Shown here one piece after another: positions 1-64,000 of a DNA stretch of 64,000 nt. The position numbers and the translations under genes are program-made. Position 1 is the stretch's first letter. Each line of letters begins with the position of its first letter. A model generated the notes under the pieces. That model was not told the origin of the DNA. It did no database searches and saw only the letters and a program-made list of their open reading frames with translations. Origin of the DNA: Alternaria dauci (Eukaryota > Ascomycota > Dothideomycetes > Pleosporales > Pleosporaceae). Where the stretch lies: NCBI RefSeq assembly GCF_042100115.1, contig NC_091279.1, forward strand, positions 1,054,001 through 1,118,000, read 5' to 3'.

Positions 1-1
1 C

Positions 2-1511
2 TATGATCGGACAGAATCCGCACAAAGAAACAAGATCACGCCAGTCAAGCCCACATTCGTTCTTGATAGTCATGCCCTTCACTTTGAACAGTCTCACCAA
101 AGCGTTTCGCCTTTGATTACCACGGAATCGGTCCTCCCTGTTGAGGCGAGTATCGTTGGAAGTCGATCTTGTTATAATCTTGAAGACGAGATCCAGTTCA
201 TCGTGCAACAATATGCACCCGCTGATGACAAGACCTCTGGAGAAGCCGGTCTGTCGTACAATCAAATCTGCGGTGCATGGATCAGTGGTCTTCCGCTCGT
301 TGCTAAAAACAGAAGAAACGATTACCCCCTAGTACCTGCAATTAGGGCCCTGGCCTCTGCGCTCCGGCACTATCATGCTGATGGACAAGTGTACCGGCCC
401 CGAACAGTTGAGATGTACTGTGAGTCGCTTAGGCATATGGGCAAAGCAATAGCGGAAGCTCGAGGCGCATCGAGCATCGAGCATATTACCGCAATCATGT
501 GTTTAGCAGAAACGGATGTATGTCTCTAATCTACCGCGTACTATTTGTCGTCTGAAGGCTAACGTAGTGGGAATGGAGATTCTAGCTCCAGAGTTAAAAT
601 CTGGTTGGATGGTACATATAAAAGCTACCGGAGACATGCTGGAGAACCTAGGGCCTGCAGCTTTCAGCGTTGGAACAATGCATACGGTGTTTATTGGGTT
701 TAGACCTCTGCTTGTAGGTCACAAACGATCTTATATGTGTGTGTGCTGAGCACAGTACTAATCATTATGAGGGTTTGTCTAGCTATTGAACTCAATATTC
801 AGGCGACAAGGAACATTTCTTGCACGAGAGGAATGGATCACTAAGCCGTTTCATGGACAGCCCGTGTCCATAATACAGCAACTTCTCAACAGGGCCTGCG
901 ATCTTCCGGTACTGCTAGAGAGATTCTACAAGATCAGTCACACATCGAGCCCTCCGGACCTTGATACGGTTGGCCAGCTTGAACAGGATTTTCGCGGCCT
1001 CCTCTCAAGATTTCGGGAGTGGGAACGAATGTTCAAATCCCAAGCGTCGCATCCTTTGTTCTGGTCAAGGTCTGATCCCGAGACTTGGTCTTCACCAGGT
1101 GCGAGTGCTCTCTGGTTTCCGAACATGATGACAGCAAGTAGTCTCACGCATTATTGGGCTTTTGAGATTATTGTAAGGACCCATCTTAGCGCTTTGCACC
1201 AGATGGTTCCTACAGCACAGGGATCCAATCCTCAAATTCGCACGCATACATCTACAGACACTGTTGAGGAATACTCGCTTCTAGTTCTGGCCGATATGAT
1301 CTGTGATAGCACGTCATATCTCTTGCAGCCAGTATTCAAGTATCATGGACTTTGGTCTGCTTTTTTCACCCTTCCTACAGCTTTGCGCGTTTTCAAGCAA
1401 GAGCAGGTTCTTAGTAGCAGCCGAGCTAGGCGTTGTCAACAGATAGCTAAACTACTAGCTAGCAGAGATGTTCACTTCACGGACAACTTTGAAGGTCCCA
1501 AGCCTTTGTAG
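2..1511 (+). CDS. Fungal Zn2Cys6-type transcription factor, C-terminal part (5' truncated by window)
   Basis: The frame is open from base 2, so the N-terminus, including any zinc cluster, lies outside the window. Visible exons are about 2-517, 558-713 and 783-1511, ending in TAG. The protein shows the regulatory-domain pattern common in fungal C6 regulators: a segment like GWxxHIxA with LGPxAF and FxGFRPLL, then RRxxTFLAREEW, then helical segments rich in Trp, Leu and His. These match the DUF3468-like middle region of such regulators. The second intron (714-782) is clean, with gtaggt at the donor and ctag at the acceptor. The first intron would be only about 40 nt, so its borders are less certain. 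The role is presumably transcriptional control in the nucleus; the target is unknown. It converges on the AP-2 mu gene. Confidence 0.75.
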
Positions 1512-2014
1512 TCATATAGCTTTATGCATGTATGTTACAATTCAGTCATTAGCCAGGCAAGGGTGCGAACCAGTGCATCATCACTAAGGATGATGTAGCA
1601 ATTTTCTGCATTTATACCCCGATGAAGGCTGCAGGGTATTACCACGCGGACCGCCAACGACTTTGATTTGGCAGCCGGTCTGACAGATTCTACACTACGA
1701 AGGTATGCAAACAAAGAACACTTGTGTAATCACTTTCTCTCTCAATAGTTCTGCCCTTGGCACGGTACCTTTGAATCCTGTGGTTTGATGTCTTGAAATG
1801 GATATGGTGACGTTTGCGTGTAAGTGAGCATGCATGATCCCTTTTCGATGAGCAGCCGGCCCTAGGATGTGTTTTCCAAGAAAAGCGCATAAGGTGGTTT
1901 GGAAAAACCGACGAGGTACTTTCATTGCGTTCAAGGATATCTTTAATGGTTCCGTGGCGCCTGCAATGCAACAACACTTGTGTGAACCCAAGCTAATATA
2001 CAGAATAACAATGC
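1512..2014. other. Convergent intergenic region
   Basis: This holds the 3' flanks of the C6 regulator (+) and AP-2 mu (-). Short open frames exist, but none shows family features or a plausible splice model. No repeat or RNA gene was recognised. Confidence 0.5.
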
Positions 2015-3428
2015 TTAAAACCTGTAACCATGCATGTGAGACGAATGTAACCAGGTCTGAAGGGGGGAGAAACATACCTTATCTCATAATTACCCGCTCT
2101 CGTCATGTAGCGCACCCACTTTACACTGCTGTAGTTGCTCTTTTCAAACACCTTCAGATATCGCACGAGTAATCCGGAACTCGTAAACATTAGCAACGAG
2201 AAGCTCAGATTAAGCGGCGGTCGTGACCAAGCCTTTTGGTTGGTCATGCTCGTTAAGCTGGCCTCGGCACTAAGAACAAATTCGCTTTGCCCGGTAAATC
2301 TTGGGATCTTCCAGACAATGTTGTTATGCTCCGGCTCGTACTTGGCCTTGCCCTGTGATGTCCGCTCGGTGATGCGCGCAGTGTTGAGGGGTGTTGGTAT
2401 CCGCACGACGACGTTTGTCGCGAAGAGCTTAGAGCCATAGTTTGCGCGGATGGCGATGCTGTATTCAACTTTTGTCTTGCCAACCTCATTGACAATGGCA
2501 TGCACCTTGAAAGGCAGGTTGACGTTCTCAGTCGCCCGGTAGCGCATGAGCTCGAACTCGCCGTCTGGCGGCACGAAGGATATTATCCTGTCCGCATCGA
2601 ACTTGCCCAGCTTGACGCATTGGTGGAACTGACAGTCCTCCAAGGTAACGCTTCCCGCGGCTGCCCTAGTAGCCTTGGCGCCAGCTTTGTTCCCCGATGG
2701 TTGTTGGAGGTGGTCTTCGCCGAGCGTTAGGCGGTCGTTGAGGCCGAACTTGCACTCGGGTGTGCCTGAGAGATATGCGCGCATTATGATCTGCCCGTTT
2801 ACGTCGGCTCGCAGTACAGTTCCCGTTGCGGACATGAGTAGGTTGACATCCTCGATGACATCGACAAAGGCTTCGTTCTTGCGGTACTTGATGTCAGCCC
2901 GTCGCCAGGAAAGAGCACCCGTGGCCTGCATTGTGATCTTGGACGAGTCCTCCTGTACTTTTGTCAGCTGTCGGCCCAGCCGCGTCGGACGTGACCTACC
3001 ATGGCCCGTTCCGATTTGACGCCCTCGGTCGTGATGTACATCTTCAGCGTGTCTGTCTCGGTATTCTGCGGGTATCCAAAGTCGAGAATCTCGTCGAGCA
3101 GCTCATAGACGAGCACGAAGTTGTTCTTTACGGCTTCCTCGTCAAACTTGCCAAAGTACGCCTTTCCCAGTCCGACCAGACGGTACAGAAACTCAAAGAC
3201 CAGCGCTGCATTGGCATTGCTCTTGGTCACAGCGACCAGATATATGTTCTCGTGCTTGACGTGGCTGAAGGTGGTGGAGCCCAGGGTGAGAATGGGCGAG
3301 CGGACTTGGGCGTTGGAGATGACCTGGATTCGGAACACGTCGGCAAGGCGCGGGCGGCAGTCGTTGCGGAAGGCGCGAAAGATGAGATTCTCGCCTTTCT
3401 GGTTGAAGATGAGAATTCCGGAGAGCAT
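2015..3428 (-). CDS. APM4: AP-2 adaptor complex subunit mu
   Basis: This is the medium (mu) chain of the plasma-membrane clathrin adaptor AP-2, which recognises Yxx-phi cargo and PIP2 during endocytosis. The model has exons 3428-3000, 2952-2078 and 2021-2015, giving 436 residues, the usual mu2 length. The N-terminus is a longin domain (MLSGILIFNQKGE, then VFEFLYRLV and ELLDEILDFGYPQ), a strong AP-mu signature. A linker and the mu homology domain follow, with WRRADIKYRKNE, ECKFGLND and the C-terminal WVRYMTRAGNYEIRF. The last exon holds only seven coding bases (end of an Arg codon, Phe, stop). It is needed to give the family-typical RF terminus. Introns are 47 and 56 nt. Confidence 0.95.
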
Positions 3429-3805
3429 GGCGGCGACGTGCGAGGCGACAGCGGACGTCGGCAGGGAATTGGCTGCTTCGGCGTGTTGATGCTTGGAGCT
3501 CCACCTGGGCACCCGCGACGCCGCGGGATTGAGCTCGGACCACCCTCGCTTATGGTAATTAGGGGTCTCGTCATGTCATCGACCGAGACCACATTCAAGT
3601 TTCCATCATGATAGCGGTAAGAGCCCTTGCCGCCTGAGCGAGGAGACGTTGTCAATCTCAGTGTGTGCACCGAAGCACAATCGAAGATACTCGCGCGGTT
3701 CATTATAGTATCAATCTAATTCTATTCCCTGCTCCAGACAGCGAAAAGCTACCTAATGAACACGATCATCTCAAGTCATGCCAAGCGAAGGCTATCACAT
3801 TGTTG
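3429..3805. other. Upstream region of AP-2 mu and 3' flank of the next gene
   Basis: Both neighbouring genes are on the minus strand, so this stretch is the promoter and leader of AP-2 mu. Minus-strand frames here are open upstream of the chosen ATG, but they carry no conserved sequence before the longin domain. Nothing else was seen. Confidence 0.4.
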
Positions 3806-4426
3806 TCAGTTGCCGTTGTTATCTGACCATGGCTTCAGCGTCGCAAGCTCCTGAGGATCCAACTTTGCCATCAAAGCAGTGTATCGCTCTGCGGGAAGCC
3901 TCCTCTTAATGTCCTCCATCCGTACACCAATCTCATGGCGCTCTCGATACAAGGCTGCGTATTCGTCTTCTAGAGTGGCGAAGCGACTAGCAGCAGATAT
4001 CCCGCGCTGACTTGGTACTGGATCTGACGAGTTCGATACACCCTCTTTCGGCCTCGACCCTCGCTGTCCGTATCCCCCATCAAAGCGATCTGTCGAGCCC
4101 GACAGCGGATGGACTCGAGCCTCAGGCTTTTCCGTATAGGAGCTCGTGGTTTTGGTTGGGTAGTCATAGTAGTGAGATGACTGCGTCGGTGGGAACGGCG
4201 AAGCGCCGTACTCGTTAGGATTCGGAGGAGTGGCTATATACCCATGAACCTGGGGTTCATGTATGCTCTGGGGAGCTCCAGAGTACAATGGCCGAGGAGA
4301 AGATGGGGTTCGGTCGGCTCCTGCTGGGCGAGATTGATGTTTCGCATTCTGCGGATTTTGAATGGGGACAAGATTGTCTCGATTCTTGTGCCTAGATTGC
4401 CGCTCGTAATCAGAGTCGCCTTCCAT
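3806..4426 (-). CDS. Hypothetical protein, disordered with a C-terminal helical segment
   Basis: I do not recognise a family. The frame from the ATG at 4426 encodes 206 residues. Most of it is low-complexity and rich in Pro, Ser, Tyr, Gly and Arg. The last roughly 60 residues form a charged amphipathic helix (ASRFATLEDEYAALYRE onward) that could be a short coiled coil, and the protein ends in LKPWSDNNGN. The same frame stays open upstream to about 4603, and there is an acceptor-like caacag just before the chosen ATG, so an upstream exon is possible. The change from disordered to helical and the good codon pattern favour a real gene. Its function is unknown. Confidence 0.6.
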   Translation of the reverse strand: MEGDSDYERQSRHKNRDNLVPIQNPQNAKHQSRPAGADRTPSSPRPLYSGAPQSIHEPQVHGYIATPPNPNEYGASPFPPTQSSHYYDYPTKTTSSYTEKPEARVHPLSGSTDRFDGGYGQRGSRPKEGVSNSSDPVPSQRGISAASRFATLEDEYAALYRERHEIGVRMEDIKRRLPAERYTALMAKLDPQELATLKPWSDNNGN

Positions 4427-5330
4427 GGTCTCGCTCTGTTGTTCGGCGAGATTCAGGGTTGTACAGCGAAGTTGAGGTAGTAAAATTCTGGCAACGATGG
4501 AAGAGAGCGTCGCGGTAATATAGCCAGTACGGTCCTGCTTTTGTAAAGCTTTCACCGTTTTGGCTTGCTTTATGTCCACTGGATCATCGCAGGCAGCACA
4601 CAACTGCTTCTGCCTCCCTTCACTGACCTCAAAACAGGGGTCATTCCGGTACCGTCCCGTCTCAAGACCGAGTCGAAACTAAAACCTGGCGACGAAAGTT
4701 CTTCGTTCTGCACCAAACGCTCCAACGAACAGAAAAACAAGATCAGGCGGTCTCCCGAGATACTTGACATCAATGGGCGACCAGTATCCTTTTTGGTGTC
4801 GCCGTTACAAGTCTCCGTTTTGAATGGCGCGTTCTTCCTCGCATTTTCACCTATGAAAAGGTACGCAAAGGCTGCGTCCCGTCGTTTCTCTCTATCAACG
4901 CCCTACTTCGCTTTCTCGACATACATTTCCGCACATACTCGATGGCCGTCATTTTTTTGACGACGGAAATCTATATATGAATGGAAAGCGCTTCTCTATC
5001 CTTTCATCTAGGAGGTTGCTCTTCTTCTGCAGCTTGATGGGGGCGTTCTTGAGCTGGTGAACATCACACGGTGTTGTTTTGAAAATGGTTATACCGCTGC
5101 TCTCGCTCGCGTTATCGATATTCTACATCTCACGTCACAGCTTGCGAGGACTTCGCTAGATATGTCTCACAGCTCCTCCTATGGTTTACGTTTTTCCCAT
5201 GTGTAACAATTGATATCAAACGAAGATTGTGCACGTGAGGGGGAGCTGAACATCAAAACAAAGGGCCTTTGTAACATTGAAAGCCTTGCCGTGGCGGTTT
5301 AACACACGTTCCAACGCCTGGAAATGCTTC
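4427..5330. other. Intergenic region, no gene supported
   Basis: About 0.9 kb lies between the unknown protein and the 3' end of the reductase gene. A plus-strand frame at 4565-4960 lacks recognisable domains and is not called. No RNA gene or repeat was found. Confidence 0.4.
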
Positions 5331-8300
5331 TTACACGGAACTGAGAGCTTCTAACAGCCCGGAAGCCTCTTCCACAACTTCTTCCACACTCTTTGTAGCA
5401 TCTATGGGCAACACGTCCGTCTCGGATACATCGGCAATCTCCCAAATAGCAAGCTGACTCTCCACCATATCCCCCTTCATGTAATGATTACTTCTCTCTT
5501 GCATTCGCCGCACCAGCTCTTCCTGCTCAGCTTGTAAACCCATGAAGAAAACTCGTACTTGGCCGTTCATCAGAGTCCGAAACTGATCGCGGTACGACTT
5601 CTTCAGAGCTGAGCAGGATAGAAATACACACTCATGATCTCCATTAGTGACAAGATCCAGCGCGCGCTGCCCGAGGCGGGCGATCCAGGGAGCACGTGCA
5701 AGGTCATCGAGTGGCGTGCCGGCAGCCATCAATGCAACAGCGTCTTCAGTGTGGAGCTCGTCACCTTCGATGAAAGGTACTTTGAAGCGGGCGCTGAGAT
5801 GTTGTGCGAGAGTGCTCTTGCCGCTGCCACAAGGCCCGGCAACTACCACGACCTGCTTTGTTGGTCTCCTTGCAACTTCAGGAGTATGTGATTGCCAGGC
5901 AGCAGCTTGGAACTGTTTGACAAACGTCTTCACGAACGATGGATCCAGCACAGGAGCCTCGTCGAGCGAAGGAGAGAAAGTCCTGGCAACGCTGGTCTCA
6001 TATGTACGCGAAGGGCCGAAAGTATCCTTGTCGTATTTGGAGGCGAAGAAGTCAGCCAGTTTAATGGGTGGGTTCGCCACGGCATCCTGGTTTGATTCGC
6101 GAAGCCTGCGCACCCATTCCTTGGGCTCAACCTCATCGAACTGAAGGCCAGCTTCTCGGAGAGCGGGGAGTAGATCGTCGGTCCAGGAAAAGCTCTTTGC
6201 ATTGGTGACATTCGCCACCACGGAGCCGGCATCGCTGAGTGAAATCTCTGTTACGGCTTTGGCGATGACATCAACAGGTGTCCAACTTGGCGATTCTTGC
6301 AGCCGAGGTAGTGCGCCGACAGTAAGTGCAGACTGCATCATAAGAGGTATGGCTTCAGTCGCATTCCACACGCCATGCACGGTATCCGCGACGATTTGAC
6401 CGACGCGCAGAACACGCGCTCGAACACCAGTCTCCTTCGCCGCAGCCAAGCACACGTGCTCAGCGACACATTTGCTCTGAGCATATCCCATTCCCTGAGC
6501 CCAATCAAGCTCCGCTAGCTGTTCAGGCGTGTGCAGGTCAGGGCATCGTGCGACAGTACTGACGGAAGAACAGAAGTCGAAAGATGCAGGCTTGGTGGAC
6601 GATGTAGCAAGACAGAGGTCGATGAGATGTCGCACTCCAGCAATGCAGTCCTTCTCGAACGACATCAGGTTTTTGTTGAAATTGACGCTCCATGCACAAT
6701 GAATGACATTAGCAAGACCTGAGGTCACGCGTGTATAAGTTGTGTCATCTAGGCCGAGATGGGGTTCAGATAGGTCGGAAGGAATAGCTTGGATTTTCCT
6801 GCGTGCAGGAAGCGATAGGGTGTGGTACACCTTCCGCTGGATGAGGGACTCTCGGACACGGTGAGCTGCTGTCTTGTAGTCCCTGGCGCGGACAAGGCAG
6901 TAAACAGTATCGATGTCCGGACGTTTGACCAGCTGTACAAGAACATGGGCGCCTAGCGAGCCGGTCGCACCAGTAAGTACAGTCTGTTGCCTATCAACCT
7001 GCTCGAACTTGCTGTACCGCGTGATAAGGTCTTGCATTTGCGCAGCGGCTGACACAACCTCAACCCCTTGCCCGGTCTGAAGTCTGTTGAGGTGTGTCGT
7101 GAGGGATGCGATAGACGGATGCTCAAACACTACGTTTTGGCCGAGCTTGTTAACACCAATGTCGACGGTCTTGAGGATGTCCATCCGTATCTGAATCGAT
7201 TGTAATGAATCCAGTCCCAGCGAGAAGAGATCTGTGGTACGTTCGATGTCGTTTGCTTGCGGCAGGTGTTTGGCCAGGATTGTACGCAAATGATTCTCCA
7301 TCTCCGGAAGGGTAAACGTCTTCAGATCGCCGCGAGATGATGCAGCAACGTCGTATGCGTTGTCAATTTCAGTAGCAAACGCTTTGTAGAATGCTTGTCT
7401 GATCACACTCCCCTTGTCGGTGCGTGGGAACTCACAGCCATATGGCAAGACTTGGACCATATCCCTGGAGATCCTTGCGTATGCTTCGGCTGTTTGGTTT
7501 GCAGCTTCAATGACGGGCCATATCTCATCAATGACCCTTGAAGTTGACATGTCCTCGATCGCCGGAACCACAAGGATGCCAAGGTATGGTCGACCTGAGC
7601 CAAAGACGACCGTCTCAGTCACGGCTCGATGCGAACGAATTGTTCCTTCCATCATGACCGGATTAAACTTCTCGCCGTTCACCAAGACGATTGTATCGTC
7701 AAGACGCGCAATATATTTCCAGGCCTTTTCAATCGTGGGATGCGGCTCGAATAGATCTTTCGTGGCATAGCTGCCGTCGGGCATATTCGAGGCTACCTTC
7801 GCGGGCCAACCTGGCAAGACTGTGCATTCGAAGAGATTGGGTCCGCGGGATACCCATCGAAGGTACGGGGATAGCTTCGGTGACTCACGAACATAGTTCC
7901 ACACCTTATCGCCGGCAGGTCGGAAGGATGTCATGAGCTGGCCGACTTCAGTACTACTTGTTGTAAGCCTGGGTGTGTTGCAAAGAGTCAAAGGAGAGAC
8001 TTACGCCCCATAGTGACCGACAAGGTTGACTCCACTGTTCACCAGCAAATCACCCAGAGTGTCTGGACAAGCACTTCCTCCGTACATGACAATCTTGAGT
8101 TGTCTCAATAGCTCGATCCCTTCGTCCGTTTCAGAGAGAAGCTTGAGAGCGTATGGAACACCGTAGAAAATCTCAAATCTGTGCTGTCTCAAAATTGTGG
8201 ACAGATAAGACTGAGTCAGGGGTAGGTCGGCGTTGTAAATGTGGATAGATTTGCAGCTGTATATCGCACGAAAGAAGTTGCAGATACCGTGATTGTGGTA

Positions 8301-9086
8301 CAAGGGAAGAGTGATGAAGGCTTTCATATCCATGCTGATGGCATAGTTGGCGATTGCACTCTTTTGTGTCTGATATATTGGCTTGGGCAGCCCGGTGGAA
8401 CCTTTCCTCATGTCAGCCCAAGTACCAAAGACGGGTGAATACTACGTACCACTAGAGTGTATTATGTAAATATTGTTCGAAGTTTCGATGGCGTGGTCCA
8501 GCTGGTAATCAAGACGGGTATCCGCATGGACTTCGATAGGAAAGTTGTAGGTGCTGAATCCTGCAATCTCGCCGACGTGCAATGCCGGGATGTTTGTCTG
8601 TGCTTCGGCTGCAGACTGTGCGAACCGGGGGTCTGCTAGCAGATATGTGGCCCCAGTTGTTGTAACGAGAGAGTCGATGGCGGCTTGAGATATACGCGTT
8701 GAAAGAAACAGTACAGTGTGCCCGAGCTTGGTAAGAGCAAGCATCGTCACGATGTAGTCCAGATTACTTGGTCCTAGTACCGCGACTGTGGTAGGCTTCT
8801 CTGCAGAGCTGGATCGTGTGGGGATGAAAGATTGATAGTGTCGGGCTACTCGGTAGGCGAATACGTCCAGCTGTTGCATTGTATAGTCTACAAAGTCAAC
8901 TCCAGAGCGCGGATACGACACAATGGTGACATGAGGATCGCGCCGCGCGCGGTGTCGAACGAGCGCGTCGACAGTTTGTATTGAGGACTCTTCAGGCTGG
9001 AGGTAATCATTGCGCAAAGGTTTGGATGTGGACAGTGGTGTCGACGGCCCTATGGGCGCAGCGATAGCGATCTGAGCTGGCGCCAT
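5331..9086 (-). CDS. NRPS-like adenylation-thiolation-reductase with C-terminal gluconokinase-like domain
   Basis: Exons 9086-8450, 8401-8005 and 7953-5331 give 1218 residues. The domain order is clear. First comes an AMP-forming adenylation domain, with the A3 loop SSGSTGLPKP near residue 210 and YGATEVGQ across the second intron. A carrier domain follows, with the phosphopantetheine serine in LGLDSLQS (about residue 594). Next is a thioester-reductase domain, with the NAD(P) loop GATGSLG (about 673-679) and the YAQSK catalytic pair (Tyr about 835, Lys about 839). Last is a P-loop kinase-like domain: GPCGSGKST (about 1051-1059), IEGDELH, and SCSALKKSYRD, which is typical of gluconokinases. 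The first three domains would activate a carboxylic acid and release it as aldehyde or alcohol. The kinase is in the same uninterrupted exon as the carrier and reductase domains, so it is a true fusion in the DNA. The substrate is unknown. The gene is divergent from a transporter. Confidence 0.9.
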
Positions 9087-9598
9087 GGCTGCGGTGCCTT
9101 GTGACAAGGAGTGATTCGAGAAAAGACGAAAAAATGGCTGTGATTCTGAGGGTAGACATGATGAGGGCTGTTGTATTAGTATTTGCCGGCTCCTTTTGCG
9201 AGTCTGCTTTCCCCAGCTTCAAGTCTCGAACCTCGGGGCACTGTGGAGGCTTGCATTGTCTAGCTCATCGGATCGGATTCACTTTTGATTCGTACGGCAG
9301 CTCCGTTGGCTTTCGGTAGCATTGATGATTCGTTGCCGATCAGCAGCCGATGCCCGAAGCCGGGCTTGGTAAAGAACTACTTTCCCCGCCACTAGCTTTC
9401 TCCAGAAAATCGAAAGACTGGGGTGGCTCTGTTTCTCCGCAAACCAGCTGCTATCAACACGGTGTGCCGTGACTAGGATTTCATGTATAAAGCTTCTAGG
9501 GTCCGACGTTGCTCAGGGTTATCATACTCCAACTTCCTCATCGACTTCGTGTTCTCCATCTCCTTTTCTTGACACATCTTCGCTATCCGTTGGTCGCA
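9087..9598. promoter_or_regulatory. Divergent promoter between the A-T-R-kinase and MFS genes
   Basis: These 512 bp separate two start codons that point away from each other, so the genes probably share control elements. A TATA-like tataaa lies at 9486-9491, about 110 bp before the transporter ATG. Two GCCGAT direct repeats at 9335-9340 and 9346-9351 contain CGG-type triplets of the kind bound by Zn2Cys6 regulators. Their role is inferred only. Confidence 0.5.
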
Positions 9599-11388
9599 AT
9601 GTCTCCGTCAATGGACAAGAGCGAGATTCATTACGTCGATGAAAAGGCGGAATCGATCGACTCACCGAAACCGCATCAGATTGTCAAGATCGATAACTTC
9701 CAAGTGCTAGGTTTGGCACCTGAAGATGCGGATTTCTACATTAATTACTCGGATGAGCAGAGGAAGAGAGTGATTCACAAGGTAAGCAATGACTGTTGTT
9801 GAATTCTAGTCAATATCTGTTAACACTTTGTAGGTCGACATCCGCCTAGTCCCCATGCTTGCGGTCCTTTATCTCATCTCTCATATCGATCGAGCAAACA
9901 TCGGAGTAAGTGCCACATATTCGCGCAAGTCGCAACGGGTGGCTACCTAGTTCGGCGTCGGGGCTTCTTCTGACTCCCGACAGAACGCAAAGATTGAAGG
10001 CATGGTCGAAGACCTCGGTCTCGATGGCGTACAATGGAACATCGTCTTGTCGGTGTTCTTCGTGCCATACATTCTTCTTGAAGTTCCCTCGAACATTCTT
10101 CTGAAGAAGTTCAAGCGCCCATCGTACTATCTTGGCATACTTATCGTGTGTTGGGGCATTGTCATGACTTTGATGGGTGTGGTGAAGAATTTTGCTGGGT
10201 TGCTAGCTACCCGCATCCTTCTCGGCGTGTTTGAGTAAGTCTTGCGCACCAGTCATTTGTACTCTGCTGACGAGATATAGGGCTGGATTTTTTCCTGGTG
10301 CAATCTATCTTTGCTCTTACTGGTACATGCCAAAGGATCTTGCGACGAGGATCTCGTACTTCTATTGCGCATCGGCACTATCTGGAGCATTCAGCGGCCT
10401 CCTTGCCGCAGCCATCGCCAAGATGGACGGCGTCGGAGGGTATGAGGGATGGAGATGGATTTTTCTCCTAGAGGGTATCGTCACTGTTGCGCTCGGTGTC
10501 TCGTGTTTCTTCCTCCTGATCGACTCTCCGGCCTTGAGCACACGGTGGTTGAAGCCTGACGAGATTCGCTTCCTCGAGCTTCAACGATTCATCAAGGACG
10601 GTGGAAGGTTTGGAGAAGAGAAGGATGAGAAATTCAAGTGGGCTGACTTGAAGGCCGTGTTGTGCAACTGGCGCCTGTACATGCAAGCATACATCCTGCT
10701 CTGCATATCGGCATGTTCATACGGTATGTATACCTTGGAGTTGAGAAGAGCATTCGCTGACTGGCATACAGGAACGAAGTTTACCTTGCCCACCATTACG
10801 AAGAGTATGGGATTCAACAACACCAATGCTCAACTCATGACAGTGCCACCGTACGTGGCTGGTGCTATGAGCTCCATCTTCTTCGCTAAGCTCTCTGACC
10901 GGTTTTACTGGCGTCTGCCGTTCGTCGCCATTCCTCTGTCCTTTATCTTCATCGGATATGCTGTGGTCATTTCGTTCGATGGCGACCTGGGTGGCAACAT
11001 CGGTCCGGCTTTCTTTGCCATCATCTTGACCTGCATGGGCATCTACCCTATCCAGCCGGCCGGAAGCAGTTGGGCTGCCAACAACCTTGCCCCTTCTTCT
11101 CGCCGCGCCATTGGCGTTGCCTTCAACATCTGTGTTGGCAATATCGGAGGCGTCATTGGCAGCTACATGTACCTGGAGAGCGAGAAGCCAAAGTACTACA
11201 CTGGGTTTGGACTATCGCTGGCATTCGGAGCGACAGGTTTCATCGTCGCGTTTCTGCTGGAGTTGTCCTACAAGTGGGGCAACACGAAGAAGGCGAGGCT
11301 CAACGAGGATGAGATTCGGGCAAAGTATACGGACCAAGAACTACTGGAAATGGGCGACAAGTCGCCGCTGTTCCGATACACTTTGTAA
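9599..11388 (+). CDS. Major facilitator transporter, DAL5/anion:cation symporter (ACS) type
   Basis: This is a plasma-membrane permease of the allantoate/nicotinate-like ACS family. Exons 9599-9781, 9834-9905, 9984-10234, 10281-10723 and 10772-11388 join in frame to 521 residues, the usual family length. Visible signatures are the cytosolic N-terminus ending in RLVPMLAVLYLISHIDRANIGNAK (given here as the run around HIDRANIG), the EVPSN loop, RILLGVFEAGFFPGAIYL, and about 12 hydrophobic segments with a charged central loop near 10550-10650. The C-terminus is cytosolic and acidic. The substrate cannot be read from sequence. Its divergent position next to the reductase gene suggests transport of a precursor or product of that enzyme, but this is inference. 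Confidence 0.92.
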
Positions 11389-11598
11389 GAGTAACAGTTA
11401 GGGAGAGATGATTGGTAAAGCTTGATGGATGGGTGCGGTATAGAGAACTAGATTTTGTCACTGTGTTGGCAGAGGTTGTAGTCCGAAGCTCGACAATCTT
11501 AGGTACGCCGAGTTTCAAATAATACTGAAATGTACGCCAAAACTACACACAAGCTTTGCGTGATTGGCATGATAATTTCAGATACATTCATTATTTAA
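11389..11598. other. 3' flank of the transporter gene
   Basis: AT-rich non-coding sequence up to the inverted-repeat element that starts at about 11599. No gene is supported. Confidence 0.4.
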
Positions 11599-11811
11599 GG
11601 GAAAACATTTTCGGTCCACCCTAAACACTATTCAGTCCACCCCAAAAGATTAAACAGAAGCAATTTACTGCCTCAATATTGCCTAATTAGGCAATAATAT
11701 ATCAAAGTATCATTGAATAAGGATACTTAGGTAGGTCTTAATCCTTTCATCTCATCTTATCATTTTGGGGTGCACTGAATAGTGGATGGGATGGACCGAA
11801 AATGTTTTCCC
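11599..11811. mobile_element. MITE-like element with about 44-bp terminal inverted repeats
   Basis: The left end begins GGGAAAACATTTTCGGTCCA. The right end is its reverse complement for the first 20 bases, then matches with a few changes through CACTATTCAGT and CACCCCAAAA. The element is about 213 bp, non-coding and AT-rich inside. Its centre holds a perfect palindrome around ttgcctaattaggcaa (near 11680-11697). Such size and ends fit a non-autonomous DNA transposon. No clear target-site duplication is visible, so the family is not assigned. It lies between two convergent gene 3' ends. Confidence 0.75.
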
Positions 11812-11881
11812 ATGAATATCTCTTGGATGAATTCTGGTCTCGAAGAAGTGCAAGCTTCAACATGATTTCACTTTCTGACCA

Positions 11882-14204
11882 TCAAGAAACGTTGTTTATC
11901 CAAGCAATCTCCAAATCATCTATCTCGGGAAAAGGACCAAACGCGGATGCATCAAGATCAAGCCAGTCGGTCGTTTGCCAATCGTCCAGAAAGGTTTGCA
12001 GTCCCGGCGTGGTCACGTCCATTGGACTACTGCCAAAGATCGGCTGCAAGGCTTCCAAAGTAGAATCGGAACGAAGGTCTCGTGTCGCTTCACCACCTGA
12101 CGCTACAGCACCATCCGTATGTGACGATGAATGTGCCTGCTCTTGACGTGACCTTGCTGTTTTCCGCTTTGCCTCTGTGCGGAGTTCCTGTAGGATGATG
12201 CTATATCGACGTGAGGGCGAATTTGAGGCAGTTGCCTGGGCAAGATGCTGCATACAGCTCTCGGCTTGATCCAAGATTCTGCGGAGTTCTTCCGTGGAGG
12301 CTGTGCTATGGGCGCTCTGTTGGATAGCCCACACATACACCACGACCAAAGCACAGAAGCACACATAGTGGGTCCACCAAAATGCGTGAAACAAACGGCC
12401 CTCCCGCGCCATACGGTCAACTGCTTCCAATACTGATCGTGCAGCTGTAAGGCACTCTGTGAGGCTGTCTTTCGCGAGGATATGCATCTCAGTATTACTG
12501 CGCCTAGTGTTCTTCAAGAGAAACGGCCGATGGGCTAAGATCACAGCATGGCAATAAGAGAGCCTGAGTGCCGTCGCCTGTCGCCGGAAGGTCGGGATCA
12601 AACTACTAGGATTGACAGCACCAAGAAATGGTGGAAGCGATGCTTTCCACTGGCGTAGCTCTGCAGCTAAACGATGAGAGGCTGCAAGTCGAATCTCATC
12701 TGGCACCTGATGACGGAAGTTGGTAAGTATATAGTCTTGTACAGCAACGTCAATTAACATACTGGTTTGATTGAATAGACTTCTCGCGATATCTTTTCGG
12801 CAATTTGTGCTAGACGGGCATGATACACTAGCGACTCTATATGGCAGTCATCTGTGTTTGTGGTTTTTGGACCCGTACTGGTCATATCTTCATCATTGAC
12901 CGCGTCGGGAAAAACTTGATCGATATCTTCATCGTGATAGTGCCTGTCAAGGTGAAGGTACAGTGTCAGTGGATGTCTCATGTGCAAATTGTACAGTTGC
13001 AACTTACCTGGGCCTACCGAAAATAACGCCGAGGTATTTGTCTAGAGTGTAGGCTACCCAGAATGTGCGTTTCCTGCACTGTTCATCGATATAGTCCCGT
13101 TTGGCAGCGGTTGCTTGCCGTTTTCGATCGTCTCTTCGATGCAAACCCAAAGCAGAAATAATCTGCAAAGCATGTCCAAACGTATACCATGCCTGGTTAA
13201 AGCGGCATGACATGAGAAGGTACAAGACCTGTATGAGCCTGCATTGTGCTGATTCAAGCTTTGGGATACCAGTTTCAGCTTGGGTCAGACGTGAAGCCTC
13301 TATGAACAGCATGTCGCTCTGTGACTGCATGCCGGGTTGAGTCACTGGTGAAAGACCGATTTCTCCGCTCGCCTTCTCCTCATGGAACGATGCAATTGCC
13401 AATACAGACAACACTACCGAAGTCTTGGCGCGACCAAGATCTGTATCAACGTGAATTGTGAGTGAAAAGTTTCCCTTTCGAGTTGCAGTTGTACGTACCG
13501 TGAAAGAGAGCTCGGTGTTGTTTCGCGTTATCAGACACAGTCTCCAACCACGCTTCCACAGTAGGTCTATGCAGTAACCGGTAGGTTGCAATGCACACGT
13601 CGAAGTACAAATCGAGAAGCTGACGACTGCGATCTAATGACGGCATTTGCACCTCTCCAGTCTCTAAGAACGGCTTGTCACCCGCGTTCGTAAGCAGTTG
13701 ACGGTCTTCAGAGGACCCTAGCCCATTCACCAGGCTAGTTTCCTTATTGGAGATGCGCCGCCACGCGCGATTCAAGAATGAAAGACCAGAAGTTGAGTCG
13801 GAGTACTGGCCAGCTACCTCGAGCCCAGGAGAAGCCCGCGACGGAGGTTCCGTCTCCTCGCCGACGACAGTCATAGTTGGTGCGGCACTGAGTATAGCAT
13901 GAGGATAAGCTGGCACCGACGCAGGCTGCTGAGTGGGCTGCTGAGCGACGACAGCTGCTGGGGGAACTGGACGCGGGGAGACTACCTTGCCTCGTGAGTA
14001 GGCGGCTTCATACTGGCATGTCAGCCCCCGGCGGATACAGGTCTCGCACGGCTGGTCGCCGGAGCACTTTGACTTCCTCGCCTTGCATACATCGCATGCT
14101 CTCGTGACTTTGACCAGTCGTTGCCTCGTAGTGTTGCTGCCCGGCGCAACGTCCAGGGTCCGCTTCCGGGGTACCGTGCCGCTTGGTGCTGCATCATTAG
14201 ACAT
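11882..14204 (-). CDS. Zn2Cys6 transcription factor with Fungal_trans domain
   Basis: Exons 14204-13499, 13440-13008, 12943-12763 and 12706-11882 join in frame to 714 residues. The N-terminal binuclear zinc cluster is complete: the six cysteines are in ACDVCKARKSKC and CETCIRRGLTC, near residues 35-65. The middle-homology domain follows, with HRRDDRKR, EQCRKRTFWVAYTLDKYLG and a helical region ending in YSIKPVPDEIRLAA. The C-terminus is acidic and Trp-containing (WQTTDWLDLD), as in activation domains. The ATG at 14204 is the first in frame; the upstream frame has no ATG. It is divergent from the aldo-keto reductase gene and sits between transporter and oxidoreductase genes, so it could be a cluster-specific regulator. 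The target is not shown by sequence. Confidence 0.93.
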
Positions 14205-14700
14205 TGTGGAGTAAGGGAGGATGAGGCAAATCCGCGTTCCATCCGAAGAATCCGATGCCAAGCTTCGGTACGCTAACTGATCGGCCGCCCCGCGGAAACT
14301 CCAGATTTCACGGACGCCAACTTGAACGCATGGGTCAGGCCATTGCGAAAATTAGCGGCAACCTGGGGAGAAACTGCCACGCCCTCCACACAAAAACCAG
14401 ACAGGCTAGCTGTGTGAAAGGCCAAGGTCCACCGTCCACTTTTTTTTTTTGTGAAGGTTGTCTTGCCGCGTTTTAGTGCCAGCATCATTCTTTCCGGGGC
14501 CATTTCCGATCGCTCCTTCGGATACGTGCGTCTCTCCGTCGGACATGAAGAGTTTAAAGTTGGATGTATATATCGTCCTGATGCCTGTACACCGTCTTCA
14601 CACATTGTTTACTCTCCCAGTCTTATATCTCAAAAGCCTGGATCCACCCTGAGCGCGCGCATTTACATCCCTTATCGTGTCACGCTACACCACAACAAAC
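14205..14700. promoter_or_regulatory. Divergent promoter between the C6 regulator and the aldo-keto reductase
   Basis: These 496 bp hold no gene. A poly-T run lies near 14440 and a TATA-like tatata at 14567-14572, about 130 bp before the reductase ATG. The shared upstream region would allow co-regulation. Confidence 0.45.
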
Positions 14701-15727
14701 ATGCCTATCCCCACACACTTCACCCTCAACACAGGCGCGCAGATACCGGCTGTAGGCTTCGGCACATGGCAAGCGAAGCCAGGAGAAGTCGAACGTGCTG
14801 TCGAGACGGCGCTCAAAGCAGGCTATCGCCACATTGATTGCGCTGCCATTTACCGCAATGAAGCCGAAGTAGGCGACGGCATAAGGAGGAGTGGTGTTCC
14901 CCGTTCTGAAATCTTCCTTACCGGCAAGCTGTGGAACACCAAACATGCGCCAGAGGATGTGGAAGCTGCTCTCGACAAGTCGCTCCAAGATCTAGGCGTC
15001 GAGTATCTAGATCTGTTCCTGATGCATTGGCCTGTGTATGTCATACTCCCGTTCCATTGCAAACACGTTACACTGACACAAATGAAGTGCATTCAATGGT
15101 GCCACTGGCATATGGTTCCCACTACGCGAGAGCGGCGTGTTTGACCTCGTCGACATTGATCCCGCGACAACATACAAAGCCATGGAGAAACTCCTTGACA
15201 CCGGCAAGGTTCGCGCCATTGGCGTATCCAACTTCACCATCCAACGTCTCAGCGACCTTCTGTCAAAGACTGATGTTGTGCCGGCGGTGAATCAGATTGA
15301 AGCACATCCATACCTCCAGCAGCCTGCTCTCTTCGACTTTTGCAAGAGCAAAGGCATTCTGATTGAAGCCTATTCACCCCTTGGAAACAACCAAACAGGC
15401 GAGCCGCGAACTGTTGACGACGAACTCGTGGGCGTCTTGGGACGCAGACTAGGCATGGACGGCGGTCAGCTGCTTGCGAGCTGGGGCATCCAGAGGGGTA
15501 CGGTGGTCCTACCCAAGAGCGTCACACCGAGCAGAATCAAGAGCAATTTGCAGGTCAAGGAACTGCCCAAGGATGCTTTCGATGAGCTGAGCGGGCTGGA
15601 GAGACACAAGCGTTTCAATGTGCAGTCGCGCTGGGGGTTCGACATCTTCGAAGAACTGGGCCAGGAGCAGGTACGGAAAATCGCAGAAGACTGCGCCGAG
15701 GAAAACAAGACAAAATTCACAGTTTAG
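14701..15727 (+). CDS. Aldo-keto reductase (GCY1/YPR1-like)
   Basis: This is an NADPH-dependent reductase of aldehydes and sugars in the cytosol. Exons 14701-15035 and 15088-15727 give 324 residues, the normal AKR length. The AKR tetrad is present: Asp in HIDCAAIY, Tyr in the same motif, Lys in TGKLW, and His in FLMHWPV. The barrel signatures GFGTWQA, AIGVSNF, VNQIEAHPYLQQ and VVLPKSVTPSRI follow in order. The 52-bp intron restores AFNGATGIWFPLRESGVFD, which is not encoded continuously. The neighbouring regulator and P450 suggest a possible tailoring role, but many such reductases are general detoxifying enzymes. Confidence 0.93.
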
Positions 15728-15958
15728 ATTGGGGATACTACCATGGCATCTTATTTGGGAAAGCAGAAAGCGTTTTGTGTAAGCTTTTCCATTTGTTTGA
15801 TGGAATAGAATATGATAAGTCATTATACACACACATCAAGAACCAAGAAGTCTACAAGGCTGTGGGAACCTCTGTATTCCTTACAGTATACTATTCTGGG
15901 CTGCGGTCGTACTTCATACGACACTGGATGTGTCCATTTCCTCCATGTATATGGTTTG

Positions 15959-17736
15959 TCAATCCATGGATCCGCGAAATTTGATACGCATGATTGTTTT
16001 GTCGACAGGCCTGGCTGTGATGGACATTGTCTATTCAAAAGTAAATCACTTGCAATATTTCGCAAAGGGGATGATAGCTTACGTTGATCAACTCAGACTT
16101 TGTTTTGTATTTGCCCTTCTCGTCTATGACAGGCTGACCCGCTTCGTCCGTCTCAGCTTCTCCGAGCCCGACCTTGACGAAATCATATCGCCGCATGACG
16201 CAGGCTAGAATCACGCGGGCCTCCATGTTGGCAAGTTCCTGACCTATGCAGTTGCGCGGTCCTCGTTCAAAGGCTCTCCATGCGCTGATGGGTATCTTAC
16301 TTTCGCCAGTGGTTGGTTCGTCGTCTTCAGTTGGAGCGCTGCTGGTATCGGAGTCACCGACCCAGCGCTCGGGGACGAAATCATTTGCCGTGTCTCCGTA
16401 CACTTTGGGGTCTCGCTGAATGAGATGATGGCACAAGTATATGACGCATTTGTCGACACATATGTTTTCTCCATCCAATGTGCGCAGTTTGAAGCCGTTG
16501 TGAGACATCCGCGCTGAACCTGCCGGAGGCCAAAGTCGCAAGGCCTCTTTGATGCACGCAGAGGTGTATTTTAGCGCCTTCATAGTCTCATCCGGCTGCT
16601 TGAGGAATACATCATGTGGCTCGGAGTCACCGAAGACGGCATCGTGTTCGGCGCGGATCTTGGCGAGGCAATCTGGGTGTATTGAGAGGGCATAAAACAA
16701 CCTTTGTAGGAGGATAGCAGTGGTATCGTGTCCTGCGAAAAGGAACGATTTTACTTGGTCTGCAGTACTCTGTAAGATGTACGGAGTCAGCTCGTCAATA
16801 CCTTCTAGTGCCAGCGCCAGGACCGATCGGTCTTTCTTTCCCTTGGTGTCGGAATGCTGAGCGTTTTTAATATCTGCAAATTTCTCCATGACGCACTTCT
16901 TGACGGCCGCGTCGAGCCGTTGGCTATAGATGTACTTCTTGACGCGCAACGGCAGGTTCAACCAGGAAGCCATTAGACCGTTGTCACCAGTATATACCGC
17001 CTTGAGCGTGCGGAAGTTACGAACGATGTCATGGGCTTGTTCGCTATCGTCTTGGGCCCTACAATCAATGTTGGTGACTACGTCGCCAATAATGTCAAAA
17101 GTAACATCAGTACAGTAACTCTCCATCTCGGCTGCGACGCCTGAAGTTGCCAATGCGTCGAGCCTCTTCATGAGCGTACACGTTTTGTCGACAATGACGG
17201 GAAGTAGGGTAAGCAAATGCTGCGGCGCGAATCCCGGGTTGAAGGTTTTGCGGAGCCCTCTCCAAGATTCGCCATTTTCGCTGATCAAGGAATATCTACC
17301 AACAAGCTCTCCGAAACCCTGCTGAACAGTCGGAGATTTGGTGACACTATACTGCTGTGTTTTGCTGGCTTTTGAAACTTGCTCTGCCATGCCATGGGAT
17401 GCAATGAGAACAAGGGGATATTGCACAGGTCTTGTGTCGAAGAACATGAATTCCGGGCAGCCCTGGGCGTTCCATATATTTTCAAACACATAGTCTGCCG
17501 GCTTGTCAGCGGTGGCCGGCAACTGGGATGTAGATCCTACCCGGGTGCACGGTACTGCTGAATCCAGCCTTCCTATATCCAGCCGCGATATGTCCAAGGT
17601 GCCCAATGAGGAAATTGGACGGCAGCGTGCTGGGAATATGCGCGTATCGTTTGAAGCGCCATTGGCTTATTTGGAGATATAGAAGCCATGCGACAGCTGG
17701 AGCAAGCGCTAGGAGGGCGTACGAGGGGTACGACAT
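15959..17736 (-). CDS. Cytochrome P450 monooxygenase
   Basis: This is a microsomal heme-thiolate monooxygenase. Exons 17736-17541, 17494-16083 and 16030-15959 give 559 residues. An N-terminal hydrophobic anchor (YALLALAPAVAWLLYL) is followed by the C-helix WRGLRKTFNPGF, the I-helix oxygen motif FAGHDTT, the ExxR motif in KEALRLWPP, the PERW region, and the heme loop FERGPRNCIGQEL with the Cys ligand. The first intron (17495-17540) was placed so that HPDYVFENIW is restored. The last exon (TARPVDKTIMRIKF) gives a normal P450 terminus. The heme loop has Glu-Arg after Phe instead of the common SxG pattern, a variant I would expect in some fungal clans. The substrate is unknown. Confidence 0.92.
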
Positions 17737-18048
17737 GAACTGCTACAGCGGGAGGGCGGCCCACAGTTGGTGCTGACGACTACCGCAGTTGTATAGTAGT
17801 GAGTAATCTGGGGTAGTAAGCTGGCCCTGCAAGCATGTGTGTCGTCGTGCAGCTTGCGGTGAGGACCTTCGGGGGCTTGTGCTCGGGCCATCGGCCTTGT
17901 GCTGAGAAATCGATGATGTAGTAGGGCCCGACACGCGGACGAAATCACCAGCGGACTGGTGATTCCGGAAGCTTCGCGCAGTACATATATTTGAAGCAGT
18001 TCGGTACACGGTTGTTTGTAGCAGCACACAGAAACATCCCATCCCACC
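17737..18048. promoter_or_regulatory. Divergent promoter with a perfect 9-bp inverted repeat
   Basis: This stretch separates the start codons of the P450 (-) and the cyclotransferase-like gene (+). AATCACCAG at 17943-17951 and CTGGTGATT at 17956-17964 are perfect inverted arms around a CGGA spacer. The geometry suits a dimeric regulator. A TATA-like acatatat lies just downstream, at about 17983-17990. Confidence 0.5.
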
Positions 18049-19086
18049 ATGGCCGCCGTCTTCGAAGCTGTGCCTGCACCATCCCAAGCGCGACTCGACG
18101 CCTCGCTGACCGACGCGCCCCTCGACACAGAGAAGCTCGTGTCGCACCAATCGATAAGAGTGCAGGAAAAGGCCAAAACGGTGCTGTACCTGGCCTATGG
18201 CTCCAACCTGTGCAACGAAACCTTCCGAGGCGTGCGCGGCATCCGTCCGCTTTCCCAAGTCAATGTCCTTGTTCCCTCGCTGCGGTTGACGTTTGATCTG
18301 CCCGGCATCCCCTACAAAGAGCCCTGTTTTGCCAACACGGCGCTGCGGGAGCCCGTCGCGCCAGACTACAACAAGGACCGGTGGCACAAGGGCTTGGTGG
18401 GCGTCGTGTACGAGGTGACGCTTTCTGATTATGCGCATATCATCGCCACCGAGGGCGGAGGGAGTGCCTACAAAGATATCCTAGTCGACTGCCACGTGCT
18501 GCCGCCCTCCAACACCGTCCCTTCTACACCTGATTCGAAGCCGTTCAAAGCGCACACACTCTTCGCGCCCATTGTAGACCAAGAAACCAACCAACGAACT
18601 GCCGACCGTGTAACGCGACCCGACCCCAGCTACGCGCAGCCCTCGGCACGATACCTCAAGCTCATAACCGATGGCGCCGCCCAATGCAACCTTCCCGACG
18701 AGTACCAGGAATACCTAAACAACATACGCACATACACCATTACAACCAAGAAGCAGGAAATGGGAAAGGCGATTTTCCTGGCCATCTGGATGCCTTTTGT
18801 CATGTTCATCTTCACCATGGGGAGGAAGCTGTCGGATGAAAAGGGGCGGTCGCCTTGGTGGCTGGCAAAGCTCAGTGCCATGATCTTTGCGGGCATGTGG
18901 ATCAGCTACGACAGCGTTTTCAAGGGCACCTTTGGTGACGGAGAGAGGACCATAGGTGACTGTACATTGCCGACGACCAATGCCAGGAGGAGAACCATGT
19001 CTTCCACCAGAGAGGATGCGGAGGAGGAAAGTTTGTTGGAAGAGTTTGGCAAGACTACGCATAGGCCACGGTCAGCGAGAGCCTGA
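18049..19086 (+). CDS. Gamma-glutamylcyclotransferase-like protein with C-terminal membrane helices
   Basis: A single-exon frame of 345 residues. YLAYGSNL at residues 47-54 is the nucleotide-loop-like signature of gamma-glutamylcyclotransferases. Glu135 in ATEGGGSAY is the expected catalytic glutamate. Family members release 5-oxoproline from gamma-glutamyl amines or peptides; GliK of the gliotoxin pathway belongs here. Unusually, two hydrophobic segments follow the catalytic domain (about 239-257 and 270-288), which suggests membrane anchoring with a charged, probably cytosolic tail. It is divergent from the P450. A role in glutathione-adduct processing within the neighbouring cluster is possible but not shown. 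Confidence 0.85.
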   Translation: MAAVFEAVPAPSQARLDASLTDAPLDTEKLVSHQSIRVQEKAKTVLYLAYGSNLCNETFRGVRGIRPLSQVNVLVPSLRLTFDLPGIPYKEPCFANTALREPVAPDYNKDRWHKGLVGVVYEVTLSDYAHIIATEGGGSAYKDILVDCHVLPPSNTVPSTPDSKPFKAHTLFAPIVDQETNQRTADRVTRPDPSYAQPSARYLKLITDGAAQCNLPDEYQEYLNNIRTYTITTKKQEMGKAIFLAIWMPFVMFIFTMGRKLSDEKGRSPWWLAKLSAMIFAGMWISYDSVFKGTFGDGERTIGDCTLPTTNARRRTMSSTREDAEEESLLEEFGKTTHRPRSARA

Positions 19087-19420
19087 ACGCTAATAAAATC
19101 CTGCCGCCTACATGGGCATTTGTACATGGTCAACGATGAAATTGCGCGACAAGTACCCTCCTTGCGTGAATTTTGCGCGCTTGCAAAACGTGTTCGAGGA
19201 GCGTAATTGCCTTGCAAGCCCAATCTGGGATCCACCCTCTAGCTGGAGCATCTCCATTATCCCAGCAAGACCGGCGAACACCGACACTCGCCGTCAGACT
19301 CCGATAAAAACTAGCCCTGAACAGCCCGTCTATTGAAAAAAGCCAAAAATCCATATCAAACCTCTTCATCTGACAATTCCAATACACAAGACTCTTAACT
19401 TCTTCACATACCAAACCACC
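19087..19420. promoter_or_regulatory. Upstream region of adenine deaminase
   Basis: A 334-bp spacer between two plus-strand genes, holding the 3' flank of the first and the promoter of the second. No other feature was recognised. Confidence 0.35.
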
Positions 19421-20497
19421 ATGTGCAAATCTCCCACTCACACGTTCTTGGCGGACCTCCCGAAATGCGAACACCACCTCCATCTAGAAGGCTGCCTCAG
19501 TCCAAGCCTTCTATTCACTCTATCGTCCAAGAACAACATCACCTTGCCATCGCCCTCTGAAGATGTCGCTTACACATCCCCGGCAACACTCACAGAACGC
19601 TATTCACACTTTACGAACCTCGATGACTTCCTGGCGTACTACTACCGTGGCATCGCAGTTGTAGTGCACGAAGAGGACTTTGAGATGCTAGCATGGGAGT
19701 ATTTCACGACTGCTGCCAAGGACGGAGTTCATCATGCAGAGGTTTTCTTCGATCCGCAGAGCCATACGGAAAGAGGAATTGACTTTGATGTCGTAGTACG
19801 CGGCTTCAATGCCGCAAGGGTGCGGGCGGAGAAAGAGCTGGGAATAACGAGTTGTCTGATCATGTGTTTCCTGAGGCATTTGCCCGCTAGTTTAGCAGCG
19901 GAGACCATGGCGCTGGCTGTCAAGGGCGGCCACTTTAATGTCAAGAGCGATAGTCAGGAGCGCGCCATTACTGGACTTGGACTGGACTCATCGGAGGTTG
20001 GATTCCGTCCGGAACTCTTTGTGGACATGTATCGCGAGGGTGAAGAGAGAGGTCTACGGAGGACAGCTCACGCGGGTGAAGAGGGCGACCCAACGTACAT
20101 TAGCGGAGCACTTGATGCGTTACACGCCGAACGCATCGACCACGGTATTCGTCTCACAGAAGACCCGGAACTGCTTAGTCGAGTGGTGAAAGAAGAGGTA
20201 CTCCTGACTGTTTGCCCGCTGAGCAATGTCTGCCTCCAGGCTGTGGAAAATGTCAGCCAGGTGCCAATCAGGACATTCCTCGAGGCAGGTGTAAAGTTCA
20301 GCATCAACAGCGACGATCCAGCATACTTTGGCGGATACATATTGAACAACTATTGCGCAGTGCAAGAAGCCTTCAACTTGAGCATGGAGGAATGGAGGAT
20401 AATCGTTAGCAATTCAATCCACGGCAGCTGGATAGGAAAGGAGCGAAAGTCTGAGTTACTGGGCTTGCTCGACGCTTGCATGAACAAGCATGCATAG
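19421..20497 (+). CDS. AAH1: Adenine deaminase (Aah1-type)
   Basis: Hydrolyses adenine to hypoxanthine and ammonia in purine salvage. The intronless frame encodes 358 residues, a typical Aah1 length. Metal-binding and catalytic motifs of the adenosine/adenine deaminase family are all visible: HxH in CEHHLHLEG (His19, His21), TAHAGEEGDP with the zinc His and catalytic Glu region, ERIDHGIRL, TVCPLSNVCL, and the zinc Asp pair in NSDDPAYFGG. The loop with SNSIHGSW near the C-terminus is more like fungal adenine deaminases than adenosine deaminases. It is the first clearly housekeeping gene after the accessory block. Confidence 0.93.
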   Translation: MCKSPTHTFLADLPKCEHHLHLEGCLSPSLLFTLSSKNNITLPSPSEDVAYTSPATLTERYSHFTNLDDFLAYYYRGIAVVVHEEDFEMLAWEYFTTAAKDGVHHAEVFFDPQSHTERGIDFDVVVRGFNAARVRAEKELGITSCLIMCFLRHLPASLAAETMALAVKGGHFNVKSDSQERAITGLGLDSSEVGFRPELFVDMYREGEERGLRRTAHAGEEGDPTYISGALDALHAERIDHGIRLTEDPELLSRVVKEEVLLTVCPLSNVCLQAVENVSQVPIRTFLEAGVKFSINSDDPAYFGGYILNNYCAVQEAFNLSMEEWRIIVSNSIHGSWIGKERKSELLGLLDACMNKHA

Positions 20498-21035
20498 TTT
20501 CATCTCTGAGTATAAAGCCTTTGATTAGAACAAAGCCCGGTTATCAGGCTACGACGAAAGTCGTTTTTTTTAATTGAACCTGACACCAAAAAGTATCTTT
20601 GAGCTACTTACTGTAATCCCATCAAGAACATCTACGAAATAAGACGGTGCATACTATCACGGGTTGATATGTTGTCCATGTGTGACACTCAAAGTCACAG
20701 AACAGGCCATCTGACACATCCGGCACAAGTCGGAGAAAACAAGCTGCTTCGTGGTAAGAGAGGTGGCCAACGAAGAGTGTTGTGATTGATGGTCAAAGTA
20801 GAACTTGATGTTTCTGGGCTGCTCGTTTCGTAGGGTATTCAGGGTCCACGGCCGTGCCATATATCAGTACCGCTCACCAGCACGCGTCTAGATCTGGTCA
20901 GCACCATCTCAGGCTAGCACTGATGTCTCCTCGTACACATTCGTAGATGGTTCAAACAAACGAGTCTTTCTGGAGTGCCCTTTAGATTCTGGTCGTTGCT
21001 CGTGGGTATCATATTCTTCCATGACTCTTCAAGAT
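20498..21035. other. Convergent intergenic region
   Basis: 538 bp between the 3' ends of adenine deaminase (+) and the RRM protein (-). A short minus-strand frame at 20657-20860 is unsupported. No repeat was found. Confidence 0.4.
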
Positions 21036-21675
21036 CTAGTCCGAGTCGTCGCTCACGTCCATCTCCATCTCGGCGTCCGAATTTTCCTCCTCTTCCTCCT
21101 CCTCACGGCCTCTCTTCTGTCCCTTGGCTGCGTCTTGCGCGTTTACAGGTACTGCTTTCTCGGGTGCAGCACCGAAACCTGCGGGCTGTGCAGATGCTTG
21201 TTCAGGCTCGTCTTCACGCTCAGGCTCGGGCATCTTGTAGGTACCGTCCAGCTTGGCTATGGTGTCGGACTTTGTCTTTGCGTATGCGACGTGCTGCGAA
21301 TGTCAGCATGTTCCATGGCAATTCCTCTGCCGGAAACAGACGCACCATGTCCTTTCCAAAGAAGGTGAAGCCCTGCAGAGCGCGCATGGCCTGGGTTGAG
21401 GAATCAATGTCGCGGAATACGACATGCGCCTGGCCTCGCATCTTCATCGTCTTGAGCGCAACAACATCGAGAACGACGCCATATGTAGCAAATAGCATGT
21501 ACAAGTTCCGCTTGAGGTCTTGTTTTTGGAGCTTGTCGGGGAGGTTGCGCACGTACAAGCTGTCCGACGTCAGTACCTAGTCTTGGGCATTGGAGAGACC
21601 AACTCACGTCCTGTTTGGGATACCTTCTTTGGGAACGGCGCCGGTGCCTGGCGGTCCGCGCGTGGAAGTAGCCAT
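21036..21675 (-). CDS. MSL1: U1A/U2B''-type snRNP protein (single RRM)
   Basis: A spliceosomal RNA-binding protein that in yeast (Msl1) binds the U2 snRNA stem-loop. Exons 21675-21608, 21559-21346 and 21293-21036 give 179 residues. RNP2 is in LYVRNLP and RNP1 in MRGQAHVVF, followed by FFGKDMHVAYAKTKSD, all very typical of the U1A/U2B'' family. Only one RRM is present, as in yeast Msl1; the animal proteins have two. The C-terminus is an acidic and charged tail (REEEEEEENSD). The U2B'' assignment is likely, but U1A cannot be excluded. It shares a short divergent promoter with the CDK gene. Confidence 0.92.
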
Positions 21676-21993
21676 ACTGTATGTAATGTGCGACAGCGTA
21701 GGCGTCGTCGGTGGTGAAGAGCTCCCCGCTGAAAAGCGCGGCCAAGCCAAAATGTTTGGGGGACGTGCATGGCGGCCGCCGCGGTCTCAGGAGCGCGGCC
21801 ACTCGCCCACCAGCCAACTACGCGCTCACCACCTCGACCCATCTGGCAGAACGAGGATTGCGCTATGGAGATTGGGTCGCATACTTCACGAGAGCCGTGG
21901 AGCAACCACTAACGCCCGTACTTTGCCATCTTCCCCACGCCGTCCTCGCTTGCAACACCCGAACCACGCCTCTCCATACTCACAACCTTCACC
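21676..21993. promoter_or_regulatory. Divergent promoter between the snRNP protein and CDK genes
   Basis: 318 bp separate the two start codons. The sequence is GC-rich, with no clear TATA box, as is usual for housekeeping fungal promoters. Confidence 0.4.
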
Positions 21994-23247
21994 ATGGCAT
22001 CACCGGCTGTCCTGAGCCCACGGCCGAACCCGCCTGGCGCTCCCTTCCAGGATGCGACCAAGGCTAGAACTCTCGCCCTTCCCAGCCACACGACCAAGCC
22101 CACAAGGTCACCAGCTGTGCCCTCGGCGGCCCCAGTGGCAGGAGACAGCGGCATGGACCTCGCCGAGCAAATGAACGACCGCGTCCGCAGCCAGTTCGTC
22201 ATGGGCAAGAAACTAGGAGAGGGTACATACGCCGTCGTCTTCCAGGCCCACTACGTCAACAATCCCAAGAAGCTCGTCGCGATCAAGAAGATCAAGCTCA
22301 ACGCCGAGTACCCAAACGGAATCGCCCCCGACGCTCTGCGCGAAATGCAGTTCCTCGTCGAGCTTGACCATCCCAACGTCATCAAACTACACGACGTCTT
22401 CTCAAGCAAGGACCAAAACTTGTCATTTGTACTCGAGCATCTCCCCCTGGGGGACTTGGAGCAGCTATGGAAGAACAAGGAGATTACATATACAAAGGCC
22501 GACATCAAGTCCTGGATGAACATGCTGTGTCAGGGAATCTGGTTCTGCCACGAGAACTTTGTCCTACATCGCGATATCAAGGGTAGCAACGCCCTGATTG
22601 CCGCCGACGGGACGGTCAAGCTCGCCGATTTCGGTCTTGCGCGGAGTTTCGCCGATCCAGGGACCAAGATGACGACCATGGTCATCACACGCATGTACCG
22701 TCCCTTGGAGCTGCTGTACGGTTGTTCGCATTACGGTGGCACGGCCGACATGTGGAGTATTGGCGTCCTCATGGCAGAACTGTGTATTCGCAACTGGTTC
22801 CTCTACTCCGACACAGACATCCAACAAGTCGCCGTCATCTGCGAGAAGTTTGGAACGCCCACCGAGGAGACGTGGCCAGGTGTCTCGTCTCTCCCATACT
22901 ACGTCGCGCCTGACAAACAAACCGGACCACAAGGCTCTACGGCTTTCCGCCAGACACGCCCTCGCGCTTGGTGGAAACAGCAATTCTCCACCCTGGGAGA
23001 CGATGGATGCGATTTCATCAGAGGCTTGTTGACCTTGGACCCGATGAAGAGGTACACTGCCCGGAAAGCGCTAGAGGATAAATGGTGGACCAACGCACCC
23101 CGCCCCACGAAGAAGGAGAACTTGCCCAAAGAAGGCGGTGGGGCAAAGGCCATGGGCGAAGATCTCAAGCGGAGAGGAGGAGAGACGCCTACCAATGGCC
23201 GGGCGGACAAGGTAGCAAGAAAGCTTGACTTTGGCGCCATGGGGTAG
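21994..23247 (+). CDS. Cyclin-dependent kinase, CDK7/Kin28-like
   Basis: A single-exon Ser/Thr kinase of 417 residues. The likely role is that of the TFIIH-associated kinase, phosphorylating the RNA polymerase II tail. The glycine loop is GEGTYAVVF, the catalytic Lys is in VAIKKIK, and the cyclin-binding helix is APDALREMQFL, close to Kin28-type helices. The catalytic loop is HRDIKGSN, DFG is intact, and the activation segment has TTMVITRMYR with possible phospho-threonines. The APE motif reads PLE (RPLELLYG), and the usual TRWYR is TRMYR. An N-terminal extension of about 65 Pro/Ala-rich residues precedes the kinase. The CDK7 call rests on overall pattern; another CDK subgroup is possible. 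Confidence 0.85.
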   Translation: MASPAVLSPRPNPPGAPFQDATKARTLALPSHTTKPTRSPAVPSAAPVAGDSGMDLAEQMNDRVRSQFVMGKKLGEGTYAVVFQAHYVNNPKKLVAIKKIKLNAEYPNGIAPDALREMQFLVELDHPNVIKLHDVFSSKDQNLSFVLEHLPLGDLEQLWKNKEITYTKADIKSWMNMLCQGIWFCHENFVLHRDIKGSNALIAADGTVKLADFGLARSFADPGTKMTTMVITRMYRPLELLYGCSHYGGTADMWSIGVLMAELCIRNWFLYSDTDIQQVAVICEKFGTPTEETWPGVSSLPYYVAPDKQTGPQGSTAFRQTRPRAWWKQQFSTLGDDGCDFIRGLLTLDPMKRYTARKALEDKWWTNAPRPTKKENLPKEGGGAKAMGEDLKRRGGETPTNGRADKVARKLDFGAMG

Positions 23248-23940
23248 ATGCCCATCCCGACATCACCCGAGTGCGGTTCGGTCTAGTGGATCCATTCCAA
23301 TCTGACATGGGCGTTTGGGCGTTTGGAGCTCGGTTCAAGAGCACCTGCATAACGGGTAAGGCTGGCCGTTTCGTCTAGGCTAGCCATGCTGCATTTCCTG
23401 GAGTCTGGGGTCCATAGATAGGCTTTTTTTTTTGGTTCGGTGTATCAACCACCGAAGTTCAATACACAGACGCAACACCACTGGTAATATTTGAACAGTC
23501 GGACACTTCTCCGCAGTTCCACAAGCACATGACTCAAGTCGAAATTGTGCAAAGATCGGTCTCTACTGTGTACTAGTCACAGGATGCATGTGCCTGCTCT
23601 TGTTCCATCTCAGTCATACTGATAGGAGTATGTTTACGTGTACCAATGTCCGAGACGAGTAGACAAAGACAACGTCTTCCATTCTATAAGCTTACTAATA
23701 GAGAACACGAGTGACTACCTCGTGACAATATCGTCGCTAGGTTGTGATCAGGAATGACAAACATTGTACACGCCGGAGCTACGTATATTGAGCACACAAC
23801 ACACTTGAAGGCAGCAGATGAACATGTTTAAAAGTTCAAGTGGCACCCCAGCGCCATGGTTCTTTCGTTACTATTTATTCATTGCCAGTCTTGCATTTCA
23901 TAAATCTCATTAAACAACGCCAATCCCACATGTAATGTGC
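23248..23940. other. Convergent intergenic region
   Basis: About 0.7 kb between the CDK (+) and pyruvate carboxylase (-) 3' ends. Contains a short poly-T run near 23425; otherwise no feature was recognised. Confidence 0.4.
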
Positions 23941-26900
23941 TCACTTGACGAGCTTGCAGACCAGGTCGCCAGAGTCGACCGAGTCGCCTTCACGCACTGA
24001 AAGACCACTGACCTTTCCAGAGTGTGGTGCCGAGATGACCATCTCCATCTTCATGGCACTGAGAATAGCAACAGGGTCACCCTTCTTGACCTCGCTGCCG
24101 TCGTGGACACGAACCTCGACCAAGACACCAGACATGGGTGATCCGACTTGGCTGCTGTCTGTGGGGTCGGCCTTGGGCCGTGACACGTTCTCAATAGCGG
24201 CGTGTTGGTCCTCGACGGTCACAGTACGTGTCTCACCGTTCATCTCGTAAAAGACCTCACGCAGACCAGTTTGCTCGGAAAGAGGACCGATGGCGAGGAG
24301 CTTGAGGATAAGAACCTTACCCTTCTCAAGCTCGACGTGGAATTCCTCGCCGATCTCAGGGCGCGCCAAGAAGTAGCGGGTAGGCAAGACGGAGAGGTCG
24401 CCGTACTTGGTGGTCCACTTCTTGTAGTCCTCGAAGACCTTGGGGTACATAATGTATGATGCTACGTCACATTCAGTAGCGTCGCCCCACTTGGCCTTGA
24501 GCTCAGCCTTTATCTTGGGGATATCGACAGGCTCGAGGTAGAGACCAGGGCGCTTGTCCATTTTCCTTCGATCACGGAGAGCCTGGGATCGAAGCGGCTC
24601 TGGGAATCCGCCGTATGGCTGACCCATGAGTCCCTCAAAGAACTCCAAGACGGAGGACGGGAAGTCGAGTTGTTCGGCCTTGGCTAGGACGTCGTCGTAG
24701 GAAAGTTTGTTGGAGACCATGAACTGGGCCAAGTCACCGACAACCTTGGATGTGGGGGTAACTTTGACGATGTCACCGAGCAAGTCGTTGGCCTGCTCGT
24801 ACGCCTTCTTGGTCTGAGCCCATTGCTCACCAAGACCCTGTTGCGATGCTTGGAAGATAAGGTTGGTAAGCTGGCCTCCGGGAATCTCGTGCTCGTATAC
24901 CTCGGGGTCAGGTCCGGTGAGACCGGCCTCGAAGGGCGAGTAGAGGAGACGAAGCTGCGCCCAGTATGCATCCAGGTTGCGGATCATATGCGCGTCCAGG
25001 CCAGCATCAAAGTCGGTACCCTCCAAAGACGAGAGAATGGCGCCCAAACTGGGCTGCGATGTCATACCGGACATGCTGTCGATGGCGGCATCAACAGCAT
25101 CCGCACCGGCCTCAGCGCAGGCAACCATAGATGCAACACCAGTTCCAGCAGAATCGTGGGTGTGTACGTGGATGGGCAGGTCAGGGTACTTCTCGCGGAT
25201 GGTGCCGATCAGAAGACGGGCAGCACGGGGCTTGAGTACACCAGCCACTAAGGATGCAATCAGTACATGTTTTACGTGTATATCGCATATCGAAAGACTC
25301 ACTATCTTTGATACCCAGGATGTGGGCTCCCATCTTGACAATCTTGTCGACAACATCCAGGTAGTATTCCAGGTTGTACTTCTTCTTGGGGTTAAGCATG
25401 TCACCACTAGGATGTTGAGTCAGTACATGTCGTATACGTAGTTCTGGTATAAAGAAGACTTACCTGTAGCACACTGTTCCCTCGGCAACACCGCCGGCCT
25501 TCAGGACAGCCTTGACGCCAACCTCGAGTTGCTCAACGTCATTCAACGCGTCGAAGACACGGAAGATGTCGACACCGTTCTTCTTGGCTTGCTCACAGAA
25601 GTGGAAGATGGCGTTGTCGGGCAGCGAGGAGTATGCGACTCCGTTCGCACCACGGAGAAGCATCTGGAAGGGGATGTTGGGTACGAGCTTGCGCATCTTC
25701 CTGAGACGGTCCCAGGGGTCTTCGTAGAGGAAGCGCATGGCGACGTCGAACGTAGCACCACCCCAGCACTCAAGAGCCCAAGCGTTGGAGAAAGCGTGGC
25801 TAGTCTCCTTGGCGATGTTGAGCAAGTCAACAGTTCGGACACGAGTTGCGAGTAGCGATTGATGGGCATCACGCCATGTGGTGTCCATAATCAAGCATCC
25901 CTTGTTGGCACGAACAGCCTTTGCAAATCCCTCGGGACCCTCTTTGAGGATGACATTCCTCCATCCTTCGGTGCAGGGAGCGGATGTGTCGACCTTCTTG
26001 CCGTTGTTGTCGTGGATCGCAGGGATGGGGATAGTGCCCTTGAACTTGGGCTCGCCGATCTGGCCCTTGATCTGGCTGCCGTTGACAGCGAGGTCACCAA
26101 GGTATGCGAGCAGCTTCTGGGCACGGTTCTGGGAGCCGATCAAGTCAAAGAGAGCGGGCGTGTCATCGATGAAGGTTGTCCAGCATTGTCCATCAACGAA
26201 GGTGGGGTGGGTGAGGAGCTTGATCAAGAAGGGGATGTTGGTCTTGACGCCACGGATACGGAACTCGACCAGAGCACGTAGCATCTTTCGGCGGACGATC
26301 TCGTATGTGGAACCACGGCAAGAGCACTTGACCAACATAGAATCGTAGTGAGCTACAAACGGGACGGTTAGCAAAGGCATCTAGCTGAAGAAGGGTAGGT
26401 AGTAATTACGTGTGATGATTGCTCCAGCGAAACCGTTTCCACCATCGAGACGGACTCCATTACCACCAGCAGAGCGGTAGACCTCGATCTTTCCAGTATC
26501 GGGTGCGAAGCTCTGAGCGGGGTCTTCTGTGGTGATTCGGCACTGGAAGGCAAAGCCTCGTGTGGAGATGTGGTCTTGAGTCAGGCCAAGCTGCTCGAGG
26601 GATGCACCAGCTGCAATCTGGATTTGTGCGGCGACAATGTCGATACCGGTGACTTCCTCGGTAATGGTGTGCTCGACCTGGATACGAGGGTTGATCTGCA
26701 GAACAGTTAGTGAGTATGCTCTGTACATACTAGTGTAGAATACCAACCTCTATGAAGTAATAACGGTTCTGCTGGTCGACCAAGAACTCGGCAGTTCCGG
26801 CGTTCCTGTACTTGACGCTCTGCGCAAGCCTGACAGCGTCGGCAAGAATAGCATCACGGGTCTCAACTGGAAGATCTTTTGCGGGAGCAATCTCAACGAC

Positions 26901-28023
26901 CTTTTGGTGGCGACGTTGGACACTGCAGTCACGCTCGTAGAGATGGACGACGTTGCCCTGGTTGTCACCGAGAAGCTGGACTTCGATGTGCTTGGGCTTG
27001 TCGAGGAAGCGCTCGACGAAGACGGTTCCGTTACCGAACGCCGACTTGGCCTCTGAGGTTGCACGCTCGAACGAGTCCTTCAGGGTCTCCTGTTCGCGTA
27101 CTACACGCATACCACGGCCACCACCACCGAAAGCGGCCTTGATGATGATGGGAAAGCCGTATTCGTCAGTGAAGGCCTTGACATCCTCGAACTTCTCAAC
27201 GGGTCCAGGGGTTCCTGGTACAACTGGGACATTGCACTTGACGGCGAGTTTTCGCGCCGAGACCTTGTCGCCGAGTGCGTCGATGGTGTCGGGAGAGGGG
27301 CCTACGAACTAAAATAAAAAAGTAAGCATGAATCGCATGTTGCATGGGGTAAAGAACAAAAGCCATGCTGGCTGCGATGATCGGCGCCGGGCTGCTTGTT
27401 GATCGGCCCCGCCAATGCCTCGTCTTGTGCGGGAGCGATAGGCTCAACAGCGGCGGATAGCATGTGCGACCCCTCCACGTAATTTCGTCATAGCGTAAAC
27501 AAAGCGGTAAAACTCACAATGAGCCCAGCCTTCTCAACATTCCGCGCGAACTCTGCATTCTCCGATAAGAAACCGTAACCCGGGTGAATCATGTTCACGT
27601 TGTGCTCGACCGCAATCTTGATGATTTCATCACCCGCGAGGTAAGCGCCGACAGGTGTGTACTGGCCGCGGGTACCAATCTCGTAGGCCTCGTCAGCCTT
27701 TTGCCTGTGCATGCTGAGGCGGTCCTCATGACTGTAGACGGCCACAGTGTGCAGCGACAGCTCGTGAGCTGTTCGGAAGATGCGGATGGGGATTTCTCCT
27801 CGGTTGGCGACTGGCAGAGCTGTTAGAGCGCCCGGGACGCAATGGATGAGCCATTGAGCTCCGACGACTTACCGAGGAGCTTCTTCAGCTGCATAATGGA
27901 GCTGCTTGCACGCAGCTTGTGGTGGACCGAGTTCCTGTGGGGGTGGTGTTCGCCATGGTCCTCGTCAAAGTCATTATCGTCAATGGCCGACGAGGCATTC
28001 TGGTCAACTGCAAGTGTCGTCAT
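23941..28023 (-). CDS. PYC: Pyruvate carboxylase
   Basis: A biotin enzyme that carboxylates pyruvate to oxaloacetate, probably cytosolic because no targeting peptide is evident. Seven exons (28023-27873, 27810-27518, 27308-26748, 26695-26410, 26352-25464, 25406-25303, 25247-23941) join in frame to 1196 residues. In order: biotin carboxylase domain ([14 protein letters not shown] loop [22 protein letters not shown]), carboxyltransferase domain ([26 protein letters not shown]), and the biotinyl domain with AMKMEM, whose lysine is biotinylated. About 45 charged residues precede the carboxylase domain. The second intron is the longest (209 nt). The leader upstream of the ATG is pyrimidine-rich on the coding strand. 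Confidence 0.97.
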
Positions 28024-29731
28024 GTCGAATGACGGCTATGTGTGTTGGGTGAGAGAAAGAGTAGAGGGAGAGGAAGAGAGAGGGGGAGAGGGAGGACTGG
28101 AGCCGCAGAAGAGGGCAGATACAGCGCCAATTTATTATGGTACCGACTATCGGATATCCAGGGTCTGCTACTTGCTACGACTCACACGCTCAAAGCTGCA
28201 GAGCGCGAGTTTAATCCCAAAACAGATCCACACAGCCAAGCCAGATGGAAACACGGTGCAAAGACCCCGTCGGCCAGCTGAAAAGCAACCAAGCTATCCA
28301 TGGATAGCTGCATGCCACGACCTGGCCAGAGCTCCATGGCGCGGGGAGATAATGGAGGGGCACTGACAAGGTTCGCCGACGGAAGCACCCCATGTGCGAC
28401 ACGATTAAAATTGTCACCGCGGTAAGACGCCCCGCCCCACTGCCTACCGCATCTCTCAGACATGTATAAAACCTTTTTGCCCTGTCCCACGCCAACGAGG
28501 CACGTGGGACGGCTAGCCAAGCCATACGCATCTTGTCCGGTGTAGTGATAGACGCTCAATGAAACCTTGACCGCTACCCACTTCGACCCCTCCAGCCTCG
28601 GCCAGCAAGCCATTCGCAAGCTTGATTCCGTCCCAGCTCCCATACAGGAGCACTGTCTGGCACATGCCGGAGATAGCTCGGCATCGCGGAAAAATGACGT
28701 GCTTATCCAGCGCTTTGCTTCGGTGCAGTCGTCTATACCGAGCTTCCTCGCGATTCTGCCTCGTTCCCAGCATGCCGTTCCGGCCTTCTCCTCGCTCGGT
28801 AGTCGCGTACCTGCATGGTTGCGAGGAGTAATCGGAATATGGGTCTAAGCAACCTAGGTATATCACTGACTGCGCATCATTCCCATGCGGTTCCGCCTCT
28901 CGCCATTACGGATTACATTTAAGTTCCACATCACACTTGGCTTCCATAGACCCTGGAACCGGTGACGTTAGCCTTTGATGGATCGTTTGAGGCCCTCAGT
29001 GGCTGCATTTGGAAACATTACTCGTAGTAGCCTAACTTGGCAAACGCCATGCACGCGTACTGCAGGCGGAGCTTCAAACACTCGCTACTTGGCACATCAA
29101 CACCCGAATCACCCAACTAATTATTCCGTGAGCACACACAGAGCTACCCTATCGTGTCCTGAAAGCATTTTCTGTACCCATTGTCGGTAGAACTCAGATT
29201 AAACACGCCGAGTGCCTTGGTGTGTAGAACAGTACCTAGGTAGGCATGACTCGAGCGCTGCTTGTAGATCCATGCATCCATAGGAGGAGCGTTTCACCTA
29301 TCTAGAGACCACGTCATAAAGTAGTCAGTTTTTTTATAACAACTCCAAGATACTTTGGAAGCCTTTGCAGTATCCTGCAGTGTCATGCCACCGACGTGAC
29401 GACCGCAGGTATCTTCAGAGTACGACTCTAGCCCCAGGGTACAACGCATGTCAATCCCATGTCATGAACATCATAAGCAGCAGTGTAGCAAATCAGCGCA
29501 GACAAAGTGATTAACTAGAGTACAGAAGTCTGAAAATGTTCCATGTTTGAAGCATCCAGACTGGGAGGCCACCTTGAACGCCTGTAGAGTACATTACCGC
29601 ACACTGCCAAAAATGTATGAACCCTCCGCTCGCTTTTGCATGCCCCACCAATCATCAATATATAGTTTGAAGAAGAATCTTAACTACACCCATCTGCAGA
29701 GCAGGCATCTCATCTTCAGGTCGGACAGCGT
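28024..29731. promoter_or_regulatory. Long intergenic region: PYC promoter and clathrin 3' flank
   Basis: 1.7 kb without a supported gene. Just upstream of the PYC start (about 28050-28098) the plus strand is almost pure purine, so the PYC leader is a CT-rich tract of the type common in strongly expressed fungal genes. The palindrome TACCTAGGTA lies at 29233-29242, and a near copy (AACCTAGGTA) at 28851-28860. Short open frames here lack domain or splice support. Confidence 0.45.
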
Positions 29732-32700
29732 CTAGAAGGCGCGGAAGCTTCCAGTTGGCTGTGGGGCGATGCCGTTGGTCTGTCCGTATGGACCTGGGGA
29801 AGGGGCCGAAGTCATCGGACCCTGGGTAAGCATGAGACGCGAGCCCAAGATCGGAGTGTCTTCCTCCTTCTTTTGTTGCGAGACTTCGCGGGTCTTGCGC
29901 TCCTCATTGTCCTTCTTGAGCATCTCGATCGCAGCCGTCTGCTGAGAGATAAGGTTGATCATGTATGGCTAGTCGATAATTAGCGATCCGCAACAAGGAA
30001 AAGGGAAAGAGTAAATGCATACCATAGTGAAGTCGTGGAGACCGTTGCGCCATGACATCTCAAGGATGATGTCAGGGCGGAGAAGGTCGTAGCAAGCGTA
30101 TAGCATACCAACGTAGCACTCGCGGCTGCCAATGTCGACGAACTAAGTTGCGGATTAGTGTGAGGCAGTGAGAAACAACAGAGTCCAACTTACGTAGCGG
30201 AGCAGATCCTCAACAACATCCGACTTGCCAGACATGGCCGAGGTCTCGATAGCGTCCTTGAAAAGCTTGTCTTGCTTGGAAAGAGTAATGGACTTTTCCC
30301 ATCGCTTGTTCTTGCGGTAGATATCGGCAGCGATTTGACGGAAGAAGACCAGGTCGTGCTTTTCCAGGCGCTGCGCAAGCTCGACAGGATCGTAGTTGTC
30401 GTAGTTGTTGACCGAGTCGCGGAGGGTCTTGTAGTCCTCTTCTTCAATCAGGAGATCGTTGAGGGCATTGTTGACCTCACGCTTGTTCTGCGACTGGACG
30501 TTGAGCAGGAAAGGCTTGATCAAAGGAATGTTGTCAGACTTGACGAACATGCGGACAACACGGTTGACGTCGATTCGGGGAGTTAGCGCCTGCAGTAGGT
30601 CGGTCAAAAGAGTTGGCTGCTCCTCGAGGTAGAAGCCCAGAGCTCGGTAGTAAATCTCGACGTTGGTAGCCTTGGTGATGGTGTCCTTGAATGCTTGGTG
30701 CTCCCAGGCATCCGCAGCACGCTCCATCATGGCAAGAGCAGCGTTGTCCCACTCATCGTAGTGGACATACAGAAAGATCAACTCCGGCCACAAGTGAGCC
30801 TCCTCAGTCGCACGGATGAGCTTTGGGATGTTGATTCGGCCTGGGCGATTGTTAGTCACATACAATGCAGGAGACTTGGATGTGACTTACTCCAGAAGAG
30901 GCGGAGATGCTCCATGACACGCTCAGGATGGTATTTAGCAAGGGCCTCGCCTAAGGAAGTGAACATTCCCATGTGCGCTAGGATACAGTTAGCATCTTAT
31001 ACACGTTGTATGGTTCGGAACAGTGATCCAAGGAAGGTTGTGTTGAGCAGTGAGTCTATAGTTGTCAGAAGGTTTGTACTTACCGCGTTCCAGACCAAGG
31101 CCAGCTTCAAGCAGGCTGATCAACTCATCGAAGTAACCGTTACGCTCGTATTGCTTAACAAGGTCGGTGAGCTCTTCGGCGTGGACAATTAGGTTGAGGC
31201 CACAGATCTGGGCAAGACGGAATTCCTTCTTTGCAACGCAAGCCTCGTTGACCTGCTTCCAGACTTTGATGGAGTTTGCTTTCCTGGCACATTCAACGGC
31301 AGCTTGGTAGTCTTCGAGGTGTACGAGGGTAGTTGCAAGCTTGGCCCAGTTGGAGATGCTGGTGAAGAAGATCTTCGCTGCCTCGTGGTAGCCCTCCTCG
31401 TAAGCCTTGTCACCTGAGGCTTCCACATCCGCGACGTTGGTAGCACGGAGGAAGTCCTCGAGCTCGGCTAGTTGGTTGGTACGAGCGAAGCAGAAAGCCA
31501 AGGCGGTGTCAATGGGTACCTCACGAAGGGTCTTGCGAGCCATCCTCAAGAACTTGATCAAGTCTTCGTCTTTGCCAGCATGTGTAGCAATCTCGATGAC
31601 TTCCAAGTAGTTGGATGCGTCCCCGGCGCGGATGTAGGACTCAATCGAGTCTGTAACACGAAGGCCATCCAGCTGTGCCTTGGCAACTCTGCTCCACACT
31701 TCTGGTGTGTCGACCCTGTCAGCATACTCGTATGCTCGATCAATTGACACAATGTGTTCAATGAGGACATTAACAGCTTCAACATGGTTCTCTTGCTTCT
31801 TGAAGATTTCAAAGGCCTCATCATACATGCCGACCTCAATACACTGTTGAGCAATGTCCTCAGGAGTGTATTGGTCGAGCTGTTGGATGTAGTTCATGAC
31901 CCTGCCGCGATCGGACTTGCAGGCGGTGAGCATCAGCAAGTTCTGAAGGGACGGGTTATCGCTGAAAGTAGAAGGCTCCAATATAATCTTCTCTAGCAAG
32001 TCGATGAGCTCAGCAGGCATATCCCCAGTGATGAAGGCCTTGACAGCGACAGAGACCTTGTCCGGGTCGGTGGACGAAGGGACAGCATACGAAGTGACTT
32101 GATCAACGAGCGATCGGCGGTGCAAGTTATTCGGACTCAGGACATAGTCCCAGACCTCAGAATCGGCACGCTCCAGGAGGTAACGTGCTTGGGCCTTGAA
32201 CATGGCGTTCTCGTTGGTGATGTTGATCAGCTCGAGATCATTCTGTCCCTTGCTGTAGGCAATAAACGCCAAGTTAGGGTCGCGCTTCTCGCAGTACTTG
32301 CCAACAGTGAGGGTATCGTATTGGTCATTCTCCTTCAGAAACTTCTCTGGGTTGTTGTTGGAGTCGATGTAGATCTTGGCCAAGGCGTTGTAGACAGCCT
32401 GCTGCTGGTTGCCGCTAGCCAACGTCTGCTCCAAAAATGGCAAAAGAAGCTTCAATCGGTTTCGCGATTCTACCTCGGCAACCAATTCGTCGATTGGAAT
32501 CGAAGATGGTGTCACTGAAGCCAGAAGGCCCTTGATGATGCTTTCGTCGCAATCCACATCGAGAAGACCACCAATGACAGCAGGTGTCCTGGCAGGGTTG
32601 ACCCTCTGAACGTACACTTCGATGGACTTGAACTGCTGCTTCTTGTAGAGGTAGAGTACCAGGTCGTGTACGAAGTTGAAACGATCGCAAATGATTATGA

Positions 32701-35406
32701 GTGGCAGTTGTTCCGTGAGGTTGGCTTCCTTCAAGAAGTTCTGCGGAGATGCGAAGTCAGTTCGTGTCTCATACACAATCCATGTGGTAAAAACTTACCT
32801 TGGTCTTCTCAGCAGGAATAACAGCACTCTCTCGGCAGATACGCTCGACTTCGTTGAGCTGACCCATGGTAGTCGCGGCCTCAACGTACTTGAAGTGAAC
32901 ATCGGGGTCATCGCTGACGTTGACAATGGAGCCTAGGAAGAAGTACAGACCCTCTGCGGTGCGATGCTTCTCAAGAAGATCGATGATCTTCGTAGCGCCG
33001 AGTAGGTCAGAGTACTTCTGGGCAATACGGATGACGGCCTGCAAGTTTTGGCGAATGTTCGTAGTGAGCATAGCGTCCAAACACTCAAACGAGAGCTCTA
33101 CTGTGAGTTGACCGAAGTAGTTGATCAGCCACTCTTCTGGAAGCTTGTCGGTCTGGACAATAATACGCCTAATGGCAGCCGGGTCATCATTGTGTTCCAG
33201 AGCGCGAGTGAGCAAGCCAGCGTTCTCGCAGAGCTGAGCAATGCGCGCCTTGTCGTAATGGTGGAACATTTCATTGCCGAGAATAGCGTCTGCAACCTGG
33301 GGAGCGCTGACCAAGTTCATCTCCAGCAGCTTGGTCTGCAGATGACCCTCTTCTGGTAGATCGTTCGAGAGGACGTCCAGGAGGAAAGCGGTGGCCTGTT
33401 GGATCATGCCTTGAGACTGGAAGATGTCGACAACGCGGTCAATGCTGATCAATGGGCCGCCTTCGTTCTTCGCTAGCTGGGAAGCGAACTCGGCACCCTT
33501 CTACAAAGGTGAAAACAGAAGTCAGTTGTATGTCTCAGATGCATCTCGTACAGTCACGACTTACCTCAGGATTGATCCGGACTACATGTTGAAGCAAGAC
33601 GTTGTAATCAGGTGTGTAGCCAACGCCGTTGCAGTATTGCAGGATCAGATCGTAGTGACCGAGCTCAGCGAGTGCTGCAACGACCTTTTGGGGTACGTTC
33701 GCCTCCTTGTAGATAGCCAGAGCAAGGTTCAGGTCATGGGGCTTGGCGAGATCACCGAGCTCCTCTGAGCAGTGAAGCTTGCCTTCCTTCTGCCACTTCT
33801 CGATGAGGTGCTTACGGCCCTGCACGAACACAGGACGAGCTAGCTCTAGAGTCTCTTCCCTGTTCAATCCGCCCTTATCCAGTAGTTGTCCGAAGTACTG
33901 TAGTAAAGTAGTGATCTGGCCAGGCTGGCTAGGAACCGCACGCAGCCTGTTGATTGTGTTCATTGTGCGGAGGAAGCCCCGAGGCGAGTTCGCGGCGACC
34001 TTTGCTGCTTCGGCATAGTTGCCTTGTGACATAAGCGTCTCGAATCGTTGCGAGTAAAGCTGATCTGCGCCTGGAAGTCCGCCCTTTGAAGCGAGCTTGT
34101 AAGCAATCTCAGCACACGCTGGGTTCTCCATAATGTATGGAATCAGGCTGTCCTCTCGGATGGTTGTATGCAGAACTTGTCCTCGCTTATTGATGACGAC
34201 GACACCGGTGCCTTCGTCATCACGCGCCGTTGTGAAGACAGTCTCCTCAGATATCCGGTTAAGGAACAGTGCGGTACCTGTCTCGAGGTCGTGGAGGTGG
34301 ATGAAACCGAACTTGGTAATTACGATTAGAATGCCGTACTTTTGCGCAATATGGATGCCGAGCGGGAAGTCACCAGTACCCTCGGCAGGCCAGTGGATCG
34401 GAATGAGTCGCTTCGGGAAGGCTGGGTTTGCGGCGTTGTGGTCGACTTCAACGATATTGATCTTGGCTTCTCCAGTCGAAGACTTTACAGCGAACGCGAA
34501 GATCTTTGTATCGGTAGATGCACCGTCAAGCCGGAGAGTACCGAAGGTAGCAGCATGACCCTCGAGGGGCTGGCTGACGTTCCTCGCCTTGGAGAAGAGC
34601 TGCATGTTTCCACGAATGCCACCGGCGGGATTCGATGTGATACCAACCAAGCAGGACCAGCTCTCGTCATCGTTGGTAACGTAGTTGATGATCTGGTTGT
34701 TCTAAACAACGGGTTAGATGCAATTCGCTATGAATGGACCACTTTGCATACCTCGAGTTGTTCTTGGCGATCAAAGATCTTGCGCGGCGCAACAGCGTTC
34801 TTCGAGTCGAGTACATCCCAGTGATATACAGCCTTTGTGCTGACGAGCGCAAGGGTAGTCTGGCTAATCCACCTCCAGAACTGAATGTCCTCTTGGTGGC
34901 TGTAGGTCTGCAGGCGCTCCTTGGTCTCGAGGTTGAACAGCTGCAGTGTCCGGCCTTGCGCCTTGAGAGCAATGATAGGCTCAGTCAAGTGCATGATAGC
35001 GCTGTCGGCGCGGATCGGTCTCCGGATGACATTGTTGGTGTTCTTGAGGTCGATGATGACGGTCTCGGCGGGCGCGTTGGCTTCGGTGTTGACCTGTCGC
35101 ACGCAAACGTACTTGTCGGACTCGAGTGTCTAGGCCTGCTGTCAGCACATCTATATCTAATGCATAGATTTTGGCAGGACAACATACGCAGTTTTGCCAT
35201 GATATCGATGCCGGCTGGAATATATGTTAGCTTGCCAACCCTTGTTGCCTTGTTCGCGGATTGTTTGGCCCAGGACCAACGTACGAGGATGTTGAGGTTC
35301 GTGAGCTGTCAATTGTTAGCTCCAAGCACTATGTATTACCAAGATCTAGTGCGGTGCATACCAGCGTCGGCTGCGTTACGTGCAATGGCACCTGTCGCTG
35401 GGCCAT
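29732..35406 (-). CDS. CHC1: Clathrin heavy chain
   Basis: The triskelion heavy chain that coats vesicles at the plasma membrane, Golgi and endosomes. Eleven exons were placed: 35406-35362, 35305-35285, 35214-35188, 35129-34752, 34701-33565, 33500-32799, 32740-31084, 30977-30891, 30840-30194, 30142-30023 and 29968-29732. They join in frame to 1685 residues, the normal length. The N-terminal beta-propeller has LESDKYVCVRQ and RADSAIMHLTEPIIALKA. The linker and leg are clathrin repeats (for example GMYDEAFEIFKK, VWSRVAKAQL). The distal and trimerisation parts include MGMFTSLGEALAKYHPERV. The C-terminus is Gln/Pro-rich. Exons 2 and 3 are micro-exons of 21 and 27 nt, and both are required to restore LTNLNILPASISWQNC before the first repeat. 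Confidence 0.96.
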
Positions 35407-36193
35407 GTTTGCGACAGTCCAGTTCCAAGCTCACCGGGGTGAGAAAGCGCGCAAGAATCGGGTATCGGAAGAAAAGGAAGAAGTAGACCCAGGTGCACAA
35501 CTCCAGAAGCGCGTGATAGGAAATGAGAGACGGTCGTATAAGGCGGGGTCGGGGTCGTCGAGGTGATGCTGTTCGAGAAAGGAGCTTGTGTTGTCCACAT
35601 ACGCTGGTTCGCCGTACGATGACATAAGCACCCCGATTAGGCAAAACGCAGTGCAGCTCTACCCAATGACGTTGGTTGCGGCGCTCAGTACCTAGGTAGG
35701 GACCAATCTCACCTGCTACACCGACTCTGTGGAACTTCTATCGCGTTGAGAAAGAGATCATGATGGCTTCAATATCCGGGTCTCAACTTTAGCGTTCAGT
35801 TTGGTAGCTTGCACATTTGTACAACAGCAGGTCGCAAGTAGCAGGGTTAGGTGAGGTAGACGACCCGTACTTCCCCAGTGCATCTTCGCAGCATAAGCAT
35901 CGAACCAGAACTTCAATACTGTACTGTTATCTATATCCTCTACCAAACTGTCTGCACACGATATACATAGGGAAGATCGACATACTGAGAACTTTCTTTT
36001 CTGGTTACTTGTTTTTTTACAGAGTAAAACATTAAATTATACCTCAAGGCCGTACATGTGCTCCCCACACACCCCTGCAGGCTACTACACGTAAAACGTA
36101 ATTCCAAACATAGCTCATTAGTACATGCATCAGCTCAATCATGACATCGTTCTGTTGAAAGCAATGCTCTTTCTAAATACATCGCTGCGAGGG
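35407..36193. promoter_or_regulatory. Clathrin promoter and Eis1 3' flank
   Basis: About 0.8 kb with no gene. The palindrome TACCTAGGTA occurs at 35689-35698, roughly 280 bp upstream of the clathrin ATG. The rest is AT-rich 3' flank of the next minus-strand gene. Confidence 0.4.
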
Positions 36194-38919
36194 CTACAAT
36201 CCCACTTCCTGAAACTTTGACTCCCGGTTTGGACTTCCTATTCTCGCTCTCTCCGCATCAGAACCGAACGCTGGGGGCGGTGCTAGGGCTTCGTCGAAAT
36301 GATCACGCGCTTCCTCGAAGCTCTCTCCCGCGGACGTCGCTGTTGCTCCGCTCACAACACGTTCTGCTGGCCTCCCACGTGCAATGCTGAATTCCTCCGC
36401 ATCGCTGGTTAAGGATGAGACGTCTGAATAGCGATCATCGTCGACATGGCCGACGTGAGGGACGTAAGTAGGTTCAACAGCACCCAAGTCCTTTGGTCGT
36501 TCGACATCAGCAGATACGCGGCCGTCTGTCGACTCGCGAGCTGGATGGTTGGCGCTCTTCGAAGACTGGGACTGGGACTGGGATTGGGGTTGTGAAGTGG
36601 AGTTTCGAAGAGTTGCGCCACCGATGAAGCCAGGTTCCTTCTCTTTCGCATTGCCCTCAGACTCTGTCGCGGGAGTATGCTTTGAACGACGCTTTAATTT
36701 GTTCAAGATTGACTTGAACCCTTTCGAGGATCCTTGCGACGTAGGCGAAGTCGGGTCAGTTGAATCATGCTCAGTAGCACCGTGAGCTTCTGTCGGTGTA
36801 GGCTCCTGATACAGATCCTCGTTGTCACGTGGCACTTGAGCATTTACAACTACTGGTTCAGCCACCGGGATCTCCTTTGACCTGCGTTGTTCGGTGGTCT
36901 TGGTCTTCTCCGCTTCCTTTGCTTGTTTCGCAGCTAGCTTTTCTTCAGCAGCTCTCGCTTTTGCAGCCCTCTTCTCTTCTTCTGTTTCTGTGTTAGTGAT
37001 GCGATGAACGACCCAAGAAGCATAACTTACCCTTTCCTTGCTTCTCCTCAGCCTTGACCTCAGCGGCACGTTCTTTCTCGATACGGATCCGGCGCTTCTC
37101 CTGCTCCTGATCGAGTCGGCGCTCTTCTTCCTCGGCACGTCGCTTCTCATCCTCTGCAAGGCGCTTTTCGGTCTTCTCAGTGATTTCGTCTAATGTCGGC
37201 TGGATCCTGGCTTGAGCGATAGCGTCGATTTCGCTTTGATCCATCCATTTGCCATTGCCGATGTGCACCCTACCGTGGTTCTCCATGCGAACCTCAGAAT
37301 TTGCCAAGGCGCGCTGTTTCGCCTTCTCATCCCAATCCTCTACCATCGCAGGCGACATCTTGCCCGTCTCGTCATAGATTTTCTTGTCCATACCCTGCAT
37401 CTGTGCTTGGACCTTGCGCTGTGCTGCAGCAAGCAGGGACTTGCGATCGTTCTCGCGTTTCTTTGCGTCTACATCAGCCAGTTGCTTATTGAGCTGGTCC
37501 ATCTGCGAACGAATTCGCCTTGAACGAAAGTCGTCTTCGTCAGAGTCAGAAGTGTCCGCAGGGGCTGTCTCAGAAGCACTGTGCGCGCGATTACGCCCAC
37601 GGCGCATGGAGAGCTTCGACTTGGTTGGCTGGTCATAGCCGTAGTAGCTTCGATAGGCGGCGTTCTCGTCATATCCTATCTTTGCCAGTCTTTCCTGAGC
37701 AAGCTTTTGTGCAGCTTCTTGGATCCCGATGTAGCGCAAAGCTTGCTGCTTGATATCAGCCTCACCAGTCGCTGGCTGTTGGCTGTGTGCTGCAGTCGCT
37801 CCAGTGCGGGCGGTAGACTGGCCCGATGCACCATCGATGTGTTGTTGTTGCACATCATAGATCTTCTTGGCCATAGATATAGCAGAAGCTCGAAGGGCAT
37901 CGTTGCGCCTCTTCTCCTCGGTCTCTAGCGCAACAGGTGGAGCGCTGGTGTACATATCGCGCGATATGCTCTTTGCATGCTGAATGCGTGCAGCTTCCAT
38001 AGCACCGTATCCGCGGTGGTTGGAATCAGCAGGGCTAGCTTGTGGATTGGCTCGAATGGACGCACTATGAGCGAGTGTTGCCGCGCCCAATGCATTCCTG
38101 GCCGAGTTGTTTGAGTCTGGATACAGGGGTGCAGCTGGTGGGTTTGACTGAGCACGCTTACGTCTCGATGCAGAGTGCGCGTCCGTAGCCGCAGTAAAGG
38201 CGTTCTTCCTGCCCTGGTCGGTGTACCCATAGTCGACCTCTGGGCCAAGTCCTCTCTTGCTCATTGCGATGGTAGCAGCAGAATGACCTTCAGCGCTGGC
38301 TTCGGGATGCCACAGATTCAGCTTTGCACCGTCTCTGTGGGCGAGAAGCGCTGCTTTTGAGCCTGCCGCGCTTGCTTCTGGTTGCCACATGGGAGCCATC
38401 TTATAACCATTTGCAAGCAACGCAGCCTTGCCTGCTGCGGAAGATGCTTCGGGCTTCCACCACTCCGGGCTCTTCTTGTTCTGGTTTGCGAGTAGCGCGG
38501 CAGCTCCGGCAGAAGATTGAGTGTCAATCCCAACGACGGGATAACTGGGGAGGTCTTGGGCCTTTGCGTATTTGAGACTTGTAGCAGCGCCTGCGAATCT
38601 TTGTCAGTGTATGAGGTAATGGGACCATCACAACTTCGCACTCACTCGCCGAGGAGAGCTTGCCGTCGGCTCCGAGCGGGTTGATGGGTTTTGCTACGTT
38701 TGCTTTGGAAGGGCTGCCGTGGTTGTGTGAATAGAGCGCTGCTGCAGACGCCTGGTTCTGCAATGCGTTGTCCTTTGATTGATGCAAATGCGCGGATGGG
38801 TCAGGGCAACGCATGTTCGTCTCGGCAGAGGGTCGTGGTGGAGCCGCCTCTTCCGTTCCCTTCAAGGGTCTGCTGTCAGCAATCGGGGGCCCACTCGTAG
38901 TAAGAGCTGTTGTCGCCAT
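36194..38919 (-). CDS. EIS1: Eisosome protein 1 (Eis1-like)
   Basis: A component of eisosomes, the furrow-like plasma-membrane domains of fungi. Exons 38919-38646, 38590-37031 and 36981-36194 give 873 residues. The N-terminal half carries three related repeats built on a W-x-PEAS-x-A core (WWKPEASSA, MWQPEASAA, LWHPEASAE) joined by AALLA segments, followed by MAKKIYDVQQQ and RYIGIQEAAQKLAQERLAKI; these match the Eis1 family. The second half is a long, highly charged coiled coil rich in Glu, Lys and Arg. The last exon is disordered, with an SQSQSQSQSS tract encoded by a GGGACT-type repeat near 36565-36595. Confidence 0.88.
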
Positions 38920-39427
38920 TGTGAAAGAGCGTGTCGGTGCAAGATGTTATTGAATCAAGCGCTGTTTTGAGGGTGATCACAAGACTTAAAAGGGGAAAGC
39001 CAAATGCCAGCTAGGGACACAGGCTGTGGCGCTCTTCATGGCTAAATGACGAGAAGATGGCAATGATGTCATGTCAAGGCTAGGATTAAGGGTTCCGTGA
39101 GCGTGCGTTCCGCGTGGGAAATCTCACTAGCCTTACCCTCTTGGGCCTCGATCTAGCCTGCGCCGACCATGACCTTGCCTGTCCAGACGGAAGCAGGCGA
39201 CGGACTCACCGAAGTGGTCAAATCACGTACCAAGTGCGTCTAGGAGGGTTCATCCTGTCTGCCAGCACCCTTGCGCACATCTGAAGATCACGGCCCTGCG
39301 TCGTGCGAACGAAACAACGAAGCACATCGCTTTGTATACAACGTTGCACCATCCCAAGGTTGCATCGTGGAACACAATAGCCAAGTTTCAGTGTCTGTAC
39401 GCCTGCAAAATCAGCGAATCCTTACAG
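38920..39427. other. Divergent intergenic region
   Basis: About 0.5 kb between the Eis1 start (-) and the tentative phosphatase start (+). No repeat, RNA gene or coding frame could be supported. Confidence 0.35.
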
Positions 39428-40738
39428 ATGGCGTCCAACCTGGATTCGCTAATCACAGCAGCGCCGCTCCTGTGGGTAGTCCAAAATATTAGAGCTATGA
39501 ATGATTATGGCGCGGTTCTATCCTGATTGTTGTCGTGATGCCCCAGCACCTCCACTGGTGGGTGTTTGGCTTCAGAAGCAAAGCTGGATTAGATGCGGGT
39601 TAGTGCCAACTTAACTACGTCACCGGGTCACAACCTCCCAGCCTGATCCAGCAAATAACTGTACCAACAATTTTAGCCTCGCAAGGTTGAGTGTGATAAA
39701 CATAGCCGAATTACAAACGCCTCTCAAAAGCATTTTGAACTTTCGCGATGTCGGTGAATTTGTCAATCAAACAACAGGAACTCGGTAATTCAACGATGCG
39801 CAGCGGATTGAATCTTTAGCTGACCATGCTGCAGCCGTCTAAGCAGCGGCCTACTGTTCCGAAGCGCCCGACCTGGTACGTATCTTACACACGCATCTTG
39901 GCGCGAGGCTGACTGTAGGAGATGAGGCTTCTTTCCAAGACAGGCAGAGGCTCTTGAAAGAATTCGGCGTGAAGAGCGTTATTGATCTCCGAACAAAGTA
40001 CGTAGATGCAACTGGCCGAAGATGATACCTAGGTATTGTACTGATCAGTACAGAACGGAGCATATCGAACAGTCGCAAAAGCATGATGCAAGGATCAAAG
40101 CATCAGCGGCAGTTCCCCAGAGCAACGACGATGCAGCAGAGCCTCTCAAGATACCCGGTATAATCTACCACGAGATCAACTTCAATGGCTCCGCCTTCTC
40201 GCGCATGCTGCTCTCGAAGCTTACATGGCTCGAGTTTTTCAAGCTCGCAGGACTTATGATCTTCGGATACCGCAAGGATGCTATCAAGATCTTAGCTCCT
40301 CATATGGAAGACATGGGGCTTGTCGGTCTGGCCGAGCAATCCCTAGACGTATGCACACGAGAAGTCACGCAGGTCTTCGATGTATTGGGAGAAGAGCAGA
40401 ACTGGCCAGTTTTGGTCCACTGTACACAGGGCAAGGACAGGACCGGGCTCATAGTGATGCTAGTCCTCTTGCTTCTCGGTGTCGACCAAAAGACGATTGA
40501 CGACGACTACCGCCTGTCCGAGCCAGAACTTGAGCCAGAGAAAGAAGGAAGACTGAAAGAAATGGCATCTGTTGGGCTGACAGAACAATTTGCGATTTGT
40601 CCTCCAGACTTGGTAAGCAGTGTACACTCCTACCTGCTGGACAAGTACGGCAGCGTTGAGAGGTACCTGGAGAAAGCCGGTGTTGCCAAGGAGCAGATGG
40701 ACTTTGTTAGGGGGAAGCTACTAGGAAACGTGTCTTGA
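39428..40738 (+). CDS. Tyrosine-protein phosphatase (Y_phosphatase3/Siw14-like fold)
   Basis: A Cys-dependent phosphatase of the PF13350 type. The catalytic P-loop is HCTQGKDRTG (C-x5-R). The upstream signatures NFRDVGEF, LLFRSARPGDE and GVKSVIDLRTK are split by small introns. Exons 39677-39784, 39847-39875 (29 nt), 39919-39997 and 40054-40738 are well supported. The first exon (39428-39471, starting MASNLDSLIT) is tentative: it gives the right phase and a total of 314 residues, but no ATG exists in the next exon, so the start is unproven. The C-terminal part has a hydrophobic segment near residue 140 and a helical bundle typical of fungal members. The substrate may be a protein or an inositol phosphate; sequence does not decide. 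Confidence 0.82.
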
Positions 40739-41197
40739 GCGTGCCCCGCCTATGCTCGAGTATGGCTTGGCAAAATCTGAGAATTGTTCCTATCTGTACG
40801 GGATCAAAGGACGGCTTGTTGACGGAAGAAGCGTGTATGGTCCATACGCGTATACGACCGAAGAAGCAGCGAGTTCACACGCTGCACAACGAGGCTGAGG
40901 ACGACTGCATGCTATAGCCAAGCATACCAGGTTGTAGACATTGGATATTTGTACACGCCCCGTAATCCTTATCATCGGCAGAGTTGTGCTAGTAATGCTG
41001 CAACGTATATTGCGCACAGCCATGGGAGTCGCCGTCGGTGTGCTGTTAAATGTTTGGAGCTAGGCTGGGAGAGTCGACCTTCTGCAGGGGGGAAACGCAA
41101 CCCCGGTGGGCGTTCGCTTAGATTCACCGCCGTTAAAGCCTCCCAGATCCCAACACGTTTGTTTCCCATCTTGCAAAATTGCTCAGCAGTGCGCAAG
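40739..41197. promoter_or_regulatory. Upstream region of the sphingolipid methyltransferase
   Basis: About 0.46 kb between two plus-strand genes. No coding or RNA feature was recognised; presumably 3' flank and promoter. Confidence 0.35.
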
Positions 41198-42914
41198 ATG
41201 AGCAGCAATACCTCCGAGGAGAACTTTGAGTGGGTTGAGACGCCGCCGGCGCCCTCGCCCACGACGCCCGCCTTCGACTGCGGCGTCAAGACGACTTCGG
41301 TGAGTTGTTGCATCTGGACAATTCAATGACCGACCCCGCCAGCGATTGAGCATCAACACAAAGAGCTAGCACGCTGACATTCAATGTCCAACAGTATCCG
41401 ACCATTGCGAACGCCCCCCTGCCTGCAGAAGGTTCCGGCCGTGACTCGTTCAACAACTATGCCCTCATCTCGCTGCTGGTTGGCATCCCCGCCTACATCA
41501 CCTGGAGCTGGGGTATGGGCTTCAAGACATGGGTTTTCCTGGCCCTCGTCCTGTTCCTTCCTATTCTAGGACCCTTCTGGTGGCTCACCTCTGAGTTTGC
41601 ACCTCGCAAGAACGAGAAGGCCAAACTTCCCGGCAAGCCCATTGAGCACTACCTCAAGTTCACCAAGGCCGAGGACCGCGACGCATACTACGGCAAGAAG
41701 CAGATCCCCATTGAGACGTTCCAGGAGAAGTACTTTGACGGCGAGGTGGAGCTCAATGGCGACATGCTCGAGATTCTCGAATGGCGCCACGACTGGTCCA
41801 AGCCCCGCTTCACTCTCGGACTGATCAAGCACTTCCTCTTTGGCATGATTCCGGAAATGATTGTCCACTCCAAGTCTCAGGGTTGGTGCTCTGACTATTC
41901 GCAAATTGCACAAATGCTGACCCGACCTTAGACGAAGAACAGGTCCGCGACCACTACGACCGCGGCGACGACTTCTACGGCTGGTTCCTCGGTCCGCGTA
42001 TGATCTACACCTCTGGTATCATCTCCGACATCAACACCGAAGAGAGTCTCGAGCAGCTCCAGGACAACAAGATGGCAATCGTCTGTGAAAAGATCGGACT
42101 CAAGAAGGGCGAGAAAATGCTCGATATTGGTTGCGGATGGGGTACGCTTACCAAGTTCGCCTCGGTCAACTACGGCGCTCACGCTACTGGTGTTACTCTC
42201 GGTCGCAACCAGACTGCCTGGGGCAACAACGGCCTCAGGAAGGCGGGTATCGAAGAAGACCAATCCAGGATTCTTTGCATGGACTACCGTGACATCCCTC
42301 TCCCTCCTGGTGGCTACAACAAGATTACCTGTCTCGAAATGGCTGAGCACGTCGGTGTCCGCCACCTGGGCGGCTTCTTCCGTCAGGTCTACGATATGCT
42401 CGATGATGACGGTGTCTTCTTCCTCCAGATTGCTGGTCTCCGTAAAGCTTGGCAATTTGAGGACTTTACCTGGGGTCTCTTCATGAACAAATACGTCTTC
42501 CCTGGTGCCGATGCTTCTACTCCTCTGGGTTTTGTTATTGACACACTTGAGGGTGCTGGTTTTGAGGTTAAGATGGTTGACACCATCGGTGTGCACTACT
42601 CTGCCACTCTCTGGAGGTGGTACCGCAACTGGCTCGCCAACAAGGAAAAGGTTGTTGCCAAGTACGGAATCCGATGGTTCAAGGTAAGAACAGTTTTCTT
42701 GTCCTCTTGTCGCTAGATGTTAACCACCCGCCAGATCTGGGAATACTTCCTCGCCTACTCTACGATTGCCTCCCGCCAGGGAACTGCCACTTGCTTCCAG
42801 ATTACCTGCGTCAAGAACCTCAATGCTGTCCACCGTATTGACGGCATCAACACCCAGTTCAGTCTGTCTGCTGCTCTCGCTGCTAGCAGGGCCAAGCTTT
42901 CCAAAGCGCAGTAA
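41198..42914 (+). CDS. Sphingolipid C9-methyltransferase
   Basis: Adds the C9 methyl branch to the sphingoid base of glucosylceramides, using S-adenosylmethionine. Exons 41198-41299, 41395-41881, 41932-42683 and 42735-42914 join to 506 residues. Two adjacent hydrophobic segments near residues 60-95 anchor it in the ER membrane. The catalytic part resembles cyclopropane-fatty-acid synthases: HYDRGDDFYGWFLGPRMIYTSG (see around 41945-42015), the SAM loop LDIGCGWGTL, and CLEMAEHVGVRHL. The length and tail match fungal C9-methyltransferases. This enzyme is characteristic of filamentous fungi and many other fungi, and absent from baker's yeast, which supports the organism call. Confidence 0.95.
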
Positions 42915-43630
42915 GCGTTCTGGAGAAAGATGTTTCCTGTATATCACTTAGCATCGAATTCAAGATTGAAGCAAGAAAGCACGTAAGATGGTAGTCGGAA
43001 TCTACAAGGGAGAGACATGGGGGCTTCAAGTCAAGGAATGAAGCAGGAAATCATGTTCACCAAATTAAGGTCACCAGTAGCATTGGCCGTTGATCTTATA
43101 AAGCCTACTGTGTCTTGTGAAGCGTTGATGGTCATGAGACTAGGAACATGTATGAATTGATGATGTATCCGAGAAAGCATAGAAGATTCTTACGCATCTT
43201 ACCGACTCTGACATGCAACCTGCTCATAAAACAGTCGAAGTGCAAGGACAATTGGTTCTGCACTGAATGGTAGTCTGGTGTAAGAAGCTTTGTAGCCGCT
43301 TTTCCAAAGGCACCAAACATGTCCAATTACTCATGTTCTCCACTCGGTTCTGCATGCTTTCCCGACGATGCCTTTGCCTTGGCTCATAGTCCCCACTATG
43401 CACCGATGCCGACAGCCGAGGGCATTGGGCAAATTTCTCTGCGTTTCTGAACGCATACAGCCAATGACAATGCTGATTGATAGATTTTGTAACTCTTTTG
43501 TCAAGTCAGCCAATTGAAGCCTGGTAACCACAATATATATGCTAAGATTTCGGAAAATTTCATCAAAACAGATCACCAAGGGTAAGCTTCAATACACCCA
43601 CACCTTCAATATACCAGCTAACAGCCCTAT
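42915..43630. other. Intergenic region before the tRNA-like gene
   Basis: About 0.7 kb of AT-rich sequence with only short, unsupported frames. It ends at the tRNA-like gene. Confidence 0.35.
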
Positions 43631-43666
43631 CGTGGTATGGTCTAGTGGTATGACGTCGCGTTGTGG

Positions 43667-43699
43667 CTGGCGGACAACTTAGCTTGTCCTGATCCAGAT
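43667..43699 (+). other. Anticodon-loop tRNA intron (position 37/38)
   Basis: 33 nt at the canonical eukaryotic tRNA intron site. It folds into a hairpin: ctgg pairs with ccag, and ggacaa pairs with ttgtcc around a six-base loop. This fits a bulge-helix-type substrate of the tRNA-splicing endonuclease. Confidence 0.6.
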
Positions 43700-43719
43700 C
43701 CGCGCCAGCCTGGGTTCGA

Positions 43720-43779
43720 GTACGTTCTCCCACATTGAGTCGGTTTACTGAGACATTGTTACTAACAACATGTCTGTAG
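43720..43779 (+). other. Spliceosomal-type intron within the tRNA T-loop
   Basis: 60 nt between tRNA positions 58 and 59. It begins gtacgt, has a perfect ttactaac branch-point box, and ends ctgtag, the same signals as the protein-gene introns in this window. Agacat and atgtct flank the branch region as inverted arms and could fold it towards the acceptor. Its removal restores a complete T-arm. Confidence 0.6.
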
Positions 43780-43808
43780 TTCCCAGTACCGCCAATTTGC
43801 GACACTTC

Positions 43809-43814
43809 TTTTTT
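43809..43814 (+). terminator. Candidate RNA polymerase III terminator
   Basis: A run of six T residues begins 15 nt after the discriminator base of the tRNA-like gene, the normal place for Pol III termination. Confidence 0.5.
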
Positions 43815-44726
43815 GCCTCTTTCTGTATCATGTGGTACACGATGCTTCTTTTTGTTTCTAGTCTTCTGGCTAACATGGTTAAGAGTCGCTTTTTGGGTCC
43901 TTTCTTTTGGCGGTGATGCCTCTCCTGCATTGCTCATGACATACAACCGTACTTTGGCCTGACAACTTCGACGAAGCGTTGTGTGATATACTCGAAACGG
44001 GCTTCTTTCCACCTGGTTGAATACCTAACGTGTAGTATGTACAGTATGCGTTCATCTGAGACCACGGAGGCCTCTACTACTTCTAAGTTTATTTTGTTCT
44101 TCAGTATTCGGCTGTTCTTGGTTGCAGAGTAACCAAGTAGAAGATTGTACATTTGTGCGTCTGCTCATTTCCTGCCTTATGTGTGTGAAACATACACTAT
44201 TTGTCAGAAGCGGCTGATGAATTTCAATACACTTCCGAGGTTTGTTTCGGTCGTAAATGCGGCTCTTGTGTGGTTTTGCGTAGAAAAATGTCGTTTCATC
44301 CTACTTTGGCAACATCCACTGGAAGAGCTATGTTCACTTACAGGAGAGAAAGCACCGGACGCATAAGATTTCTCCCAACACGTCCCATTTCATAAAGACA
44401 CACTATCTCTACATGTACAGGGCTTTGTATTCATCCAGACCTCTGGACAGATCATTCACCTATATAACTATGGAGTACGGATTAGAGTAATAGTCCAGAG
44501 AGAATTCTGGTATGGGATCTTCGCCGTGATACTAAGATCAGCATACACTAATGAATGATAAACTCAGAGTTCAGAGGCGCCCAACGCAGCATTGATAGAT
44601 TGAATTCCTGCCAGACGCCCCAGATCATCCGCAGAACCTATCCAGTAAGCCAGCACTGTAGTTGTGCGATATCGTCCAATGCAATCCCTCAAGTGTCTCT
44701 ACATGTTTTTTATTCACCAACAAACA
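43815..44726. other. Intergenic region after the tRNA-like gene
   Basis: About 0.9 kb, AT-rich, with no supported gene. Includes the 3' flank of the INSIG gene. Confidence 0.35.
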
Positions 44727-46086
44727 TCACCTCTTCCATCCACTCTCCTCCAGCACAGCCAGCCTCCTCCCTATACTCCCGAAGCAAACGCAACTGCAAA
44801 ATAGGACACTGCCAACCCACGTAACAACAGCTAGGTTCTCGTAGCTGACCATGCCAGCGAACAGCTCTGGTGTAACAACTGGCGCTGGTGCTCCTTTTGT
44901 GTGTGTGTGACTACCCATAGATGGGACTTGTGTGGCGTTTGTGGTGGCTGGGAGAGAGGGTGAGGGAAGAACGTCTGGATTGGAAAGGAATATGAAGGAC
45001 GTGAGAATCGACGTGACGGTAAGTGAGACAGAGAGGCCGGGCTTCGAGCGATCGAGTATGTACCAGAGGGCAGGGTTCACGAGGGCGAGAGTCAGGGTCA
45101 GTTGCAGCGTTGATTGCCAGGGGAGACGACGCTGGGAAGGACAGTGTTAGTTGATGTCGATGTATAAAACAAAGCAAAGAAGGAGTCGGACGTTAGAGAC
45201 TTACAATGGCGAATGCAATCCCTACAAAGGCTGCCACACTCCTCACGACATCGTTGATCTGCTCACTAATGGGTGAATCATGTGTCTCCGCCTCCTTGTC
45301 TTGCGTCTGGCTCTCTTTCCGCTGCGCATCCCATACGAGATCAACGTACGGTAGCAAACTCCCTAGAGCAACGCCGAACAGTCCCCAAGACGCGAGGTAT
45401 GCCTGGCTCTTGCGATCGACACCTTCAACGTGTACAGCTGCCAGTTGCCTCGTCTCGTGAAGATGCGAGACAATGACGCCGTAGACGATCCCGAAGACAT
45501 ACAGCGCTACAAGCTTCCCTATGATCACAGAGTATTTCCATGCGCCGCGGCGCGGTTGTTTGATTGAGCGACTCCTTTGTCTTCCTTCGGCTGTGCCTAT
45601 ATTTGACCCTTTCCTGGCCTGACTCTTGAGGCTCAGTCCGCCGTCAGGACTCCCGATACCGGTATCCCAGGGCTGAAAGCCCATAGCAGTGTGTGCAGGT
45701 GTCTCGGCACCAGTGCCCCAAGGCGTTTCCGCCGTGCTCAACTCGCCAGCTGTGCTGCCACCCGTCTCATCGTATATGCCGGACAGGGTGCTACTCGTCA
45801 TGTTCAAGTAGCTCTTGTTCCGCCGCCGAGGCCCCTTCTCCCTCTCCTGGTCGTCCGAGTCGTCATCGCGCGAGTTGAATGTTCCCAGCAAGCGAGCGTT
45901 TAGCTGAGCGAGGAAGTCGGACGATCTCCGGTTCTCGGTCGCGCTCGGGGGCGTGGATTGCGAAAAGGCGTGTGTGGGCGAATCGGCCGTGTCGTAGCTG
46001 TTGGATTCGAAGTTGCGACGCGGGATGGGGCGGTAAATGTGCAGCGGAGGTGGTGCCGCGTTCGCTTTCGAAGGGTCTTCTTCCAT
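44727..46086 (-). CDS. INSIG-domain protein (insulin-induced gene homologue)
   Basis: An ER membrane regulator of sterol metabolism; in fungi INSIG proteins act on HMG-CoA reductase and, in some lineages, on SREBP processing. Exons 46086-45205 and 45131-44727 give 428 residues. The first roughly 180 residues are disordered and Ser/Thr-rich. The INSIG core follows with several membrane segments: KLVALYVFGIVYGVIVSHL, then WGLFGVALGSLLPYVDL, and across the 73-bp intron SVAAFVGIAFAIRRLPW, LALVNPALWYILDRSKPG, and a final helix WVGSVLFCSCVCFGSIG. The RRLPW and NPALWYILDR motifs are strong family marks. A phosphorylatable N-terminus is common in fungal INSIGs and is consistent with the sequence here. 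Confidence 0.92.
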
Positions 46087-46888
46087 AGCCGTCGCGCTCC
46101 AGTTCCGACCGCGGGCAGGGTTCCGCAGACTTTATGGTGGCAGTGTGCAGCTGCAATCGAGGCGTGCAATTACAATAAAGGATAAAAGTGAATATGAACA
46201 GCGAGCGTCAAGAAGGAAAGAAAACAAGTTCGCAGCACAAACAGAGCTGCGTAATTCGTATCACTGTTGCGGTGTTTGGAATGGAAACGCAAGTTGAACT
46301 CTAGCACCGTGTCAGTGCACGTGAACCTTTAAGTGCTCGGCCTTATACAAGCATAATTACTGGAGCCTCGCAAACATACCTCGTATAGGCAATCAAACCA
46401 AATACTGTGAGCGGAGAAATCGTACGAATGCGCAGTGAGGGGACCATCATGCACATGTAGGCTAGCACGCTGATCCGACGCTGTTGGGCCATGCTCCCGC
46501 ATGTGTCACTGAATATGGCTTTCATGTGAAGATCGGCCAACTTTCCGCCTGTGGATCCGCTGTCATCCGCATTCTCAACATTTCCAGTGGATCGATCGTG
46601 TTTCATTATATGCGGCTACCCTGAGCTGTAGAACGTACTGATACACAAGACGCTCGCTCTCGAGTGACGCTAAACCACTGCTGTTGTGACTTCTAGATGG
46701 TGTCCAAAACACAGCTGCGAGAAAACCCACTTTTGATGCCCTTCTCCAAGCACAACCGACTCCGGCAGGAAAATGCTGAGGAACCAAATGCACGTGTTTT
46801 GCCGTCATACGCCCCACGTCTACGTCGTCCCGTCATAAAGATTGTCGTTCCATCCCTTGTGGGCTACCCCGCTACTCTCTGTCCCCGC
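46087..46888. other. Upstream region of INSIG and 3' flank of eIF2-gamma
   Basis: 0.8 kb. Two minus-strand frames (46343-46606, 46575-46817) lack recognisable domains or a consistent splice model. No gene is called. Confidence 0.35.
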
Positions 46889-48592
46889 TCAGTCGACGAT
46901 GGGTTGAAGGATGTTACCGCTAAAAGACTTGTGAGCTCGTGCATGCAATCAAATATGACGTGCAACTTACGCTACGATGTTGGCCCAACCGATGAGACGC
47001 CAGTGCTTCTCGATACGTCGAGATAGGGCGACCTTCTCACCAATCTCTGTGCATGCGGGCGAAGTGAGGGATAGACGAGCAGCGTCAGCCTTGACAGCCA
47101 CAACCTTGGCACCAGTTGCAGTTGATCCGATGTTGACCATCTTTGCGATTGTTAGCCGTGTTCTGCATACAGACCAGATCGAGACATACCAAAACTTCAT
47201 TCTTTGCAAGCTTGGCCACCTTGGCCTGCTTGCCGTCTGCAGTCTTGACACCGAGCAATCTCCGGAGAAGGAAGTAGTTGACTTCGAGTTCAGTGTAGAT
47301 GTTGGGGAGATGTCCACGGAGACCGAGGACGAAACCGACGAGACGATCCGCACGACACAGAGTAGGGTCAACGCGTGTACCGACACCTAGAATGTGTTAA
47401 TTGAGGACTTGGTGATGCTGCGACGAAGGTTACATACCAATCAGTCCTCCCGGAACGGCGAATTTCAAGTCGTTGTGCTCAGCGAATAGAGACACTACTC
47501 TCGAGAAGATGGGCTTGCACTGGATCTTTCCAGCGCTGTCCTTTGAGACGATACCAGGCCTGATCTCAATCTCATCTCCCAGCTTTAGTACACCAGTCAG
47601 GATACTGCCACCAGCAACACCGCCCTTGAGCTCATCGATTTCAGCACCAGGCTTATTGACATCGAAGGATCGAATGACAATCATGTGCGGCTTTGCGGAG
47701 AAGTCTCGTACTGGAACGGGGATCTTGCTAATGAGGTGCTCGTTGATGGCATCAATGTTGAACTTGAGCTGGGCGGAGATGGGGATGATAGGCGAGCCAT
47801 CGGCAACAGTTCCTCGGATGAACTTTAGGATAGACTCGTAATGCGACGCAGCGCTGTCTTCCCGCATCAGATCGACCTTGTTTTGGAGGATGATGATGTG
47901 GTTGAGCTTCATGATCTCGATGGCAGCAAGATGTTCACTCGTCTGCGGTTGCGGGCAAGATTCGTTTCCAGCGATCAAGAGCAGTGCAGCGTCCATGACG
48001 GCAGCGCCTGACAACATAGTGCTCATGAGAATGTCGTGGCCAGGGCAGTCGACGAAAGAGACGTGGCGCTTCAGTCTGTATTTGCCCTCGCATCCTTCGC
48101 GTTCGCAGGCTGGGTCGACCTCCTTGTCGCTCTTGTATGACCGGTAGCATGTTGGGCGCGGGCACTCTGGGTTATCGCATTGGTAGATCTTCGCGTTGGC
48201 GTAACCGAGCTTGATGGTAATATTCCTCTCTAGTTCGTTCTTGAAACGGACGGTCTGCACACCGGAGATGGCTTTGACCACAGTACTCTTTCCGTGGGCG
48301 ACGTGGCCAATGGTTCCGATGTTGATGGTAGCTTGGCGGGAAATGATCTCAGGCGACAGCGGGTTGAGCGTGGTGAGGTCCAGTGTGCTTGGGTCTGGTT
48401 GTTCGCTTGTGCGCGTTAGCCATCTGGCGTAGAGCCTCGTATGTTCAACACCTACGGAAGCTCTGGGCGTTGCACGGGCGCCACGGGCTCCCGGCCCTTC
48501 TTCATCGCGGACTTTGGCTTCGTCTCCTCAATGTCCTCCTGCTCGGACACGCTCTCATCATCGCGGTGGTCGTGGTCGGACTCGGACTCCAT
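46889..48592 (-). CDS. GCD11: Translation initiation factor eIF2 subunit gamma
   Basis: The GTPase subunit of eIF2, which carries initiator Met-tRNA to the 40S ribosome. Exons 48592-48456, 48405-47438, 47386-47190, 47140-46971 and 46919-46889 give 500 residues. The G1 loop is [10 protein letters not shown]3 is DCPGH and G4 is NKVDL. Between G1 and G3 is the family's Cys-rich insertion ([11 protein letters not shown] and ACEREGC). Domains II and III continue with [18 protein letters not shown] and GWANIVAG. The last intron leaves an eleven-residue exon ending LQPIVD. The acidic N-terminal extension ([13 protein letters not shown]) comes from the first exon. Confidence 0.95.
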
Positions 48593-50540
48593 GCTGGGCA
48601 ACGTGCTCCGAGGATTGGGAATGCGGCAGGTAGTTGGATTCTAGAGTGTCGGTGGTGGTTGAGAGATGGGATTCGTCTATCGTAGTGTTGCCTTTGTGGA
48701 GACTGGCGGCTGGCAACTTTCGAGTGTAAATCCCACACAAAGTGACTCAAACCCAGATTCGGAACAGCCCACCTGTGGCGGGGCTGCGCACAGCGTCCAA
48801 GCGCCCGCGGCGAAAGGTTCTGCCGGTCTTTTGAACAAAATCTCACTCGCCGCCGTCCCGTCCTTTCCTCTTCATTGAACAACGCAAAAAAATTGCACAC
48901 TCACGAAAAGCATTTTCTTTGGAGAGACCCGTCGTCTACGGATGGTGTGAGGTTTCCATGAGAACGAAAACCGTCTGTGAAGTGGAGAGGAATACTTTGG
49001 CTGATCTTGGGTGCGGTTTCTCCCTGCTTTTGCAGTGGGAGAGAGCGCAATGATTGGTCGTACATTACATGTTTGCGTGACGTTCTTGATGTGTTGCGAG
49101 GCCGACTTGACAACGTTACCCTCGGGCATACCCAGTTGTTGTTGATGACTGTGTACATGGCATCGTTGGCTGCATACAGCTCGATTCCGCTCAAGAGCGG
49201 CTTTATCCTATGCAGAGATGCACATGCACGCTTATCGCATGTTAAAAGCAAGCTCTTCTACCACGCAGCCGTTCGCAACAGCACATAGTAGGAACCCCCG
49301 AGAAAGCTCGTCATAACAAAGACGCACAAGTCATCAATGTTGCATAGAGAATGTTGCTAGACATTATTCAATTCCTCCTCGAAGATACTCTGGCCAGTGG
49401 GACCAGGAACAGAGTTTTTCTTCCCTGGATGGGGACACATGTCTTGGCTTGATACCCTGTAAAGTAATATCTGAAAGATGCGAAACTTGAATTAGCAACT
49501 ACTGTACCTGCAACACGCCCGTCACCCAAAACAAGTGGATCACGTATCTTATCGGAGCATTTTTGTATTCTTTTTGATGTACTCATAGGTCTCTTGTATT
49601 CTTGGCGCCGCAAGTGTCCTAAATCCCACCGACACTTCTTGTTCAGCCTTCTACGCGTACGTAAGAAGAAGATGTAATCGTGTTAGTCTTTTAGTTGTCA
49701 CATCTGCATGTAAAAGCTTGTGTGTTGTGATGCACCCTCTGGAAATCGGACGTGAATGGATCCATGCATCCATGCATCCATGCCCTTCTGCTTCTGTTTG
49801 GGACTAGCTTCCTTTGTGCCACGTGGAAATCCCATCACCACGGCCGGTATACATGACTCTGAATGCCATTGAAGGATGGCAATGGAACAATGGTGCACAC
49901 GGAACCATCTTAGGTCAGCTGCATCTACAGATCGACCTACCCCTGGATATGTAAAACACGGCTATCCTTGGAAGGAAGTTTAGCACGACCCGCTAGTGCT
50001 GGTAGAGGCTACGGGCTGGGGAAGCGGGATGCTACTATCCCATGCCCATCAAGAAGCACGGATGGATAGGCAGGCCGTGAGAGAGCCTGCGGATCATTGA
50101 ACCCTGGCCCAAACTACCAGGACAGTGTACATTGAGCACATTGAGCACATGGACATGTGTCTGCTGGGCTGCAAAGGCCAGGCCCTCGCCGCGAGCCGCC
50201 CCATCGAGAGCGGCGCCGGTATCCCGCTTCCTAGCTGCATGTTGACGACGGAGGTTAGATGGACCGTGTGGGCTCCAGTTGTTGATCTGACACAGACAGT
50301 TCAGAACCTCTCACAAGCGCGCCGTATCGGGGACCAGCCCGCTTGCTTTTCAGGCTGAAACATATCAACTCGTCGACTCGGGGCACCACTGGCCTCGACA
50401 CCGTCATTGGCCCAGGCGCCTTGTAATCGAGAGCAGCCGAGTGTGAGTTGGCAGCCCTTGTTGGTCGAGATTGGACCACCTCTTCCTACGACGTTGGCGC
50501 TGCCTTGCTTTTGCGCCCTTGCGCCCGCCGACTATGGAAT
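48593..50540. other. Long divergent intergenic region
   Basis: Nearly 2 kb between the eIF2-gamma start (-) and the RhoGEF start (+). Several short frames (for example 48901-49251 on the minus strand) show no domain. A small tandem repeat of ATCCATGC lies at 49760-49783. The RhoGEF frame is open upstream of its first ATG to about 50448, so an earlier upstream exon is possible. Confidence 0.4.
49760..49783. repeat. Three tandem copies of ATCCATGC
   Basis: Three perfect 8-bp units in non-coding sequence. Too short to be assigned a function. Confidence 0.6.
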
Positions 50541-53500
50541 ATGGATTCTGATCAAGCGCATGAATATGCATTCGACCCCGGCCTCTCTGTTTCACACTGG
50601 CTGCAGTCGACTGAGCTCGACGATGCCGACCAAGATCCGGGGACCTCGCCCGAGCACTACTACTCCGCCTATACCACGACCGAGCACACAGCACCTCCTT
50701 CACCGCAACGCGGCATCGACATGCCCGCAGCGCGGCCGCGGCAGCCCATGACGAACGGCGCGCGCACAACACCCAAAGCGACCCCGAGGTCTGCTTCTGG
50801 TCCTGCATCCCCGCCTGCAGCGACTCGCACCTCCCCCCAAGTCTCCAACAAGGTCCGCGCCCTGGCCGAGCGGTTCGAGCAGTCGCCCGGAGGCAGCTCG
50901 ACGGCCTCTTCGCCTGCCGTGCGCTCGAGATCCAGGACACCGAGCCGGGCTGGGGCACACGACTCGGCCGCCAGACGTGCGAATGCGTCCATTTCGTCGA
51001 CGGCATCCGCTGCACGCCCGAGCAAAGAGGCCTCGTACGGCCCGCACAAGTTCAACAACCTGAAGCCGCGAGACCGGCCACAGCCCGCCCCATCAACTGC
51101 CCGAACTGCGCGGAGGACAAACGGCAGCAGGAGCAGCATCGACCACCACGTCTCGTCAACGTCAACGTCGACGCCCAAGAAGGTGACGTCGCCAAATCGG
51201 GCACCAGCACCAGGCGGGAGGCAGCTGTTTGGCGAAGTGCTAACGGGGCAGGATGCCTTGTCGCCAGGCTTTGGAATCCCTGGTTTCGACAGCCCGCACG
51301 GAGACACTGCACAACCCTCGACCTCGTTCAGTAGCTCGCACCATGGACGGTCCGCCAGCACGGTGACAGCAGCCTTGGCCGACGACGCGCAGCCCACACC
51401 ACGTCCACAGGCACAAGCACAGGCACAGGCACATGCGCAAGAACAAACTAGAGCACGGTCGCCCCAACGGCACACGCCACGTTCGAGGATCCCAGTAGCG
51501 ACACGGCGTTTGAGTGCCGGCTCAGACTCCAACTCGTCGACACGGTCCGTCAAATACACACCAACCCGTGCAATGAACCACAGCAACCGCGCCTCGCCGA
51601 CGAGAATGGACAGGGTTCTGGCTGCGGCCGCCGTCACTCCAGTCTCCTCCCGGGGCACAGACCAGTCAACGCTCCCCGCATCAGCTTACCGTGGATATCG
51701 CGAGAGAGGGAAGTCACCACTGGGAGCCAGGAGCGGACCCAGTGTTTCCGCTGTCGTCAATGCCCCGCCTCCGCCAACGTCGCCTCGTCTGCGCAACTCG
51801 AGAGAAAGACAGCCGCTCCAGCCCTCGCCCGCATCCCGCTCGACGAGTACCGGCCCCCATGGTGAGCAGGAATACTTCCCGCTTGCAAGCAGCTTCGACC
51901 CCCCACAAGAGCAACCCGCAGGACTTTCTGACGTTACCGAGACGGAGCAAGCCCATGATATCCGTGCGCAGACGCAGCGCACTTCACGGGATGAGCGTTC
52001 GTCACCCTCGTCAGAGCAACAGCATCTGAGCCTTCAGACGTCTAACTTGTCCGTACCACTTCTCGAGCAACCGGCGTCAGCTGTGACCGACTTTGACGAA
52101 TCGCCCGTACTGGGGCTACCCGGAAGCTTCGTTCTTACGCCGCCGACCGCGCATCCGGACCTGGAGCACCAGCTGTTGCAGCCACACGTTTTCCACCCTC
52201 CGCCGCAGAGGCCTGCTCCGCAATCGCCTGAGATGGAGAAGTCGGAGCTAGGTGTCAGAGAATCAATACCAATCATGCTCAGCGAGGAGCCGCCATCGGA
52301 GCCCTGGGAGGAGGACGTGGAGAGCTTCAGCGCCGGCCTTCAGGCTTTGTCGTACGGGTACAAGCCCGATCAAGCACACGACGTGAGAGATATGCCATCC
52401 ATGTCTCGACACGATACCAAAGGATCGCCAGGAGATTCGCTTCCTAAGCGGGACACGTTGTATCCGGACGATTCCGCCAGCATTGCTCCCTACCGAGCAC
52501 TTGGATCACTGACGCTGAACAGTGAAACCTACAGTGTTGTAAACTCAGTCTTGAACATGTACCATCAATCACCAGTCATTTCCCCGGAGTTAGCATCGAT
52601 ATCGAGAGAAAGGGTGCAGCAGGTCTCGCCCGTTATCGCACAGCACAAAGATTGGGCATCGAAAGAGTCTACAGAATCATATCTCGCTCGTCTGCTGAGT
52701 GATGCTAATGGTTCAAAGCACGACAAGGCGAGGCGAGAGCCCGAGAGAGCAGTATCTCCATTGTGTACAGATTCATACACACCGCAGCTACAGCAAGGCA
52801 CACCAGAATCACATGTTGGAGGCACAGCGATCATCTATTCTTCTTCGCGACGCTATTCACGAGAATCGGCCGGCTCTACTACCACAACCATTCAGGAAGA
52901 TGCGTCTCATTCTGGCAGCTCTTCCGGCGACCCTTCTCATAATGCGCTATCACGAACGTCAACGGATGAGCACAAATCAGTTGCAGCCAACCGCATTGAA
53001 CTTCCACAACTTGCATGGACCAATGGCGGTCTTGGACTTGACTTACAGCACAGCATGCCGCATTCACTTCCAGCGCCTCCCCGTCCCAACTACTCACCAC
53101 CGCCTCCCCCTGTGAACCCGTCCATTGATCAACATCTCTCCTCTCGACCTAATCCCTACAACTCTACGCCACAACATCAACAGCTTTCACGACCCATGCT
53201 CAAGGACGACAAATTCGAAATGCACCCCGCTCGGTCACGTACTCCGGTCCTTCACGTTCACGAACAAAGTCTCGAGGACCGGTATGGTACTCCACAACCT
53301 ATCGAATCTACTGTGGATGTGCCATGTGAAGCCGAGCAAGGCGAAAACGGTCAGCCTGACCCTGCCAAGCAAGCTCTGATAAAGCGATATCGCACTTTGC
53401 AAGAGCTTCTTCATACCGAGCATCAGTTCTGCATAGACATGATGATCGCACACAACATCTTCGAAGCAACTGCATCGAATCTGATGAGTGAGAAGGAAAA

Positions 53501-55828
53501 GAGATTGCTCTTCAGCAATTGCAAAGAACTAGAAAAGTTCTCTCTGTCGCTGTTTCGTGCCTTCAAAAAGGCCGCGAAGCCTATTGTCAACTACGAGATA
53601 TCACCCCCAACCGGTCCCTGGAACCGTGACTCCTCTGACGGCAAATCTTATGATTCCGGAGAATCGCCAATGCATGCTCGGCGGCCATCTGAGGACTCTC
53701 CGGATCAGTTCGAGAATTGCACTCTGGAGAACGATCGATTGACCACGATTGGCCAGGTTTTCCTGGACAATAAGGAAAAGATGGAGCGGCTCTACACGAC
53801 ATATTTCCTTAATCAAGACAATGCTAGCGCTTACATCAAAAAGAACCACGGTAATGAGACCCTATCTGGATGGGTGGCTGCTTGCTTTGAGCAGGTAGAA
53901 AATATGACTCAGGCCTGGGACTTGGACTCTTTGTTGTTGAAGCCGTGTCAGCGCCTGTTGAAGTATCCGCTGATTCTTCAGTCCTTGCAAGAAATCACAG
54001 ATCCGGACCATCCTGATTTACCGAAAATCAAAGAAGCTCATGAAGAACTGAGAGCAATGAGTCAGCGTATTAACCAGGCCAAGGCACGTTCTGATACCTT
54101 CCGCGCTGCCGCCTCTGAAGGCAAGAAGGAGAAGAAAAGCGGTCTGGGCAAGACTTTTGTCAAGGCCTTCATACCCAAGGTCGATAAGAGCAAGGCATAT
54201 GACGAAGCCGACAAGACCTTCAAAGACCAAGACTACAAGTCAAAAGAGCAGAAGTTCGGAGGACACTTCTTCCAGCTCCAGATTGTTATTCGTGATTTCG
54301 AACAGTACCTTGACTCGATTACGGAGCATTACCTTCAGCTCAATATTGTGTTTTTGGGTTTCATCACCGTCTGCGAGGTGGCGCCATCTGTGTACCCGGA
54401 AATCGAGAGTACATGGCGAAAATGGGCAATGGCTCATTTCGAGCTGCAGAACAAGGCATTGGAGGAGCACGTAAGGTACCCCAAGATTGTACCACTAATA
54501 TCCGGCTGACCATGTCACAGAAAGCTGCCGTTCGAAGCCGCGTTTTGAAGCCTGTGGGCGACCTCTGGGAGATGTGGGTTTCTTATCAGAAGACCATCGA
54601 GCAACGCAAGAAATATCTGCTATACTACGTCAAGCACAAGCAAGCCCTCGACCGTGGGGAAAAGATTGATCCCGACGTAGAGGAGTCTTCCAAAAAGTTC
54701 AGTACGATAAACGACACTCTCAAGCATGAGTTACCTCTTCTCTACGAAAGAACAAAGAGCCTCATGCGCACGCTCATGACTCTGTTCATGTGTTTGCAAA
54801 AGGACTGGTACAAGACTTGCTCGAAGAAGATCCTTCCGCTACTTGAGAGCGAGCCCCAGCACACGACATCCCTTCGTTACGACCTCGAGTCGTACGTGGA
54901 ACGCTTCCACTCAGATTACAAACCGCTGCAGGATTCGGCAAACAGGATGGGCATCATCAACCGGAATCTCCTGGTTGACATTTCCAACATGACGTCTCCC
55001 GTTCCGACACTCTCTTCCGATGGTGGTGCCTCGTCACGCAACTCATCGTCGCGTCGTACTGAGTCCATTGGGAGCGAGGCATCAATGCTCGATTCAAAGA
55101 CCCGCAACAGTGGTGGTTATGCACCTCGATCACATCCACGAAGTCTTGACAACCCGCCGCGGTCTTCCCCTGCAGGGCCAGCGTATCCTTCTCTCTACCC
55201 ACCCAACACATCAGGTCGTTCTGGACCTGGACCTACATCGTTACGGGAAGCCCGTGCACTCAGCCCTACATCTGACAATAGTGACGCCACTATAGTCCGC
55301 AGAGAGCGACGCAATACCGGTCCCTCTCGTAACAACCATAATTACATGGGTCTCGACGGCGCGGTAGACATCGAGCACTCACCGCTGAGCATTAACGCAT
55401 TCGATTTCCCACCCCAACTTGGTCCATCCTTCCTCTCACCTTCGCAACCAGCTGTCCACACTTTCTCCGCGCCCACCTCTCAGCCAGCATCACTACCGGG
55501 ATCTACTCGTGCATCTGGCGTCTTCAACTCAGCACTGCCAATGTCGGATTCTCCTGCGCGTGGTAGCGTTGAAGACCTCCCCACTACACCTGCGGATACC
55601 GATGAGCCAGAGGTACTCTTCTTAGCGGCCAGCCTCTTCGAATTCAACATTGCTCATGATCGCCGTGAAGGCGGAATTCCATATCTCGTGTACGTACCGG
55701 GCGAGATTTTCGATGTTATTGGTATGAAGGGTGAGCTATGGCTCGCGCGGAATCAAGACGATCAAACAAAGACAGTAGGATGGATTTGGGAAAAGCACTT
55801 TGCGCGCATTTTACCCGAAGATGCATAG
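50541..55828 (+). CDS. Rho guanine nucleotide exchange factor, DH-BAR-SH3 (Gef1/Tuba-like)
   Basis: Likely activates Cdc42 or another Rho GTPase at membranes. Exons 50541-54470 and 54521-55828 give 1745 residues. The first roughly 940 residues are disordered, Ser/Pro-rich, and include a Gln-Ala tract encoded by a CAGGCA repeat near 51409-51440. The DH domain follows at about 945-1180, with LIKRYRTLQELLHTEHQFC (see around 53372) and the conserved LLLKPCQRLLKYPLILQSL region. A BAR-type helical domain spans about 1195-1500 (GKTFVKAFIPKVDKSKAYDE, then RSRVLKPVGDLWEMW). The end has an SH3-like segment (AASLFEFN, LWLARNQ, GWIWEKHF). No PH domain is seen; DH-BAR without PH is as in S. pombe Gef1 and animal Tuba. 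Confidence 0.9.
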
Positions 55829-56589
55829 TTCGGCTTCCAGCAGTCGGTTCACTACGAGGACCATAATTTGCTCAACTCGGATTTAGTTGGGGGCGTTTTC
55901 GGCGAATATGCCACCGACTTAGTGGCGTTGCGTGTGTGCGTTTCTCGTCCGTTCTGGTTTCTTTCCTTTTGTGATTCCCCAAATCCCTCCTTCTTACCAT
56001 TTGGAATTTCGACCGAATTCACTTCTACCTTGACATTCTCCGAGTACGCAAAATCTACGACCACGGCTGCCCAGGGCGGGAGGCATTGCTGGCGTCTACC
56101 CTTTTGAAACCTAACTTCCTTGTATGTATTTACGGGAGAGATGATTTACACCACCTTTTGGGGCATTTTGTTCAATCTGGCACGATTGTTGTGAGATTTG
56201 GTTGTATTTGGGAATGCGCTTTTTGTTGATTCTTGTTTGGGGAAGGACTTTTCGCCGCACTAGTGTATGAGTATGACTATTGAGAGGACCTCGAATAGAG
56301 AATAGTTCAGTGTTGTTGCATCTACTACTTGCCGCAGACAGTGAGCATCTTTGGGTGATATATCGATTGGATGAACTAGCCGAAGAGTTGGCAAGAATTC
56401 TTGTCGCATTAGACTCAAAGTATCTACTGTGTCTCCCTGCAACGAGTCAAGCAGATAGAAAACTATGCACACCTCTACCTAGAATATGTCGTACAACTTA
56501 TCGAGAAGAGGCCATTTTGTAGAGAGAAGGCAACACAAAATCTACATTCATCTAGTGTTAAGCATGAATCTCACGGTAGCCTCTAAAAC
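55829..56589. other. Convergent intergenic region
   Basis: 0.76 kb between the RhoGEF (+) and M16 protease (-) 3' ends. AT-rich with no supported gene. Confidence 0.4.
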
Positions 56590-59500
56590 CTACTCCTCCA
56601 TTTCCGACCCACTTTCAGAACCATCTTCGCTACCTGACATATCTTCGTCGTCCTCCTCCTCATCGTCCTCTTCGCCCTCAAGACCGTATGCGTCCTGGAA
56701 GTCAGCTAGCTGCTTGATCTTAATCTTGAAGCCCACGTCTTCAAAGTCTTTCTTGAGACCCTGTACAGAAAAGTAAGCATCGTTTCAAAGCAGGAGATAA
56801 AGGTAGATGAGGAAGGACTTACATCAGTCATGATACCACCACACGTTACGACTAGATCCGCCTTCTCAGGTACGAACACGCCAGCTACAATCTCGTTCAA
56901 AATCTTCCTAACGTCTTCCTCAGTCACCTTGCGCACCTCACGAAGCGCCCACTCTTGCCAATCCTTGCCAACACCACGCGTGACAAGATCAATAAAGGAG
57001 CTCCTGGCAGCATCGACAATAGTAGCGCGCTCATCGACAAAGTCGCGCACAATACTAGAAATGGCACCTTCGAGGGCCAGCTTCTCAAACTTCTGCGTAC
57101 CATCACCGTACTCCTTGATGACAGTCTTTGCTTTGTTGTACGCGGCAAATACGTTGGGGGATTTGGAAATGCGGAACTTGAGTAGTCCTGTCTCGGGATC
57201 ACGGAAAAAGTTACTGCCGTATGCGAGACCTGTGCCACGGATTGACTGCCACATCGGGCCCTCCACCGCATCGAGATAGGCCAGTGCGACCATGAGTGGC
57301 GGAAGTTGAGCGTTTGTGTACCCCTTTGGTCCTTTGGATGTGAGGACTGCAAAAGAAGAGTCGATGGGCATAGGGATTATGTAGTGTGTACCACCTGGGT
57401 TGCGGCCGATATCTGATAGGAGTGCATTGCGATCATCGATCGGGTTTACAGTCGGCTTTGGGCCGGGCTTGAAAGCATCAGTGAGATGTCTGAAGGTGGA
57501 TACTGGGTTTGGCAGAGTCTCGAGATTGGCGGTCACGAGAATGCGCATGTTGGAAAAGGTCAATAGGTGCTTGCGCAAGGCGTCGAGCTTGTCGAGAACC
57601 TGTTGAGGCTCCGTCTTGAGCAATTTCAGGATGCGCTTTAGGTAGAGACCTTTGACTAATGTTCCAGTTGCGCGAACGGCTGACGCAGCATCGTAGTGAA
57701 TCATACGATCGACTGCGAAGCTCATCGAGTTACCGTCGCGCTTCTCTTCTGGTACGTCCGCTAGCATCTTCTTGACTGCAGAGATGATACGCTCAGTGTC
57801 AAACACTGAGTCAACAAGCATTGACCTGAGCCATAAGACAACCGTCTCGAACTTTTCAGCCTCAGCAACGAAGGGAATGTAAATCATCTCAGAACTTCCA
57901 ATGTCGGTACCGCGGTCCATGGAGTATTCAATCGTATCTTGCTCAAGCTTGGTGATGACCTCTTCAAACTCGATGCGTTTTCCATCCTTCATGATAGGAG
58001 TAGCGAAGAAGTTGGTGAGATATACGCCGAGCAGAGGCTTGAGTTCCGTTGGTAGCGAGGCGGTCCCAAGCGCTAAGCCGAAGTGCACGAAAGAGGTTGG
58101 GATGTGTTCGAAGTGGATGAACAATGGGAGATCGTTCTCATCTTTGTCGACAATCTGCTGGATATTGTTCTCTGAGGTACCCAGCTTCTTTGCTAGTCCA
58201 GAGCGTGCTGTAATGGTCTCGTAGAAGTGGATAGACTCAGTGCTCGGAACCCGAACACCGGCAATGATCTCTTCTGGGATGGGCTTGTCGTTCTCCTCTT
58301 GGGCTTCCTTGAGCTTCTGCGCCAGGTTCTTCAGTCCCTCTTCACCTAGCTTTTCTCGCTGTGCCTTGACTCGTGCAACTTCGTCTGCTTTAATCTTGTC
58401 TGACAATGCCTTTGAGGGTTTACCGAGAATGGAAACGTGATGAGCATCTACCATCCACTTGATCAGATACGCTCGCCACTCCTCCTCAGTCCAGTTTTCC
58501 AAAGTATCGAATACGTCAAGAGTTGCCATGGCATCTTCAAGGTGGGTTCCATTCCGGTCACCGAAGACGTGGTCTTTGATTATCGGATCTTTGTATTCAT
58601 CCATACCGATCTCGGACATGTATCGAGTTTGACGCTTGAAACGGTGGAGACAGTCTTTAAGATAGCTCATATCAAGCGGCTTGGAAGTGTGTTCTTTGAG
58701 GACTTCGAAAAAACGTTTCTCTGCATCCGCCAGCTTATCTGTCTCTACTGATGACAGGGTCCACCAAATGATCATGTCGGTATGCCCTTTGCACCAAAAG
58801 TAGACCATGCTTGCAAGGTGTTCCTTCTCGACAAGCGTATTTACCAGGACCGAAACAGATGAACCAGCAAGATAGTTGAGCAGGGTGTTGATGGCAGTCT
58901 CTCCCAGATCGTCGATGGTCTTGGGCCCTAGGAAGGCGATCTGAACCTCACCCGTTGATTCGTCCTCTTCTGGAAACTCGACTGTGTCAACAATGGTTTT
59001 GCTCAGCGGTGGAGTCTGCTTTGATTCAACCCATGGACGCTTAAAGGGCGCATCGTAAGCCGGTACGCGATCAATGACCTGGTCCTCGAACTTGTCCAGT
59101 ACTTGCAGAAGATTTGGGTGATCGACCTCTCCGATGAGCACGAGTCGTATGTTCTTAGGTTGGTACATGTCTCGATGGAATTGGCGGATGCGCTCTGCGG
59201 TAGAGACTCGTAGGTTCTCCATGAGTCCACCTGTCTCCATGCGGAAACCGTCACCTTCAGGGTAGAGGAGGCGGCGCATCTGAAGATCCATCAGGTCGCC
59301 CTGTAGGTTTTGACGTCCTTGCATTTCAGAGTAGACAACACCTGCATCTTCTCCTTTGCCATCGACGTGATGGACCTCAGTGTAGCAACCGGCATCGGTA
59401 AGCGTAGGTACAATGAGATGATCCAGGTAAATAGGCAGCAGCTGAGCGAAACCTTCCCAGCCTGCAGTTGACAGAGTATAGACTGTTTCGGAGACATCTG

Positions 59501-59845
59501 TCCATGCATTCGTGTCGGAATATGATCGAGTGGCAATTTTGTCTAGTACGCCTTTGAAGGGATATCTCCGTGAGCCCATGAAGCAGAGATGCTCAAGGGT
59601 ATGCGCTACGTCAGTTAGTAAAGAGCTGTGGAGTAAGAGTCAAAAAAGAACTCACGTGCGCCCGAATCGTCGTGAATCTCGGTAGCTACTGCAAAGTTTC
59701 CATACACTTTCGGGCCCTTGCGATCAACTACGACTACTCGAAGACCGGTTCGCTGCGATTCGTACTGAGTGAAAGTGGCATCAGCATAGTTTGCTTTGAA
59801 CTGTTGCAGCTTCTTGAAATGCGACTCATGCTGCATTGACCCCAT
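56590..59845 (-). CDS. M16 family zinc metalloprotease (yeast YOL098C/SDD3-like)
   Basis: Exons 59845-59656, 59605-56823 and 56760-56590 give 1047 residues, the size of the cytosolic or mitochondrial pitrilysin-like group. The inverted zinc motif HxxEH is HTLEH at residues 65-69, created across the first intron. The downstream metal-binding Glu is in VVYSEMQGR, near residue 157. Two tandem M16 halves are visible, the second with GLAYGSNFFRDPETG and the inactive-domain pattern. The C-terminal exon is strongly acidic (EEDDEEEDDEDMSGSED). The Met at 59845 is the first in frame and matches homologue starts (MxxxxHFKKL). Its specific substrates are not known. Confidence 0.9.
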
Positions 59846-60455
59846 GGTGTCGGGTCTGAAGGAGAGCGGCAAATTTGGAACGAGGTTGCTGAAATAGTCT
59901 TCGTCGTTGCTCAGGCTACAGGCACAGGCCGCTTTGTCCGAATTGGTACTACCATTGTTGTGTTAGCTGACTTGTCGTACATAGCCGATACATGCTTGCC
60001 TTCAGGGTGCGATGCTAGCGCCTAAAACTAGATGTTTAGTTTAACGGGAAAACTCGAGACTCACGAGAGGATAAGAAGAAGTATGGATAGCAGAGAGCTA
60101 GTCCGGAGGCACAAGGAAAGAAGAAATGGTGGAGAGCAAGGACTGGAAGATGGAAGCCGCCCAGTAACAATGCTGCGACGTCGCCTAGATGCTGCTATGG
60201 CGGATAAACCAAGGAGCCCTGACTCCGATTTGTCTTCTGTGATTGTCTTCAAACGCACATGTGCCAGGTTCTTCGGTCAAGCACACGGCTTACCCGTGGC
60301 GGGGTAAGTGTGGCGGGGCAGGGACGCATCAGTTGACGTCGCTTGGACGTCCGTGCAGCTTCAACGTTGGTGCTGCAACGTTGCGGCTGCCCTGCGAATC
60401 AACCCGCCCTTGTGCTTTTGTCGATATCGACATGTCAATCGCCCCGTGATTCCAA
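59846..60455. promoter_or_regulatory. Divergent promoter between the M16 protease and ZW10 genes
   Basis: About 0.6 kb with no supported gene; short frames only. Presumably carries both promoters. Confidence 0.4.
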
Positions 60456-63081
60456 ATGCCTTCGCAAGTCTCGGACGATCAGCTAGGCGATGCGCTGCTC
60501 CAGTCAGCCGAACATGGCGCGTTTCCCCAGGACGAACAGGTCGCGTCTGCAACCGTACCTCCCAGCGCGCTTCCCAAGCTGTTAGAGGTCGTCGCCAAGG
60601 CACGAGAAGACACAAAGGTGGGTGAAGCCACACGGACCGTCTATATCTGGCGGCGCTGACTTTCAGTGCCAGAACGAAGTACGCAAACTCTCGACAGAAG
60701 CCGCACCAGATGTCGATGGCTGGATAGCACAGGCACGCAAGCTGCAGGACGATATCAAACGCTCGCAAGAAACGGCCAAGGATATTGTCAAACAAGCCGA
60801 AGCTGGGAAAGAAAACACCGCTCGCGTCCAGGATGCTGCAAGCAAGGTCAGCCTGCTGCATACCGAGATTGCATACAATGAGAGCTTGGCACAAGCTGTG
60901 GAGCAGCTGAGAGACATCTCGTCTCTGCTCGACTCCGCCCAGGATGCGGCTGTACGTGGCCATGTCATGCACGCTATACAAACATTGGAGGACGCAGATG
61001 GCGCTTTCCAGAGACTGGGCCCCTTCACCACCACGAGGGTAGTGGGTGTGCTGAAGAACAAAGAAGAGCAGCTGAAAAAAGCCATCGTAGAAACCGTGAC
61101 CGAGTCATGGAACGGATTGATCTCGGTCGACAACACTAACCACAGAATCGCACTGCATCAGTCCATCGAACGCGAGGCCAAGGTCGACATCAATACAACC
61201 ACCGAAGCGCTTACAAAACTGGGGCTTCTTGATAGCTTCGTCACCCGCCTCAGCCGTGATCTTGACAGAGTCATCATCTTTCCTCGCCTTGCCATGGGTG
61301 CCGACCGCGTCGTGTCCGCATTTGAAATCCAGGAGGACGTCATCCAACGTGCTGGTTCAGTCAACGACGGCAAGGTAAAAGCTACCTTGGAGGATATCCA
61401 CTTGCTCGCCGAGTATCTGAGCACGCGCCTGCCGCCTAGCATTGCTGTTCCACTATCATCCAAAGTTATCCCGATCATCGCTTCTCGTCTGATCTCGAAC
61501 TTGCTTTTGCCTGTCGTGCCATTATCCACAGAGGGAGTCCCGCACTTTCAAGAGTCACTCTCTTACGTCTTGGGCTTGGTGGAGTATCTTGATGAGCTAG
61601 GCTGGTCTGGCCAGAGCCGTCTAGCTGAATGGGTGGATAAGTCTGCCGAGATATGGCTTGCTAAACAAAAAGAGGATGCGATCGCCCGAGTGCAAACGAT
61701 GTTCCCGAAGACTGTGGAAGAAAAGAAAACGGTTGAAAGAGTCGAGACGCAAGTCGTTTCAAAAGGCGATGCGCTGCATGCTGGAAACGAACAAGAAGAC
61801 GACTGGGCTGCTGACTGGGACGAGGAAGGAGAGGTCACGGAAGAGAAGAAAGACACAGTCGAAGATGAAGAAGAAGAAGAAGAAGAAGACATGAGCGCTT
61901 GGGGTGTGGATGAAGACGTGGTTGGTGATGAGTTGAAAGAGCAAGAGACCAAGCAAAAGCCAGCTGATGCAGAGGATGCAGATGATTGGGGCGCAGATTG
62001 GGATGATGAGACTTCTGCCAAACCTGCTGCAACACCAAAGCCTGCAGTAACCATACCAGAGCACCCACAAACAAACGGAAAACCTGCTTCTCAAAAACAA
62101 ATGGTTAATCAGGAGGTCACACTCCGGGAAACATATACAGTAACGGCGATTCCGGATGCGATCATGGATATCATCTTGCAGGTCACTGCAGAGGTGGAGA
62201 CGCTGAACTCCCCCGAACTCGTCAAGTCCGCGATTGCACCCGCAAGTGGAGGCCTGTACACCATCCCTAGCCTCCTTCTTGCAATGTACCGAGCTACTGC
62301 TGTTTCGCATTACTCCAAAGATGTAGCGAGTAATATGCTCATCTACAACGATTGCCAGCGGCTGTCAGATCGTTTACGTCTTTTCATTCAAGACCAGGCC
62401 GAGAGAGATAAAACATCAACGTTGCCACAGCATTTGCAGCCGTCTAAACGCCTCAAGCCACTGCTCGAGTCTGATATCAAGTCTATAGACGGATTTGGAA
62501 AGCGTGCGTATGGACGCGAGATGGAGTCACAAAGACAGATCATCAGAGATCATCTTGAAGATGCGCAGGGCTTTCAAGGCTGTACTAACGTTCCCTTTGC
62601 TACGGTCTGTGATGACGCTATCGCCACGACTATCGACCGCATAGGTGATGTGAAGCGACAATGGCAGAATATCCTCTCTCACAGCGCTCTGCTCCAATCA
62701 CTAGGCTCGTTGGTATCAACTGCTCTTACCAAGTTCGTCACCGATGTCGAGGACATGTCAGATATTGCAGAAGACGAGTCGAGAAAACTGCACGGATACT
62801 GCGTGTCACTCGCTACCCTGGCCCAGCATTTCCAATCTGAAGATGGCAATGGCGAGACGAGAGATATGGTCGGCATCTATACGCCCAATTGGTTCAAGTT
62901 CCAATACCTGAGCGAGATACTGGACAGCAGCCTTGCAGATATCAAATACTTCTGGACAGACGGTGAGCTAAAGTTGGAGATGGAAGCTGAAGAGGTTGTT
63001 GGCTTGATTGAGGCGCTGTTCGCGCCTAGCGACCATCGGAGGAGAGCTATTGCGGAAATTAGGAGGACCAGTATGACTTGA
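60456..63081 (+). CDS. ZW10/Dsl1 vesicle-tethering protein
   Basis: A member of the ZW10 family. In fungi (Dsl1) it tethers COPI vesicles at the ER; in animals it also acts at kinetochores. Exons 60456-60617 and 60667-63081 give 858 residues. The N-terminal third is a helical bundle (VRKLSTEAAPDVDGWIAQARKL region). The centre has an unusual acidic, Trp-containing linker, with DDWAADWDEE, a run of glutamates encoded by GAAGAAGAA at about 61865-61890, and DDWGADWDDE. Similar W-acidic motifs in Dsl1 bind coatomer. The C-terminal helical domain (YTVTAIPDAIMDIILQV, DHRRRAIAEIR) is ZW10-like. Confidence 0.9.
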
Positions 63082-63403
63082 TGAGATGATATACCCATGA
63101 ATGGAGCAGAGATGTGCTTTCTTGAGCAAGTTCATGTTATTCTAGATATGGGATGGCCCAAGTATACAAGAACTTTTCTTCATAAATCTCAAAGTAATGT
63201 ATGATCTTCAGATGAACACAGCAAAACCTGAATCAGTTTGATAGCTGTAAATGTGAAGTCACACATGAGCGGAGGTTTACGAACGCCGACTGGCTGGCTC
63301 TTATCGCGCTAACCGCATTCGAAAAAAAGTTCGAGATCCCAAAATTTCCAAAGCTTCACAACTTCAACACCAACCAACATACATCTCCAAGCCTGCCAAC
63401 GTC
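63082..63403. promoter_or_regulatory. Upstream region of YTM1
   Basis: 322 bp between two plus-strand genes. No other feature was recognised. Confidence 0.35.
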
Positions 63404-64000
63404 ATGGATGTCGACGCAACAGAAACCAAGGTGCAGATACGTCTTACGACACGCGATGATAGCCTACAGATTTCGGAGGAGCCGAACATTCTGTTAGTTC
63501 AGACATGTAAGTAGAACTGTCGCAAGCTTAGTCGCTTGTCGCGGCTTTGTATTGTCTGCTGCAATACGTTCGCGCATGCATGGTGAGCCGTCGCGACTAT
63601 AGTTCCGTCATTCCGTCTTCGTATTGCCTTTGTAGCTTCTTTGATACTGTGGCTAACGCAAACGCGCCGCCAGCTCTTACACGACACAAGCTTTCAACAC
63701 TTGTGAACGAACTTCTGCACCGCGATGACGACAGTCGCATACCGTTCGACATCCTGATCAACGGCGAATTTCTCCGGACCACAATCGACGAATTTCTCAC
63801 GAAGAATGGTATCAATGCCGAATCGACGCTGGACGTTGAGTACACAAGGGCTTTGGTGCCACCACTGAACGTCACGAGCTTTGAACACGATGATTGGGTC
63901 TCTGCTATAGATGTTCTGTCAGGAGTGCAAAGCGGGCAAGAGAGAATACTGAGCGCGAGCTACGACGGGTTAGTAAGAGTGTGGAACACTTCAGGCGATG
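63404..64000 (+). CDS. YTM1: Ribosome biogenesis protein YTM1 (WDR12), 5' part
   Basis: A component of the Nop7-Erb1-Ytm1 complex for 60S subunit maturation in the nucleolus. Exon 1 is 63404-63506. A 167-nt intron (63507-63673, with branch gctaac near the acceptor) leads to exon 2, which runs off the window. The N-terminal NLE domain is clear: [13 protein letters not shown], then [30 protein letters not shown] and [10 protein letters not shown]. The first WD repeat begins at [14 protein letters not shown]. This NLE-plus-WD start is diagnostic of Ytm1/WDR12. Confidence 0.93.

Follow-up and report, generated by a model that had tools for sequence, protein, structure and literature searches.

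Analysis of a 64,000-nucleotide stretch of the Alternaria dauci genome (the window; C8:1054001-1118000 of an assembly of 34.9 Mb in 10 contigs), followed by searches of the genome, revealed six tRNA genes that carry a total of seven introns outside the anticodon loop: three genes for tRNA-His(GUG), one of them in the window, and one each for tRNA-Leu(CAG), tRNA-Arg(CCU) and tRNA-Ser(CGA). Each nuclear histidine-tRNA gene that we found carries an mRNA-like intron, and an uninterrupted one was not found. Judged from sequence, the interrupted genes are very probably working nuclear tRNA genes, transcribed by Pol III, in which spliceosomal introns of the U2 type interrupt the tRNA body; confidence in this explanation derives mainly from the tRNAs restored by excision and from the class of genes.

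An earlier sequence-only reading of the window had described a D-arm, an anticodon loop, two inserts and splice-like signals, all of which are present (Table 1). On the intact window gene ARAGORN calls no tRNA and Rfam gives no match up to E=10, bearing out the expectation that standard finders would miss it. When the intact gene was compared with a version lacking the 60-nt T-loop insert, as that reading had proposed, ARAGORN called a tRNA solely after removal: a tRNA-His(gtg) with a T-stem paired 5/5, a TTCGATT loop, an acceptor paired 6/7 and, as described before, a 33-nt intron at the canonical position 37/38. The T-loop insert itself lies outside the canonical Sen-type position, at 58/59 rather than 37/38, where the separate insert sits. 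The mismatches at 1:72 (C1:C72) and 27:43, also remarked on before, are genuine and common to all three His copies; the spliced His cloverleaf retains mismatches at 27:43 and 13:22, plus 1:72 if a possible acceptor intron, discussed below, is not removed.

Table 1. Features of the window tRNA-His(GUG) gene (window coordinates) and of the other genes with T-arm or acceptor introns
Feature	Position	Strand	Description	Basis
tRNA-His(GUG) gene with inserts	43631..43794	+		ARAGORN after excision
5' exon	43631..43666	+	acceptor strand, D-arm, A box (43638-43648), anticodon GTG	same letters in the three paralogs
Anticodon-loop intron	43667..43699	+	33 nt, position 37/38	ARAGORN; paralog alignment
Middle exon	43700..43719	+	ends at A58 of the T-loop	ARAGORN; paralogs
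B box	43713..43723	+	GGTTCGAGTAC, across the exon/intron border; 10/11 consensus letters, thanks to the 5' splice site GTAC	
T-loop intron, spliceosomal type	43720..43779	+	60 nt, position 58/59; GTACGT, TACTAAC, CTGTAG	
Hairpin	43751..43775	+	AGACAT..ATGTCT, branch motif CTAAC (43762-43766) in the loop; kept in 3/3 His genes	
3' exon	43780..43794	+	remaining T-arm, 3' acceptor strand, A73	ARAGORN; paralogs
T-run	43809..43814	+	Pol III terminator, like most ordinary tRNA genes read in the genome	
TATA-like element	43534..43540	+	97 nt upstream of the apparent tRNA start	
CATCAA motif	43561..43566	+	at -70; probable transcription start region	
Candidate acceptor-stem intron	43582..43632	+	51 nt; GTAAGC..GCTAAC..TATCG, branch A 11 nt before its end	
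tRNA-Leu(CAG), L105			58-nt insert at 6/7 (GTTCGT, TACTAAC, CAAG); 51-nt insert at 58/59 (GTACGT, CTAAC, CAGTAG)	
tRNA-Arg(CCU), L097			51-nt insert at 53/54 (GTAAGT..CTAAT..TAG)	untargeted family search
tRNA-Ser(CGA)			50-nt insert at 53/54; 21-nt anticodon intron	fully paired only once these are removed

The sequence-only reading had called for a count of other such genes. On the minus strand, a DNA search of the genome identified two further tRNA-His(GUG) genes, at C1:849775-849967 and C10:593895-594107, each of them interrupted as well. The exons, 71 letters in each gene, show no substitution in 213 aligned positions (0/71 per pair), whereas the T-loop introns show 23 substitutions in 154 aligned positions and 28 gap columns over the three pairs together. 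By pair, the introns differ at 7/50, 11/53 and 5/51 positions (Fisher p relative to the exons 0.0016, 4.5e-5 and 0.011) and have 12, 10 and 6 gap columns, and in the 100 nt upstream of the genes 76 of 296 positions differ among the three copies. Gene conversion is disfavoured as the cause of exon identity because it would level introns and exons alike, and selection on the exons is thus the simpler reading. Despite their divergence, the T-introns retain GTACGT, CTAAC, AG and the hairpin with CTAAC in its loop. The anticodon intron, 33 nt in the window gene and 30 nt in the paralogs (L032 and L033), likewise keeps its fold through a paired change in its stem, GGACAA/TTGTCC versus GGACAC/GTGTCC.

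Near the middle of its T-intron, each of the three His genes has a segment complementary to the 3' strand of the acceptor, which it could mask in the unspliced RNA. That T-introns always pair with this strand was dropped as a general rule after a shuffle test, in which 113, 0 and 1 of 1000 shuffles matched the pairing for the His genes on C8, C1 and C10, respectively, and 303, 153 and 908 did so for Leu, Arg and Ser; it remains a curiosity of the His genes.

Placing the 5' splice site pattern right behind the T-loop letters GGTTCGA gave six matches in the genome, namely the three His genes, two sites that are not tRNA by eye, and the tRNA-Leu(CAG) gene L105. Removal of both inserts from L105 yields a complete cloverleaf, and two acceptor pairs fail when the T-intron alone is taken out. 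Its spliced 5' acceptor strand, GGCAAGA, is the same as that of tRNA-Leu(UAG) (L082), 63 nt of its body are identical to the uninterrupted tRNA-Leu(CAG) gene L072, and its TATA element lies 40 nt upstream of the tRNA, where without the 6/7 intron it would be 58 nt farther. The tRNA-Arg(CCU) gene L097, the only one outside the window and its paralogs to come from an untargeted search, is also blank to ARAGORN on intact DNA and fully paired when spliced. The spliced tRNA-Ser(CGA), used as a DNA query against the genome, found no further copy. Overall, excision restored a tRNA in 6/6 genes, with full pairing of the cloverleaf in Leu, Arg and Ser. Unlike the interrupted L097, the uninterrupted tRNA-Arg(CCU) gene, L073, has no T-run within 40 nt downstream. 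At another locus (L076, positions 1-50), the T-arm and acceptor 3' half of a different tRNA seemingly stand directly ahead of tRNA-Ser(AGA), as a tandem pair.

Further screens were targeted to positions 53/54 and 58/59 only, so that any preference for these sites is partly built in. The pattern for a 53/54 intron had six matches, comprising the Arg and Ser genes and four sites judged not to be tRNA; excision tests on the matches of this screen yielded none, a weak test, the Ser piece being too short for recognition. A broader screen for T-loop introns beginning GTRNGT had 70 matches, six of which were already known (the three His genes, L105, and the two non-tRNA sites L104 and L106). None of the remaining 64 was tRNA-like by eye over the stretch read, from 110 nt upstream to 5 nt downstream, and none was called by ARAGORN, which cannot detect an interrupted tRNA.

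One alternative regards the interrupted genes as tRNA copies in decay or as repeats derived from tRNA, with the tRNA supplied by ordinary genes elsewhere, a view to which the His mismatches at 1:72 and 27:43 and the existence of uninterrupted counterparts for Leu(CAG) (L072) and Arg(CCU) (L073) lend something. We consider it very unlikely, however: the three His genes share identical exons while their introns and flanks differ, the Leu acceptor stem is fully paired by way of its second intron with a 5' strand equal to that of Leu(UAG), the genome searches turned up neither a further nuclear His gene nor a further Ser(CGA) gene, and T-runs and TATA elements are kept. The caveat of the sequence-only reading that the window gene might be such a copy is contradicted by the two paralogs with identical exons. 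As expected of functional nuclear tRNA genes, the genes with inserts have a cloverleaf after excision, an A and a B box, and a T-run.

Inspection of the seven introns revealed GT..AG ends throughout. Their 5' ends are compatible with U1 (GTACGT in four, and GTTCGT, GTAAGT and GTAAGA), their 3' ends are TAG, CAG or AAG, the last being a less usual 3' site that closes the Leu acceptor intron, and a CTAAC or CTAAT branch motif lies 9-14 nt from the intron end in 7/7. Their length of 50-60 nt lies inside the 46-95 nt (median 55) spanned by nine candidate mRNA introns in the window, a set chosen on the basis of frame, a GTRNGT motif and a branch motif and unproven as introns; GTACGT opens 4/4 of the 58/59 introns versus 0/9 of these candidates. 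By ends, branch distance and length all seven conform to the U2 type, and we infer that they are spliceosomal introns of this class that the spliceosome would remove. Introner-like multiplication was not seen, as DNA searches with the whole loci of one His gene and of Leu, from which short diverged copies could escape, gave only the His paralogs and a Leu body. Outside this genome, one pattern each against viral and against prokaryote contigs had 0 matches.

It appears highly improbable that the inserts are cleaved not by the spliceosome but by an Ire1-like route or by the tRNA splicing endonuclease, at a bulge-helix-bulge of the kind known from archaea and Cyanidioschyzon. Some eukaryotes do have non-canonical endonuclease introns, and archaeal ones occupy sites that include 53/54 and 59/60 (PMC4090602), yet a strict bulge-helix-bulge (a 4-bp central helix, two 3-nt bulges and flanking helices) was complete in 0/7 introns, which speaks against the endonuclease, and GT, CTAAC or CTAAT, and AG stand at spliceosomal spacing in all seven. 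The best central helix, 4/4 in the Arg gene, had both flanks at 0/3.

Restoration of a tRNA by excision was also compared with chance by removing segments with splice-like signals from 65 sequences (259,082 bases, some overlapping) and submitting the joined flanks to ARAGORN. The 156 excisions gave nine tRNA calls, all from the three His genes and Leu, which were sampled repeatedly on account of the motif that they carry, and 561 excisions with five sets of decoy signals gave 0. Loci outside the window had been selected for tRNA or tRNA-like motifs, and the fair part of the comparison is thus the window, with one match, the reported gene, and the decoys.

The interrupted genes appear to retain their Pol III signals. 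Insertion at 58/59 splits the B box, but in the DNA GGTTCGA followed by GTAC matches 10/11 letters, and at 53/54 the AG of the intron followed by TTCGANTCC does so too, with the result that all six T-arm introns leave a 10/11 B box. When all insertion points within the B box were compared, only 53/54 and, with GTAC, 58/59 were this good, the edges 52/53 and 61/62 aside. We hypothesize that the GTACGT shared by the four 58/59 introns may reflect preservation of the B box, and we go no further than this for the choice of sites because the screens were limited to 53/54 and 58/59. TTTT is absent from all seven introns, T-runs inside the 60-nt intron of the window gene being at most three letters long. 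TATA elements and T-runs are present in the interrupted genes, as in ordinary tRNA genes; the TATA element lies 40-43 nt from the tRNA in the Leu, Arg and Ser genes and at -97 to -99 in the three His genes, which also have CATCAA at -70 to -72. A CATCRA motif occurs within 49 nt of the tRNA in 25/41 ordinary nuclear tRNA genes, many of which were read only 50 nt upstream, and, at -40 to -6, in 11 of the 19 that were read to 130 nt.

We propose that Pol III would transcribe the window gene, with the splice-site letters rebuilding the B box in the DNA, and that the spliceosome would then cut at GTACGT and at the AG past the CTAAC branch site, restoring the T-arm. Excision of the separate intron at 37/38 would fall to the tRNA endonuclease and ligase, and trimming of the ends to RNase P and a 3' nuclease, the order of these steps being presumptive. 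The paralogs, the three other kinds of tRNA and the lack of an uninterrupted nuclear tRNA-His among our matches support the proposal of the sequence-only reading that one transcript needs both the endonuclease and the spliceosome, the spliceosomal part being deduced from sequence.

Several searches bear on whether an uninterrupted nuclear tRNA-His exists. The letters TTGTGG followed at 8-69 nt by an unbroken GGTTCRANTC had seven nuclear matches, none of them a tRNA by ARAGORN with introns allowed or not, and the spliced tRNA-His as a DNA query against the genome returned the three known genes only, in pieces. AGTGGT with TTGTGG had 52 matches (63 for the reversed pattern), and the 32 inspected comprised the three known His genes and 29 sites without a tRNA-His by ARAGORN. 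As a control, a like pattern for tRNA-Asp(GUC) had five matches that included three ordinary tRNA-Asp genes, whose T-loops are unbroken and whose anticodon introns measure 16-18 nt. The tRNA family search scored 63 of 931 candidates, leaving the tRNA list incomplete, so that an odd or divergent uninterrupted tRNA-His could be missed by it. The notion that such a gene exists or sits in an assembly gap, the three interrupted genes serving otherwise, for example as Pol II transcripts, draws on this 63/931 coverage and on the 32/52 matches inspected, but is extremely unlikely given that pattern and DNA searches free of the 63/931 limit found none and that the three genes retain their A box and T-run and most of the B box.

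One ordinary tRNA-His does sit in a tRNA cluster judged mitochondrial-type from its density and a TCA anticodon. This cluster (G000:C3:3344209-3399162) lies within a nuclear-size contig, about 46 kb from the contig end, and points either to a join made in assembly or to a large copy of mtDNA in the nucleus.

The 5' leader of the His genes (43561-43630 in the window) is itself intron-like, with two conserved blocks, around GGGTAAGC and around CCAGCTAACA, and a variable middle. A candidate acceptor-stem intron of 51, 53 and 51 nt in the three genes can be drawn here, in the additional sequence that sets the TATA and CATCAA motifs of the His genes farther from the tRNA than in the other genes; its removal gives a GG+TGGTA acceptor paired 7/7 and a tRNA call in 3/3 His genes. 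It ends in CG rather than AG in all three and is outside the count of seven GT..AG introns. This stretch may be an odd intron that accounts for the 1:72 mismatch, or the resemblance may be misleading. Conceivably, tRNA-His guanylyltransferase might mend C1:C72. A more ambitious reading, which we regard as possible though somewhat less likely than not, joins several of these points: all cytosolic tRNA-His, and tRNA-Ser(CGA), would be made only via the spliceosome; each His gene would hold three introns, one at 2/3 in the acceptor stem (GTAAGC..GCTAAC..TATCG, with a GT-CG end), the endonuclease intron at 37/38 and that at 58/59; and splice-site letters would double as B-box letters, so that promoter tolerance would set the positions of tRNA introns.

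The splicing of tRNA and that of mRNA are taught as separate pathways, and we know of no textbook in which the spliceosome is needed for making tRNA. Canonical eukaryotic tRNA introns are substrates of the Sen endonuclease. One such intron is the 33-nt insert at 37/38, whereas the T-loop, T-stem and acceptor inserts sit elsewhere and have spliceosomal signals. Yeast U6 snRNA genes carry mRNA-type introns, for which an origin by reverse splicing has been proposed; these genes, too, are short and transcribed by Pol III, and their introns are spliceosomal, but the RNA is a different one. GT-AG spliceosomal introns also occur in fungal nuclear rRNA genes, among them 18S genes of Pleosporales (Cubero 2000 and Bhattacharya 2000, as cited in PMC11889510), where they likewise interrupt a gene for non-coding RNA, within the order to which Alternaria belongs. 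Pol I rRNA has no internal promoter to survive, in contrast to the tRNA genes described here with their B box. In archaea, Cyanidioschyzon and nucleomorphs, non-canonical tRNA introns likewise interrupt the T- and acceptor arms, with several in one gene; according to PMC4090602, the archaeal and Cyanidioschyzon ones depend on a bulge-helix-bulge, complete in strict form in none of our seven, and how the nucleomorph ones are removed is unexplained. Among the matches listed in our literature search, which covered mainly papers outside subscription, none was recognisably about tRNA genes with spliceosomal introns.

If the spliceosomal reading is correct, translation in Alternaria dauci would depend on the spliceosome via an indispensable tRNA, a Pol III transcript would reach the spliceosome, and real genes would escape tRNA gene finders. 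It would also offer a clean test of intron entry into genes with an internal promoter, and it predicts that interrupted genes are hidden in other fungal genomes seemingly without an isoacceptor.

Elsewhere in the window, positions 48873-49065 (plus strand) match the Aspergillus RNA family Afu_182 (RF01496) at 138.5 bits, the sole Rfam match of the window above threshold. The window also encodes an eisosome protein whose nearest named relative is that of Alternaria panax, at 93% identity, with other Pleosporales lower.
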